Source of the DNA: Psococerastis gibbosa
Lineage: Eukaryota > Arthropoda > Insecta > Psocodea > Psocidae
Reading direction: 5' to 3'
DNA length: 64,000 nucleotides
NCBI GenBank assembly: GCA_963971405.1
Contig: OZ020485.1
Span: 18,137,065-18,201,064, forward strand
Part shown: in pieces, positions 1-64,000 of the stretch
How positions within the stretch are numbered: the stretch's first letter is position 1
Layout: every line of letters starts with the position of its first letter
Position numbers and translations under genes: made by a program
The notes under the pieces: generated by a model
What the model was told of the DNA's origin: nothing
Seen by the model: only the letters and a program-made list of their open reading frames with translations
Database searches by the model: none

Positions 1-165
1 GTCTCTAATAACGGTACAATTTGCAGGCGCCGCGGTCAACGGGTGAGGTTGTCCCAGAGAAAAGGCTTCAAGGATGCGCGGGGATGGACTTCTGACGACG
101 GCGATGATGACTCCGGATCTAACTCGTCGGTAACGTTGGTCGTGGACTACATGGCCGCGGGGTGA
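1..165 (+). CDS. candidate terminal coding exon, unidentified gene (partial)
   Basis: An open frame runs from base 1 to a TGA at 163-165. A possible splice acceptor (TTTGCAG) ends at 26, so the exon may begin at 27. The encoded tail is about 46-54 residues. It has a basic stretch (CRRRGQRVRLSQRK), an acidic Asp/Ser/Gly cluster (SDDGDDDSGSNSS) and a hydrophobic end (VTLVVDYMAAG). The stretch is clearly more GC-rich than the AT-rich DNA after it, as expected for a real exon. The protein family is not recognised. It could be the last exon of a plus-strand gene lying mostly upstream of the window; a chance GC-rich open frame is the alternative. Confidence 0.4.
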   Translation, partial: VSNNGTICRRRGQRVRLSQRKGFKDARGWTSDDGDDDSGSNSSVTLVVDYMAAG

Positions 166-1340
166 AGACTTCTTTACCTCTTGCTCTAGTCAGACTGAAA
201 AGAAAATCAGAAAGGTTTTAAATTACCTATCATCTCCTTTCTTACTTCAAAAGTTTCCCATTCATCCCACTTTCCTATAGAATTGCCTCTTTTGATTGCG
301 TAGGCGATTTCCAAATACATATATCGCCCAAATTTAATTTGTAAAGAATCCTCGCTCTGACTGTTGATTGGTTGGCTTCCGTAGAGCATTCATTCCCGCC
401 ACAAATAATGTTAGAATTTCCAGATTTACACACTTCCATTTTTTATTTAATTTATTTAACTAAGTCAAGTTTCACAGGGAAAATAGACCATAGAGCTATC
501 AATAAATTAAATTTTTTATCTAGAATTAAAAAACGACAAATCAAAAAACGCAAATTGGGCTAAAGGCCTGAGGGCTTGTAGAATGCAGATTATTTACTTT
601 CTGATCATTGCCTTAAGTAAGCTACCTCTTTGGGTTAGGAGGACTAGGCTAAGATGTGGTGTAAAATTTTTACTATTTATGTCGAGCTTGGAACCGTTCG
701 GCTTTCGGCATAATGGACTAACCTTGGGCATTTTGGCCATTTATCCTGGTGTCTTTTTCAAGCGAAAAAAAATGTAATTAAGATAAGCTTGCTGTCAATT
801 TTTTTGTTTTATTAATATTTAGCCGCGGAATGTACTGTGGTTTGGTAAAATATACACCAGGGACATTTTAAATTAATCAATTTTAAACATATTTCTTAAA
901 AATGGCTCCTAAAAATGTATTTTAAAATAAAAGTTCGGCTAAGGGGCAAAAAAAGTATAGTCATAAAAAGGACGAATTGTTCGGATCTTCAACTACTGCT
1001 CCAATGGCAATACGTTAAATTTATAGAAGAATTTTCCTAAAACTACATACAGTATACGATAGTATCGTATATAGCTTACCTTATTGTCCCGACCGTCGTA
1101 TCAAGTCCAAGAAAAAGAGTCATGACGAACCGATGAGAAACTAGGCATGTAGGCTAGTAAAAGATCCTGTCTTGATCAATACTCGACATATTTTGTGCTC
1201 AGAATCATGCCCATGAGTTGTCTCGTTATAATACATTATTTTAGACAGCTTCGCGCAGCCTCGTCTCGCATCTTTCTGAAAATTGAAGTAGAAATTAATT
1301 ATGTAAAAAAATGGAACTCAAAAACTACGTTACCCTACTG
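166..1340. other. AT-rich intergenic DNA, nothing recognised
   Basis: Short open frames only, with no domain motif, no splice-signal context and no repeat matched elsewhere in the window. Confidence 0.5.
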
Positions 1341-1345
1341 CAGGC

Positions 1346-1475
1346 CTACTATGGCGATTATTTTTTAATTTGGGATTATAAATGTAAACAAGGTAATTTA
1401 TGAATGGAATGTGATATTCAAAATTGTCCTGTTCATATTTTTAACCCCAAGTTAATACTAAACGGCATAAACGCA
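1346..1475 (-). repeat. short dispersed MITE-like repeat, copy 1
   Basis: About 125 bp matching the reverse complement of 45688-45801. Shared blocks include TATTCAAAATTG, ACTAAACGGCATA and CCTACTATGGCGATTATT. A third piece of the family lies inside the hAT element at 58585-59014 (about 58725-58800). No transposase is encoded and the superfamily is unknown. Confidence 0.5.
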
Positions 1476-1659
1476 GTTAATCAAAGAGAAATGGAAATGG
1501 AAGATAGTCCAAAGGGCGGAGTCCCGTACTGGCCCCCTTTTAAAATAAAAAATATATAATATTATCATGATATGTGCTGGATATAAATAATCGTTACCGT
1601 TCGTGGTAACAGTCTAACAGACCAATTTCTCTCCAGATTTTATGAGATTTTAACAGTAT

Positions 1660-2355
1660 TCATGCGGATGTTAATTGCATCTGCAGCTTTTGATTGTGCT
1701 AACATACAACTATTGCTTGACAAACGATACTGCATTGGTGCAAGACGACTCCCGCATAATTTACTGCAATCTTATCTCACAGACCGTAGCCGATTTGTAG
1801 AAACCTACGGCAGCCTAACTAAAGATAATATTAACCGTGCAGTTGGAGGACACATATTAACGAACAACCGACGCCTATGGTCTATAGGGGCCATTAACGC
1901 TATTTTTCACTCGGAATAAACTGCAACAATAGGGCTCTGTTTTATCCCCAATTTTGTACCTCATTTATGTCAATGATATGTTCAACATAATTTCACAAAG
2001 ATCTTCTATTCCCATTTCCCCGATGACTTCTACATTGGCTACAGCGCCAGCAGTTACTGCATCTCCAGACAATATAAAAGTGGAACTGGCCCCGACTAAT
2101 AAGAGTAAGTTCTTTTGGAATTTTTTACCCCAAACCTTCAAAGAACAACCCTACAAGCAATTTAAATCCACACTCACAAGTGTTTCTTATCCAAAATGTT
2201 TTTTATATCATTTAGAATAGAATTTGTAACTGAAAGAATACTGTAACTGTAATTTGTAACGCAATTTCTTGTATACTGTGAATGGGATGAGCTAGGTCAC
2301 TCATTTAATTTATACAATAAAAATATAGGTGATTATTATTATTAAATTTTATAGG
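1660..2355 (+). pseudogene. non-LTR retrotransposon remnant (reverse transcriptase and 3' end)
   Basis: The frame at 1662-1919 reads like the middle of a LINE reverse transcriptase: AAFDCANIQLLLDK is the block around the first catalytic Asp and SYLTDRSRFVE follows it. The frame then shifts; 1954-2220 resumes with LIYVNDMFN and ends with a typical LINE tail (NFLPQTFKEQPYKQFKSTL). The YADD region between is deleted or scrambled, so the copy is dead. After the stop there is an AT-rich 3' UTR with AATAAA near 2318 and an ATT trinucleotide tail (2332-2345), as in CR1/L2-like LINEs. Assignment as a LINE is firm; the clade is a guess. Confidence 0.7.
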
Positions 2356-2754
2356 CTGTTAGCACTTACCTTGGCCCCTTCGGGGCTGGTTCTTTGGCCT
2401 TGCCAGCAGTTTTTTTTTAGCGATGGCCTGACGGCAGGAATGACGCATGTTGATTTCGATTAGACCCGTTATCAGCTGTTGCTGAAGTAGGTCTACTCGC
2501 CGGCGCCTCTCGCCCTTTTCGTTGATCGTGTACAGCCACTTCATGACTTGAGGCATACATTGAAACGACTATTCCAGAAGTACCACTTGATAGCCACTGC
2601 CCACCACCATACCGGTTTATGGCGTTCCATCCCTGAAAAAACATAGTTTCACATTAAAAACAAAAAATTCAAATAACAAAGTGCATTAACAAAATCAAAT
2701 TTCACAATAAGTATCCATGGCAGACCAATAAATAATAATAAACTTCGATGGCCA

Positions 2755-2915
2755 GGTGGACACGTGCTTGAACTTGTGCGAGTCGTTACACGCCATGCGA
2801 TCGGAGACGTGTCGTAACTCAACACGGGTAATAACCTACAGAGGCGATTGAAGAGGTCAATCGGATACATTCATTAAATTGTTTGTATGCGATTAACCTT
2901 TTTTTAAAGAAAAAA
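2755..2915 (+). repeat. dispersed repeat (copies at 38.6 kb and 33.0 kb)
   Basis: Ends with the block TACATTCATTAAATTGTTTG and a run of A. A close copy is at 38625-38780 in the same orientation, and a diverged reverse copy lies at about 33005-33065. It directly precedes the truncated LINE at 2919, so that LINE may have inserted at its A-rich end. Confidence 0.5.
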
Positions 2916-2918
2916 AAA

Positions 2919-4628
2919 AGATCCAGACTAAATGAGGTGGGAGTGTACGCACAAGGATATGCGGATGATTTGGTCATTGTGATTAGGGGTAAGTCCATGA
3001 GGGTCATAACCGAGCTAATGCAAATGGCTTTTTCTGAAGTAGAAAAATGGTGCAAGGCTGAAAATCTGAGCATCAACCCATCCAAAATCTCGATGGTACC
3101 ATTTACTCGAAAGAGGAATCTTGATGTGGGAAAGCTGCCTAAGCTTTTCAATCAAGTTGTAAAACTGGGGACGGAGGTTAAGTATCTAGGGGTTAACCTA
3201 GACAAAGGACTTACCTGGAATCCCCATATTACAAAAACTATTAACCGAGCTAAACAATTAATTTATGTTTGCAGACGGGCAATAGGCACAACATGGGGAA
3301 TCAGGCCTAAAATGGCAATGTGGATTTACACAATGGTCACTAGGCCGGTGATTACCTACGGAAGTGTAGTTTGGTGGACCAAGACTAAACAGGTCACAGT
3401 GACAACCAAGTTGAATGGGCTCCAGAGGCTGGCCTGCCTCTGTATCACAGGAGCAATGTCAACTTCACCAGGGGATGTCCTGAATATTTTATTGAACCTG
3501 CCAACCCTGGGAGTCTTCATTGAAGCACAGGCCAGGATGGGCGCCTATAGATTGGAGCTGGAAGGCTGCTGGAGAAGCAAAAGGTCAGGCCACTCCAATA
3601 TTACCAAAAGCATATCGGAAGACACGCTTTTAATGCCGTCAGACCGAATGACACCCCTGCTCTCATTCAGCAAACCATTTAACACTAGAATTCCAGCTAG
3701 AGAAGAATGGAATGCTGAAGAACATCAAACAGGGGACAATGACCTAGTCTGGTATACAGATGGGTCGAAAATGGAAAATGGGGCTGGAGGAGGAGTCTAT
3801 GGGGAAACTGTAGACAAATCCATAGTCCTAAGCCTCGGCAAATATGCTACAGTCTTTCAGGCTGAGGTAGGGGCCATTATAAAATGCCTAGAGGAGTGTA
3901 TGGAAATGGAATGCAAGGGCAAAACCATTATTATCTTTACAGACTCGCAGGCAGCGATTAAGGCTGTGGGGGCTATAAAGATCACATCAAAAATGGTGTG
4001 GCACTGCACCAACCTCCTAATAAAGGTGTGTCGGGAAAACTCAGTCTCGCTGATTTGGGTCCCGGCGCACTCGAACTTTGATGGGAATGAAAGAGCCGAC
4101 GAGCTGGCTCGAAAAGGTGCAGAAACGCCATTCATTGGTGCAGAACCTAAGTACGGGATGGCTTATTGCCAGGTCCGTACTTCTGTACAAAAATGGGTGC
4201 AGAAAAAAACTGCAGAGGAATGGAAGAAAGTCCCGGAAAGCAGATTTGCTAAGAAGGTTATTCCGGGTCCTAGTAAAAAGCTCACCGATCAGCTTCTCTC
4301 TTTAAGTAGAGAGCAAGCTAGAAGGGTGGTTGGCACGCTTACGGGCCACGGCCACTTCAACAAACACATGCATAGGGTTGGCGTGAAAAACGACAGTAGA
4401 TGCAGACTGTGTGAAGTTGAAGAAGAAACAGCTGAACACATTCTCTTTGAATGTGAAGCGCTGGGACAAACTCGATATCAAGCTCTTGGCCACCCTAGGT
4501 CTGAAGAGGAAACCATCCGATCTAATCCCATCACAAAAACACTAGAATTCATCAAAAAGACTGGTGTTATAAGATGGGCGCAGACGGCAAACGTGGAAGC
4601 AAAAGACCTTCTAGGTCGACGCTTATAG
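2919..4628 (+). CDS. LINE polyprotein C-terminal part: RT thumb, RNase H, zinc knuckle
   Basis: An open frame of 569 codons; the frame stays open upstream to 2883 but that part belongs to the preceding repeat. Numbering from the first Met at 2883, the RT catalytic box YADD is at residues 26-29, followed by the thumb (EVKYLGVNLDKGLTWNPHI, 98-116). RNase H spans about 287-412, with Asp293 (YTDGS), Glu328 (FQAEVG), Asp354 (FTDSQ), His396 (VPAHS) and Asp406 (RADELA), so its active site looks complete. A C-terminal CCHC motif has Cys507, Cys510, His519 and Cys524. The endonuclease and RT fingers are absent, so the copy cannot retrotranspose by itself. No stop or frameshift is present. Confidence 0.9.
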   Translation, partial: RSRLNEVGVYAQGYADDLVIVIRGKSMRVITELMQMAFSEVEKWCKAENLSINPSKISMVPFTRKRNLDVGKLPKLFNQVVKLGTEVKYLGVNLDKGLTWNPHITKTINRAKQLIYVCRRAIGTTWGIRPKMAMWIYTMVTRPVITYGSVVWWTKTKQVTVTTKLNGLQRLACLCITGAMSTSPGDVLNILLNLPTLGVFIEAQARMGAYRLELEGCWRSKRSGHSNITKSISEDTLLMPSDRMTPLLSFSKPFNTRIPAREEWNAEEHQTGDNDLVWYTDGSKMENGAGGGVYGETVDKSIVLSLGKYATVFQAEVGAIIKCLEECMEMECKGKTIIIFTDSQAAIKAVGAIKITSKMVWHCTNLLIKVCRENSVSLIWVPAHSNFDGNERADELARKGAETPFIGAEPKYGMAYCQVRTSVQKWVQKKTAEEWKKVPESRFAKKVIPGPSKKLTDQLLSLSREQARRVVGTLTGHGHFNKHMHRVGVKNDSRCRLCEVEEETAEHILFECEALGQTRYQALGHPRSEEETIRSNPITKTLEFIKKTGVIRWAQTANVEAKDLLGRRL

Positions 4629-4681
4629 GAACTCAAATGAGTAGACCCCACGAAGGAAAAAAAAAAAAAAAAAAAAAAAAA
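2919..4681 (+). mobile_element. 5'-truncated I-group LINE with poly(A) tail
   Basis: Runs from an abrupt junction after an A-rich run (about 2905-2918) to a poly(A) stretch ending at 4681. The 5' part (endonuclease and most of the reverse transcriptase) is missing, as expected for incomplete target-primed reverse transcription. The remaining frame is uninterrupted, which suggests a fairly recent insertion. An RNase H domain after the reverse transcriptase places it in the RNase H-bearing (I/R1/Nimb-like) non-LTR lineages. Confidence 0.85.
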
Positions 4682-5134
4682 TTATAGTAACAAATAATAA
4701 TAATAATAAATGTCTCATCCTTTATAAGAAATACTCTACATTTTGGTAAAATTATGATGTGTCCGTCACACCGACTATCGGCAGTTTTTGATCTCCTTTC
4801 TCCCGACTCGTTCGCTCTCCGTTAATTCTTGTAATAATGCAATTTGGATAGGCTAATTTTTGGACTATTGATTCCTTTTTACATAAATTAATATAGTAGT
4901 TTTCATTAATGTGAAGAAAAAACACTAGGTTGATTCCCCTTGATGGTTTTGTTCTAGGAACAAAAAATGAAATTATTGATTGCTCAAAAGCAAAAGTAAT
5001 TGCTGCAAAAGCTCAAATCGCTTGAAAATAACAAAAAAAGTAATTTTTGATGATCCTTCAGCGGGCCTACTTTGGCGTTTAGTATTGACTTATTCTTTGG
5101 GGTAAATATGTTAACTATTATGGATAATTTACAC

Positions 5135-5260
5135 CTCAACGCATTGCATACCATGCCATTATTATTGTGTGGCAATATATTTATGTATATCGTATATGCT
5201 TGTTCTAGGCAATGGAATCAATTCAGTCCTTTAGATGAGGGAAAATTCGAGGATTTATAG
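5135..5260 (+). repeat. dispersed repeat pair with 11785-11925
   Basis: Shares diverged blocks with 11785-11925 (AATGCATACCATATCATTATTATTG-like start, later GGGAAAATC). No coding content; the family is not recognised. Confidence 0.35.
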
Positions 5261-5360
5261 GACAATTAGTATTCTCCATGGAGCTACTCATAATCATCAT
5301 ACAGTACACACCTACAGTAATTTTTTAAAAGAAAAAAGTATTATTTAAACAGGAAAGCAT

Positions 5361-5503
5361 ACCTACTAATAAAAATAATAAAAAACAACTTTGCATTAAT
5401 TCCACTAATTATACTTATTATTATTATAATATATTGTGACAGCATAAATGTAATTAGTGGAATTAGTGCAAAGTTGATTTTATTATTGTCATTAGTAATG
5501 TAC
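5361..5503. repeat. palindromic MITE-like element
   Basis: Two inverted arms of about 55-60 bp (5361-5418 and 5440-5503) share AACTTTGCATTAATTCCACT and its complement. Such near-perfect palindromes without genes are typical of miniature inverted-repeat transposons. No target duplication was found. Confidence 0.6.
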
Positions 5504-5889
5504 CATTTCCACGAAGTCACAGGAGAAACTCTTACATGGAAAGCATACGTTGATAAATCGACACAGATGAATTTTTCTCGATTTGGCGACTCCAATGCCG
5601 GGATCCTAAACTGGAATTCAGCTGTATAGCAGGCTATAATACGTGCCAGCAGACATTATGAAGTTACAATTCGTTTCTTTAACTGCTGTCCATAAGTCTA
5701 AAGGTTATGAAAATATTTTTTTATTGTGGCTTACCTTTATCAGAAATTGGCATAAATTGTAGAAGCAGCACCCATATGCTTCTTCCAATGGCAAGGAGCT
5801 CGGACAAAGTCACAGGAACCAAGCAGCACACGCAATTGGCAGATAAAATAGAAACCCAGCGCCATAATATACGGTAGGCGTGTCATAAT

Positions 5890-6060
5890 GCCAGCATGAC
5901 AGGAAACGACTGCAGCGACAACCAGGACACCGCTGGAAGGACGAATTAGAAGCCGACCTCCAAAAAGATTTGAGTCCGTACATGGTGGAGCGATGTTCAA
6001 GAGTTGGCTCATCAAATGCTGTTCAGCCGGAAGTTAAGCGTGTGTGCCTGAAAAAATAAA
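5890..6060 (+). pseudogene. LINE ORF C-terminal fragment
   Basis: One frame reads QPGHRWKDELEADLQKDLSP, like the arginine/tryptophan-rich C-terminus of non-LTR retrotransposon proteins, and AATAAA follows at about 6054. A similar nucleotide block (CCGGAAGGACGAATTA...GGAGTCCGTA) occurs at 51938-52000 at the end of another LINE. Short and isolated, hence tentative. Confidence 0.4.
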
Positions 6061-7073
6061 ATGTATTAAATTATAATAGGCCTAATCAATAACTAAATTA
6101 TTGCAGGAAAATTGTAGGTATAGTACTTCACTCGTAACAAGTGTAGCACCAGGATGGCTTCATTTCCAGCATATAGTAACAAACCTTTCTAAAAAAAAAA
6201 AATTGGTTCGCCATTATTTTTACTTGGCTACCTTTTAAAAGCACATAGGCATTATTATTAAGGCATCTAGATTTCAAAATATTTTATACAAAAGGAATAG
6301 CCGTGCATTTTTGACGAAATTGGTTAAAGACATACACAGCCGTAATGACACGAATTAATTGAGAATCAGATAAAAATGTTATTAACAATAACAAAGCAGT
6401 ATGTTTTATAAGGTAAAGGTATATAATACACAGTTACCTACGCATGTTTAAAACCGCGAACATGGGACTTGGTCAAACTTGGGGATGCTTGTTATATACA
6501 CATTGTATTGTGTCAATGGTAACTGGTAAGTGGTAAGCTGTCTCAGCTTGCCCAATGCATGTAGCCAATGTGGGTTGACAACGAGAGCATGTACCGCCCT
6601 AATTCATAAAAAAACAATACGGTAGAGCAAATGTTCAATGGGTCACCAAAGTCTGTTGATTGGATGCTTCGAGAACTTGCAATGTTTACCGTACGTGAAC
6701 AAGTTTTTATTGATACGATGGTTTTCATTTTTAAAATTATGAACCAGTTACTACCCGAGTACCTACTGGTACCTACGCTCAACAATAACTACATTTGGTG
6801 AAATTAACACTTATTCTACTAGAAATGTTGGCGACGGCGTGTTGGTGCTGCAGACGTCGGAATTTTTAAGGAAGAGCATATTCCAAGACGGTCCATCCAA
6901 ATATAATTCTCTTCGAAGGGATATCAAATTGACTTCATCCTTGTTGAAATTAAAAAAAAAAAAAAAAAAAAAAATATTTACAAGAGGATGTGCGAAGTGG
7001 TTTACTCGATAAGTGGGATGGCTTAATAGTGAAAGTGGTTGTTTTTTATTAGCATTCTTGCTATTTCTCCAAA

Positions 7074-7105
<32 letters not shown>

Positions 7106-7560
7106 GGGCCTACTATAGGTCTACGCAAAAAAAATGAACGTATTGCACAATTAAAGAAATTAAATAAATAAAGGCCTAGGCACTTGTGTAAGACCTCACG
7201 GTTTTCATTATATAGCCTAATTAGGCTAGCATACAAGCTATTCGTGCGTGTGAAACAGTTTATTTAAAAAGAAGATAGGTAGGCGAAGAAAGTCGAGTGT
7301 ACAACTTCAGCTGCAGTACAGCGGGAGCAGACATTTATTCGAGGCGTTTAGACCAAGAGGTTGTTCAAATAAGCCTTTGGCTACCAAGCAACAACACAAC
7401 AACAAGTCTAGGTATGGCTCTATCCATAAAAAAATCATAAAGAAACAATATTAATAATTCGTATAGGTAAATCAAACTTACGAAAAGTTGAAGTAGGTAT
7501 CTCAGCTCATAGGGTCGTAATAGGCATCGATAAGTATTCGACACAACACGCGAAATAGGT
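6061..7560. other. intergenic DNA with simple repeats
   Basis: No gene seen. A poly(A) run lies at 6951-6975 and an (ACT)n microsatellite at 7074-7106; these create a poly-Ser minus-strand open frame that is not a gene. Confidence 0.5.
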
Positions 7561-7589
7561 CAATAGCACAGTGGCACACACACTGAATA

Positions 7590-7775
7590 ACTGAATTATT
7601 GTGAAGCCGTGAAGGTGGCGGGCGCGGACATTGAGCCGTGCGCCGTCGGCCGTCCGCTTAGGGTAGAAGCCTGCAGGTGAATGACCGTCGACCGAGCCGA
7701 GGGCCCGGCGCCCGCCCGAGTCAACGAGAGGGAGAGAGAACTCCTGTCTAGTCACCCGACCAATCAAAACCATCC
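7590..7775. promoter_or_regulatory. GC-rich, CpG-rich island, possible promoter or first exon
   Basis: This stretch is strikingly rich in G, C and CpG (GGCGGGCGCGG, CCGTCGGCCGTCCG, GGCCCGGCGCCCGCC) within AT-rich surroundings. A CCAAT motif (GACCAATC) follows at 7760-7767. The minus strand carries an 88-codon open frame over the island (7507-7773) without recognised domains. It could be a host promoter/first exon or the GC-rich end of a transposon. Confidence 0.3.
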
Positions 7776-7861
7776 CTTCAAGGCCACGCTACTATGAGAC
7801 ATGCGTATGTCTGCACTCGGCGGGCTATGCTGTGTTGCCCCTTGCCAGACAGTAGAGACAG

Positions 7862-8295
7862 TAGCGGATCCAGCTATGGGGGCTAATGGGACTGAAGCAC
7901 GCTCCCCCCCCCCCCCCCTTCTCTTACCCAACTTACACTAGATAAAACGCACTTTCATATTTTTTCACACATTTTCAGTTTTCACATATTTTTCATTTCT
8001 AATCTCTAAATAAAGCTAAGAACCAATTTTTACTTATAAAAACATGCTACCATGGGCGCAGAGCGTTTGAATGGCCTAGCGTCGCTATACCTTCATAAAG
8101 ATATATCGAAGTAACGGCGGAGGAATCTACAACGAGTACGCAGTGAAGCATCCGCGCAGAATGCAATTGGCATTCGAATAGCATAATAGTTTGTATTGTA
8201 CTCCATACTTACTCTATCATAGACCAACTGACTATAGGCTTTCTAGGCCATTAGTTCAGCCCCCCCCCTCTAAAAATTTCTAGATCCGCTAGTGT
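7862..8295. mobile_element. MITE with GCGGATC-type terminal repeats
   Basis: Ends read AGTAGCGGATCCAG on the left and CTAGATCCGCTAGT on the right, with C-runs just inside. The same GGCGGATC-type ends occur at 43534, 48935 and 59578, where 8-bp target duplications indicate a hAT-like family. No target duplication is visible here. The ~430-bp interior has no open frame of note. Confidence 0.5.
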
Positions 8296-8944
8296 TGCAA
8301 GATGGAAAAAAATACGTTACCAGCATTGGAATAATGAATAAAATATAAATGAATAAATACTGAATTTTGTTTAATTACTAAATCCACCTAGTGGTCATAA
8401 GGTCAGTCTGCCAGATTTAATTGTCAAAAAACCGGGAGGTTTCAGTTTGGCACATAACAGTGGGGTAGTCAGAATTTTTATTTGGGGGACGGTACAGCAT
8501 AAAGGCGTCAATAAAGGCACTCTTACACGTTATAAATGAAATTGGAGGATATGAATTACACTCAAAATAGGGAGGGCTGATAACCTCATGGATCAAAGGG
8601 ACTACATCCTTGATTAAGGCTACAACTGTACGCCTGTAGGTACATCTCCGAAATTTAATAAAATAGTAGCCTATCTTTTTGTGGATTGCTTTACTGCCTT
8701 GGGTGCTAGGTTAACATACCTAACACGGGGCCCGGACACCTTTGCCAGTTGCCACATACTGTATAACGAGCCTATGCGGCTGGACCATAGTTACCTACAG
8801 TAGTTAATCATTAATTGACTATAAATTACTGCTAGGCGATTAATAGACCTACTAAAACCGACATATAGCATATAACTAGGCTTGAAGTATCCCAAACTAG
8901 TTGAAGCTCCATTAATAAAAACCTGGATTGGAGAGAGACTCGGT

Positions 8945-9141
8945 AAGTTACATGGTCGGATACGGGGGGAGGGGGGGGGGTGCAGCTACCCTGCCCGCCC
9001 AAAAACATTTTTGTAAATCTATAGTAAATTAATTTATTGCGCTCTGATTTAATCAATCCTACATAATTTATGTTTTTCCCATTTTGACCCACAATTACCC
9101 CCCCCCCCTCTCCTCCCGCCGCCATTGGGCTGGATGCGCCC
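8945..9141. mobile_element. hAT-like MITE, relative of 48935-49105, left end degraded
   Basis: The interior (TAAATCTATAGTAAATTAAT, then CCACAATTACCCCCCC) aligns with that of the element at 48935-49105. The right end reads CTGGATGCGCCCCTG. The left end has a GGATACGGGG block but no clean terminus, so boundaries are approximate. Confidence 0.5.
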
Positions 9142-9284
9142 CTGGTTAGTTAGGTGCCTATTAAAAAATGTTCGTTTGATTCTTTTGATCCTAGCAAGCA
9201 TCAAAACAATCAAACAAAGAGTCATTTAAAGTAGATTAATTATTATTGCGTAACTCGTTCAGTTAAATAGGCCTACTTATATAA

Positions 9285-9465
9285 ATTGTAGAGTAGTGGT
9301 ACGGACTCAGACTTTCACCCGAAAGGTTGTTGGTTCGAGTGATCGAGTACCACATTTTCTGGTCATGCTTCAGAGGGCATGTAAAGCAGGCGATCCCGCT
9401 TTCCTAATTCCGCTAGCTTGGCTCAGTACTATAACGAAAAAGATCTATTTACTTATTTATATAGC
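9285..9465 (+). repeat. tRNA-derived SINE, copy 1
   Basis: Contains the block GACTTTCACCCGAAAGG followed by a B-box-like GGTTGTTGGTTCGAG, as in tRNA-derived SINE heads. The anticodon-arm-like CTTTCACC resembles tRNA-Glu. Related copies are at 44832-45020 (minus), 47107-47330 and 47748-47915. The tail is AT-rich. Confidence 0.75.
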
Positions 9466-9479
9466 AAACTTCTTGGAAT

Positions 9480-10100
9480 AGTTTGAACGGGAGAGTACCG
9501 CTTTCATTTCAACTAGTATGTTCCCCAGTCGGCCCTGTCCCTTGTCCACCGTCATTCGGGACACTAAAATGTCCCGTTTTCCCGACAAAACCAAATAAAT
9601 TATCTATGAAAGTAAAATAATATGCCAAACAATAATAAAAGAACCGGTCCGAGTTTACTCGAACATGCTTTCCAATTTAGGTAAATAATTTTCCTACGGT
9701 TAAATTTCGAATATCTCGGGGGGGGGGGGGGGTGTCCACCTGACGTCACTGGAGGTGAGGCAACCTCAATATGTTTAAAACACATTACAACACAGTAATA
9801 ATGGCAGGGCAGGCAATGCATTTCAGCGTGAAGTTTCTATCATTTAAAAAAAAAAAAATGTTTGCGCAAACGCATATAGGTTTTTGGGAAAGCCAACTGT
9901 CCGGTTTCGTTACTCAACTTAACACCTAAAACATGCCTGAAGGTAGAAATCATCGATAGAAAAGTTTCGCAGAAATATTATTTTTCAGTCATTTTTCATT
10001 AAAATTAAGTTATTTTTATTTTTTTACCCCCAGAAGCAAACTATCAAGGGGTAAACGACCCCCCGCATTTTATCAACATTAAGAACGACTAGAATATATG
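9480..10100. other. intergenic DNA
   Basis: No gene seen. A G-run of about 15 bases lies near 9718-9732. The remainder is AT-rich and unmatched. Confidence 0.4.
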
Positions 10101-10104
10101 TGAA

Positions 10105-10302
10105 TTTAAAAGAAATCGTTGGAGCCGTTTTTGAGAAATGATTTTTTTTGACGTTTTTTTGGAGTTTCTTGAGAATGAAACCCCCCCCCCCCAAATTGAG
10201 TTAGCCCCAAATAAAAAAAAATGGTCTCGAGGTATGATTTTTGTGAACCTACATGCCGAATTTCATCAAAATCGACCGAGTAGTTTGCCTGGAAATCGAT
10301 GC

Positions 10303-10333
<31 letters not shown>

Positions 10334-10460
10334 TTTCGTAAAAACCACTTTTTTGGGTTCCTGGGACCTGAAAACGTGTAAATCCGTTGAAATCTCGGAA
10401 TCGAAAATTTCGACCATCACAAAGCTTTCGTTATACTACGTATCAATTGGAAAGCAAAAA
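10105..10460 (+). repeat. dispersed repeat with (CAGA)n microsatellite
   Basis: The repeat contains CCGAATTTCATCAAAATCGA, then a (CAGA)n array at 10303-10333, then GGTTCCTGGGACCTGAAAAC and CGAAAATTTCGACCATCACA. Reverse copies or fragments are at 48215-48480, 11325-11375 and 51846-51880. Similar consensus phrases followed by ACAG microsatellites are widespread in arthropod genomes. Non-coding; open frames on either strand are incidental. Confidence 0.6.
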
Positions 10461-10769
10461 TATCTGACTCCGGCTGGAGGAAGTTTTTGATGATGATGCG
10501 AACTGGCAACCCTGCCTGCCAGTGGCAGGTGCAGCGAGCTCCCGCCGGCTAGAGAAGTGGACATTCCCCTTGGCATGTTTCAACAGGTTATCTTTCGTAG
10601 TCGCCTTCAGTCTTCAATATTAAATTTAATTGCATTCAATTCTTGAATCTTTCAGATTGGGCTAAAATAGAAATACCTTCTGGCACTGGGCGCAATAAAT
10701 TTCCCCGCTTTGTTAAGCATAGATCATCATAAAATATTCCCCTGTGTAGTATTGTTACATGGCTTAGTA

Positions 10770-10990
10770 GTTATAGTTATTTATTTAAGGACTTTTTAAG
10801 GACCCAGGCCTACCCATGGGTCTTGTCCAATGCCAACGACTCTATGTATTTCGGACATTATTTGTATTGTTTCCTTATGGATTTTTGGCGATTGGCGCTC
10901 TCAATGCCAACCTACACCGGCTACAAGCGATAATGGACAAGCTGAGGCAAGTTAACCATTAACGCAATGAAACAGGTGAAAGCATGACTT
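10770..10990 (+). repeat. dispersed ~200-bp repeat (pair with 47920-48150)
   Basis: Shared blocks with 47920-48150 include AACTACACCGGCTACAAGCG-like sequence, GACAAGCTGA and ACCATTxACGCAATGA. Same orientation, diverged. No coding signal. Confidence 0.55.
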
Positions 10991-11177
10991 AACCCAGTAC
11001 AGATGCTAGTCCCTATTCCCCTGTTGTCAAGCATAGATCAGATCGTTATAAAAATACCCGTAATTATTGTCATGTACATACTAGTATGTAACGTTACCTA
11101 ATGATTGTCAAATTGCTAGCCTTTGGCCAATAACATTGAGATTTATGTATAAAACCTTGTTCAACCATATTTAACAG

Positions 11178-11375
11178 AGGGTTAGTTGGATTAATATAGC
11201 AGACAATGTAAGTCCAACTAACCTTTCTTATATAACACCATTGCCATTAACCTTTACCAATACTAGATTTTTCTATTTTATACTTAATAATAGGTTTTCG
11301 TGATTCCAAGGGATTTAAGTTTCTTGAGGTCCCAGGAGCCCACGAAAGTGGTTTTTATGGATTGTCTAATGGTCG
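11178..11375. repeat. short palindrome and repeat fragment
   Basis: 11183-11227 is a small palindrome bounded by GGTTAGTTGGA and TCCAACTAACC; the same sequence in reverse lies at about 46282-46315, next to the hammerhead-bearing repeat. 11325-11375 is a reverse fragment of the repeat at 10105-10460. Confidence 0.45.
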
Positions 11376-12117
11376 TCTCGATTTGGGGCCAAACCACTCG
11401 ATAGAAATCGGTTCAACCACAGACCACAGCTCCAGAATCTACTGTTTTCCAATCGTAGCAAGTAGGTTCGTAAAACTATATTCCACTGGTGTTTATTTTT
11501 TCTTTCAATTTTTCGATATATTCATTTTATTCATATACCCCCAAAACAGACGATTTATTTTAAATTCACATAATATGTATCTTGTAGTACTTGTTTATCA
11601 ATGCAACAAAACTCACTAGGTCATATCTCCCAGGACGTAAAAAAATATGTAAAAAAGGCTCAATTATCATTAAAAATTACTAAATGAATTTTGTGTTGCT
11701 TTTTAACTTCAGGTATGTTTTAGGACTTTAGGTTTCAGTTTCGAATAATTAATAATTAATATTCTATGAAGATGTTATGAATAATCCGAACTCCAATGCA
11801 TACCATATCATTATTATTGCGTAGTCTCTAAAATTAATATTACATTATTGGCCTGTCCATTCAAAACTATGCAAATTTCCCATTGATCAATCCAATGCTT
11901 TAGGGCAGGGAAAATCTATAGGCCTAGACAGCCGGTATTTAACCACGGGACAATTATTTACCATGTAACTATTACGGCATAGCTTGTGGAAACCACGGAC
12001 CAAAAAAAAACATACTAATACAAAAAGCAAGAGCCAGATCAACCGCGTCATAAACCGCAATGAAATTGCGAGTAATAAATACACTCAAACAGCGATCTGA
12101 GAGGGTGTTTTACATAA
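11376..12117. other. intergenic DNA
   Basis: No gene seen. 11785-11925 is a diverged copy of the repeat at 5135-5260. Confidence 0.4.
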
Positions 12118-12501
12118 GGTGCCCATTCCATTGACCGGCTAGGGCTATTTCCAAAAACGGTGACGTGGTAGCAGACATTCAAGGTTTAGGTGGCGTTTCC
12201 ACCGACCTCGCATTGCAGAATTGACGGAAATGTTTATTTTCCTCTATGCCATAGTTAAAATTGATCAATGATCATACAGTAAAATCACAAACAAACAAAC
12301 TAAAATTTAAAAATGGCGTCATGGGATATGTTAAGTACAAACATTTTAATAGATTTCTATAAAAAGAAAAATTCTAATTTCCGTCAATGTCATTTGCATT
12401 CTGCAATGCGAGATCGGTGGAAACGCAACCTAAGTCTTGAATGTCTGCTACCACGTCACTGTTTTTGGAAATAGCCCTAGCCGGTCAATGGAATGGGCGC
12501 C
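12118..12501. mobile_element. composite PIF/Harbinger MITE 1
   Basis: Outer terminal repeats begin GGTGCCCATTCCATTGACCG and end in the matching inverse. Flanks are TAA (12115-12117) and TAG (12502-12504), a mutated 3-bp Harbinger duplication. Two nested layers are visible. The outer palindrome carries GTGGTAGCAGACATTCAAGA on both arms. At its centre sits an inner element with its own repeats (GGTGGCGTTTCCACCGAC). The inner part retains an ATG at 12313 followed by about 23 codons beginning MASWDMLSTNILIDF, nearly the same as the start of the MADF gene at 22315 (MASWDITSTTILINF). It is therefore an internal-deletion derivative of a related autonomous Harbinger. Confidence 0.9.
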
Positions 12502-12504
12502 TAG

Positions 12505-13090
12505 GGGGTGGGTGCACTCACACCTTCCACTTCCTGGGGTCAAAGCTCTACGAGGCTGTAAAGAGGTGTGTCAATAAGCCTTCATATACTGAATGCCCTG
12601 TAACAAGTCCTGTCTGATTGTCTTACTGTTAGTGGCAACTTATTGTACTACCTCACCACATTTGAAACTCTTTGTTTATTCGAAAACGTGTATGAGCGGA
12701 ACACCGAGTTTTTCGATTTTTATACGTGTTGTCGTGTTCCAAGTGACATTCTATCGTGGTGTGCTTCATATATTTGTATCTGACTTGCAGCGACTTGTCA
12801 ACGAGAACAACCTGAACATTGTGCGTCGTGCTAATGCTGCTATTTCGTTGGTGGTATCAATGACCGTGTGCCAACATGATTTAATATATGAAGCATACCA
12901 AAACACCAATCAGAATATTCAGAACACCTTCAGGTGTTCTGGTTATTAAGTGTGTGTTTCGGTTGTTGAGTGCCCAAATATGCTACAACACTATTGGGAC
13001 GAATGATAACCCCCAGAATGTCGTGAAGCAAGATAGAACTTAGATTAGCACTAGCTAGGGTTGGTAGGCCTACTTGGTACAGCTACCTAA
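12505..13090. other. spacer between two composite MITEs
   Basis: A 118-codon open frame (12593-12949) has no recognisable domain and is probably incidental. Confidence 0.4.
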
Positions 13091-13488
13091 GGTGCTCATT
13101 CCATTGACCGGCTAGGGCTATTTCCAAAAACGGTGACGTGGTAGCAGACATTCAAGACTTAGGTGGCGTTTCCACCGACCTCGCATTGCAGAATTGACGG
13201 AAATGGTTATTTTCCTCTATGCTATAGTTAAAATTAGTTAAAATTGATCAATGATCATACAGTAAAATCACAAACAAACAAACAAACTAAAATTAAAAAA
13301 TGGCGTCATGGGATATGTTAAGTACAAACATTTTAATAGATTTCTATAAAAAGAAAAATTCTAATTTCCGTCAATGTCATTTGCATTCTGCAATGCGAGA
13401 TCGGTGGAAACGCAACCTAAGTCTTGAATGTCTGCTACCACGTCACTGTTTTTGGAAATAGCCCTAGCCGGTCAATGGAATGGGCGCC
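13091..13488. mobile_element. composite PIF/Harbinger MITE 2
   Basis: Same nested structure and orientation as 12118-12501, with a perfect TAA duplication at 13088-13090 and 13489-13491. The MADF start codon is at 13300. Small internal differences (a repeated AAAATTAGTT and extra CAAA units) show it is an independent copy, not an assembly duplicate. Confidence 0.92.
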
Positions 13489-13781
13489 TAAGGAAAGGAA
13501 AGGTGTACAAGAGGGGGCATCTGCACAATGTGAGTCAAGCCTCAAGGCTCAGGTTGTAAGGCGGATCCAGTTTTTAATCTAGGGGGGGGGGGGGCCCATA
13601 GACTTGGACCAGCTAGACTCTAGAGGAGATAGGGAGTGGTAATTATTTACATTAGCTGCCACAAGCAGTTTTTGGAATTTTTTTTTTTTTGAAATTTGGT
13701 ATTTTGGCTCAGTTTTTAACGAGGAACACGAATCCGGTTGCCCAATTTCGATAAAAGCAGTAGTTTTTCCAAAAATCCAAC

Positions 13782-14173
13782 AACATTTCCATTGCTTACC
13801 GCTGAATATTGTATATAAACAATATGACATGGCATTAATTACTTACAAATCAGTTTTCTCGCATGCTATATTAACATAATAACCACAAATCCTCACATTT
13901 TAACTCAATAAAAATAAAAATAAATATTCACGAATTTTACTTGTTTGTTTGTTTGTTGCTTTAGAGTGAAGTTTGCGGATTTACGACAAGTTTTAAAAAT
14001 GTTCCGTAGTTTCCCGCCTGTTTTTTTAAAAAAAAAGTAAGTAAGGTCCCCCCTATAAGTTAACATTAAAATGTTAAATCCTAGTAAAGGATACTTTTAG
14101 GTAGTAAATAATAATAAATAATATATTTTGCATGGGCAGGTATTGCAAATTGCTCATAAAAAAATTTATGGAA
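13782..14173. repeat. left arm of long inverted repeat
   Basis: About 390 bp, inverted and similar (roughly 85-90% by eye) to 22721-23126. Shared blocks include CCATTGCTTACCGCTGAATA, TTTACGACAAGTTTTAAAA and GCATGGGCAGGTATTGCAAA. Together the arms enclose about 8.5 kb with three transposon genes. The DNA just outside the left arm (13640-13781) is the reverse complement of 34515-34680, so the arm belongs to a dispersed family. Confidence 0.8.
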
Positions 14174-14235
14174 GGGGGTATTCCATATACGTACAACGTC
14201 AATGAAAATTATGAAATTGAAGGACATTTCAATTT
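14174..14235. repeat. left Harbinger terminal inverted repeat (candidate)
   Basis: ATACGTACAACGTCAATGAA and the following AATTATGAAATTGAAGGACA continue the inverted match with 22397-22459, the terminal repeat next to the MADF gene. If both are ends of one element, the Harbinger spans about 14174-22459 and the THAP-DDE transposon lies inside it. The outermost bases have decayed on this side. Confidence 0.6.
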
Positions 14236-14518
14236 CCAATTGATGGGGGACATTCCATATGTTTTTCAAAAATTGACAATGGGGTATACAGGCATTTTTT
14301 TTGCCGTATTTAGAATGAAACTAGATTTTATTTTACATATAAATTGATATAAATTTCTTTTAAATTTATTCTTACTTGGGAGTAAAATTCATTTATAAAT
14401 TTTGCTTTTAAGGCAGGGGCGGCCATATTTGAACGTCACCGTTCCCACCACCATAGTAAACAAAAACGGAAAACATAATATAATCGTGTTTCTTTTTACT
14501 TGGTTTTCCTAATTTTAC

Positions 14519-17373
14519 ATGGCAACTGCGAAAACTAATTATAAGTACTGTGCTGTGCCTAACTGTACAAATACGACATTCAGTACGCCACAAAAACTGT
14601 TTTTGCATATGCCTAATGATGGAAAAAGGCGAAGAGCATGGATCCAAGCCGCAAGACGCGATGAGGCTGTCAGTCCGAAGTCAACTCTGTTTTTTTGTGA
14701 AGACCATTTCGAGGTAGGTTTGCGTTGATTTCTACTCTTTTTTCCAATGAAATTAGTATTCAGCCGTAATTTGCAGGCAGGTAATTTCTCCGACTGATGT
14801 GGGGTCTATGATGCATGACTACATAAACAATATACGTATTATGGTAGGGCTATTCTGTGGAGGAGACTTCATATTGACTTATTGATTATTGCTAGGTTAT
14901 GAAATTTAAATGTTGCGGCCTTACAAGATTCAATCACTTTCTTCTGTCACTCTTAGCATAAGCGTAGATTTCTTTCGCTCACTAAATAGTGTAGCTCCCT
15001 AGCTCCTTCGATTTTTGCCGATACTGACACAGTTACAGTATATAACTGCGCAGCTCATTGTTGATTTGGACTTTATATTTTTAGTCGGTTACTGGCCAAT
15101 CAGTGCTCGGTTCATTTACAGCATTTATATGAACCAGAGACCCACCGACCGCTTTCAACAAGCTGTCATTAATTATTAAAGTAGTAAAGTGGTTGTACTT
15201 CATTTTATATTAGATTGAACTTACTGACGTGTTTTTTTCTGTACCAGTTGGAAGAATGCATTGAAAATTTAACTTATGTTAAATTAATGCACGGGCGAAT
15301 GACTATAAAAAAAACAGCGATGCCAACTAAATTTGAATGCCAGGGCAGGCGCATCAACAAGTTTTTGGAGCCGACAAGACTTTTACTAGTGAAGAGGCGA
15401 AGGAAAGAACTTATAGCTTCGGCCGTAAATGCGCAAGTAGAAGCTCAAGCAGGGCCAAGTAATGACAATCAAAGCTGCGAAGATAGTTTGCCTATTATTG
15501 AAGACCATGATAGCAATCGTAAGTAGAGTTTTCTATCATGTTGTTATGTTGCCTTCGCCTGGCAATCAGCATCTTCGCTGTCGATGATCATGCGGTAAAC
15601 TTCCCGAGATATGTGCAATTTAATTGTAGGGCATTTCTCCACTAACACATGAGGTTTAACACAGTCGACACAGTCATCGCCGTCCGCATCTTTTTTTCTT
15701 GCGGGAGGCAGACTGGGTGAGCCGAAATCTCTAAAATTCCATCAAGGCTCTTTACTATCATCATCATCATATCAATATTATAAAATTGCGCGCAGGAGGC
15801 TTCCCCTGGGGAAAAAGTATGTGAAATGCGGCACGCCAGAATTAGTAGCGTTCACGAATTTTGATAGCAGTCGAGATTTTACAGTCTAATACTTATTTAT
15901 AAAACTCCAAGCTCCGCCAGACAGCGACATGTTGCTCTCGTTCTAGGCGGGGGGCAGCTGGTCTCCCCTGCCCTCTCCTGTGGACGCCCATGGACATAAT
16001 GTGTATTTAAACTGCGTTTATTTTTTACATTTTCCTGGTTTATGGTGACCCCATGTAAACACAGGAATTACGGAGTATTAATGTAGTTTATGTAAAAATA
16101 CCAATGTGCGACACATGACGGTTTCTCTAAAAATAATAAAAATCTATATCTGAAAATATTGTATAGTAGACGTTCCGTGTAATGTGTGAGCCACTGTGAA
16201 TCTTATATTGTGTTTTAAAATTTACTGTATACCTGTACATGGTTTTTTTTTGTTTCAGTTTTTTCAAATGACAAGTGCACGCAAACTATGCAGGCAGCTG
16301 CCGTAACTAGCCGAGCTGTGCAAGTGACGCCACAGTACACGACTGTCAGTTGCTCGCCAATTAAATCTGCAACTACCAGTCGCGGTACTACAAAAACCCC
16401 GGAGAAACTGGAGAGGGGGTCCGGCCGCAAATTTTCGGCCTGTAGTTTTCTAAATTCAAGCAGTGAAGATAGTGATGACAGCGATTTCGCAATTGACGAT
16501 GTCGTCGAGCTGAAGGAGCTGTCTGCTCGCAGGATGAAGTTAATAATTCAGGCTAGGCCAAAGAAATATTTAGGCATTCCTGCGAGCTGCATTTTCGTGT
16601 TTGAAATGCTGACAAAAGATGCCCCCTGCCGCAATGTGGCGATAGTCTTGCAGCGAATAAAACTCTGCAGGACCTTCGATGAAATAGGGGACGACTTCGG
16701 AATTACCCAACAGCACGCCAGTACTGTTTTTAAGCAGACATTGCCTTACGTCCATTCAAACCTGAAGTCGCTTATACATTGGCCCCCTAAACCTACAATA
16801 CTTGCCAACTTACCAATTGCATTTAGGGCCAATTACCGGGAAGTAGTGTGTATATTGGACGCATTCGAAATTGAAATCCAAAAGCCAAGCAATCCCATCC
16901 TGCAGTCAGCCACTTGGTCGCAATATAAAAAATGCAATACAATTAAGTACATAGTGGGTGTTACTCCCGATGGACTAGTCTCATGGTGTTCGAAGGGATA
17001 TGGAGGTCGGACTGAAGACACGCACATAGTGACCGAGTCTGATTTTCTACATCACCTTCCGATGGACAGTTTAGTCATGACTGATCGTGGGTTCAAAACA
17101 CTTGAACCATTCCTTTTGAGAAAAAATTGTCGGCTTGTGCGACCGCCAAGTGTTTTTCTTACAAGTGGTACAGTCATGACTAAGAAAGAAGTCATAGAGA
17201 CGAAGCAAATAGCTGCCCTCCGTATACACGTTGAGCGAGTTATAGAGCGCATTCGCGAGGAGAAGTTGTTGTCTATGCATTCGTGTGTGAATTTAAAATT
17301 TTTGCCTATGCTGGATATGGCAGTGGAATGTGCATTAGGGCTTGTAAATTTACAGGGAAAATTAATTAAGTAA
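14519..17373 (+). CDS. THAP-domain DDE transposase, ISL2EU-like, three exons
   Basis: Three exons join in phase: 14519-14713, 15248-15518 and 16259-17373 (donors GTAGGT and GTAAGT, acceptors TGTACCAG and TTGTTTCAG), giving about 526 residues. Exon 1 starts at the ATG at 14519 and encodes a THAP zinc finger (CAVPNC, later CEDHF), whose end (MPTKFEC) is in exon 2. Exon 3 has a Ser/Asp-rich acidic linker, a helix-turn-helix region (TFDEIGDDFGITQQHASTVF) and a DDE_Tnp_4-type core. Numbering from the Met at 16288, likely catalytic residues are Asp191 (CILDAFEIE), Asp266 (VMTDRGF) and Glu316 (HVERVIERI). No stop interrupts it. The THAP finger should bind the element's ends and the DDE core cut DNA. 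Conserved WSQYKKCNTIK and GYGGRTED blocks fit ISL2EU. The ends of its own transposon were not identified, so mobility is unproven. Confidence 0.85.
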
Positions 17374-17727
17374 CATTACGACTTTGATTTGATTATCACA
17401 AGATTTACTAAATTCTGTGTTAAGGCCGGAAGAACCGGCACACACGAAACACTCTTGTGTTCCAAAAAATGGCGACTATGAACTTTTACTTTTACAATTG
17501 AAGCGTATTATTATGCGCCAAATTTTTGAAATTTGTTTGCATTTGTTTCTTGAAATTGTTTTTATTTTCTTTGTCGCCTTATTATTTAAACCTTATTATA
17601 AAACCTGATAATAGTTGAGATCCGAAGTAAGATCGACCTTCACTGATTTGTTTAATGGATGAAAACTGGTTTATAAACAATTTAGTAGGCTAAGGATCAT
17701 AAAATTCAATTCAATTCCCGGAAGTAA

Positions 17728-17873
17728 GAGAGTGCGTATGATAGTAGTTCATGCAATAGACAATGATACCGATAGATTGGCGATAAGGCGGCTATTCCAT
17801 CGACTTCGTTTTGCATTTTGCCATTCTATCGTTATCATTGCCTATTGCATGAACTACTATCATACGCGCTCTA
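17728..17873. repeat. palindromic MITE-like element
   Basis: Arms of about 50 bp starting GAGTGCGTATGATAGTAGTT match GAGCGCGTATGATAGTAGTT on the opposite strand at the right end. They extend through TTCATGCAATAG and a GATA-rich block. The ~40-bp centre contains TAAGGCGGCTATTCC, which looks like a Harbinger-type terminus. Confidence 0.65.
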
Positions 17874-18439
17874 TTTTTTACACTAATTGAAACATGACCA
17901 GCTAGAAAACTGTGTCTTTGTCTATGGCAAGAGACACATTCTCAGATCTCTTTGTTGTACGTTCACAATCGCATTGAAATTTCATTTATTAAGTTCGGCA
18001 ACCCTCATCCTGGCCAGGAGTTATGATTTATGAAGGCAACCCTACATCATCGTATTTGCAACAAACCGCTTATTTCTATGTTTAATTTATCAATTAAACA
18101 AGTAGGTGAAGATAACTATATTTTTAGTAGCCTACCTGTGTAAACCTTGCCAACCCTATATATGTCCAGAAACATATAGACGACCCTACGTTTTCATACT
18201 CTACAGGCTTAGTAGGCCTACTCGTACTGGCTAGTGTAAAAAATATTCGTTATGTGAAAATTCAAAGAAAAAGTGATTTTTGAATTAATAGTAGCCTCGC
18301 CATAATTTTTTGGCGCGCAGCCCATTATTTTGATGATCTTTGGCATACTATATTGCATGGCCACCATACCAAGTTGAATCCAGCGGACCAGAGCAGGTTC
18401 AAAGCTGGAGATAACTTGGTCGTGTGCACAGTGCCGGTA

Positions 18440-18545
18440 GGGAAACATGGTAGGACTTGTCCTGGTCACCTCCGAAGTAAATGTGTGACTTCACTGTGTT
18501 TCCCAAGTGGTTCGGAATCCACTATAATCAGGAGGTCCACTGTCC
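18440..18545 (+). repeat. dispersed repeat (pair with 56890-56985)
   Basis: Shares CCTGGTCACCTCCGAA, GTGTGACTT, TTCCCCAAGG-like sequence, GGAATCCACTA and AATCAGGAGGTCCAC with the copy near 56.9 kb. It is within the 5' flank of the Harbinger transposase. Non-coding. Confidence 0.55.
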
Positions 18546-18718
18546 TATGGGCTGGCATGGGGCAGTCAAGTCGGGGTCGCTCTATGGGCCCACATATGAG
18601 GCCTAAGTCGTTATTAACCCGACGAACACTACTACTACTAGTCAGCAAACCACGGTCACCGGTCTTACTTCGGATTTTAAACTAAAAATACCCTACTAAC
18701 AGAGCTGAAAAAGACGTG

Positions 18719-20904
18719 ATGGCTGATGATATAATGGAAAACAATGAATGCTTACTTTATCTGTCAATCGTTTGTACATTGGGGATTGCCTACTTAACCC
18801 TTAAAAGGAAACAAATGAAGCGAAAATCCCCCGACGTTTGGGTTCGAGGTTGGGTGGCAAAACGGAAAACTCATGGTCTACATGTAACCCTTTTAAAAGA
18901 ACTTGCGGACACTGACAGGAAAGCTTTTGCCAATTTTTTGCGCATGGACGAAAATACCTTTCAGACTATTTTGTCGAAGGTTGGGCCACGGATAACGAAA
19001 ATGACCACCACATATCGCCAACCAATAAGTGCGGAGGAGAGGCTGCTGGTAACCTTGCGTTTCTTGGCAACAGGCGAAAGCTATACTAGTCTACAATATA
19101 GCACTAGAATACCACAGTGCAGTCTTTCAAAGCTGATCCCAGAAACCTGCCGTGCCATATATGCAACATTGAAAGAAGAGCATTTGAAGGTAGACAAAAA
19201 ACATTTTATTGAACAAAAAAACCCACAACACTTGTAAGAGTAACCCCACTACTACGTGGGCTGCATCGAGAACAGGGGCAATCAATAGAGTTGTGGCCTT
19301 CATGACGCATTAGTTTATCAAAATCGCAATAGTCAATAATGTGGGCTAGCGTCTCAGGAGTGTTAGTCTCGATGCCGGGATTGTAACATCGCCGGTATCC
19401 GGTGCCATCCCACGATCTTCCAGATTTTGCTCTGGCTGCAACTTCGCTACTTAGTATCTTGATGGACTCCATAAATTCACTGTTAGTGTCCATCCCCCAT
19501 TAGGCGTCAAGAGCTTATTTACCGCAAGCGTTTGCTTTTAAACAGGAGGACCCCCTTGCCACGATTACCTCTTCCGCAAATTTCAAGTTTTCGTACTGTC
19601 AAATTTGATCTGAAACTTGAAAGTACACTCTTACTTCTTCATCAACAGCCATTGAAGTCAGATGTTTCCTCTTTCGCTAGGTCCCGGGACGTTCTAACTG
19701 TAGCCATATCAAGATACATTGGTTTCCGTACTAAATTAAGGTGCTGAAGCGGAGGCTCCCACTCCAATTCAAAATTACCAAAGACCTTTTGGGGGAGTAT
19801 AACATTGTATTAACATATAACATTTCTATTCAGAATCATAGAATGAATTTTCTGCGTTCATGAGTACTTTAATTATTGCCTGCTTTGCAAATTTGTAATT
19901 GACTCTGTTCCTGTTCAAACACGCCCTCAATTCACACCCAATGAAGGCTAAGAATGTGTCAACCTCATCGGGCGCATCTCTCTCCCGTTTGGCTTTATCC
20001 ATTATTATGCCATTTATAACTCCAACACAGTCTTTGAGTGCTGCTTCTGTACAAGTCAATTCTTCCGAAACTTTTTTTTTCTTTCTTGCAGGTTCCTAAA
20101 ACAAAGGAAGAGTGGTTACGTATAGCTGAAGAGTATCGTAATCAATGGCAGTCGGAGAACACTATTGGAAGCTTGGACGGGAAGCATATCCGTATTCAGT
20201 GTCCAACTCAATCAGGGTCACATTTTTGGAATTACAAAGGGTACAATTCAATAATTCTCATGGCATTGACAGACGCAAATTACAAGTTCATAATGATTGA
20301 CGTTGGGACAAATGGCCGAGTCGGTGACGCTGGAGTCTTCGCTAAAAGCAAAATAAAGAAATGCTTACTGAACAAATCAATCTTAAATATTCCCTTGGAA
20401 AGAGAGCTACCGGGGACGCAGATATCAGCACCGTTTGTTGTATTGGCCGATGACGCCTTTCCACTCAGTCATGCAATAATGAAACCTTACGCCTTGCAAG
20501 GAATACAGACCGATGAAAAAAATTTTAACTACCGACTGTCACGAGCACGACGAATGGTAGAATCGAGTTTCGGCATTTTAGCCACCAGATTTCGTGTGTT
20601 TTCGACAACCATAGCTCTACCACCGCAAACAGTCACAGACCTGACCCTAGCATGTTGTGTCCTGCACAATCTGCTTGTAGAAAAGCGTAAGGATTCCTAT
20701 ACGAGAATAAATCATAATACATTCAAACTAGATGATGCCTCCTATATCGAATGTCAAGACAGTGAACGACACGAAGATATGACTCCTTTAAGAAAACAGA
20801 TTGATCAAGGTTTTGCCCGCCAGGGTAAGGAAATACGTGACAAATTCAAGACTTACTACAACACCATCGGTGCAGTTCCATGGCAAAATGAAAAAATTAA
20901 TTAA
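18719..20904 (+). CDS. PIF/Harbinger transposase, two exons
   Basis: Exon 1 is 18719-19189 and exon 2 is 20092-20904 (donor AAG/GTAGAC, acceptor TTTCTTGCAG, both phase 0), encoding about 427 residues. The ATG at 18719 is preferred to the in-frame GTG before it. The N-terminal half has a helix-turn-helix-like region (ISAEERLLVTLRFLATGESY). The DDE_Tnp_4 core in exon 2 shows Asp186 (GSLDGKHIRI), Asp277/278 (VLADDAFPL) and Glu314 (RARRMVESSFGIL), the usual Harbinger catalytic triad. Length and motifs match intact family members and there is no stop. It should act in the nucleus on TIRs flanked by TAA/TTA. The intron holds a LINE fragment and a possible antisense exon of the partner gene. The enzyme looks potentially functional, though activity cannot be judged from sequence alone. 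Confidence 0.88.
19240..19500 (-). pseudogene. LINE C-terminal fragment in the transposase intron
   Basis: The minus frame contains TPETLAHIIDYCDFDKLMRH followed by EGHNSI. This resembles the C-terminal CCHC-region phrase of non-LTR retrotransposons (cysteine, ETLxHI, RHxxI). Short, without the rest of a reverse transcriptase. It sits inside the intron 19190-20091 in antisense orientation. Confidence 0.5.
19826..20046 (-). CDS. candidate terminal exon of the MADF gene (BESS-like)
   Basis: The frame ends at a stop at 19826-19828 and encodes DEVDTFLAFIGCELRACLNR and then FAKQAIIKVLMNAENSF. This resembles the BESS motif (acidic start, FL, then KxxIxxVLxxAE) found at the C-terminus of MADF proteins. 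A possible acceptor (TTGTACAG) precedes 20046. The exon lies in the transposase intron on the other strand. Its start phase does not match the donor of the MADF exon at 21195, so an extra exon or another splice site is needed if they belong together. Confidence 0.45.
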
Positions 20905-21194
20905 TATGCGTTCATAAAATTTTTTCCATTGTAATAAATGATCTATAAAATAGCTGGGTAATATATAAATAGTCAATGTATTGCAGCATTATTCAAAGTA
21001 ATTTTTAAATTAAAAGACATGGGTTTAGCACAGTCATAGACAAAACACAAAGTACAGCTCGCTACAAGTTGTCACACTCAATGACGGAGTAAGGACAACA
21101 CCACTGGATCAATGCCCTCACCCATTTTTTGAAAATTGGTTCAGGAATATTGGAATATTTGACAGAACGCACTCAATTGTTGAAGGAATCTTAC

Positions 21195-22315
21195 CCGTGT
21201 TACAGTTGTAGGCTCCTCTTGCAAATACTCCTCTAGAAAGTCAATATTATCAACAGAATCGTCGGCTTGTATTTTCCCCACTAAAAATTGCATTTTGTCC
21301 CACCACCAAGCAGTTGGGGTATATGCGTCGTCAGCGTCGGTGCCAGTTTTAAGGGCTAACATCTGGGGAAACAATTTCAAACTTAATTAGAGTAATTAAT
21401 AAAGACTATTATATAAACCCGTTATATGAATCTTATATAAGAATGTTAAGAAAGATTTAGCTCATCTACGTTACCAGTAGAAGGGGGAATAACAGGTAAT
21501 GGATTAAGGAAATTAATAGGGCATTACTTGGCAGAACCAGAGCAAAGTAGAACAGGGCAAATAGGTCACCCAGTTGAGTTAAGCCGGCAAAAGTCTGGGA
21601 TGAACACCTCGACTACACTGCTCAGCTGTGAGAAACATGCTGAAGTCTGAAGGGCGTAAGCAATGAAATAAAATTCTGAATTTAAGGCGGGGTTTCCACC
21701 TACGTCAATCGTCAATGAGACATGTGAAATTGAAGGTTTAGCTGACATTAAAGACATACTAAAAATTCTGCTACCACGTCAAAACCATATTTCTCATTGA
21801 CGATTGACGCATGTGGAAAGACCGCCTAAGATTATTTTAATAGCACAGGCACTATCCACTTACTTATAGTTCAGCGGGATAACTACAGTAAACCTTTACA
21901 TATTACACCTAATGCAATCCAATATTACAAAACTGCAATGATAATAGACTTTATAATAAATAAACGGTGTTGTCGGCAATGAGTAGGGGATTCATGGAAT
22001 TTTGGTTGGATTTACAATTTTAAGGGTACCTACTTCTGCAAAAAAACGGTTCCAACAATGGCAAGCAAACATAAATTACATACATACCTTAGCTTTTTCG
22101 GCGTTAAAATTAGTCTTCAGAGCATTCCATTTCCTCCTAATGGAGTGCTCGTCAAATTTGAATCCCTCCAAAGACAGGAATTCCTCCAATTCTTTTAGCT
22201 TCTGTTTCCTCTTTCGACTGTCTCTATAGCCTCCAAGAAAGTTATTATGCAAAAATGGGTTCTTTTTAAAGAAATTTATTAAAATTGTCGTACTTGTTAT
22301 ATCCCATGACGCCAT
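21195..22315 (-). CDS. MADF/Myb-SANT-like Harbinger accessory protein, 5' exons
   Basis: Exon 1 is 22315-22088 (ATG at 22315; donor AAG/GTATGT) and exon 2 is 21362-21195 (acceptor TTTCCCCAG; donor CGG/GTAAGA). Both are phase 0, giving 132 residues so far. Exon 1 carries the MADF-like core: ILINFFKKNPFLHNNFLGGY, a basic stretch (RKRKQKLKELEEFL) and IRRKWNALKTNFNAEKAK. Exon 2 has the aromatic patch YTPTAWWWDKMQFLV typical of the domain's end. In Harbingers this second protein binds DNA and recruits the transposase to element ends. It is divergent from the neighbouring transposase gene, and the right terminal repeat lies 80 bp upstream of its ATG. A Harbinger MITE (21686-21826) sits in its intron. 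The 3' end is uncertain; the BESS-like exon at 19826-20046 is a candidate. Confidence 0.75.
21686..21826. mobile_element. PIF/Harbinger MITE with TAA duplication
   Basis: 141 bp with inverted ends GGCGGGGTTTCCACCTACGT / ACGCATGTGGAAAGACCGCC and TAA on both sides (21683-21685, 21827-21829). The internal phrase TCTGCTACCACGTCA is shared with the MITEs at 12118, 13091, 23179 and 25837. It lies inside the MADF gene intron. Confidence 0.88.
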
Positions 22316-22396
22316 TTTTTAATTTTAGTTTGCTTGTTTGTGATTTTACTCTATGTTGAATTGATAATTGATCAATTTTAACACTGCCATAGAGTA

Positions 22397-22459
22397 AAAT
22401 TGAAATGTCCTTCAATTTCATAATTTTCATTGACGTTGTACGTATGTGGAATGGGGGCC
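22397..22459. repeat. right Harbinger terminal inverted repeat
   Basis: Read on the minus strand it begins GGCCCCCATTCCACATACGT and runs on through CAACGTCAATG, similar in pattern to the MITE ends (GGTGCCCATTCC). It matches 14174-14235 in inverted orientation. It lies just upstream of the MADF start codon, the usual position of an element end. Confidence 0.65.
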
Positions 22460-22727
22460 GAAGGAACATTGTCAGAGGCATGCAAATAATTGTTTAAAAT
22501 ATGAATTCCCCTGCAAATGGGATTTTTTCCTTCCATAAGCATTTTTGATACACTTTTGTTACAACACTATACTTACAGTTAACTTTGGTAAAATTCTATT
22601 TCAGCTAGGTCTACCCCGTTGTAACAAAAGTGTATCCAAAATGCTTATGGAAGGAAAAAAACCCATTTGCAAGGGGAATTCATATTTTAAGCAATTATTT
22701 GCATGCCTCTGACAATGTTATTCCTTC
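22460..22727. mobile_element. palindromic MITE inserted at the Harbinger edge
   Basis: About 268 bp with ~110-bp inverted arms (AACATTGTCAGAGGCATGCA on the left, its complement on the right) around a ~40-bp centre. It separates the right terminal repeat from the right long arm; the left side of the structure lacks it. No open frame; superfamily unknown. Confidence 0.75.
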
Positions 22728-23126
22728 CATAAAAAATTTTATGAGCAATTTGCAATACCTGCCCATGCAAAAATTATTATTTATTATTATTTACTACTTA
22801 AAAGCATCCTATACTAGGATTTAACATTTTAATGTTATAAAGCAGTTACATTACTTACTTTTTTTTAAAAAATAGGCGGGAAACTACGGAACAATTTTAA
22901 AACTTGTCGTAAATCCGCAAAGGCGCAAACTTCACTATAAAGCAACAAACAAACAAACAAGTAATTCGTGAATTTTATTTTTATTTTTATTGAGTTGAAA
23001 TGTTAAAAAATGTGAGGATTTGTGGGTGTTATGTTAATATACCACGCGAGAAAACTGATAAGTAAGTAATTAATGCCATGTCATGTTATTTACATACAAT
23101 ATTCAGCGGTAAGCAATGGAAATGTT
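22721..23126. repeat. right arm of long inverted repeat
   Basis: Inverted match to 13782-14173. Immediately outside it begins a different repeat (GTACTGTACTAGTAGGTTCA) which also occurs at 34391 and contains the third composite MITE. Confidence 0.8.
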
Positions 23127-23178
23127 TGTACTGTACTAGTAGGTTCATATAAGAGGAAGAGAAAGACCCAGCTACTTA

Positions 23179-23555
23179 GGTGCCCATTCCATTGACCGGC
23201 TAGGGCTATTTCCAAAAACGGTGACGTGGTAGCAGACATTCAAGACTTTCAGGACATTCAAGACCTCGCATTGCAGAATTGACGGAAATGTTTATTTTCC
23301 TCTATGCCATAGTTAAAATTGATCAATGATCATACAGTAAAAACACCAACAAACTAAAATTAAAAGATGGCGTCATGGAATATGTTAAGTACAAACATTT
23401 TAATAGATTTCCATAAAAAGAAAAATTCTAATTTCCGTCAATGTCATTTGCATTCTGCAATGCGAGGTCGGTGGAAACGCCACCTAAGATTTGAATGTCT
23501 GTTACCACGTCACCGTTTTTGGAAATAGCCCTAGCCGGTCAATGGAATGGGCGCC
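23179..23555. mobile_element. composite PIF/Harbinger MITE 3, with an empty site in this window
   Basis: Same nested structure as the 12.1 and 13.1 kb copies (MADF ATG at 23367), though the inner left repeat has a small deletion. Flanks are TTA (23176-23178) and TTT (23556-23558). The DNA on both sides matches 34391-34510, where the two halves join directly around a single TTA (34438-34440). That uninterrupted copy proves the insertion and its 3-bp target. Confidence 0.93.
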
Positions 23556-24329
23556 TTTCTATGACCGCTCGCCAACAACTGACTCGACCAAGTCCTGTCG
23601 CATGCAAGCAGAGACTTGATCGTATACATCACATTCAGGGCTGCCACATTCCGTGGTTTACCTCGGAATTCCGTGGGAAATAATTTTATTCCGAAAAATT
23701 TCCGGGGTCAACAATTTTTGAGGTTTTTCTGTGGGATTTTAGGGAAATTTGTTTTTATTTTATTTTTTAAGATTTTTGTCGAATGACCATTGATTCTCTC
23801 GCGGTTTCATAAAATTTTCGCAAAAATTCAAAAAATATAAACACTATTTCCACCCCGAGCCCTACACCTCCATATGTTTGCATGCTGAAGCAGGGGACCA
23901 ATCGAAAGTCCACCATATTTTGGTCTACAATTTTCGCGCCAAATGAAACTCAATAGTTATCTTATGACAGTTAATTGTCAGCTATTTATTACGACTTAGC
24001 TGTCGTGTATTTCCCGCCGCTAGCGCACTAAAAATTATTTTAGATTTCTGCATGTTTTTAAAAATTTACTAGCTTGAGTAGCTTCAGCTTTGTATAATGA
24101 ATAAAACTTAGATGAACCTGAAATAAGATGACGGGAGTTTCATATCAGCCTATAAAAGTGTGAGGGTGAGAAAAAAGTCAAATCAAATGATTAAATCATG
24201 GGAGCCTATTGCATTATTTCCATCACAAACCTGTGGGGACCACTGACGTCGTGCCGACACCACCGACTCGCACCACTCGCTCAGGTCGTCACATCCACGT
24301 TCCACGACATTTCTCCGACTTCCAGTCTT

Positions 24330-24765
24330 AGGAGGGGGGTAATGTGGGGACCACTTAGTCCCACATGTGTAATAACCAGTCTGCTTCCAGCTTCACCTTT
24401 TTCCCGTTAGATGGCGCTGTTCACATTCAGATAATTCAATATTCCTCAATCTTCCTTTTACGTATTTATTTCTCTTATTCAATAATATCTTTAATCTACC
24501 CTCTGTGTCTCATCAGCTCCTTTAGCTGTGGACACAGAGTTGGTTTTTCTATATGGAAGCAGGCTGGATCAAATTCAATATTAATTGTAAGCATGTATCG
24601 TTCTCGTCTCACAGCTCATATTGTAACCACTGTGTGTTAAATTACTCTAACTTGAGTCGAAGCACTGCAATACAAACCAATTCAAGTCTACACTGCCTAT
24701 TCAATTGCATCGTCCTTCGACAAGCTACAAACCTATTTCAAGAAAGGTTTGTAAGTTTATATATA
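24330..24765 (+). repeat. candidate LTR with polypurine tract
   Basis: A polypurine stretch AGGAGGGGGGTAA (24330-24342) is followed by TGTGGGGACCACTTAGTCCC, a typical retrotransposon LTR start. The same TGTGGGGACCACT occurs at 24232. The 3' LTR boundary is unclear and no partner LTR was found, so this may be the 3' end of a deleted LTR element. Confidence 0.35.
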
Positions 24766-24999
24766 CATGCATTGGCGTAAATAGGGGGGTCCTGGGGGGG
24801 GGGGCTAAGCCCGCAGGCCCCCCCCCCCCAGGATTTCTGGTGACAAAGACGTTATGGAGGCGAAAGGCATAGTATCCACAATAACGAAAGGGAAATTAAT
24901 TCTTGATACTGGTATGCTTATTTTACATGAAAGACATCATGAAAAAATCAACACATTGACTTATTTTCACAAAAATATATTACTCAAAATGCTTAAGAT

Positions 25000-25410
25000 C
25001 CCAATGTGCCTATTTCAGACCTATTTTTTCAAGCTTTTTCTTCGGGGGAGACCCTCGGGCCCCCTGAGTGGTAGGTTTATTTGTCGGTACAATCTCAACT
25101 GTACTGCTTGCAAAATTCGTAAAACCTCACTAATTTGGACCTATATACATCAATTTTCCTTCTCCGGGGGAAACCCCCGGCCCCCCATTTTCCAGGGTTT
25201 AATATGCGTAAAACCTCACTAATTTGGGCCTATTTATCAATTTTTTTTTCTACGGGGGAGACCCCCGGGCCCACCTATCACCAGGGTATAAAATGCGAAA
25301 AACCTCATTAATTTGGGCCCATTTATCATTGTTTTTCTGCAGGGGAGACTGCTGCGCCCCCTTCTCCAGGGGATAAAATGTGTAAAACCTCACTAATTCA
25401 GGTTTACCAT
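25000..25410 (+). repeat. tandem GGGGGAGACCCCCGGGCCCCC-type repeat, about four units
   Basis: Units of roughly 100-120 bp alternate a G/C palindromic block (CGGGGGAGACCCCCGGGCCC and variants) with GTAAAACCTCACTAATTTGG and a T-rich stretch. The same design recurs at 62690-63130. Non-coding; units differ by many substitutions. Confidence 0.7.
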
Positions 25411-25836
25411 AACATTAATGGCTTGGATTCACGGAGAACAGCTTAGATCTGATAATGACAACCCAAACAACCTAGCCCCCCCCCCCCTCCAGTCTCCAGA
25501 ACGTTACGCAGCCCCCTATAATGCTTTTCTCAGCGCTCCAAGTATTTTTAATTGTCAACTGCCAATTTTGAATTTGCCACAATTAAAGGTGCCTACTTAT
25601 GGTATACGTGGGTGAAGCTTAGGAGCCTTAGACTATACTGCTCTAGCTTCTGAAAATTAGCAAGATTAAAAGATGAAAACTGGTGAAGTAGGCCTAGGCA
25701 TGGTGACGTACACCAGTCGATACTCTCAAAAATAATAAAAATCCGCCTATGCTTAGCATACTACATGAAAACAAACTTTATATCAGTTTAATTTGTAACA
25801 TCCTTAGTGTTCAAAAATGAAAAAAATCATATATAA

Positions 25837-25975
25837 GGCGCTTATTCGACCAACGTCAATAGTGATAGTAAATGTGGTATTGACGTGGTAGCAGACATTA
25901 AGACAGTCTAAAAATGTCTGCTACCACGTCAATACTACATTTACTATCACTATTGACGTTGGTGGAAGAGGCATC
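25837..25975. mobile_element. palindromic PIF/Harbinger MITE
   Basis: 139 bp flanked by TAA (25834-25836, 25976-25978). Almost a complete palindrome around AAGACAGTCTAAA, with arms containing AATGTCTGCTACCACGTCAA. A half copy is at 50071-50134. It shows what the outer layer of the composite MITEs looks like without an inner insertion. Confidence 0.88.
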
Positions 25976-26751
25976 TAAAGGGGACCAACATTTAAAAAAA
26001 ATTCCGGGGTATTCTGAGGAACTATTTAACAATTTCCGAGGAATACGGCAGAAGTCATTTGGCAGCCCTGATCACATTCGTACTGTTGACGTCGTTGAGG
26101 GAAGACCTTACACATGAACGGAAAAGTATTTGTTTTATGTCTTCTCCGACACATCTTAAACTCGTGCTCTACACTTAATGAGTGTTCAATGCGCGCATCA
26201 GATAATGTCAATTATAAGTCGAGTTTCGGGGGTTTTCTCACCACCCGTCTTGTACGACGCTCAGCTAAGGACGGCGTAACTTTTCTGCTCGTCTCTGCTG
26301 GGATGTTACTCGTGTTGTCTTGTTGAAGTGAAATCCTTTCTGAAGGCAACTCTTCAGTAGGCTCATGCGTAGAGCTTGCCTCTGAAATGGGTTCCTTTTC
26401 GCTTGGTGGCTTTTGTATAATATGTTCACCCACAGGATTTTCGCTTCTCGGAATGTAGGGTACTGGGATATGGATAGTCTGTTCTCTCTTCTCCCGCGGG
26501 GCGTAACTGGCTTGCATGGCGACGATGTAGTTCTCCGTTGATCACAACGGTGTACTGTAAATCTCCGTCCTGTGCCATTATAGAACCAAATTCCCACTTT
26601 CGTAAAGGATTTGTATAGTTACGTGCCGTCACACGTTGCCCTTCGTAAAACCTGTATGTCTTCAAGAGTCCCTTCACTCTTCTTCTTTTCATATTGTGAT
26701 CATTCACAATGTCGGGTCGTCCTAAATCTAATGTTGATCGGAGTTCTCTTT

Positions 26752-27489
26752 TCAAGAAGAGTGCAGCAGGACATGTGGCGCCCTCCTGTAGGTAAAAAGG
26801 AACTTCTGTAATTTTTCTGACGCTGGACCTTTGGACTCCTGAAGTGTCCTTAGCGCGTTTTTCATTGAGGAAACGAAGCGCTCAGCTTGGCCGTTATGCT
26901 GTGAGAAGAACGGCGGTCCTGTGATGTGACGTATGCCGCACTTCTTGTAGAAGTTTTGCATTTCACGACTGACAAGGCTAGGTTGATTGTCCGAAACTAC
27001 TGTAAGTGGAAGTCCGTAACGTGCAAATAACGTTTCTAGAACAGATATAACTGTGTTTGAAGTCTGATCTGGAGTTATGAATATTTCGGGCCACTTGGAG
27101 TGAGCGTCAATAATCAATATCTAAGTTTTTCCACCAAAAAATGCGAAATCCATGTGTAGGCGTTCCCACGGTCGTGCAGGGTATTCCCAATAATGTACAT
27201 TAGAACTGCGGCTTTTTGTTTTGAAACTTGCACACACCTTGCAATTTCTGCACATATGCTCGATGTCCCGATCAATGTTGGTCCAATACACAAGTCCTTT
27301 GGCAAGGGATTTAATTTTTACAATTCCAAGATGTCCCGCATGTAATTCTTCTAAAATTCCTTGCCTAAATTTCTTTGGGGCGTATGCAGTAAACGTGTAG
27401 CACATAACGGCGGTAGTTTCGCACGTTGTTATATATGTGCACCAACGGTTTGTGGTCCGTATAGGCCTATAATGTAAATTCTCGTCCAA
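26752..27489 (-). pseudogene. gypsy integrase remnant (zinc-binding and core domains)
   Basis: 27489-27121 holds the HHCC zinc-binding domain (HAGHLGIVK, then CRNCKVC) and the block PWERLHMDFAFF. After an in-frame stop, 27117-26752 holds the core with a DAHSKW block, the second Asp in VVSDNQPSLV and Glu in GQAERFV. The C-terminal part continues in another frame to about 26220. These are the DD35E-type residues of a retroelement integrase, present but broken apart. Confidence 0.85.
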
Positions 27490-27814
27490 TCAAGAAATGA
27501 TGTAAATTCTCGACTGCATATTTGATACCGTAGGCTTCCTTATCTATTTGTGAATAGGCTTGCTGTGTTGTTGACAATTTCTTATGAATTGGTCTTTCAG
27601 AACCATCGGGAAACGAATGTTGAATCACAGCGCCTATTGCCGCAGGTGAAGCATCACAACAGAGCGTCACTGGCAGCTCTGGGTTGTAAGTAGTCAGTAC
27701 TCTATCAGATACTAACTCTTTCTTTAATTGTTGGAATGCCTTGTCGCATTTTCGTGTCCAATGTAGTTTCTTTTCTCTTGTTGCATCGTATAGAGGAGCG
27801 GCCATTGTCCCCAT
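27467..27814 (-). pseudogene. gypsy RNase H remnant
   Basis: Shows LCCDASPAAIGAVIQ with the first catalytic Asp, and KAYGIKYAVENLHHFLIGR. It is in the same frame as the RT piece upstream but separated by a stop, and out of frame with the integrase downstream. Confidence 0.8.
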
Positions 27815-27856
27815 GTCCGGGAAAAACCTGCCGTTAAATGTAATTATGCCCAGAAA

Positions 27857-28602
27857 TTATTTTAATTCTGTTATCGTAGTAGGAGTAGGCATAGAAGCTA
27901 TTGCAGCTACTCTTTCTGGCGATTTTTGTATGCCATGTTCTGTAACAATGTGTCCCAAGTATTCGACTGATATCACAAACCATGAACATTTACCTACGTT
28001 CAAACGTAGACCATTGTCTTGTAGACGTTTTACTACCAACAGCAGCTTTTCTTTGAGTTCCTCTCTGGTCGCCGCGCCAAGCAAGAGGTCATCAAAAAGT
28101 ACGGCAATTTTCGGTATGCCTTGCACTACCTTGTCCATGAATCGTGTCCATATATTACTGGAGCAGCTGCACAACCAAACATTAGACGCTTAGGTCTGTA
28201 TAAACCCTTGTGGGTGTTAACAGTAAGTAAATTTTCAGACTCAGAGTCTAATTTTAGGCTTAAGTAAGCTTTGCGAATGTCCAGTTTTGCAAAAACTTTG
28301 CAACCAGAAATATTGCTAAAAAGTTCGTCGAATAATGGTAAAGGATACCTGGGTATCTGAATTTGTGGGTTCACTGTACATGAATAATCCGCACAAATAC
28401 GTATTGAATTTCCCTGTATGACTGGTACTATTGGAGTAGCATATTCACTGTACTGTACACTTTCTAAAACACCTTGCTGCACCATCCTGTTTATTTCGTC
28501 CTCAATTCTGTCTTTGAGTGCAAATGGTACAGGTCGGGCTTTCCGAAAAATTGGTTTAGAATCTGGCTTTAAATGAACTGTTGCAGTGAAGTTCTTTGCC
28601 AA
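27857..28602 (-). pseudogene. gypsy reverse transcriptase remnant
   Basis: 28602-28126 carries KARPVPFALKDRIEDEI and FAKLDIRKAYLSLKL with the first catalytic Asp. A frameshift follows. 28174-27857 carries VLFDDLLLGA, the active-site FDD box (usual form YxDD), and NVGKCSWFVISVEYLGHIV. The polymerase motifs are all recognisable. Confidence 0.85.
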
Positions 28603-28760
28603 TCCTATTCCTTCTGAAAATAGTTCAGGAAACAGAGATTCAAAGTTATAGTCCGTTGTATTGCTATCATATTCTCCAACTCTGTGTAAATCTTCCTCTC
28701 GTAAGATTTCAAGAACACGTAGCCAATGCCTTCCAATTAAATTTGGAGACTTACCACTTA

Positions 28761-29123
28761 TTATGTAAATCGGCAGCTTGGCTTGCTTTTTTTATATCGC
28801 ACGCTTACTTGGGCACATCCCAGTGGTGTAAATGGACGAACATTCTCTCCGTATGGTCGAAACTGTAAGTGAGACCGCTTCAACTGTGCAAGATGTCGAA
28901 ACTTCGTAAAGGCTTCTTCTGAACAGAATGATGCCCCGGAGCCGCAATCCACTTCCATGGTTGTAGGTACACCTTCAATAAAAACTGAAATGCGCCATGG
29001 TTTATTCAATGTATTATGTAAATTGTAAACATTTAAAACTTCATGTGATGAAATATTATGTACTTTTGAATTATTTATATTCGAAGAAGTTTGTGTACCG
29101 TACTCTTCTTCTTCTTTAAACAC
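28761..29123 (-). pseudogene. gypsy protease region remnant
   Basis: VDCGSGASFCS fits the retropepsin DSGA-type active site with a small insertion or variation, preceded by a variable linker. It lies between gag zinc knuckles and RT as expected. The RT linker continues through 28603-28760 in an incomplete frame. Confidence 0.7.
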
Positions 29124-29580
29124 ATCTTTTCCAGATGCCCTGAAATTTTACAGAAATTGCATGAAATTTTGTCTTTTCTCCTGCAATCTTTCCATAAATG
29201 CGTCTTGTCGCCGCAAGCCATACAATAGATATCGTTTTTCCTGCAATTGTCAGGCTTATTGGTGTGTGGCGTCTTCAACGAGTTAACAGGTTGTACTGTT
29301 TGCCTGAACTGCGAATGTAACATCTGATTTGTACTATTCTCTGCCTTTTCAATTGCGATAGCCATATTGAAAATTTGGTGGAGATCTGTATTGTTCTCTC
29401 CGAAAACTCTTAAATACTTTTAGATCGTAATCCTGCCACGAAAACACCTCGTAGCATTTCATTCATAATTGATGAAGAAAATTGGCAAGGTATAGCTAAC
29501 TTGCGTAAATCAGCCATAAAATCTGAAAGTGACTCATCCCCTTGTTGCTTTCTCATAAGAAATGAATGCACTGAGAAAAC
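29075..29580 (-). pseudogene. gypsy gag remnant with two zinc knuckles
   Basis: 29365-29075 encodes two CX2CX4HX4C knuckles (CMACGDKTHLWKDC and CNFCKISGHLEKMC). Further upstream, 29580-29366 encodes capsid-like sequence (FLMRKQQGDESLSDFMADLR) in a frame broken by a stop near 29410. The gag N-terminus is missing. Confidence 0.8.
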
Positions 29581-30168
29581 AGAACCCTATGATTTATGAT
29601 GCTATGTTGTGCTGTGCCTAATCTTCGAGGATCATGGGGTTGACCCTTGCACATGAAACATGGTGCTTAAACAGTGACGTATGGCATAAGTGACGTCACT
29701 GTTTTCCCCTAAAACCGAGCATTTCCAGTAGTGACTAGATGAATACATGTAATTCATGAAGATTCAACATTATAATCTAGGTGACAGTACATGTAACGCG
29801 GTGTTTCACCATATTACACTGCGCCGACATAGCGTTCTTGGTGTCCAAACACGCAGAAACGCCGTGCTTTTAGATAAAAGCACCTAGTCTCACGCTGAGG
29901 CACGTTGTTCAGCATGTATGCACATGCTGCTGCGTGCGTATTGCCAATGTAATAAGCTGCTGCAGCATATTACCATGGGCTTAACACCAAATGCTAGCTG
30001 CTTGGCTTCTTATATTCCCTGCACTCATGTAATTCTAATTGCTAATTCAGCCTGTTCCTAAATGCTTTCATCCTACTTATGCTGTCTAAACCCTAAATTC
30101 ATGATGCTTACGCACGTTGTTCACGGTGATTGCCACCGTGTTTATGCTGCTTAGCATCCTATTATCTG
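29581..30168. other. intergenic DNA
   Basis: No open frame or repeat recognised. It is enriched in short ACGC/TGCTGC phrases. Confidence 0.4.
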
Positions 30169-30490
30169 GTGCTGAAATCGTACGGCCCCACCCCAAACCA
30201 CGGTGATTTCATCGTAAATCTCAGCGCTGCGGTGTAGGCTACTACAGGGGATGAAAATCAGGTTCGACCTAGCTGCTGGATCTACTATTAGGTATTAGGT
30301 ATCTCAAATTATCAACTTTTTTCATCTTGGTTTTTTTTTTGTAATGACAAGAGATACCGAATACCTAATAGTAGGTTCAGCAGTTAGGTCGCTCTGACTT
30401 TCATCCTCTGTGGTAGCCTACCACAATAGCGCTGAAACGTCCGATGAAATCACTGTACACTCTGGTTTGGAAGCGTACGATTTCTGCAAC
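30169..30490. mobile_element. foldback/MITE element with ~140-bp inverted arms
   Basis: Arms begin GTGCTGAAATCGTACG on the left and end with the complement (CGTACGATTTCTGCAA) on the right. They share GTGATTTCATCG, TCAGCGCT, GTAGGCTAC and CCTACTATTAGGTATT. The short centre is T-rich. No target duplication was found and no open frame is present. Confidence 0.75.
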
Positions 30491-33400
30491 AGAAAATAAA
30501 AATGTCAAGCAGCAAATACAGTGACAATCACAGCACGTTTCCTTTCTGACGAGGTGTGAGTATGTACATAATAATACAATAGTTTCAAATATATTTCTGC
30601 TTTATTAATGACATTAGGTTTGATAATTATTGCCGCTTATTATGGGGCATTAAACGTATTCAATTAATGCTAAAAAAGTAATTTAACTAAGGATAATACA
30701 TAATATAGATACGGTAGATTATATTAAGCACTAGGTCTAAGTACAAAAAAGGATATCTTTGCAGTGATATGCTTTATAATGACAAAAAAGAGTAAGTATG
30801 AATAAAAAAACTGCAGAAACAAACAAATAATCAGAAAATATGTTCATGAAATGAAACTGAACATATCACTACAACCACGGAAATTATTGAACAACGTAGA
30901 TAACTTTAACTATCCACACTATGTGGCTAAATTTCTTTAACACCACGGATAATCACCCTGGTCATGACAACCTTAAAGATGTTACTACTATATCTAGGTA
31001 CATCGAGCAATACACAGAGGATTGAGGGCAATGCCGTAAATAAAGTTAAAATAAATCAAACAACTATTTTGCTTATAAAGATGAAAATGATGCAATATTT
31101 TGAGGTTGAGACATTTTTCAATCACTAGGTATAGTTTAATTTATTTTAACTTTTATACTATGTCGAACTATTACAATCATATTTATAGGCAATATCGTGC
31201 AATGAGCCGAGGCCGTAACCATATCAAAAACCACGGCTCATTAATCCGATTTTAACAAGACCAAAACAACAACTATTGCAGTATACATAAAAAGGCCAGA
31301 CGTGCATGAAACGTTTGGAAGCACGGTTTCAGATTATACTACTGTATTGCATTACATAATTAGCAATGTCGGTTGGAGAGGCAAAAGGAGATACCTATCG
31401 TAAAAATCAAACGCACAAAAACACAACCACATTTCCATGTTGAAATTATTAAATAAAATAAAAACACTAATGTTGACTCGAACGCTAATGCCATCCACCG
31501 CAATTCGCAAATGACATCGGCATGAGCTGAGCTGATGCCGCTGATGTTATGAAATTGACGGCGACCAATCAGAATCGCGGATACATAATTTGTTTGTAAC
31601 AGGCACTCCAATTGGTGGATTGAAACGTCGAGAACATTCTAGAACGTTCCAGCGTCTTATTTTAAGTGATAACATCGTAAATAAGGTGCTAAATTGGCTT
31701 CTAACGGTTTTCATTCATTTTTTCGTTATGGTTCATGACGATTTTAATTCAGCATCGAGTTACTGAGACATGTACGCGTAATACATAATGAGTTCCACGA
31801 AAATCACTGAGCACTAAGAGACATTTCATTATTATGGGTGATTTAGACGCCACTCCAATCCAGCGATACAGGCCAAATTTGGAGCTCTCATTAAGTTTTT
31901 GAAGTTTAAAATGCCTGGCGTTTGACTACAACATTATTGGCCCGTGTCGTTGGGTACTCATTACGATTTCGACACTTTTACACATCAGAACCCGTTCTTT
32001 ACAGGGAGCTAGGACAATTGTTCGATAACAAGGGAGATGCCTACTAGCAAATACCATCATCAAATATGGTTTGACCAATACGGAAACCATTAATATATGA
32101 AAATACACGCTAAAACAACGGTCCTATGGCGGCCTGACCACTGCCGTATAGTACTACAACCCTGCCACCAATATAGGGGTATCCTAGACAGTTATTGGTC
32201 TTAAAAAAACCAATAAATTGCATTACAATAATTAGTTAGCGGCGAGCCCGTGAACCGTAGACATCCATGACTTATTTTACTTTATTAATTTAGGGATGGG
32301 TCTCGTCTAGATCCCCCTCCCCATTTTTACTCTAAATTCGTTTTTATTCTGAATACGTATTCAATGGAAATAATGGACAATTCAACCAAATTTCACTTGA
32401 TTCAATCATGTGTGGTAACATTCGTCGGAGTTACCTACGGTAATAACCCGGGCATCGTTTATGAGATGAAAGTTATGTTACGCGTATTTATACGCTGATA
32501 TATGAAGGGTCTGAAAAATACATAGCGACAAAATATGAAGTTGAAATTGCTGAAATTTGATTCTTTTACTGTTTTCTGTTTTATTGACCCTTGGCTCATC
32601 GTTTAACATTTCATTTTGAAGCAGAAAAAAATTGAAATAAAAGTTTGGCAATTTAAAATTGGCGGTATTTTATTGCCGCCATAACGAAAGCATTGAGTTG
32701 CATACTGTGGATCTACTTATACTAGGTGAAAGCCTCGTGACGCAGAACGTACCAGCATGATTCAGGGCGACTACCCTGTTACTCAGTGTATAAGATATCT
32801 GTGAAACGTGTAGAGATATAGCATAACCTGATTTCGGATTTTGTTCATTTATTACATTATTATTGCTTTGTGGATTATAATTTGTACATGAAGATCGCCA
32901 GTAACCGTCAATCGTCAAACCCTGTTTCGCTGAACTGTCTTTATACATGTATAAACATGGAATTATATATTATTATTATTATTATTTTTTACGGATACAA
33001 TCATTTTGGATGAATGTATACGATTAACCTCTTAAGTTGTCTCACTAAGTTGCGGGTAGCCCAATAAAGTTGTTGTAATTGGGTACTTGAGGTTATTGGA
33101 GGACATACTAGGACTACTAATATTGACTAAAGGCGTTCCTGTCAAATCTTGAAAAGTATCAATATATGATGCAATATATAATATATAATATGCCACGCCA
33201 GCATTCATAGTAAAATGGTACTTTCAGCATTGACCAGCAGTGATGCTGTTGGCGGAAGCCTAACTAATACCCATGTGACGTCACTTTCCTTCTCTTACAT
33301 CTTGGAACATGTCGAATGAATAGCTAGTCATGTGACTGTGACGTAACTTTCCCAAATTATTCACTCAGTAACAGCCTGATGCCCACACCGAGTTGCAGAA

Positions 33401-33880
33401 CGCTAAATTTGCCCACAAAGTCAGTGAGCAACTGGACGTAAACAACGCAAACATGATGTAGTCGTTTTGTATTGCTGTGATTATAGGAAAATAATTCAAC
33501 GTTTAGTAATAAAACGCTAACTCGAAGCAATACAAGATGTTTAGCAGTGTGTTCCTAAACGTTCAAGACAAGAAGTTACATGGCGAATAATTAACCACTA
33601 TAACGCACTATGGAAACATCATCTTGTACTTGTATTCATGATGTTTCAAGTGAATATACGATCGTCATGGATCAAGGGGAAATTACACCTTGCCGAGCCA
33701 TGCTTGTCACCTAGGAAGATCCTGTAGTCACCGTGAACAGTCATGCATATTTATAGACATACGTTCAGTTCCTAGGTGGCTAAACAGTCACTTTATCACA
33801 TGTCGTTTTCACCCCGTTACGCCCCGATTATCACCTAGATACTAGTTGAGTCTTATTGTATCACGACGTACCACCGAATA
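30491..33880. other. AT-rich DNA without recognised genes
   Basis: Only short incidental frames. 33005-33065 is a diverged reverse fragment of the repeat at 2755-2915. Nothing else matched within the window. Confidence 0.4.
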
Positions 33881-33904
33881 TCACGATGACTCACTGAAAT
33901 ACTC

Positions 33905-34250
33905 ACCGAAAACATCATAAAATCTAACGCGTGTTTTAAGGCGATTTTTCTCAGTGTGTCTAGACGGGATTATGAGTGGTTTCGGCTTCAAATGTTTCAA
34001 CAAAATGTCTGTAATATCCTGAAATTTAATTTCTTTGGATGTAACAAGTTTCGAAGTAATTGGAATGTAGTTCCAGGTATTAGCGTAACAAAACTTTGCT
34101 TTCTTTTTGTCTTCGGAAAATTTGTAGACACCTGTAACGGCTATATTTTGGCAGTGTAGAAGCCGAAGGCCCTTGTTGTTGGCTTTGTAACGCATTTATT
34201 GCCATCGTGAATCTATCTGAGGAATCTTTGCTCTCCTTTAGCAAATGTGC
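33905..34250 (-). other. candidate exon(s), unidentified
   Basis: Two open frames overlap on the minus strand. One starts at an ATG near 34248 (MAHLLKESKDSSDRFTMAIN). The other (34195-33881) is rich in Lys, Thr and aromatic residues and contains KFCYANTWNYIPITSK. A good donor (TTTTCG/GTGAGTAT) lies near 33906. No domain is recognised. It may be a host exon or an unknown transposon exon. Confidence 0.25.
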
Positions 34251-34390
34251 CATCACAGCTTACCAATTTGGACCTGTACCGGCTTCTTCCGTAGGCTATT
34301 TGGCATTGTAAAATGAAAAAAACACTAACCGCGATAATTGGACACTAATTGCTGATGAAAAATTACTTAAATACCGATCTGCGCCAATTG

Positions 34391-34680
34391 TACTGTACTT
34401 GTAGGTTCATATAAGAGGAAGAGAAAGACCCAGCTACTTACTATGACCGCTCGCCAACAACTGACTGACCAAGTCCTGTCGCATGCAAGCAGAGACTTGA
34501 TCGTATACATCACAATGTTGTTGTTGGATTTTTGGAAAAACTACTGCTTTTATCGAAATTGCGCAAACGGATTCGTGTTCCTCGTTAAAAACTCAGCCAA
34601 AATACCAAATTTCAAAAAAAAAAAATTCCAAAAACTGCTTGTGGCAGCTAATGTAAATAATAACCGCGCATTGTTTTTTT
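34391..34680 (+). repeat. dispersed repeat containing the MITE 3 empty site
   Basis: 34391-34510 matches the two flanks of the composite MITE at 23179 joined around one TTA. 34515-34680 is the reverse complement of 13640-13781 (TTTTTGGAAAAACTACTGCT, TAAAAACTCAGCCAAAATAC). This links the 13-23 kb structure and this locus as copies of one repeat family. Confidence 0.8.
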
Positions 34681-34735
34681 AAGCAAATAACCGGCGCGTA
34701 GTGCGCGGTATAAAATTACAAAACTAGAAAATTTC

Positions 34736-35030
34736 AGGGGGACTACCTAGTAGTTAGTACCTAGTCTAAGTCTAGAGAACTTGCCACAGCCTTGTATAAT
34801 GACGTTTTTGTGTATATTTTCCACCGTCTTGTAAAAAGAGCGGCAAATTTAAAAATTGGTTTAATGATAGGCCCTATAAATAATAGCCATAATTTTCATC
34901 CTGCACACATCACACCTCTTCTCTTTTTTAAACTCTATTTTCCTAAAACTAAGTTTCTATAGTACTTCGGCGAGATGTTTACTCAATGGAAAGGTCTCAA
35001 AATACTGTATGCAAACAATAAATGGCTGTC
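34736..35030. repeat. repeat copy flanking the LINE (inverted at 38920-39212)
   Basis: About 290 bp, roughly 85% identical by eye to the reverse complement of 38920-39212 (GGTTTAATGATAGGCCCTAT, CATAATTTTCATCCTGCACA, CAATAAATGGCT). Confidence 0.75.
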
Positions 35031-35117
35031 GAATTCAGAATCAGAAATATGATTAGGGCCTACTTCCGAAAACTCCGGCAAAGTGCAATACTTACTTTAC
35101 TTTCCGTGTCCGGACCG

Positions 35118-38060
35118 TCAGATCATTTTCCAAAACTTTGCGGCCTTGATGGCGTTGTCGTTGCATACAAAAAGGTCAGCTACACTGCAAACAGTGCCCA
35201 TGTCTCTGCATACGAGAAGGTGATCAGCAGTTTGGACCTCCCCGCAGTCACATAATTCGTCCTCAATATAACCCCATTTCTTCTGCGTGTATCTGCATCT
35301 CGAGACTCCAGTTCTAAGCCTATTTAGTGTTCTCCACTCTCCGTAGGGCAGGTGGCTTCCCTTTGCTATTTCTTCATTGGCTTTGAAATTGGAGATAATC
35401 GGGAGTTCCTCCTCCCATAGACTAGTTCTCCGTATTTCGGCATTAGTTTCTAGTGGTTTTCGTCTTTTGAGGTAGCTGTTACGGGAGCGTAGACGTTCTG
35501 GCGGTCTTTCCTGCTGATACATTGGGTGCCTGGAGTCGTTTTCCTGTTTGGTCTTCTCCTTTTCTGCGGCTACTGTCCGTCTGATGTGAGGGGGCGCTAT
35601 ACCTACTATAGGGTAAACTTTGTAGGTTGGCGTTGGTTTCAAACAGCCAGAGATAATCCTTACTGTCTCATTCAGGGCAACGTCCACATGTCTAGTGTGC
35701 GCGGAGGCTTCCCACGCTGGTGCACAGTATTCTGCTGCCGAAAAACATAGTGCCAGTGCTGAGGTTCTCAGAAGTTCAGGTTGTGCTCCCCAAGACGATC
35801 CAGTCAGCTTCCGTAAAATGTTGTTTCTGGCGCTGATTTTGCCTTTAAGCTCCCTACAGTGTGTTCTGAAGGTTAAAGTTCTGTCGAGTTTAACACCTAG
35901 GTACTTCGGATACTGTTCATGCTCGAGGGGTATGCCTTCCCAGGTGATGTTGAGTTTCCTGTCTGCTTCCCTATTTTTGAGGTGGAATACGCAAACTTGC
36001 GTTTTCTGGGGATTCGCTCGGAGAAAATTCTCTTCGTAGTGTACTGACAGGGCTTCCAAAGCTTCGGTTAACTTCGTTTCTACTTCTTCGAAAGTTTTGC
36101 CTTGAGCAGCGATGGCGGTGTCGTCGGCATAGATGAAACTTCTAGTATCACGGGTTTTCGGTTGGTCGTTGGTGTATATGTTATACAGTAACGGTGTCAA
36201 GACGCTCCCCTGTGGCAGACCATTTCTCTGGATTCTCCATCTGCTTTTTTTTTCCTTCAAGGTTCACGTAGAATCTTCTATTTTGTAGGATCGATTGAAT
36301 AGTCTTTGTGAAGGCAACATCTTTTGTCATAGAGTAGACCTTGGAGATTAGTTTACGGTGGTTAACTGTGTCATAGGCAGCCGAGAGGTCTACGAAAACA
36401 ACTCCTGTCAGCAAGTTCTTCTCATATCCATTTTCAATATGCTGCGTCAGGTTTAAAACTTGGTTGTTACAAGATTTTCCTGGTCTGAAGCCTGCTTGTT
36501 CAGGTATTAACTTATTGTCTACGATAGCGCCTACTCTTGTTAGGATCAATCGCTCGAATGCCTTAAAGAGGTGACACAGCAGTGAGATCGGACGGAAATT
36601 CTTTGCTTCTGTTGGTTCTTTCCCTGGTTTCAGCAGTGCTGACACACTTGCTTTTCTCCATAAAGGTGGTATGTTGCAGGAATTGACACAATCGTTCATT
36701 ATTGTTACAATCCATGTGAGGGCTTTGGTACCAAAGTGCTTAATCTGTTCCGTACGAATCCCATCAGGACCGGCCGCTTTATTTTCTTATTTTCTTTCAT
36801 TCCTCTTATGACTTCCACAAGTTCTTCTGTGCTGAAAGGGGTGGATAGCGCACTTTCCGTTACGTCTTGTTTGGGCATAGTAAACCTTTCTTTCTTCACC
36901 TTCGTTTTGGGTTTCCCGTTCAAAAGTAGCGTGTGTGCTATCTGGTTTGGAGTGACTTTGCTATAATCAAGCTTAGGTTGAGTGGGATCGTTACTCAGGT
37001 TTTTTATCAGCTTCCAGGCCCGCCTGCTGTTTTGTTTCATGTCCAAGTCATTGATTAGTTTTGACCACTTTTCCTTCCTTCCTTCGCTTACACAATGCAT
37101 TAGTTCTTCACCCATTTCAATTGTTTCCTTGGCGAAAGGGTCATTGTCGAATTGTTCTTGGTAGGCTCTCAGGAGAGCACTTGTACCAGAATTCAGACCT
37201 GGGAGGTATTGTGTACGGCAGCCTCTTGGGATATGTTTCCTAGCAATCCTTTGTACAATTTCGACCAGTTTTGGATAGTTCCTGATAGAGGGCTCCAGGT
37301 TGCCCAAGCTTTCCTCCAGCTCCTCCGTAAAAGATAACCAACGCGCTTTTTTGAAATTGAATCTTCTCTTGAAAGGAACTGTTTCCGTTTGTAGGATACT
37401 AGATACGATACAGGCGATGGGATTATGTTGTGTTCTGGGTAGGCTCGCTTCTATCATTTTGACTGTGTTTTTGGCGATCCGATCACTCACAAAAATATTA
37501 TCAGGATTATACCCTTTTCGCCATCTTCCGCTGTAAAAAGATGGCCGCTGTTTAGGGTCATGAATAAGAGTGAGGTTTTGGTTTTCTGCCCAGTTTTCCA
37601 GTAGTTCCCCACTGGTATCCGTGTAGCTGTAACCCCAATTTATACTGTGGCAATTGAAATCACCTATCACCACTTTGGATTTCCGGTTCGTAAAGTTGTC
37701 AGGTGGATCGACTTTAAAGTCCACTCCTGGCGGTTTATAAACGGATGTTATTGTGCACGATGATAATTATACTGTCAGCATTTCTACGTTATTGGTATCA
37801 GTGAGGTGCGTTGAGATGAATGAGATATCGGGCTTGCTGAAAATTGCACTGCCATATTGTGCGTGTGGTCGCTCGAGGATCAGGTTCATACCTTCAATGA
37901 CAGGTCTCTTGTCTTTCGGTCCTCTGTGTGTTTCTTGTATAATGAGTATGTCACACTGGCGCTGTTTGCAGAGGTTTGACAGTAAAATTTCCATATCACT
38001 ACTAAGTCCTTCAATGTTGATTGAAGTCGTTATGAATGGCCTTAAGAAAGGAAAGTGCAA
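35118..38060 (-). pseudogene. jockey/CR1-group LINE ORF2 (endonuclease, RT), near full length, inactivated
   Basis: About 981 codons on the minus strand. 38060-37767 starts at an ATG and encodes the start of the APE-type endonuclease (CDILIIQETHRGP). A single TAA at 37767 interrupts it. The same frame continues 37724-36705 with VVIGDFNCHSINWG and the HNPIAC block. After a frameshift near 36780, 36699-36181 encodes the RT fingers/palm (NFRPISLLCHLFKAFERL, AGFRPGKSC, VVFVDLSAAYDTVNH). A second frameshift near 36240, in a run of A, leads to 36260-35118 with GLPQGSVLTPLLYNIY, the active site IYADDTAIAA, and a C-terminal Cys/His motif (CDCGEVQTADHLLVC). There is no RNase H. One stop and two frameshifts make it a recent but dead copy. 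The exact clade is not determined. Confidence 0.9.
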
Positions 38061-38624
38061 TAATAGGCTACACTTTTATTCAATAGTTGTAAATCAGTCG
38101 ACCAATTTTTGAGTAAGCTTAAATGCATTAAAATTTTCGTCAAAGAATACACTGCCATTTATTGTCAGTCTTTTTTGACATCTTCCCTAGCTTTAGACGT
38201 TGGTTATAATATACATATATATAGGGCCTATATAAATATATATCATGCAGAAAAGGTATGAGTGATTCAGTGATTGAAAATACATTGATAAACTGGTAAC
38301 AAGTATACGGTAGAAAATATTTCACACACAGAAAGATCAAGTCACACAGACTGCTAACAAAATATGTAATGCGATTCCTACATTAACAAAGAATATTAAT
38401 TAAATATTACTTGTAGGCCTACATCCCACATTTGCCTATTGTGCATTGTGACCCCCCCCCCCCTAAATGACTAAATTCATATATTATGATCGTAAATTGT
38501 TTTTGTTCATGGAAAAAAAACACAAATTTTTTTAAACCAAAAAATTACCTTTTAAACTTACAAACAACTTGTGACCCCCCCCCCCCCACTAAATTTTCCG
38601 CTGGATCCGTTCTTGGGTGGTACA

Positions 38625-38780
38625 TAGCGTGCTTGTATATGTGCGGTCTGAGACTTGTTTTAACTCGACACAAGTCCTACCTACAATAGGTGACTTAGTG
38701 AAGCGATTGAAATGGTTAATCCGATACATTCATTAAATTGTTTGTACCATACGCGATTTAACCTTTGTATTAATACAAAA
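38625..38780 (+). repeat. dispersed repeat (copy of 2755-2915)
   Basis: Ends with GATACATTCATTAAATTGTT and GCGATTTAACCTTTGT, as at 2.8 kb. Preceded by C-runs at 38451-38462 and 38575-38587. Confidence 0.55.
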
Positions 38781-38919
38781 AAACCTACTTTACTATTACA
38801 ATATGTTCGGTTGTTGGATTGAAAACTCCACACTATACTGCACATGGCTTTATAAAGAGATGCTGTAAATATTATAGACGCGAAGAAACAATTTTATTAA
38901 AAATTACTCTATTGCAAAT

Positions 38920-39212
38920 TTGTAGCCATTTATTGTTTACATACAATGTTTTGAGACCTCTCCCTTAAGTAAATATCTTGCCATATTACCCTACAGTTCT
39001 ATAGAAACTAAGTTTTAGGAAAATAGAGTTTTAAATAGAGACGAGGTGTGATGTGTGCAGGATGAAAATTATGGCTATTATTTATAGGGCCTATCATTAA
39101 ACCAAATTTTAAATTTGCCGCTCTTTTTACAAGGTGGTATACACAGAAAAGGTAATTATACAAGGCTGCGGCATCTTTTGTAGACTAGGTAGTCCTGTAA
39201 ATCGTTGATGTG
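38920..39212. repeat. inverted partner of 34736-35030
   Basis: See 34736-35030. The two copies enclose the LINE and about 0.8 kb of other repeats. Confidence 0.75.
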
Positions 39213-39794
39213 GCAGCAGAAGAAACTATCTAGATGCACGGTACTTGCGCTATTTTTTTATAGCGGGAAAATTGTATTTATAAAGTTTTACAAAACTAAT
39301 TTCTTATTGTAATTTTTATTTTTTCGTTTTTTACTTAATTGTGAAATGTACATTGTACAGTAGGTACTTATGTTACCAAGAATTTTTACCACAAATGGGT
39401 TCTAACAGTGTTTATTTAAACATCTGTGATTAAAAAATGACCTATTTTTGACAGTGGCCCGTGGAGTTGTTTAAATTTTGAAAGTGGTCCGTGGCTGCAA
39501 GAATTTTAAGAAAACCGGCTCTAACTTAAGGGCATGCCGCGTCAGTATTAAGTAATGGCTATAATGCAGAGAGGCGTATAGAAGGCAAAGCGTATAACAG
39601 AATTTTTTTTTAAATTTTGAGATAATTGCACCATCTTGTCTTCTTGAAGCACTTTTCTACGTATATTAGAGGCTAATCGGTATAAATGCAGCATTTTCTG
39701 TTCCTAAAAAAATGCATTATTTTGAAAATCAGTTTATCAGTGAACTTCAAGTTCTATGATCGCAATACGCTGCCTTTATTACAGCCCGCATGGC

Positions 39795-40085
39795 CAGTGG
39801 CGGATTCAGTGGCTTAGCCAGAAATTTTTTTTTTGGGGGGGGGTCCAGTTTTCATGCAACATCAATGCATAAAGTTTGGCTGCTTCAGTGCTTCCGATAG
39901 GTATTCGAATGGGGTCCATTGACGTAAATGCCAAAATTTCTGGGGGGGGGGGCTTTAGGACCCCATAACTTTGATCCCCCGGAGAAAAAAAAAAAAGAAG
40001 AAATATCTGAAAATTTTGCTTTTTTTTTCAAACAATTTGGGGGGGGGGGGGGGTCCAGACGCCGCTGACCCCCCCCCCCCTTGGC
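39795..40085. repeat. G/C-run repeat with CAGTGGCGGAT end
   Basis: Starts CCAGTGGCGGATTCAGTGGC, with G-runs at 39831-39842, 39943-39952 and 40040-40053 and a C-run at 40069-40080. The start resembles hAT-like MITE ends seen elsewhere in the window. The right end is unclear. Confidence 0.4.
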
Positions 40086-40650
40086 CTTTTTTTGTGTGCA
40101 TATTTTGTAAAAAAAAAATTAAAATAATTATGTTTAACATTTAGTCAACGATATTAGACTAGCCTACATACTGGGAAAGGCGAAAAAAAATCAACATTAT
40201 TTCTAAAATTTTGTCTTTTTAATTTCATTAAACAATACAAATATCATAGCGCACTGAAATGAAATACAAGATATTCTAAGGAATGGACATAATGTAATAT
40301 AATCCATTATACACTATTGTATATCGTGTGACTAATTTGAGACTTATATTACTAATTATAACTAGCCTATTTAATCCGTCTACGACCGGAATACGAACAA
40401 TAAACTACAATACATTGTACAATGCGTCTTTATACTATAGTTAGCCTGTTGCATAAAAAACGATAGTGGAACATAAAGTACCATATGGTAGTCTCGCTCA
40501 AATGTATTTTAATTAGTTAAAATTACATTATATAGACATTTACCAGTAAATCAAAAGTTATATCATAGTACAACGTACTATGTACATAGGCTACTATTGT
40601 ATGTATGCACCATATATACTGTCGTATATTATAATATAATATAGAGTTAC
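40086..40650. other. AT-rich DNA, nothing recognised
   Basis: Low-complexity AT sequence with TATA-rich tracts and no coding frame. Confidence 0.4.
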
Positions 40651-40812
40651 GTGACGAAGCAGTAGAATCCGGGATGATAGGCCGTGGTCTTTCTTAAAGA
40701 GTACTTCTAAGATACGTCTAAGTCTACGCAGTTCCACTGAAGATGTTGACGAAGCGTTTGAAAGTACGCTTTCAGAATAAACTTATCATCTCGGATTCTA
40801 CTGCTTTGTTAC
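40651..40812. mobile_element. MITE with 29-bp inverted ends
   Basis: Ends GTGACGAAGCAGTAGAATCC and GGATTCTACTGCTTTGTTAC are inverted, continuing into GATGATA/TATCATC. The interior contains CACTGAAGATGTTGACGAAG, which faintly resembles the conserved phrase of Penelope-like terminal repeats. No target duplication established. Confidence 0.6.
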
Positions 40813-41139
40813 TACCGTGTCGTATATAACAATAGAAATTACTATAAGTACATATCCACGAGAGACTTCATACAGATTTACGTTACATATGTTTCAACAG
40901 TTTTGAGTATACTAACTACAGTATAGAACATAATAGGAACTTTTAGCGTACCGAATCAAAAAAGTTACATAATTTTTCTATCTATGCATAATTAGAACTT
41001 TGCAAAAGTGCCTACATAACGTAGACCCTAAATATTTATATTTTATTTACGAATGCGTGAAAGTTCGTTAATTTCCCCAATTTGTGTTTGGATGGGACAA
41101 CCAATTTCTTTTGTAGGGTTCTATGAACAATGATTTTTT

Positions 41140-41660
41140 TATATTTGTTATTTTGTATATTTTTTTATTTTCATTATTTAGTATATTTTTTTATAAAAGT
41201 AAATATTCTTGATTCGGTATTCTGCACATTAGAACACAAGACTAAAGAACAGACAGGAACTTATTAAAAAAATGCAAACTTAATGTCCGTTTACCTTTTC
41301 AAAAAATGTTACAATTAATTTTGCTATCATCGATAGTTTTTTTTATTTTTTTTTAATTTTTATTATTTTGTATTTTTTTTTTTATTATTTTGTATATTTT
41401 TTTATTTTTATTATTTTGTATATTTTTTTATTTGTATTATTTTGTATATTTTTTAAAAGTAAATATTCTTGATTCGGTATTCTGCACATTAGAACACAAG
41501 ACTAAAGAACAGACAGGAACTTATTAAAACAATGCAAACTTAATGTCCGATTACCTTTTCAAAAAATGTTACAATCAATTTTGCTATCATCGATAGTTTT
41601 TTTTAATTTTTTTTTATTTTAATTTTTAATTTTTTTTAAATGTAAAAATTCCTGATTCGG
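41140..41660. repeat. recent 260-bp tandem duplication with AT minisatellite
   Basis: 41195-41352 and 41455-41612 are almost identical (AATATTCTTGATTCGGTATT, GAACAGACAGGAACTTATTA; a few substitutions), with period 260. A third, diverged start lies at 41640. Between them are imperfect units of ATTATTTTGTATATTTTTTT. Confidence 0.85.
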
Positions 41661-41972
41661 TTTTTATATACAGTACATTAGAAGCCGCAAGTTCTTTTTA
41701 CCGGAATAAAATTTAAAATAGCAAGCGATCCTCCTGTAATTAGCTATAGTAATAGGCTACTCATTGGGAAAACTTGCAGTTTACAAGCCGGTGCAGTTAA
41801 AGGATAGCCTAGTTTATTTAATGCTTAAAAGGCTACTAATGAAATCCCAAATACGAAGTAACGCAAAAAATCATGGGAAGACAAAAGTTTCAAATGAGCC
41901 TTAAATCAAAAAAATACAAATTCTCAAAAAGCAATTAATCATCACAATACGATGGCAGAAAGAAATTAATAA

Positions 41973-42257
41973 TTGAGTCGTAGAAAAGATCTTGGGAATA
42001 CATGGCTATCCTGCCCCTACACAGTTGTCAGTGCGTACAGCAGACACAAGCACATCATTGTCAGATTTACACGGAAAAATACGAAGAAACAAATGCTGAC
42101 GTGCCTTAGAGTTCTAAATAGGAGAGATGGGCATTTCCAGGCCGCATTCTATGTCGCACCTGCAACGTCTTTTTCGAACACTGACTGGCAAGTGGCACCA
42201 GAAATTAAAAAATTTTTATTAGCCGGAGTGAATGTCCCATCTCTTAGGCCTATATAG
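41973..42257 (+). other. weak open frame, unidentified
   Basis: 94 codons from an ATG (MSRRKDLGNTW). The phrase HKHIIVRFTRKNTKKQML recalls the RNA-binding segment of L1-type ORF1 proteins (xHIIVRFTxxxxKxxML). The remainder does not clearly fit. It is either a LINE ORF1 fragment or chance. Confidence 0.3.
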
Positions 42258-43213
42258 ATTTCTAACGTGTCCAACGACGTAGAAATAAATAGACTGCTCA
42301 TGATGCGTGCGCCGAGTACAGCTTATTACTTATCTCCATGACAACTGAGGCGGACGTCCGGGCGGTAGTGATACAATAACTAACTAAAAATCACAATAAT
42401 TATAGAAATAAAATGATCTTAACGCAAAAGTATTTGCTCTTTTTTCACAGCTTTTGTTTAAATGATAGCTTACATAAAATATGATTGTTTGCAATTATAA
42501 TAGGAATATACCAATAAAGGGAAACAATAAATAAGCAACTTTGGTGCTACATTTATTTTCATACAAGTGAAAAAAGTGAAATAGGCCTATTGCTTCATAC
42601 TTTTTAATTAGTACAATAAAAATTAAAAAGGGGTTACCGCCAATGATTGCATCAATCACAGCCCGTCACGGTTCAGTAGCCTATGCCATGCGCAGTTCAT
42701 TTATTTCTACGTCATTGAACGTGCCCCATGTTTGGGCGCCATTGTTACAGTTTTTAAGGGGCTCATTTCAAAATAGGCCTATTTAGTTGACAAGGAGTGA
42801 CCTCATATTTTTAAAGAAATTAATTAATTTCTCGCTCTGAAGTAGACAATACGAAAAATTCATAAAAAATTCAAGCTTTCCCAAAGAGCAATCTTTTTCC
42901 CCGACTGATTTACAACTATTCTAGAAGATCAGTTTAACGCATTTTATCGGGGGTTTTAGAAGTACCTATCAAATAATGAATAGTTCAGATGAGAAAATGT
43001 AAATTTCCAAAGAAAGATTGCATTTTTTTATAAATTTTTCATCTGTCCGTTTTCACGAGAAACGAGAAATTTATTTATTTAATCAAAAATGCATGATGGC
43101 CGATTCTTGTCCACAGAATATTTTGAAATTTCTCCCTTACGTTTTACATGGTCAGGAATAAAAAAAAAACGGCCCTTATTGTTTTTTTAGTTTCGCCCTG
43201 AACTGACAGAAAA
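42258..43213. other. 3' flank of the ARID3 gene
   Basis: On the minus strand this is downstream of the stop codon at 43214. An AATAAA signal (minus strand) lies at about 43071-43081 within ATTAAATAAATAAATTT and could end the 3' UTR. No other gene seen. Confidence 0.4.
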
Positions 43214-43480
43214 TTATTGTCGTTCCTTTTTGAAAAGGACCCCCTCGTAAGCGTCGCCGTTAATCTGCATTGTAACGGTAATGCCTCCTTCTTGATGCGG
43301 GCCTTCGGTGCCATTGCTGTTGATTTGGGCCCCACCACTTGGCGCCCTGTTGACACTGCCCCTTTCCCTTTCCCTCTCCCTCTCCTCCCTTTCATTGGCC
43401 AATCGCAGGCTTTTGGCACAAGGTGTTTCTGCGACATTATTCTCGTGGGAGCTCGTGCTCGGGCGTTTCCCGGGGGCCAA
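43214..43480 (-). CDS. dri: ARID3 terminal exon: REKLES-type C-terminus
   Basis: 267 bp including the stop. Acceptor CTTTTTTTTTCAG. Encodes a charged REREREREREG-like stretch and then GGITVTMQINGDAYEGVLF, equivalent to the ISMSVEINGIMYTGVLF-type end of ARID3 proteins, which mediates self-association in the family. The protein ends nine residues or so after this motif. Confidence 0.9.
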   Translation of the reverse strand: MAPGKRPSTSSHENNVAETPCAKSLRLANEREERERERERGSVNRAPSGGAQINSNGTEGPHQEGGITVTMQINGDAYEGVLFKKERQ

Positions 43481-46400
43481 CTGAAAAAAAAGACAGTTAG
43501 TTTGCAAGTTTTCTAATTCAAGTGGAGTCCATACAAGGGCGGATCGAGCCGAAAATTAAGGGGCGTGGGGGTCACAAGTTTTTTGTAAGTTTAAAAAGCA
43601 ATTTTTTTTGTTGTTGAAAAGTTGAGTTTTATTCAAAAAAAATTTACTAGGTATCTTATGAATTTACTCATTTAGGGGGGTCATGACCCCCCGTGGATCC
43701 GCAATTGATTCCATAGAGGGAAGAATGGAGAACAAACAGCTGTAATGGTCCCACGTCCAAAGGATGGGCGAGAAAAGGACCACCCGGAGGTTGGCGGAAG
43801 CAAAGCCACAAGGAAGAAGACCCATCGGCAGACCGGGGACAACCCTCGAGGAAAGGATTGAAAAACTCGCCGGAGCAAGAGGGAAAACAAATGGGTCCGG
43901 GGCGACCCCCCCCCCCCCACCCTGCACACGTGGCATATAAGTGGGAAGAAGAAGAAGCAAGTTTTCCAAGGATCTGGTGGAAGTATTAAAAGAAAACAAC
44001 CATTCTATAACCCGTAAACTAAGTATGTCATTTTCTTTGTATATACTAAAATGCATTACTCCAGTGCCGGATTAGCCACGTAGCAAGTGTAACAAACGCT
44101 ACAGGCCCCGCGAATTTGGGGACCCCACGTTCCAACGCCTATCTGACCGTAATAAAAATATATTAATTTAGATAGAGACGTTTTTTCGAAAATGTTCACG
44201 TTTGTCAAGAATAATAACAAAGAATACGCCTTAGAGCATGATACTTCGGTCCCATAATCTCTTGCTTGCTATTGTTTGGACTTTGGAATCATGGCACTTT
44301 CTATCAGGCGGTAGGTGCATCCGGTTTCCTTAAAGAAGTGGACATTGAAAGTGTTTGATAATGTACATCAAACTGCAGAGGAACATTTCTTTCACATTAT
44401 CACAACTCATTTAAGACTCTGAAATTGATGGTATTTGGTAATTTGTCTCATAAATAACAGATAAATAATGAGTGTAAAAATAAGCATTGTCCTCCGGCTG
44501 TTCTACTGCGACTATCAAAATTAATTATAATTATTGAGAATATGAAAAGGGTATGCGTAGATGGGAGGAGGGTACTTTTTGAAAATTCCAAAGAATGTAT
44601 AACAAATTGTCACGAGATTCATGACCCCCCAAAATAATGTTTTAAAAAGGCGACAAATTGACAACATAAATTTTTAAAAAAACATAAATGAAGCGCCTAG
44701 AAGCCAAGGGGTGCAAGTGACATTTTTTTTACGTTTTGGCGTTAAGTGCATCATGCTGTTCCTTTAGCTGCCCTTTACCCCAGAAAACAAATAAATAAAT
44801 TAAATGAATAAATAAATAAGGAATTATTATTGTTTCTATTACTAAGCCAACCTAGCAGAGTTAGGGCTATAAAGCCCTCTCTTACACACAACTAGGAAGG
44901 CCCGGAACCACCTGCTTTACATGCCCTCCGAAGCATCGCCAGGAAATGTAGCCAGTGTGGGACTCGAACCAACAACCTTTCGGGTGAAAGTCAGAGTCCG
45001 TACCACTACGCTACATGTCTTGACAATAAAAACAAGAGGAACATCGGAATCTGTCATTTTGAGAATGCCAGAATTAATGGAAAATTCATTTTCAATTGAG
45101 TTACAAGCTTAAGCCTCATTTATCTCGAATGTGTATTTTAGTCACTTGCCCCCCTGAGCGCTTCTAATGTGTTATTGTAATATTCTTCTTTAAATGGTTT
45201 CGTGTCGTTTTGTGTGCACCAACCAAAATGGTTCAGAAAAACTAAATCAGTTACGTACTTAAATCAAATACCGCATTGTTTTTATTATCCTCAGTTTATA
45301 CCAGAGGCGGCATTTTCAGGGGTAACCCCCCCCCCTCAAATAAAAGCTCTGTCCGCCACAGACTTAAATCAATTGGCCAATGGCGACAATTCTTAAACTC
45401 CCTCCTAGGGAATAACACACCAATCGTTTTTTGTACACAAAAAGTCAATCATTGTGATCAATCTGTGTTCATAATCAAATCATGTATCAAAATGCTCAGA
45501 AATGTTCTATTTGTCCTCTACGATTGATATACCGTGAGAAATTTGATATCTAAACTTGAAAGCCCCCTTTTCCCTTAGATTGTCTCTCATTAACTAATAA
45601 ATGAAATTCAAATAGTCATAAAATTAAAGAAATGTTCCACTATACATTCTGATGTCCATTACGGCCACAGCACCCGGGTGCGAGCCAGCGGGCCTACTAT
45701 GCCGTTTAGTATAAAACAATTTTGAATAGCTCTTTCCATTATACAATTATCTTGTTACATTTTTAATCCCAGGTTAATATAAAAAAATAATCGCCACAGT
45801 AGTGGGTTGACTGGGGGGGGGGGGGGGGTGGCTTTAGGAATTAATTACAATCAACCAACATACCCGCCTGTTTTCTTCTTTTTTTCCAAGGTCCAACGGC
45901 TCTTGTGCAACATTAGGAAAGTTGTTGTTTCCAAGCCATAATTTGAGGGCATTGTACTGATGAATCTCAAGGGCGTTACGGACAACATCACGTGGCGACA
46001 CGGTCCCGGGTGGCGAATTCTGGGGCAAGGGTGGCGACCCACCTGGGACATCCACTCCCATTCGTCTGCAGTACTCGTTATAGACCGCCTGATTCACGTG
46101 CGGTGCTGACATGGCGTGAAGCGGGCCCACTGCTGAAAATAATAATATTAGATTAGGTATGATTAATCTATATAAATAAAACAGCGTCAAGTTAGTTACA
46201 CCATTTACAACCAATGTTAATTATCTCTGATTGCTTGAATTCGATGCCAAATATCAGAATAACTATTTAAATTCTTTAACGAAGGGTTAGTTGGACTTGC
46301 ATTGCCTGTTGTATTAGTTGTCATTGCCTCTCAGTAATTGAACAAATTAAGGCGGAGCCCGCTGCCTGTGGAAGGGGGCGACGTTTCGGGAGTGGGTGCT

Positions 46401-49400
46401 ACTCCCATCATCAGCAGGCATAGTCTTTAAAAAGACTATTGGTTTCAGGATGATTGCCTCATCGGTCTCAGGACTAAGCCTAATGATTGGAGAAGCACCC
46501 ATTCCCGAAACATTGCCCCCCTTGGATTCCACCAAAATTGTTCGATGACTGTGAGGCCCCTTCCCCCATAATGACATACAACAAGCAATGCAAGATAGAG
46601 ATCAAATGATGCAACTGCCCAAGTCCCGTAACGACGCAGAAAATAGAGCCAAAAATACAGGATACAAAACGCAGGACAATAGAGGCGAGACAATCCGTAC
46701 CTATATAGGTACTGTAGGAGGTAGACCTGTCAGCAACATGGTCAAGATTGATACGGTACCTCCACTTTATAAAAGAAAAGTGTACACTTCTAGGCCGTTG
46801 GGAGGTGCCTACAAATAGTTCAGGTTTGATACCTACATTCGCTATAATAAGAATGCAGTGAACTTTGGCCCCATAATAATTCATCTAGGCTAACTAACTG
46901 TTCTCACTCCTTCGCATTAATGAGGCTATTTCGGAAAGTTTCACTCTGGACATTATATAGGTGCCTTGATGAGTTTTCTCTTTATTAGGTTTGCTAATCG
47001 ACTGGAACAATAAGTTATAGTGAACTGTAAAGGGCCTTCACAATGTCCGTGTTATCGAGTTATCCCTAGTTATATGTATTATATGAAGTTAAGTTATAAC
47101 TCAGGACATGTAGGTTAGTGGTACAGACTCCGACTTTCACCCGAAAGGTTGTTGGTTCGAGTCCCAAACTTGCTACATTTTCTGGCCATGCTTCGGAGGG
47201 CATGTAAAGCAGGCGGTCCCGAGCTTTCCTAGTTGAGTGTAAGAGAGGGCTTTATAGCCCTAACTCCGCTAGGTTGGCTTAGTAATAGAACAAAAAAAGT
47301 CAATATTTATTTATTTATTAAAACTTAACTTTTTAACTTGATTTATGTATTTATTTCGGGTAAAATTTCAGAGTCCTTGTTACAACTCTACTACATGCCC
47401 CAACACATTGATACATTGATCAGTGAAAGGCAGCAGAGGAATATGCAGAGCGTTGTAGACGTGAATTCCAACAGAGCGCCAACGATCTGACAGCATTATT
47501 GATGACGGTGCTAACGAGTTTGCGAGAATATTGCGCCCATTGATTGGCGTACTGGTACTACCTACCCCCCCCCCCCCCCGCATCCATCCCCCTTCCCTCG
47601 AATACCACCCTTCTGTTATAACAACCCCCTCCCTCCGCCTGTATAAAGTTACGAGTTACGAAAGGTGCCCGATCAGAGAGTGCTTCACAACATTTGTAGG
47701 CCTACAAGCATAGCTCCATTGGCAGAGCTTGTGCCGTTGGATCTCATAATCAGGAGTAGTGGCACTGACTCTGACTCTCCCGCCAACGGTTGTTGTTTCG
47801 AGTTTCCCAAACTTGCTGCAGCAGGTAGTCCCGGATCGTCGTAGTTGAGTATAAGAGGGGACTTTATAGCTATAAGTATAAATTCGCTAGGTTGGCTTAC
47901 TAATATCCTGATGGGCTTTTTGTGGATCTATGATCACCTTTAGTGACCCATTGGTTTCTTGCCCAGTGCCAACGATCCCATGAATTTTTTGGACACTATT
48001 GCTTTTTTAATCACATTAATTTTTGGCCATTGGCAAAGTGCTACGCGTCCTTGATGTCAAACTACACCGGCTACAAGCGATTATGGATGACAAGCTGAAG
48101 TTTACCATTGACGCAATGACTACCATGACTTCAGTCACTTCACCAAGTTTGGATATGAGTAGCTAGGTTGGCTTAGCACCAGAACAAAGTAGTCATTATT
48201 TATTGCTTTCCAATTTATACATTAGTATAAGGAAAGCTTTGTGATGGTCGAAATTTTCGATTTCGAGATTTTGAGATCCCAGGAAAATTGTGGAAAAACT
48301 TTTCCATGGATTTCGATGAAATGTGATATGTAACTTTAGAAATCAATCAGTATCATAGTTATTATCTCGGGAGCATTTCTTTTATTTGGGCGAACTTTAA
48401 TTATGGCCCGGTATTACCCTCAACTAGAACAACGTCTAAAATAATTTTTGTCAAAAACGGCTCCCACTGTTTTTTTTATGCATACATATGTAAATGTATA
48501 CATACAATAGGCTTATATTGTAGTCATTATTAATGTAAACAAAACACATTAGATCGCTTTCCCTCTACAGTCCTAGACATTTTAACACTGTGCACCCGAC
48601 CTAAGTTACCTAATGGTCTCAATGACTGGAAAAAAATCAATTTAGAGTTGTATTAGTCTGAAAAATAACGCTGAATTTCAAAATCTGAAACATTGTTGCC
48701 CCCCTTAAAATTATAAATCCGCCCATGTTACCATAGCAACAATGCCAAATGACCGATATGCAGCCCTGCAGCGTAAACGCTTGGCAACGTATCATCTTAA
48801 ATAGGCTCCCAGGGCTTGAACTGTTGCCAACAACAATTCAGAAATTAAAAAAATAAAATAAAAACAATGCAGCAGCGTTTCAAACTAACCACATCCTTTT
48901 TCCTGTCGGATTAATGTATCACTTAGACTTAGGGCAAGGGCGGATACAGGCGAGGAGGGAGTGAGGAGGGGTAGCTGCCCCCCCCCCCATTTAGTAAGTC
49001 TATTGTAAGTCATTACGTTATAATTTAATCGATCCATAATTCAGTTTATTCTATTTCGGACCCACCACAACCCCCACCCCCCCCCCTCGGCAGAATCCGT
49101 CCCTGCCTTAGGGGCTTTCCCACCAACTTCCAGAAAACATATCTTGAAGTAAAAGTAATTCCTGTGCGTCGAAAATATTTTTAGAATCCTGGGGCCACCT
49201 GAAGACACGTTTCGTATGTCTAGCCATTGAAAAAAAAACTTACCAGGTGGTCTCAGGATTCAAAAGATATATTTGTGTTTTCCCATCTCTCCAACATAGA
49301 ACTGTAAGTTTACCTTTTGAATGTTTTCACGCAGAAAGTTTTCCACAAGTAGGTGGGAACTTATTACTCTGCAGGTGATTTCCTCCAATGAATTCATGTG

Positions 49401-52400
49401 CTTCTCTTTTATAACAATTATAACAAAAAAAAATTCTGTTGATTGTAGCAGGTGAGGCGTGAATGAGTCAGGTCCAGTTATAAATACCACTGTAACCACG
49501 GCCTAACACCCCCAAATTTTTACATCATCGATTGACACCGACCGTGTAGCCTTCGTTGCTGTGCCTAATTATTTTTAACCATAATAATATCTAGACAGAG
49601 ATATTTAGTAGGCTAATATATCACCATCACCTTCAGGCTCTATCCGATTCTAATTTTAAATTTGAATTAAAATTTAATCTCCAGAAAAAAAAACAATAAT
49701 TGATTATACAGCATCGCTCACCTATCAATAGAATGTAATGCAATATTTTATTTCTGGAGCGAAGTCAATCAAAAACCGGGTATAAGTTTGACATAGAGCC
49801 TGGGGCCGGCGATCTAACGCAATGGGCAATTTATTATACCTCGTTAGGAATTAATTAAGAACATTTTTTAGTTCGCTGTAGTAGCTTGTTTAAGGGTATA
49901 CATGATAGTTTCCTTATTAACTTTGTAAACCTTAGTGCAGTTTTACGTTATATTAATTATTGTAAGATATACGACCGGGTTTGGCTCACGCCATCGTCAA
50001 GTGCAAGAAAATAAACAAAACAAAAGTATGCAAGCAAAAACATATTTATATTTATTTTATTTATTATATAAAATGTCTGCAATCACGTCAATATCACCAG
50101 TACTATCACTATTAACGTCGGTGTAATTGGCGCCTTATATAGTGTTCGCAACTTGGTACCGGTGCCGGTGCCGGTACTGAGTCCCGGTACCGGACGAACA
50201 CTAGCGCCTTAGCAATTCACTAACTACAACAGTAGTTGTAGGCTACGTAGTTCTTAGACTAACTTAAAGTAGTTGTCAGTTGGTAACGTGCAACTTCATG
50301 TCACGAATATTATGGTGAATATATACTGTATTTATTTATATTTCATAATACAGTAGGCTATCCCGTTTTTAATATTTATTTTATAATTTAAAATTGTATA
50401 ATTTAAAAAGGTAACGTTAACAAAGGAGAACTACAGTACTTAAAAAGGCTTTTTCTTCGCAATATCCTCTTTGATCTTCATAGTTTCTAAATTATCAAGT
50501 AATCTACAATATGGAAAATCATAAAATCAAAGTAACGGTTTGACTGAGCGTCAGGTGTTCCTACTCCGCGTCTGTGTCCCGCTATTCTTTCTTTAAAATA
50601 CCTTCCTGTTTGCCCAGTATACATACCACCACAATTCTTGTTGTATGGTTTAGCAGACATCCCATGATTTCCTCCTTTCTCCAATTTAGGCTTACAATTA
50701 ATAAGTTGTTTACCCAACGAGTTCTCTGAATAATAACAATCGTATTCAGTGGACTACTCTCTACTGCACTCTAAAATCAGCTAGGGAGTCAGTTTCAAGT
50801 ACAAGTGAGTGGTATAGAAGCTAACAGGGCAAAGTCCACAAATTTCTGAAACTTAGTTTTTGACACCGATGGATGAGTCTGGCTGAAATCTATCAGTTGA
50901 ATTTATTATCAGAATTCAGTCATAGTCGAGCGTAAAAGTAGTTAAAAAAAATTGGGCTTCGAAGCAATCACAGGACACTCTCCTGAAAAATTAACCTTAA
51001 CCGAAATGGACTTTGCCCAGTTTGAATGAATGAATGAATGGATGAAAAAAGAAAAACGTATTTATATTAGGCGAGCTTATTCCTCGAAGGGCTACTCTAC
51101 CAGCTAACCTATTTTAGTTCACAAATTGTTATAAAAATTAATATACATTTTATCCTGCAAAAACAAAAAAACAAAATAAAAAGGGATAAAATAATAATGC
51201 AGGAAATCAGGCACTCATTTATTCACTCTCACACTTCACTCTCCAGAAACTGATGGCAGGCTGTCCTAAATCACCCCAAATTATTCTCTGTCCTCGTTTT
51301 TTCTGACAAGGAAGTCCAAAGCATAGGGGTGTTCACTGCAAAGTTTGCACTCAAGTACAATCATACAATTAATAATAGTAGATTATGCAAATACTTACAC
51401 ACTTATACAAGCGTGGGACGGTTTGTATGAATCCTAGTTCCCCTTTGTTGGGTATATTTTCAGTGATAAAACCCTCCAGTACATTCAAACAGTGAGTAAT
51501 TAGACACGCAGTATCTCTCGTTCTCGGTAATAAGTGGAAAAGAGGCGGCAGAACATCTAACTCTGACATTTTGCCGGGGTGAGGAAGATGAATGAAGCCC
51601 AAATATCTCAAACTCAACATCATTAATGCCCCTGATATTAACTCGCAACTAATTGAAACCTAACCAGGGTGAACGAATCGCCACTGGATCGATTGCCTTC
51701 AGACTTTTACCATTTATACTGCCGGCAGGCTATGAGGGACGCTCCCACCTAGTGTAACTAAAGCCATCATGTTAGCATATATAAAGTGCAATCCGAAAGA
51801 TAGTTCCCTCATTTATTTATTTAGGCATATACCTAGTATAAAGTATAAAGCTTTGCGATGGTCGAAATTTTCGATTAAGAAATCGCAACGGATGAATGTA
51901 AACAAAGCAAGAATTGCGGGAAAAGGACTGCATGGACGTCAAAGAAACCACCGGAAGGACGAATTATAAATCGGCCCCTGCGAGAGGGGAGTCCGTAGAC
52001 GGTGGAGACTGGAGAGTCATGTAATACTGACTGGAGGAGTGGAGCCAGAAGATGATGATGAAGAAGAAGAGGAACGTACCTATAAGTAGCACTAGTAGGA
52101 ATAAAGAAAGGACGACATGCTGGAAAAGTTGACGGAAGCGGGATTCTAACCCGAGTCCCCGCCTTGTTGAGGTGGTGTGCTGACCACTGCACCAAATCCA
52201 TCGTCATCTAAGTTAAGTCTCCACATCTTCCCGTACATACAGTATGTGACAATGTTGCACTCAATGCAGGTTTCAACCGATACTTTTGTATCTACTATTT
52301 TTCTAAATCCTCTAATTTCGGTTAAAGTATTCTAATTGTTGTTACATTATAACTTACGATATACATTGTAAATGTAGGAAGGCGGAAAAGCTATACTTAC

Positions 52401-55400
52401 TGGATCCTGGAGGTTGAGTAGCCATCAGCGCCGGGTGTAATACCGGATGTGACATATGACCATTTCCGTTCATGTGAGGTCTATGACCAAGATGTGGGGG
52501 TAAGTGAGGTCCTGTGGACTGGTTCATGAGATCGGGGTAGGCGGACGCAGGGTAGGTCGTCCTCCGTCCCTCGCGCCGGTTGCCGTCAATAGCCGTTTGA
52601 AGCTCCGCTTCCGTGCTCAAGTTGAACTTATTACACTCGTAATTATACAGGTACTTCATATATCTGAAAAAAAGTAATTTATAGTACAACGTATTATGGT
52701 TTGTTTGTATGTTTACCGACGCCTGCTTTCAGCATTTCTGATTTAAGAACCCCTCGATAAGCATTTATTTAGACTAACAGGTAGTCGTCCCACCGTGTTC
52801 CCCTGCCAACGCTTTGCACACACCAAGTTTGCCGCAGTTTTGAACAGGCTCTGTTCTGGTGGATTCAATAATAATAATAATAATAATAAATCGTCTTTAT
52901 TGAACAGCGTAGTTAGGGCCAGTGGCCCTTTCTTACACTAAACTGCCTTGCAACTTGGTATATGGCTGTGGGCTACCGTTGGGTATACCATGTAAAGGTA
53001 CCAGGCGAGTGGATTGTTTTGAGATATATTGTTGAGCAGCAAGTCGCACCATTACCACATGTTTTTTGCACAAAGTCAAATTTCTCATGATACATCGGTA
53101 AATGAGTGCAGAAGAAATACCACTCTACATTTAACGGCGGTTGCAAAGAAGATGTAAGAAATCGAATAAAATCTGGCTGGGCGAAGTTTCGAGACATGTC
53201 CGGGATTTTAACAGACCGAAAAATGCCAAAGAAGCTAAAAGGACGCATATACAAGCAAGTGGTGCGTCCCTGCATGGTGTATGGGTCTGAGTGCTGGGCC
53301 GTGCGAAAACGCGAAGAAGACATGATGCACGCAGCAGAAATGCGAATGCTCAGAAAATCCTGCGGTGTAACATTGAAAGACCGACGCAGAAACGAGGACA
53401 TAAGGCAGGAGATGAGAACGTGTTGCGTGCAAGAAAAACTGAGGGAAAAGAGGCTAAACTGGTGGGGACACTTACTACGTAGAGACGAAGACCACCTAGA
53501 CAAAAGAGTAATGGAACTGGAGATGCCAGGAAGAAGACTACCAGGGAGGCCGAAACTAACACTGGATAGAAAGATCGCCGAAGACATGAAAAGATTGGGG
53601 CTCTCAACTGAAGAAGCACAGGGCAGGACCATGTGGAAACGACGCTGCCGTGCCGCCGACCCTCCATGAGGAAAAGGCGTAGTAAAAGTAAAAGTAAAAG
53701 TATTTAAACATAGAGTAGCAGCTATGAAGCCGGCACTAACAACGTTTGGCCAAAGTGCTTGAAGTTGTGGCAAATTTAAGATTAATTAGGTAAAGTGTAG
53801 TGTAGTGTAGGCTAAATAATATGTATCAAAATATCTTCTTCTGGGTCACAAAACAATGATTGGTTTGCAGTGACTTCCGTCTGCTTCTCCACTCATGCCG
53901 GTCTTGAGCAGTTCTTTTCACATCCAATTATGCCCCGCTTCCCATGTGGTCCATCAAGTCTTCTAGGTACTCTTTTCTCTTATCAAAATAAAGAGAAACA
54001 TTTCATAAAAAGAGGTTCTATGAGAAATCTTTCCTTTGAAAGAGTTATTTTAATATTGGAGGTGTTCGATTCTCTTAATTTCCTGCAATTTTGTGTTTAT
54101 ACAACAGTGCACACTGTTATATAAATTGAAAACTATCTTATAGAAAATCCGAGCTGGAGGAAATAAATACTGACGTGATTTGCGCTGCGCATCTCTATAC
54201 TTATCATATGGAGGGAAGTGCAGTTCAATTTTAAGTGGCAACCCTGTTCTGTCCCTATCTCTCGACTAGTCTCCATACTAAAAGATTTGCATCTTGGTGA
54301 CAAAGTCGCAACGAGTAAATCTGCCATTGAATAAGTAAGTGCTGACAAGTTGGTCAACAGAAGAAAAAGATGAAAATTTTGAAATTTACCATCGCGGCAA
54401 GCCGACAACGCATATGGATTGAATCCAGATGAATTAAATTCTCCTAGACGCGAGCAATAACTGAAAGTCAAATTTATTTTACGATTTGCAGTTTGGCGAC
54501 AAAGCAGCGGCATGTATATTTAGCCCATCAATCACTGAGTCCTGTGTCACACAGTCTTTATTCCACATCTAAAATTAATAGGAATAACATCATTTGGCGT
54601 ACGAAATCGAAGTCGCGCTCCCCTGCCAAAGTAAATACCCTCAATGACTGATCTCTACATCATAAGCACCTTGTCGGACGATATCATTTGCGACTGCGAC
54701 AAAAGGGTAAGCGCTCATGCTTACTTGCTTTCTTATTTATCTGTTATTATTATTAAATTAAAGTTTTAGTTCGCTGGGCACGCAGGCCTTATTAGGTAAC
54801 CCATTGAAAAGCTCAAAAAAATACCCTGAAGTAGGTACAATAGACATCATTTATAAATTAATTGGAACTTTTTACTTCGAGGTCCAAGGAAGTGATCTCG
54901 TGAAGCGAGTTACTCCGAGCAGAGTCAGGTAGAGAAAGAGAAGCATTCAAGGTGCTTATGCCCATAGCTTTGTGAATGAGGGATATTCACAAAGTATTGC
55001 TCATCCTGTTGGCGGTACCATTTGCTTTTAGTGTCATTCAGTCATCATAAACACCTAGTCGGACGATATCGCTTACCAGTGTCACAAAATAATTAACGGT
55101 GTACTAGTGATTCCGTACATGCTTAGGCTATACATGCTGTTTTATTTATCTATTAGTGTACCTAGGTAATTCATAATTTTTGAGTGATTCCAAATATTTA
55201 TGTTAAATAACTTATTTTCAGCCGCATCGTTTTTCACTTTTAGTCAGAGCCTTAGCTCCAACTTACAATTAATGTATAAAAGTACCAAAAATAGTTTGAG
55301 CTGTTATTGAGGAAATTTTTTTAAACCGTTTTAGGGTAGCATTTCTGATAGCTGAGGTGTAGACGTCCTAAAATCGATATTAACTCTGAAATTTGACTTA

Positions 55401-57563
55401 ATACAACAACAGCACGTTTAGTGGAGGTGCCGCGATTTGCTTTTAGAGGAGTCAGCACTTAACAAGAAACATTATTGAATGAAATAATCATCCCAAAACA
55501 ATAAACATCAACACAAATGCCTCGTGTCACAAGAAAATAAAAATGAATAACATTCCAGCCATCCGAATATCAAAATTGACGTGTTGATACGTGTCAATAG
55601 ACAACAGGAGGACTACAGCGATAATACACGCGCCCTTGGCCTTTTTATACGTAGCAGCAACAGCGGCCAATTACTGGTCGTCGGAAATCTGTTTGAAGTT
55701 GATTGAAGGATGTCTGATGACACGGTCTCACCTCCATCATTGATCACGCCGTGGTAGCAGACAACCCCAAAATTAGACGCGCCATTGTTATTTTTGACAT
55801 TATATTTCAATTTTAAAATAAACAATGAGTGAAATCATGCAGCTTCGGGCTCCTGTTGTCATTCAGCGTTCGCTTTTTTGTTTCTAAATATTATAAGGTT
55901 AGAGATGCATCCAATGTAAATATTGATGGTTATGAAAATATGTCCTGTTAGTGATTTTGAGTTTTGAATGGATCGGGCTGGTGATGGAAAAAATATATAT
56001 TTTAGACCTTTTGATTGCAAGGAAGGCACGGTGTGGTCTCAACAGACAACTTCCCTATGGTCCTTCAGGTTCGAGCCACATGGAGATACACTAGATAAAT
56101 AGGTAAATAGATAATAGCTATCTTTGTAATTTTAATAATTATAAAATCTTACACTTGGGTGGTAAGGGAAAATGGCTGGACTCTCTAGGGGTAATAGAAA
56201 TTTCAAAAAGCTATGAACTCAGGGAAAAACATTCTAAACGATATAACTTTTATGAGCTAGTGGAGCTTGACGGCAATTTTCCAAAATCACCAACATAAGT
56301 TAAATTTCGCGAAGTTTTTACTTGTTAATTTATGTAATGTTGTTTTGATGTCTTTAGCATGACGATGGCCTAGTGCCGAAACTGGTTGCTTAAAATATAA
56401 TTTCAGTAATGCTTGATAAGGTTATTTTAGTTTTTACTTTATGATACGACTTTGCATTCCAAAATCTTTTGTTTCACATTTTTACCTCGGGAATAAATTA
56501 AGTTACTACCATGTGCTGCGGCTGCTTTTGTGTAGGTGCTACGTCTGTTGAGGGCAGTTTGCCTACGTAGGCTACGAATTGGTAGTAGGATTGAGTTAGT
56601 TGTAAACTTCTAATTTAATTTTTTTGTAGAGTAAATATTGTACTCACTGCGTAATACGGTTTGAGAATGAAAGCTGCACAGGTCATCAGCCGAAACTATT
56701 GAAAGAAGCTTAGGCTTATACTAAATTGGAGCATAAAGGCAATTTCTTAGCTTTTTGAGCAAATGCATTCATGATGAAATGGTTTTCATAACTTCAATTT
56801 CCAAACATACCAAGTGGAAACCAAGCCTGTTCATAACTGCAGAAAAGTGTGGAACATACGTGGGACATGATAACGCGCTCCAAGTGCGTGTCGAGACCTG
56901 GTCACCTCCGAATTAATCGTGTGACTTTCTTTACTGTAGTATGTTCCCCAAGGAATCCACTACAATCAGGAGGTCCACCCTGTCAGTCAACTCCCTTTCT
57001 CCCTGAGGTGAAGGCGTCTGCCCCAAGGGTGCCTCAAGTTAATAAACGGACTCACTCCCCCCGCCTGGCTGACAGGGTTGCTTAAGCAGAAATGCTGAAA
57101 GCAGACGTTCGAAAAACCAAATGCAACCTTTTCCTTGCGCCTCGAGTGTCACCTACACTTTTTGAGATTTTGTTCATTGTCCGCAAGCAAATAGTAATAA
57201 TTATAAGTGATTCCTTATGATTGTGAAGCAGAGCCCATGTTCATACCGTTACCTTTTACGTCTGTCTTTTACTGTTAATTTAAGTAAATACTTCTTTTCA
57301 TTCCATTTCAATTCGGCTGAATGTAAAATATATATTTTTGGTGGGAGGGTCTCATTATATTTACAAATATTGTACTCACTGTGTTCTCAGAGTGAAGGCT
57401 GCGGAAGTAATACTGTTGGGTAGATTTAGTCCTTTTATGATTTCCTGCCACAGCTTCTTCTGTATGACTTCGACAATTCCGCCGCGGGCTGTCACGAGTT
57501 TGAACAGTTCATAGAGATCGAGGACCTGTTTAGCCATGATGGGCAGCCTGGTTATTGGGGTTG
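43214..57563 (-). CDS. dri: ARID3/dead ringer homologue, four 3' exons (partial gene)
   Basis: Exons in order are 57563-57380, 52663-52401, 46132-45864 and 43480-43214. Every junction has a canonical GT/AG pair and compatible phase, giving about 326 residues to the stop. The protein runs from inside the ARID domain (TPITRLPIMAKQVLDLYELF; KKLWQEIIKGLNLPNSITSA) to the C-terminal REKLES-type strand region (TVTMQINGDAYEGVLF). ARID3 proteins are nuclear AT-rich-DNA-binding transcription factors; in Drosophila dead ringer (retained) controls embryonic patterning. A segment in exon 3 (NALEIHQYNALKLWLGNNN) resembles an arthropod dead ringer segment near ALWHMYHNNN, pointing to the arthropod orthologue. 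Introns are 4.7, 6.3 and 2.4 kb and filled with mobile DNA. The 5' exons (start codon, first part of ARID) were not found in 58-64 kb and are presumably outside the window. Confidence 0.9.
43534..43707. mobile_element. hAT-like MITE in ARID3 intron 3
   Basis: 174 bp, ends CAAGGGCGGATC / GGATCCGCAATTG, with 7 of 8 bases of a target duplication matching (AGTCCATA, ATTCCATA). Close relative of 59578-59767 (shared GTCACAAGTTTTTTGTAAGT). Located 54 bp upstream of the terminal exon's acceptor. Confidence 0.8.
43715..43960 (+). pseudogene. RTE-like LINE C-terminal remnant
   Basis: One frame reads WSHVQRMGEKRTTRRLAEAK then GRRPIGRPGTTLEERIEK, the WxGHVxRM...GRRxxGRPxxR pattern of RTE-clade C-termini, with an in-frame stop before it. 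A GAA trinucleotide tail follows. Antisense to ARID3, in its last intron. Confidence 0.65.
44055..44140 (-). repeat. fragment of the CAGTGCCGGATTAG hAT-like MITE
   Basis: CAGTGCCGGATTAGCCACGT, then CTACAGGCCCCGCG. It matches the right end of 59388-59793 in reverse. The other end is missing. Confidence 0.5.
44141..44831. other. ARID3 intron sequence
   Basis: Nothing recognised apart from AT-rich DNA. Confidence 0.4.
44832..45020 (-). repeat. tRNA-derived SINE, copy 2
   Basis: Reverse orientation: GGACTCGAACCAACAACCTT is the complement of the B-box region. GTAAGAGAGGGCTTTATAGC and the CTAGGTTGGCTTAGTAATAG tail are present. Well preserved relative to 47107-47330. Confidence 0.85.
45021..45687. 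other. ARID3 intron sequence
   Basis: AT-rich; a C-run at 45326-45335 next to GTAACC. No gene seen. Confidence 0.4.
45688..45801 (+). repeat. short dispersed MITE-like repeat, copy 2
   Basis: GCCTACTATGCCGTTTAGTA through AATAATCGCCACAGTAG; the inverse of 1346-1475. A G-run (45813-45828) follows. Confidence 0.5.
45864..46132 (-). CDS. dri: ARID3 exon: middle region
   Basis: 269 bp. Donor CGG/GTATGT. The acceptor is TTTTCAGCAG: both AGs (exon start 46132 or 46129) keep the frame, a NAGNAG tandem acceptor that would change the residues at the junction from Thr-Val to Met. Encodes YNEYCRRMGVDVPG, a Pro-rich stretch, and the ALKLWLGNNN block followed by PLDL. Confidence 0.85.
46370..46525. repeat. 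palindromic repeat with two head-to-head ribozyme-like motifs
   Basis: Inverted arms: CGACGTTTCGGGAGTGGGTG on the left and CACCCATTCCCGAAACATTG on the right, around a centre containing AGTCTTTAAAAAGACT. The minus strand of the left arm has a full hammerhead-type core; the plus strand of the right arm has a degenerate one (CCTAATGA...GAAACATTG). Confidence 0.7.
46380..46414 (-). ncRNA. hammerhead ribozyme core (candidate)
   Basis: On the minus strand the order is CTGATGA (46414-46408), T, GGGAGT (46406-46401), loop AGCACCC (46400-46394), ACTCCC (46393-46388), GAAAC (46387-46383), GTC (46382-46380). GGGAGT/ACTCCC is a perfect 6-bp stem II, and both invariant core strands are intact. GAAAC abutting GTC gives the two-base-pair, loopless stem III typical of the minimal hammerheads reported in Penelope-like elements and retrozymes. 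The weak point is stem I: the bases next to the core (CCTG and GCCC) do not pair directly, and only a shifted TGCCTG/CAGGCA pairing is visible. Activity as a monomer is doubtful. Confidence 0.6.
46530..47106. other. ARID3 intron sequence
   Basis: Overlapping short frames on both strands without any domain. No repeat matched. Confidence 0.4.
47107..47330 (+). repeat. tRNA-derived SINE, copy 3
   Basis: Best-preserved copy. tRNA-like head with GGTAC, GACTTTCACCCGAAAGG and GGTTGTTGGTTCGAGTCCC; body with CATGCTTCGGAGGGCATGTA; 3' region GTAAGAGAGGGCTTTATAGC then CTCCGCTAGGTTGGC; A/T-rich tail. Confidence 0.85.
47748..47915 (+). repeat. tRNA-derived SINE, copy 4 (diverged)
   Basis: AGTAGTGGCACTGACTCTGA, CAACGGTTGTTGTTTCGAGT, and TATAAGAGGGGACTTTATAGC-like tail with CGCTAGGTTGGCTTACTAAT. 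More mutated and internally shortened than copy 3. Confidence 0.7.
47920..48150 (+). repeat. dispersed ~200-bp repeat (pair with 10770-10990)
   Basis: TGCCAACGATCCCATGAATT, AAACTACACCGGCTACAAGC and GACGCAATGACTACCATGAC, same order as at 10.8 kb. Followed by another SINE-like 3' end (GCTAGGTTGGCTTAGCACCA, 48160). Confidence 0.55.
48215..48485 (-). repeat. reverse copy of the (CAGA)n-linked repeat
   Basis: AGCTTTGTGATGGTCGAAAT and TTTCGATGAAATGTG-like sequence, complementary to 10260-10450. The microsatellite is absent here. Confidence 0.6.
48935..49105. mobile_element. hAT-like MITE
   Basis: 171 bp, ends CAAGGGCGGATACAGG / AGAATCCGTCCCTG, flanked by ACTTAGGG (48927-48934) and CCTTAGGG (49106-49113), 7 of 8 matching. 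Long C-runs just inside the ends, AT-rich middle. Confidence 0.8.
49106..50070. other. ARID3 intron sequence
   Basis: No gene or repeat recognised. Confidence 0.4.
50071..50134. mobile_element. half copy of the Harbinger MITE at 25837
   Basis: AAATGTCTGCAATCACGTCA through ATTAACGTCGGTG and terminal GGCGCC followed by TTA. Only one arm of the palindrome is present. Confidence 0.7.
50141..50204. repeat. 64-bp GGTACC/GGTGCC palindrome
   Basis: Bounded by GTGTTCG and CGAACAC, with GGTACCGGTGCCGG inside on the left and CCCGGTACCGG on the right. It starts a few bases from the half MITE. Function unknown. Confidence 0.5.
50487..50717 (-). pseudogene. GIY-YIG endonuclease fragment, Penelope-like
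   Basis: The frame reads YNKNCGGMYTGQTGRYFKER then IAGHRRG. This is the start of a GIY-YIG domain as in the C-terminal endonuclease of Penelope-like retroelements (a Cys-containing KCxxCxxxYxGxTxRxFxxRxxEH pattern). MYTGQTG corresponds to the usual YIGQT. No reverse transcriptase adjoins it, so this is an isolated remnant in the ARID3 intron, same strand. Confidence 0.65.
50720..51398. other. ARID3 intron sequence
   Basis: No gene seen. Confidence 0.4.
51399..51631 (-). CDS. candidate exon within the ARID3 intron, unidentified
   Basis: 233 bp between a possible acceptor (GTTAATATCAG) and a strong donor (TGT/GTAAGTAT). The frame (MMLSLRYLGFIHLPHPGKMS, then LDVLPPLFHLLPRTRDTACL, then ITENIPN) is hydrophobic-helical and looks protein-like, but the family is not recognised. 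Its phases (in 1, out 0) are the same as those of the ARID3 exon at 45864-46132. It could replace that exon in frame but could not be included together with it. It may instead be the first exon of another gene (ATGs at 51621/51618). Confidence 0.45.
51880..52085 (+). pseudogene. LINE 3' terminal fragment
   Basis: The end of one frame reads WRLESHVILTGGVEPEDDDE with a GAT/GAA-rich tail, a common ending of LINE proteins. It shares nucleotide blocks with 5925-5990. Non-functional. Confidence 0.45.
52401..52663 (-). CDS. dri: ARID3 exon: end of ARID and proline-rich linker
   Basis: 263 bp. Acceptor TTTTTTTCAG, donor ATCCA/GTAAGT. Completes the split Gln and encodes YMKYLYNYECNKFNLSTEAE and DGNRREGRR, the conserved end of ARID3-type ARID domains. 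A His/Pro/Met/Asn-rich linker (PPHLGHRPHMNGNGHMSHP) follows. Confidence 0.93.
52862..52955 (-). repeat. LINE/SINE 3' end with (TTA)n tail
   Basis: On the minus strand: GTGTAAGAAAGGGCCACTGG, CCCTAACTACGCTG, AATAAA, then (TTA)n (52868-52891). It resembles the SINE 3' region (GTAAGAGAGGGC...GCCCTAACTCCGCT), so it is probably the 3' end of the LINE partner family. Confidence 0.55.
53100..53710 (+). mobile_element. 5'-truncated RTE-clade LINE
   Basis: An open frame of about 187 codons (to 53669) reads KEDVRNRIKSGWAKFRDMSG, VVRPCMVYGSECWAVRKREE, MRMLRKSCGVTLKDRRRNED and LREKRLNWWGHLLRRDEDHL, then GRRLPGRPKLT. This is the classic C-terminus of RTE reverse transcriptases. The 3' end is a short tandem repeat, (GTAAAA)3-4 at 53680-53700, as RTE elements have instead of poly(A). 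Truncated just after the RT palm, with no frame damage. Antisense to ARID3, in its first visible intron. Confidence 0.88.
53711..54639. other. ARID3 intron sequence
   Basis: Open frames on both strands up to 126 codons, none with a domain or splice context. Nothing recognised. Confidence 0.4.
54640..55160 (+). repeat. pair of direct repeats about 390 bp apart
   Basis: 54658-54760 and 55045-55160 share CATCATAA.CACCT.GTCGGACGATATC, then GCTTA and TTATTTATCT. A diverged local duplication. Confidence 0.45.
55161..56339. other. ARID3 intron sequence
   Basis: Mostly unmatched. 55740-55765 contains GTGGTAGCAGACA, the internal phrase of the Harbinger MITEs, possibly a degraded piece. Confidence 0.4.
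56360..56405 (+). ncRNA. degenerate hammerhead-like motif
   Basis: CATGACGATGGCCTAGTGCC followed by GAAACTGGTTGC has the layout CUGAnGA / stem II (GGC...GCC) / GAAAC. The first core strand is mutated, so catalysis is unlikely. Such phrases mark Penelope-like terminal repeats. Confidence 0.25.
56890..56985 (+). repeat. dispersed repeat (pair with 18440-18545)
   Basis: ACCTGGTCACCTCCGAATTA, TTCCCCAAGGAATCCACTAC and AATCAGGAGGTCCAC, in the same order as near 18.5 kb. Confidence 0.55.
56986..57379. other. ARID3 intron sequence next to the ARID exon
   Basis: No gene or repeat recognised. Confidence 0.35.
57380..57563 (-). CDS. dri: ARID3 exon: central ARID domain
   Basis: 184 bp. Acceptor TTGTTGTTTCAG, donor ACACA/GTGAGT. 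Encodes the middle helices of ARID, ending in AAFTLRTQ, with the last Gln codon split across the intron. It needs one base from an upstream exon, so it is internal. Confidence 0.93.
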
Positions 57564-57839
57564 CTGAAACAACAAGAATAATCAAATCAGACGTTACCTT
57601 CTAGTGGTAACGTCTTTAAAGCATCACCTGCAGCATGCGTAAACAAAAGGGTTGGCCAGTCAACCCTTGCTTTTCTTAACTGACTTTTCTTGGCAGCCAG
57701 TGCCAGGGTTCAAATTCTTCTCCTTTCAAATGCGATATCAGCAATTTGGGCCTTGTTAGAGACTGCTACTCTAAAAAGGGAAGTCTTGCTCTTGCCAAAC
57801 TACTATCTCAGAACTAAACTATAGCAGCATCTACTAGAG

Positions 57840-58096
57840 TAGAGGTTCTCAAAGTGTGATCTGCGGACCCGCCGCGCAGTGCCCGTATCATGTTTAGTAC
57901 TAGATAGAATTACATTAATTAGTCGCGTAATTGTTTATGTTTATACTCCCCGTCAGTAACTTTTCAAAGTTAGTAGCCAATAGCCGACAATCAATTTTTT
58001 TGTTCAAGACCTATTGATGTTCCGATATTTTTTTTTTGGGGGAACTATAGTATTTTTTTAATGGGTCCACGGCAAAAAAAACTTTGAGAACCCATG
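57840..58096. mobile_element. hAT MITE with perfect 8-bp duplication
   Basis: 257 bp flanked by TACTAGAG (57832-57839, 58097-58104). Terminal repeats TAGAGGTTCTCAAAG and CTTTGAGAACCCATG, with GCGGACC/GGTCCACGG inside. The GGTTCTCAAAGT-type end is typical of Charlie-like hAT elements. Confidence 0.9.
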
Positions 58097-58584
58097 TACT
58101 AGAGTAATGATTGTACGTGGAGGACTTGATATGAAACTGAGCATTTTGCGACTAATTTCTTCCTCGATATGTGGGTAGATTTCTTTCTTATTACCTGACG
58201 ATATTAGATGCATATTGTATGTTGCAATAGCTGTTGTAAGTTGTATGAACACCTTGCCTTCATTATAAAATACGGATATTCTTCTCTACTATTGTACAAT
58301 TTACTATATACAATAACACGTCCATGATTTCTCATTCATCTACATACATATTCTTTTAATTATACCTTGTATTTGTACTAAACTTATAGTAGTAATACAT
58401 TTGGCAACATCCCACTCCCAGGCCACAGTGAGGACCAACAGGACAACGATTTAACAAGACTTAAAGCGTTATCACACATCATTCATCACAACAATAAACT
58501 GCGGATTAGAAGAAAAACGCAACTTTTCTTAAAGGGTAGATAACTTTACCTAAAGGGTTTCTCGTGCGCGCCATTGATCTAAAC

Positions 58585-59014
58585 CAGGGGTTTCCAACCT
58601 ATGGTCCATGAAACACCATGAAACCACTGGCCAAAGTAAGAAATAAAAAAATACAGTAAGTTTTGGCACTGCAGTCTGATCGAGGCGTTTATAATACCGG
58701 GGTTAAATAAATACCCTAGGATTATAACTGTAAACAAACAAATTTTGAATAGCACTTTCCATTATAAAATTATCTTGTTTACCGGTGGATTAAATAAATA
58801 CCGGTATTATAAACGCCCCGATCAGGCTGCTGAAGTATAAAATGCGGCAGATACCAGTCCTAAACATTTAATCAAATTTTAGCACGTAATTGTAGACTAT
58901 ACATGATCATGGTGTTATTATCTACGATTTTCCTGTCACAGCCTTGGTGATCCACGGAAAATAAAACAATAATCTTGTGGTCCGTCCACGGGCAAAAATG
59001 GTTGGGAACCCCTG
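58585..59014. mobile_element. hAT MITE with perfect duplication and nested palindrome
   Basis: 430 bp flanked by ATCTAAAC (58577-58584, 59015-59022). Ends CAGGGGTTTCCAACC and GGTTGGGAACCCCTG. Inside, 58680-58830 is a second inverted structure (GAGGCGTTTATAATACCGG and its complement), which itself holds a piece of the 1346/45688 repeat. Confidence 0.92.
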
Positions 59015-59022
59015 ATCTAAAC

Positions 59023-59379
59023 CTAGTTGATGCAATGATTGTTTATGATTTTGCTGATATGGCGTGTACGTGACCGTAACTAACGCGCGTGTAATGCGCG
59101 TATCTTCCGTCGCACACATGCACAATCAATGAATCAGCTTATGCCGCGCACTTTGCATCTCGCTTTACGACGCGGACGCCTATGCTATCAATCAAACTAA
59201 TGTTTAAACATATATATGTAATGTGTATAAATTATAAATTATTAGATACGTACCAATTTTATTCATTTGCAATTAGATCTGTACACTGAATTGGTTTCAT
59301 TCAATAAGGTCTTCTATATAAAAGTCTTAGAAATCAAAATCGTCCCCCCACCAGCTTCTCTTAGCAGAACTAAGCATGA
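59023..59379. other. spacer between hAT MITEs
   Basis: AT-rich, nothing recognised. Confidence 0.4.
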
Positions 59380-59387
59380 CTAACCGC

Positions 59388-59793
59388 CAGTACCGGATCA
59401 AGCCAGCGCGGGGCCTGTAGCAAATTCTCTCAAGAGGCCCTTGGTTTGCTGTAAGTTCTCCAGTATAGGGCATCAAATAAAACAAAGCTGTTACAAATAA
59501 ACTATTCTGGATTTAATATGGGCAGGCGTTGGAGCGCGGGGCCCCCAAATTTGCGGGGCATTTGCTACTCTTGCTACTAAGGGCGGATCCAGTGGAAAAT
59601 TTAGGGGGGGGGGTCACAAGTTTTTTGTAAGTTTAAAAGGTAATTTTTTTGTTGAAAAGTTGTGTTTTATTAATTTTTTTTATTAGATATCTTATGAATC
59701 TACTCATTTAAGGGGGGGGGGGGTTATGATCCCCTGACCCCCCCCCCCCCGCGTGGATCCACCATTGCTTGCTACATGACTAATCCGGCACTG
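59388..59793. mobile_element. hAT-like MITE interrupted by another MITE
   Basis: Ends CAGTACCGGATCAAGCCAGC and the inverse CTAATCCGGCACTG; flanks CTAACCGC and CTAACCAC (7 of 8). Inner sequence shares GCGGGGCC blocks. The element at 59578-59767 is inserted near its right end. Confidence 0.82.
59578..59767. mobile_element. hAT-like MITE nested in 59388-59793
   Basis: 190 bp with perfect CTTGCTAC duplications (59570-59577, 59768-59775). Ends TAAGGGCGGATCCA and TGGATCCACCATTG. Close relative of 43534-43707. Confidence 0.9.
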
Positions 59794-59801
59794 CTAACCA
59801 C

Positions 59802-60182
59802 GAGACGTGAATGAAGTTGAAAGCCGTCATATTGAAATTGATAATTTTTTTAAAATTAAAGCATTGTGCTGAAGATTCATGCCCATTAAGTAGGAATTTC
59901 CTATGAATTTTGACACCCGTACGGTTTTTCCCCTCCATGGCTTTTTAAAAAATCAACCTAGCAACAGGTAGGTACCCCGTCCCGCCCCCCTACTATCGCC
60001 AATGGTAAAAGACCGTAGCAACGCATGCCCGATTACATTAAGAACCAATAAAAACCATCTGGGCTGAAATCGAGTTTGATATCAAAATCGCTCGCATGCT
60101 TAGCCTGTGGAACGCAGTTCCCGATCTCCACTCCCTTTTTATATAAACCCAATGAAACCGCGGGCCCCTATCTTTGTTATTG
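59802..60182. other. intergenic DNA upstream of the ARID3 exons seen
   Basis: No gene seen; AT-rich with short C-runs. Confidence 0.4.
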
Positions 60183-60440
60183 TCTCGCTCTCTCTACCAT
60201 GAAATTGCTCAGTGAGTAGTTGAATTTATAGTCCAATTCGGTAGAAGACTTGATCGTGGACTGAGAGGTTGGGAGATTGATTTCCTTCCGATTTGAGAAA
60301 GATCCTTCCTTGTACAATTATAGTTATGGACTTGTTCTCTGAGTCTTTCACTCTCTCCCATAGAAAATGGCTCAGTGCTATGTAGATTTTTTGTCCACCT
60401 GGTGGAAGACTCGATTGTAGACTGAGAACTGAAAAGTCGA
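60183..60440 (+). repeat. diverged direct duplication, period about 160 bp
   Basis: 60183-60270 and 60345-60435 share TCGCTCTCTCTACCAT/TTCACTCTCTCCCAT, TTGCTCAGTG/TGGCTCAGTG, GTAGAAGACTTGATCG/GGAAGACTCGATTG and TGGACTGAGA. Confidence 0.55.
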
Positions 60441-60464
60441 TAAAAATATTGGTTTTTATAGTTT

Positions 60465-60605
60465 TACAAGCGGAGCTTGGGACCGCTTCGCGGCCCCGCC
60501 CCCCTTGCGCCTGCCTCGGGCGGCAGCTCGCCCCTGCGGGGCCTCGCATTAACGTGGTTCCATTTGGCATTACGCAGCTCGCCCCTTCGGGGCTCGCATG
60601 ACTTA
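60465..60605. repeat. GC-rich segment with repeated GCTCGCCCC...GGGGC hairpins
   Basis: GCAGCTCGCCCCTGCGGGGC and GCAGCTCGCCCCTTCGGGGC occur 58 bp apart, each a small hairpin. The segment has far higher GC than its surroundings. A related GGCCCCTTCGGGGCTGG occurs at 2374. Confidence 0.5.
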
Positions 60606-60649
60606 TGTGAATGCCCCCAAACCCAAACGAAGCAGTTAACAATTATGAA

Positions 60650-61750
60650 AATTGGTTAATTTATACTGCTTCTAATGAGACATTAACAAATCATTTTGGT
60701 GGAAGAGGTCAGGCTGTGGAATCCTGTTACTCTATGCATGTAATTTCAAAGGTACACTTTAGACCTGTATTCCGTCAAAACGCTGATGGCTATGGCTTAC
60801 CAAATCACTTGAGCCCGAACGAAGAGGCGGATAGTTAAACTGAATATATCTCTGGAAAGAGTAAGACAGGAGGAAGAGAACTAAAGTAGTTTAAAGTTTT
60901 CAAAATGATATCAAGACCTCCGAAAACGCGGCCGAAAAAGCCTATTTTCGCTGAAAATCGAAAAATTTGGGCGCACCCCGTCACGTTTCCACCCCCCAAA
61001 GCCGAACCTCTTGCTTGATCACGACAAATTTGGCATGACCTAAAAGAAGAAGAGCGGACAAAGACACTGATATAATTTAAATTAACATAGGCCTTCCACA
61101 TCTGCCCAAAATATTGCTTTAAACCCACCCATGCAATTTAAATGGGATTGCTAGAAATGCAGTTTTTTTCGCGTCATTTTTAAAAACTTTGTGTTCCACT
61201 CGTGATTAAGGGGGGAAGGGGTGAATTTGAAATTATGTATTTATACTCGTTTTAAAGCTTATTTCATACTGCTTCTAATGAGAGATTAAAAATTAATTTC
61301 GATGGAAAATTGCAGGCTGTGGAATTTTTTTACTCTATGCATGTATTTGGAAATATACCCTTTAAACCGGTTTTTCGGCAAAACAGGGACTGCTTACCAA
61401 CTCACCTGAACCCGAACGAAAAGGCGCATAGCAAAACTGAATATATGACTGAAAAGAATAAGAACAGTGGAAAAGAACAAAAGTAGTTTGAAGTTTTCGA
61501 ATTGATATTAACACCCCCAAAAACGCAGCCCAAAAAGGCCTATTTTCGCTGAAAATCGGAAAATTTGGGCGCACCCCCTCACGTTTCCACCCCCCAAAGT
61601 CGAACCCCTTGCCCCATCACATCATGTATAGCATGGCCTGAAAGAGGAAGAATGGACGAAGGCAGTGATATAATATAAATTGAGGTAGGTTCAAAGGTCT
61701 GGCTAAGGCATTGCGTTGAACCCTCCAATGCTTTCTTATGGGATTTTTCG
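60650..61750 (+). repeat. tandem duplication, ~490-bp units with ~603-bp period
   Basis: 60661-61150 and 61264-61750 align throughout (TACTGCTTCTAATGAGA, CAGGCTGTGGAAT, TCTATGCATGTA, CCTATTTTCGCTGAAAATCG, ATTTGGGCGCACCCC, TCACGTTTCCACCCCCCAAA), roughly 75-80% by eye. No maintained open frame in either copy. Confidence 0.85.
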
Positions 61751-61960
61751 AACCGATTATCGCTCCTGTACCTGATCAGGTTCACTTTTTCAGGTTCGGA
61801 CCTACAGGAAAACCATGTGCCGATTTTTCTCTAAATTTTGAGTGTATCCGCAAGTTTCTGGTGCCAGTGGGTCCCGAGTTATGGCGAGTCAAAAAAGTGT
61901 CCACATACATACATACATACATACATACATACATACATACTCACGCGGGAAAGTGGTTTG
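61751..61960 (+). repeat. repeat end with (ACAT)n microsatellite
   Basis: CAGGTTCGGACCTACAGG and GGGTCCCGAGTTATGGCGAG lead into (ACAT)n at 61903-61940. This resembles the tail organisation of the (CAGA)n repeat at 10.3 kb and may be the 3' end of the element forming the tandem units. Confidence 0.5.
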
Positions 61961-62138
61961 ATTTTTATAAAGATAGATATGGATAATTTCAATTTTCTAT
62001 GTAACGTATTTATTATACTACAGTATAGTATAGTACACCCAACGATACGGCTTTGTTCTGATATCTTGGAAGAAAACTTTTCCTTTAGTCCTAAGGAAAT
62101 GGACTGCATTTGCAATATAAAAATTTAAAAAACACGTA

Positions 62139-62490
62139 CAGTAGAACGCCGATTATCCGAAGTAATTGGGACTGGACTCGATTCGGATAATCGTAAATTC
62201 GGATAATCGGACATAGACTGGTAACAAAGAAACACGAACTGTCACGCATAGAATAAATTTTATTAATATATGTATACATACCTAGGTACATGTATTTAAC
62301 AAACACAGTTCTACAATATCGCCCATTCGCGTCTTTTGACATAAAATCGGTCTTGAAATCGGTTGTCTAATAGATCGTTGCTGCAGAAACCACGTAAAGT
62401 AAGCATTCTCAAGCTTAATATTACGCTTAGAACCGATTCGGATAATAGGCGATTCGGTTAATCGGCGTTCGGATAATCGGCGTTCTACTG
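62139..62490. mobile_element. pogo/Tigger MITE
   Basis: 352 bp flanked by TA (62137-62138, 62491-62492). Ends CAGTAGAACGCCGATTATCC and its inverse GGATAATCGGCGTTCTACTG, the typical Tigger-type terminus. Extra copies of TTCGGATAATCG lie inside each end. No transposase frame. Confidence 0.9.
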
Positions 62491-62588
62491 TATGTAGGCT
62501 GCATACAGTATATCCGAATTCATCATTACGAACCTTTCCTTAGTTTCCTTTAGAGGTTGCAAGAAAAATCATAATATGTGACCAGACA

Positions 62589-63342
62589 CAGTGGCGTAGC
62601 CAAAGGGGGGTCAGCGGGGTCCGGACCCCCCCCACCTCCCCCCCCCAAAAAAAAAATTAGCAAAACAAAATGTTTTTAGATATTTATTCAAAACAAATCC
62701 CAGGGGGAGACCCCGGTCCCATTTTTGTTAATAATGTTATCGTCTGCAAAATCAAAATTTTTTTGCCGACAAACTATTTCAGGCCTATCTTTTAAAAAAT
62801 ATTCCCCACGGTAGCCCCCGGGCCCCCCTTGTTAGCTGTAATATTCTTCATATGTAAAATATGAGCATAACTGCTTTCAAAGTGCGTAAATTCCACAATT
62901 TTGGGCCTATTCTTTTTCAAAATAATTCCCCTGGGGAGACCCCCGGGCCCCCCTTTCTGCCAGTAGGTCTACTATTCTTCGCCTGTAAAACCTAAATTAT
63001 TAGAATAGGTTAAGAAACGTATATACATCCTAATGTGTAAAACTCCACAATTTCAGGTCTATTTGTTTCGAAAACCTTCCCTGGGGGTGATCCCCGGGCC
63101 CCCCTTCAGCCCCTGACCCCTCGGGTGGGGAAATTAAGATCATGCCCCTAATAATAAGATGCATACGTCCATGAGGACGGCTTTCCTATTTTTATACTAT
63201 TTTACGAAAATGCGGGGGGGGGGGAGGGGCGCCAAATGAAACACCATCCCATTCGAAAACCTATCGTAAACGGGCAACCTTTATGTATTGATGTTGCATG
63301 AAAACTGGACCCCCCAAAAAACAATTTCTGGCTACGCCACTG
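62589..63342. mobile_element. hAT-like element containing GGGGGAGACCCCC repeats
   Basis: 754 bp; ends CAGTGGCGTAGCCA and TGGCTACGCCACTG, flanked by ACCAGACA (62581-62588) and ACCAGTCA (63343-63350), 7 of 8. The interior holds about four units with CCCCTGGGGAGACCCCCGGG-like blocks alternating with TAAAACTCCACAATTT. It is the same repeat design as 25000-25410. Confidence 0.82.
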
Positions 63343-63350
63343 ACCAGTCA

Positions 63351-64000
63351 CACTATAAAGAGACCCCACCAACTTATAGAAAAATTTCCTCTAGTTAACG
63401 GCAAAAAGTTTCTAGAGGTAAAATAGTGTTTACTCATTTACCGAAGCAAAGTCTTTTGGAAGTTGGTCGGAGATACCCAAATAAGGAAGTAAAAAATATT
63501 CTATCTAAAAAATCGTACAAGATTACATAACCAGCAACTTGACATTAGATCCTGTGCCAGATGACAGAAAAAATTGGAGAAAAAAAAATTAAATCGTGTT
63601 TTGTGTTGCCTAAAATGTTTACAACCTATCAAGAGCAGATTGCCCCATATAAACAGCAAAAACTTTTAGCCTGATTTGAACATGACAATAAAATAAACAC
63701 ATTTACGATTAAATGGGGTTCCATAAAGACAGGAGGGGTGCTATCACTGAAGGGTCCCTAAATATGTGTGTTTCTATTCGAATAAAAAAATCAGGGTTCT
63801 TCAAGTAGATTTAACGAACTAATTTGTAATGCATAACTAATGGATGTATTGCGATCAAGGGTTCGAGTCTCACTCTTTTAAAGAACCAGTATGACTGAAC
63901 CCGTACAAATGCTTTGGCGCTTTGCTATTTATCAATTTGAATTAGTATAGGTACTGAGATAGATAATTCCTACCAGTAAACTACAAGTAGTCCCCAATAA
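63351..64000. other. intergenic DNA to window end
   Basis: No gene or repeat recognised. Confidence 0.4.

Follow-up and report, generated by a model that had tools for sequence, protein, structure and literature searches.

A SINE-like repeat family with a Penelope-type minimal hammerhead motif in Psococerastis gibbosa, probably mobilised by a Penelope-like element

A palindrome in the window, by which we mean the whole 64,000-nucleotide stretch of Psococerastis gibbosa DNA that was analysed, contains a hammerhead-like motif, which raises the question of whether the motif has ribozyme ancestry and what kind of element brought it there. The features of the locus are listed in Table 1. Direct reading of the minus strand bore out the original prediction of CTGATGA, a perfect 6-bp stem II with a 7-nt loop, GAAAC, GTC and a stem III without a loop, so that the motif has the CUGANGA and GAAA core with a putatively cleavable NUH expected of a hammerhead. 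The inverted and degenerate second copy that had been placed on the plus strand is likewise present, with CTAATGA instead of CTGATGA and ATT instead of GTC, and both motifs lie within a 41-nt inverted repeat that is 85% complementary, with 65 nt between its arms. The composite of CTGANGA, GAAA and a perfectly paired stem of 4 bp or more has one match in the window, with a stem of 6 bp, compared with 6 matches over 300 first-order Markov replicates, and with a stem of at least 5 bp it appeared in 4 of 600 Markov replicate strands. The bare CTGANGA...GAAAC pattern is weaker evidence than this composite, occurring twice in the window against a shuffle mean of 0.5, with 9 of 100 shuffles reaching 2. 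A MIR5380 match in the palindrome (33.9 bits; cut-off 150) was rejected, as it is accounted for by the inverted repeat, and the assignment of the region to an ARID3 intron was not confirmed, two ORFs of the region having no Pfam match.

Table 1. Coordinates of the hammerhead motifs and the palindrome in the window
Feature	Position	Strand	Evidence
Hammerhead motif, arm 1	46380..46414	minus	sequence, pattern match, family alignment
CTGATGA of arm-1 motif	46414-46408	minus	read directly
Extra T ahead of stem II, arm-1 motif	46407	minus	read directly
Stem II, arm-1 motif (GGGAGT/ACTCCC, perfect 6 bp)	46406-46401 / 46393-46388	minus	
Loop II, 7 nt, arm-1 motif	46400-46394	minus	
GAAA; C; GTC, arm-1 motif	46387-46384; 46383; 46382-46380	minus	
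Predicted cut site, arm-1 motif	between 46380 and 46379	minus	
Arm 1: arm-model positions 8-184 (186-nt arm), motif in sense	46275..46445	minus	BLAST, 80% identity
Arm 2: arm-model positions 22-163, inverted, head-to-head with arm 1	46466..46594	plus	BLAST, 75% identity
Degenerate hammerhead motif, arm 2, CTAATGATTGGAGAAGCACCCATTCCCGAAACATT	46480-46514	plus	sequence, alignment
Outer inverted repeat, 19 nt, 95% complementary	46296-46314/46576-46594		
Palindrome centre: upstream linker of arm 1 (GATGAGGCAATC, minus strand) and small AT-rich hairpin	46415..46479		

The core was matched 620 times genome-wide, against 20 matches for a reversed-pattern control, and Penelope-like elements (PLEs) of this genome carry the same kind of motif, which upholds the claim of a hammerhead-type, Penelope-like motif within a repeat. 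Most sampled copies are SINE-like, in which a head of ~70 nt with tRNA-type box A/B motifs is followed by a linker and a 186-nt arm bearing the motif, and their 3' ends lie mostly at one of two points ~34 nt apart. The head was present in 40 of 40 scored copies, out of 1283 first-look candidates. Its consensus contains TGGTCGAGTGG and GTTCGAATCC, 45 nt apart as counted by hand, which we take to match the Pol III box A and box B consensus; by motif, the element would thus have the putative internal promoter of a SINE. Neither ARAGORN, on 13 loci, nor Rfam identified the head as a tRNA, and in this respect the family departs from tRNA-headed SINEs. Palindromic copies without the head are the window copy, where BLAST gave no head match in 45401-47400, L009, L020, L026 and the L011 array. 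The latter is a tandem array of 274-bp palindromic units, and such an array, together with a hammerhead in a short non-coding repeat, is what a metazoan non-LTR retrozyme spread via circular RNA would present. We nevertheless hold a retrozyme to be highly unlikely, considering that L011 was the sole array among 39 loci examined, that the motif lacks the helix III typical of canonical type I hammerheads, and that the copies are dispersed with PLE-type ends, whereas animal retrozyme sequences, according to passages of PMC7761336, show no motif revealing their mover, for which PLEs are named as likely candidates.

Aligned in 46 rows, the copies exhibit no compensatory change in stem II within the family. 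In stem I, the two positions adjacent to the core pair in 38 and 40 of the 46 rows and are followed by an unpaired internal loop. The poor stem I noted earlier is therefore true of the window copy and is in part a weakness of the whole family, the window copy additionally lacking the first pair. AAGC precedes CTGATGA in the family, whereas the window has ATGCCTG with a 3-nt insertion, due to which the stem I pairing beside the core was lost. Conservation in the family alignment was 0.966 for the core versus 0.976 for loop II taken together with N7 and the extra U, and in the head-chosen sample it was 0.90 for the motif, 0.83 just upstream, 0.89-0.92 downstream and 0.96 for the head. We therefore did not retain motif conservation as a mark of selection, the motif being no more conserved than its neighbourhood. 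In the predicted fold, a rival hairpin takes in CTGATG.

Covariance models had been proposed as a check. The Rfam hammerhead models gave zero matches to the window motif, but they equally missed the hammerhead-type motifs of the PLE loci L056 and L058, so the result is indecisive, and we rejected Rfam as a judge because PLE motifs of the same genome escape it too. A genome-wide search with RF00008 also gave zero matches, with no control matched either. Considering these zero matches and the lack of surplus conservation within the family, the motif could resemble a hammerhead by coincidence, as part of a repeat with no ribozyme ancestry. This seems hardly probable to us, as the core with its stem seldom arises in the Markov replicates and the PLE lineages of this genome share the complete syntax while their stems pair with other letters.

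One PLE locus of this genome, L072, contains RVT_1 and GIY-YIG in a single frame, and the PLE hammerhead-type motifs sit past the GIY-YIG motif. Their stem II differs in letters yet is fully paired, with GGUG/CACC in lineage A, GGCA/UGCC in lineage B and GACA/UGUC in lineage C, compared with GGGAGU/ACUCCC in the repeat family; the pairing of the putative helix II thus appears to be retained across related lineages. Stem III is palindromic in all three lineages, and the extra U before stem II is common to the family and the PLEs.

To characterize insertion, the ends of a 42-copy sample retrieved by a palindromic query were compared. Of these 42 copies, 18 have an inverted piece of the element itself at the 5' end and none has one at the 3' end. 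Among 27 copies chosen by the head alone, 12 carry such a piece 5' and none carries it 3', and the 20 new copies within these 27 gave 7 and 0, respectively. The direct copies ended at model position 317-322 in 14 of 42 cases, at 351-353 in 11, which corresponds to an optional tail of ~34 nt, and at neither point in 17. Thirteen of the 18 inverted pieces reach the 3' end of the element and the other 5 stop short, with outer ends at 53-291. The tail is on the inverted piece in 8 of 18, their direct copy being tailless; L021, L026 and L031 show the reverse, and the tail was on both in 0 of 18. PLE lineage A likewise has two 3' ends, at 185-188 and 236-237 of a query, and two opposite copies in 5 of 9 loci, each time with exactly one tailed.

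An initial scan for target duplications was weak (6 of 35 at a score of at least 9, versus 5% in the control) and had ignored the inverted 5' pieces, so it was redone on the 42 copies with these pieces taken into account. Clear target duplications, 10-17 bp long at a score of at least 10, are limited to 10 of 42 copies, while mismatched flanks reach that score at a frequency of 0.0008; four of the ten enclose inverted-plus-direct composites, and the head-bearing L012, L015 and L028 have duplications of their own. The palindromic window copy with its outer inverted repeat could also be what is left of a DNA transposon, a MITE or foldback element with terminal repeats that resemble a hammerhead by accident. 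This would not lead us to expect inverted pieces that stand at the 5' end only and vary in length, the absence of fixed two-sided terminal repeats, target duplications of varying length or the recurrence of the motif in PLEs with other stems, and we regard such an origin as very improbable.

Judged from sequence, the family thus combines three traits of PLEs, namely a minimal hammerhead without helix III, a head-to-head inverted terminal piece and an optional 3' tail. In the reading that we consider well supported, it is a non-autonomous SINE-like family with a Penelope-type minimal hammerhead that is mobilised by a PLE. Observed directly are the sequence, the family, its end pattern, the duplications at part of the copies and the matching pattern of the PLEs. 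We infer a PLE as the mover because the repeat shares the hammerhead motif and the peculiar end pattern of Penelope retrotransposons, and Pol III transcription and RNA cleavage would complete this reading. In this reading, the window feature is an old palindromic copy of this abundant retroelement and is probably inactive.

As for how the family arose, we slightly favor that a Pol III SINE has acquired from a PLE the 3' recognition module with the hammerhead and is propagated by PLE reverse transcription, of which the tail and the inverted piece are the signature. The element would be transcribed by Pol III, and the reverse transcriptase/GIY-YIG nuclease of a PLE of the same genome would recognise the 3' module with the hammerhead. 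Reverse transcription could initiate at either of two sites, and for this reason the tail would be optional. The cDNA would be inserted with a short target duplication, and self-priming or template switching at the 5' end may append the inverted piece, giving head-to-head palindromes. The hammerhead may cut the RNA chiefly as a dimer, since ACGU of stem III is self-complementary, or when aided by protein.

Alternatively, the arm could be the pLTR and gene start of an autonomous or decayed PLE lineage, with the headed copies as a fusion by-product; the window palindrome would then be what remains of a PLE and not a SINE. The headless palindromic copies fit this explanation, as does the arm of L087, through which an open frame of 107 codons runs from stop to stop. 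However, the flanks of the copies in L009-L051 (mostly 0.5-0.8 kb; queries mostly of the C-terminal part) yielded no PLE coding sequence, and hence no ORF with RT and GIY-YIG that would mark the element itself as an autonomous PLE. Among 48 GIY-YIG matches, a search that was not exhaustive, none terminates 3' in an arm of its own or would serve as an autonomous partner sharing that end. The headed copies are moreover numerous, and three of them have the target duplications mentioned above. We therefore consider this alternative unlikely, though it overlaps with the SINE-like, PLE-mobilised reading, and the odds need not sum to one. In L070 and L099, the arm is a separate insertion near a GIY-YIG match; L070, a candidate for an arm-bearing PLE, proved on reading by eye to be a lineage A fragment that is inserted into an arm palindrome and flanked on each side by CATCACGTCCTTC. 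The arms of L087, 3.1 kb apart on C1, were likewise dismissed as PLE flanks, being two separate copies with no PLE match between them.

The motif class is already known, but our literature search did not find the combination of SINE, hammerhead and PLE-type ends. The search for SINEs moved by PLEs found none among the papers listed, the nearest being short nonautonomous Penelope elements (PMC6685494). According to passages of a 2020 review (PMC7761336), how active PLE hammerheads are and what role they have is still a mystery. A multi-copy SINE with PLE-type ends would be a natural experiment, in which hundreds of short copies chart the RNA template needs of the PLE enzyme and could tell whether the hammerhead belongs to them. 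If the proposed reading is true, Pol III transcripts can use PLE retrotransposition in trans, and the pair would be a new kind of SINE and partner, with a partner from outside the LINEs and the LTR elements.

Minimal hammerhead ribozymes of PLEs were reportedly described by Cervera and de la Pena in 2014 and by Luense et al. in 2017. The repeat resembles them in its core, stem II, GAAA, lack of a helix III loop and palindromic stem III suited to a dimer, and differs in that its motif is in a SINE-like element without a reverse transcriptase gene, with a stem II of 6 bp and a stem III of only ACGU. PLE minimal hammerheads without helix III are also described in passages of PMC6155905. In Adineta PLEs, an excerpt of PMC3846280 reports inverted pLTRs, among which head-to-head is the most frequent inverted arrangement, and an optional 31-bp tail; the layout of the window palindrome is therefore not unusual, contrary to what had been supposed. 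The tail is ascribed to two adjacent initiation sites and called unique to PLEs in a section of PMC11167929. As far as these excerpts describe them, the Adineta Pen families and Anolis PAc share with our repeat the head-to-head inverted piece, the optional tail and short target duplications, whereas the repeat has no ORF and instead a head with tRNA-type box A/B motifs. The elements reported from heliconiine butterflies (PMC6685494) are similar in being short, nonautonomous and assigned to Penelope; the passages at hand do not mention their structure, a hammerhead or a Pol III head. Metazoan non-LTR retrozymes (PMC7229834, PMC7761336) and Schistosoma Sm-alpha (PMC6155905), as partly described there, likewise carry a type I hammerhead in a repeat that is short and non-coding. 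Unlike our repeat, retrozymes form tandem repeats and circular RNA and mostly, in invertebrates, have a stable helix III, with PLE-type ends going unmentioned in these passages; PMC7761336 nonetheless states, in one passage, that they could be regarded as a novel SINE family.

Direct reading of the minus strand reproduced every letter of the hammerhead-type motif of the original prediction; the assignment of the host intron to ARID3 was not confirmed. The motif sits in an imperfect palindrome of ~320 bp, has a single T between A9 and stem II, and carries a stem III without a loop. The window holds one core that is joined to GAAA and to a perfect stem of 4 bp or more, versus 6 such cores in 300 Markov replicates. 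In the window copy, a 3-nt insertion has removed the first stem I pairs, and this copy is probably dead.

When the palindrome was used as a query against its own genome (409 Mb), 89 matches were obtained, with the best 40 of 1539 first-look candidates scored. The listed matches, apart from the window's own place, gave 39 loci (L009-L047), and the motif was present in nearly all of 54 aligned rows, including two window rows, in an alignment that left out matches shorter than 46 nt. The exact core pattern CTGATGAN{8,38}GAAACGTC matched the genome 620 times (312 + 308), compared with 20 times for the same pattern read backward as a control, and stem and loop were the same in most of the ~100 listed matches, although many had single-letter differences.

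The majority of fetched copies are not plain palindromes but are ordered as a head, a linker and an arm with the motif. The head holds TGGTCGAGTGG, followed 45 nt downstream by GTTCGAATCC, which we take to fit the box A and box B elements of type 2 Pol III promoters. Because neither ARAGORN nor Rfam called the head a tRNA, we can only infer that it is tRNA-derived. Headless copies, arm against arm, are few: the window, L009, L020, L026 and the array at L011, where palindromic units stand in tandem. In every unit of this array, both strands bear the motif or a sequence very near to it, which makes the array a natural place for dimeric hammerheads. At another locus, L087, one reading frame stays open across the arm, from the linker to past the hammerhead. 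It has an ATG at A9-U-G, like the Anolis Penelope-like element (PLE), and is possibly the fossil of a PLE gene start.

Features of the repeat family, the PLE lineages and the window (bare coordinates are those of the window; stem I of the lineages was read by eye)
Feature	Location	Strand	Motif or detail	Stem I
Window palindrome	46275-46594		imperfect	
Window arm	46275-46445	minus		
Window arm	46466-46594	plus		
L011 array	L011 1220-2632 (G000:C3, about 43525-43527 kb)		~five units of 274 bp	
L087 open frame	L087 from 505	minus		
L070 nested fragment	L070 ~1187-2010		13-bp target duplication	
PLE lineage A motif			CTGATGA-T-GGTG-TAA-CACC-GAAA-CAGCTG-TA	TTAGT/ACTGA
PLE lineage B motif			CTGTAGA-T-GGCA-GTTCT-TGCC-GAAA-GCGC-TC	CCCT/AGGG
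PLE lineage C motif			TTGAGAA-T-GACA-ATC-TGTC-GAAA-CCGG-TC	TCAC/GTGA
GIY-YIG remnant (tblastn)	50735-50446	minus		
Hammerhead-like string (by eye)	near 50001	minus	degenerate	
GIY-YIG remnant (tblastn)	56125-56275	plus		
Hammerhead-like string (by eye)	near 56360	plus	degenerate	
tRNA-like Rfam match	52131-52201	minus	32.3 bits	
Another dispersed repeat family near the region	9287-9398, 47109-47221, 44827-45023		direct and inverted copies	
Repeats spread over 20 kb	12110-13496, 23126-23633, 34388-34665		direct and inverted copies	

A GIY-YIG search of the genome gave 48 matches. Thirty of these are loci L053-L082; for the remaining 18, the 3' side was fetched (L088-L105). In L072, RVT_1 and GIY-YIG share one frame, which is the arrangement of a PLE. 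Hammerhead-type motifs lie ~330-450 nt beyond the GIY-YIG motif in PLE loci, and were detected in 9 of the 30 loci under a strict core and stem filter and in 11 of the 18 under a looser pattern, shaped after the by-eye reading of lineages B and C. The looser pattern caught no motif in L090, L092, L094, L097, L101, L102 and L104; a degenerate one was read by eye in L092. The letters of lineages A, B and C differ and the pairing is preserved. All three have the extra U, and their stem III is palindromic, as in the window family (ACGU). The hammerhead consensus is broken at A6 in lineage B. In lineage C it is broken at C3 and G8, and the replacement of C3-G8 by U3-A8 has the look of compensation that arose naturally in the core 3-8 pair. 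U3 and A8 stand beside the paired stem I in L091 and L099 (and in L060, by eye). In the window, PLE GIY-YIG gene remnants are each followed by a hammerhead-like string.

Within the family, conservation was no higher in the core letters (0.966) than in loop II taken together with N7 and the extra U (0.976). Among copies found by the head alone, conservation was 0.90 in the motif, 0.83 in the stretch before it, 0.89-0.92 after it and 0.96 in the head; the core was kept in 13/27, and 2/27 end before the arm. Judged from these sequences, the pattern is as expected of neutral decay after insertion and speaks neither for nor against activity of source copies. Stem I is weak in the family, and an alternative hairpin covers CTGATG in the predicted fold. 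According to PMC11167929, no cleavage by the hammerhead of the Anolis PLE was seen when protein was left out, and insertion persisted in its catalytic mutants; the motif of the family may therefore serve as structure more than as a cutter.

To map insertion ends, we used a model of 353 nt (133 for head plus linker, 186 for the arm, 34 for the tail) and 42 copies, namely L084-L087 and 38 of the 39 first loci, all but the L011 array. In 18/42 copies, part of the element lay inverted no more than 60 nt from the 5' end; at the 3' end this was seen in 0/42. Because the first loci came from a palindromic query, the count was repeated on 27 of 40 listed copies found by the head alone (20 newly fetched, 7 from earlier loci), giving 12/27 at the 5' end and 0/27 at the 3' end, with 7 and 0 among the newly fetched. 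Thirteen of the 18 inverted pieces extended as far as the 3' end of the element (model position 319 or higher) and five stopped short of it. Direct 3' ends clustered at model 317-322 (14/42) and 351-353 (11/42), with 17/42 elsewhere. The tail was on the inverted piece, with the direct copy lacking it, in 8/18; the reverse was seen in L021, L026 and L031, and a tail on both in 0/18. Flanking duplications with a score of at least 10 (10-17 bp) were found in 10/42 copies, versus 0.0008 of mismatched pairs. In four of these ten (L018, L021, L031, L045) the duplication encloses the whole inverted-plus-direct composite, and therefore the composite was inserted as one event.

No PLE coding match was found beside the copies in L009-L051, where flanks were mostly 0.5-0.8 kb on each side and queries mostly C-terminal, and the arm was a PLE's own end in 0/48 GIY-YIG matches, among the best candidates scored by the searches. 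As such, we infer a PLE as partner of the family from the insertion pattern and not from shared sequence.

Ends of lineage A PLEs were compared at 9 loci, one serving as query. Their 3' ends fell at query position 185-188 or 236-237, with a tail of ~49 nt, and wherever a locus held a pair of opposite copies (five loci: L055, L057, L058, L062, L070), the tail was on exactly one of them. In L070, a lineage A fragment is nested in an arm palindrome, with CATCACGTCCTTC on each side of the fragment and an inverted tail piece at its 5' end. In searches of mostly open-access literature, we found no SINE-like family with a PLE-type hammerhead and ends. PMC3846280 describes PLEs with an inverted pLTR adjoining a direct one, an optional 31-bp tail and junction palindromes, and PMC11167929 describes a tail, unique to PLEs, arising from two reverse-transcription start sites. 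As far as these descriptions go, published PLEs agree with the PLE-type ends seen here. Taken together, the motif is of a known class but its setting is new: a SINE-like family with a PLE-type hammerhead and PLE-type insertion ends.
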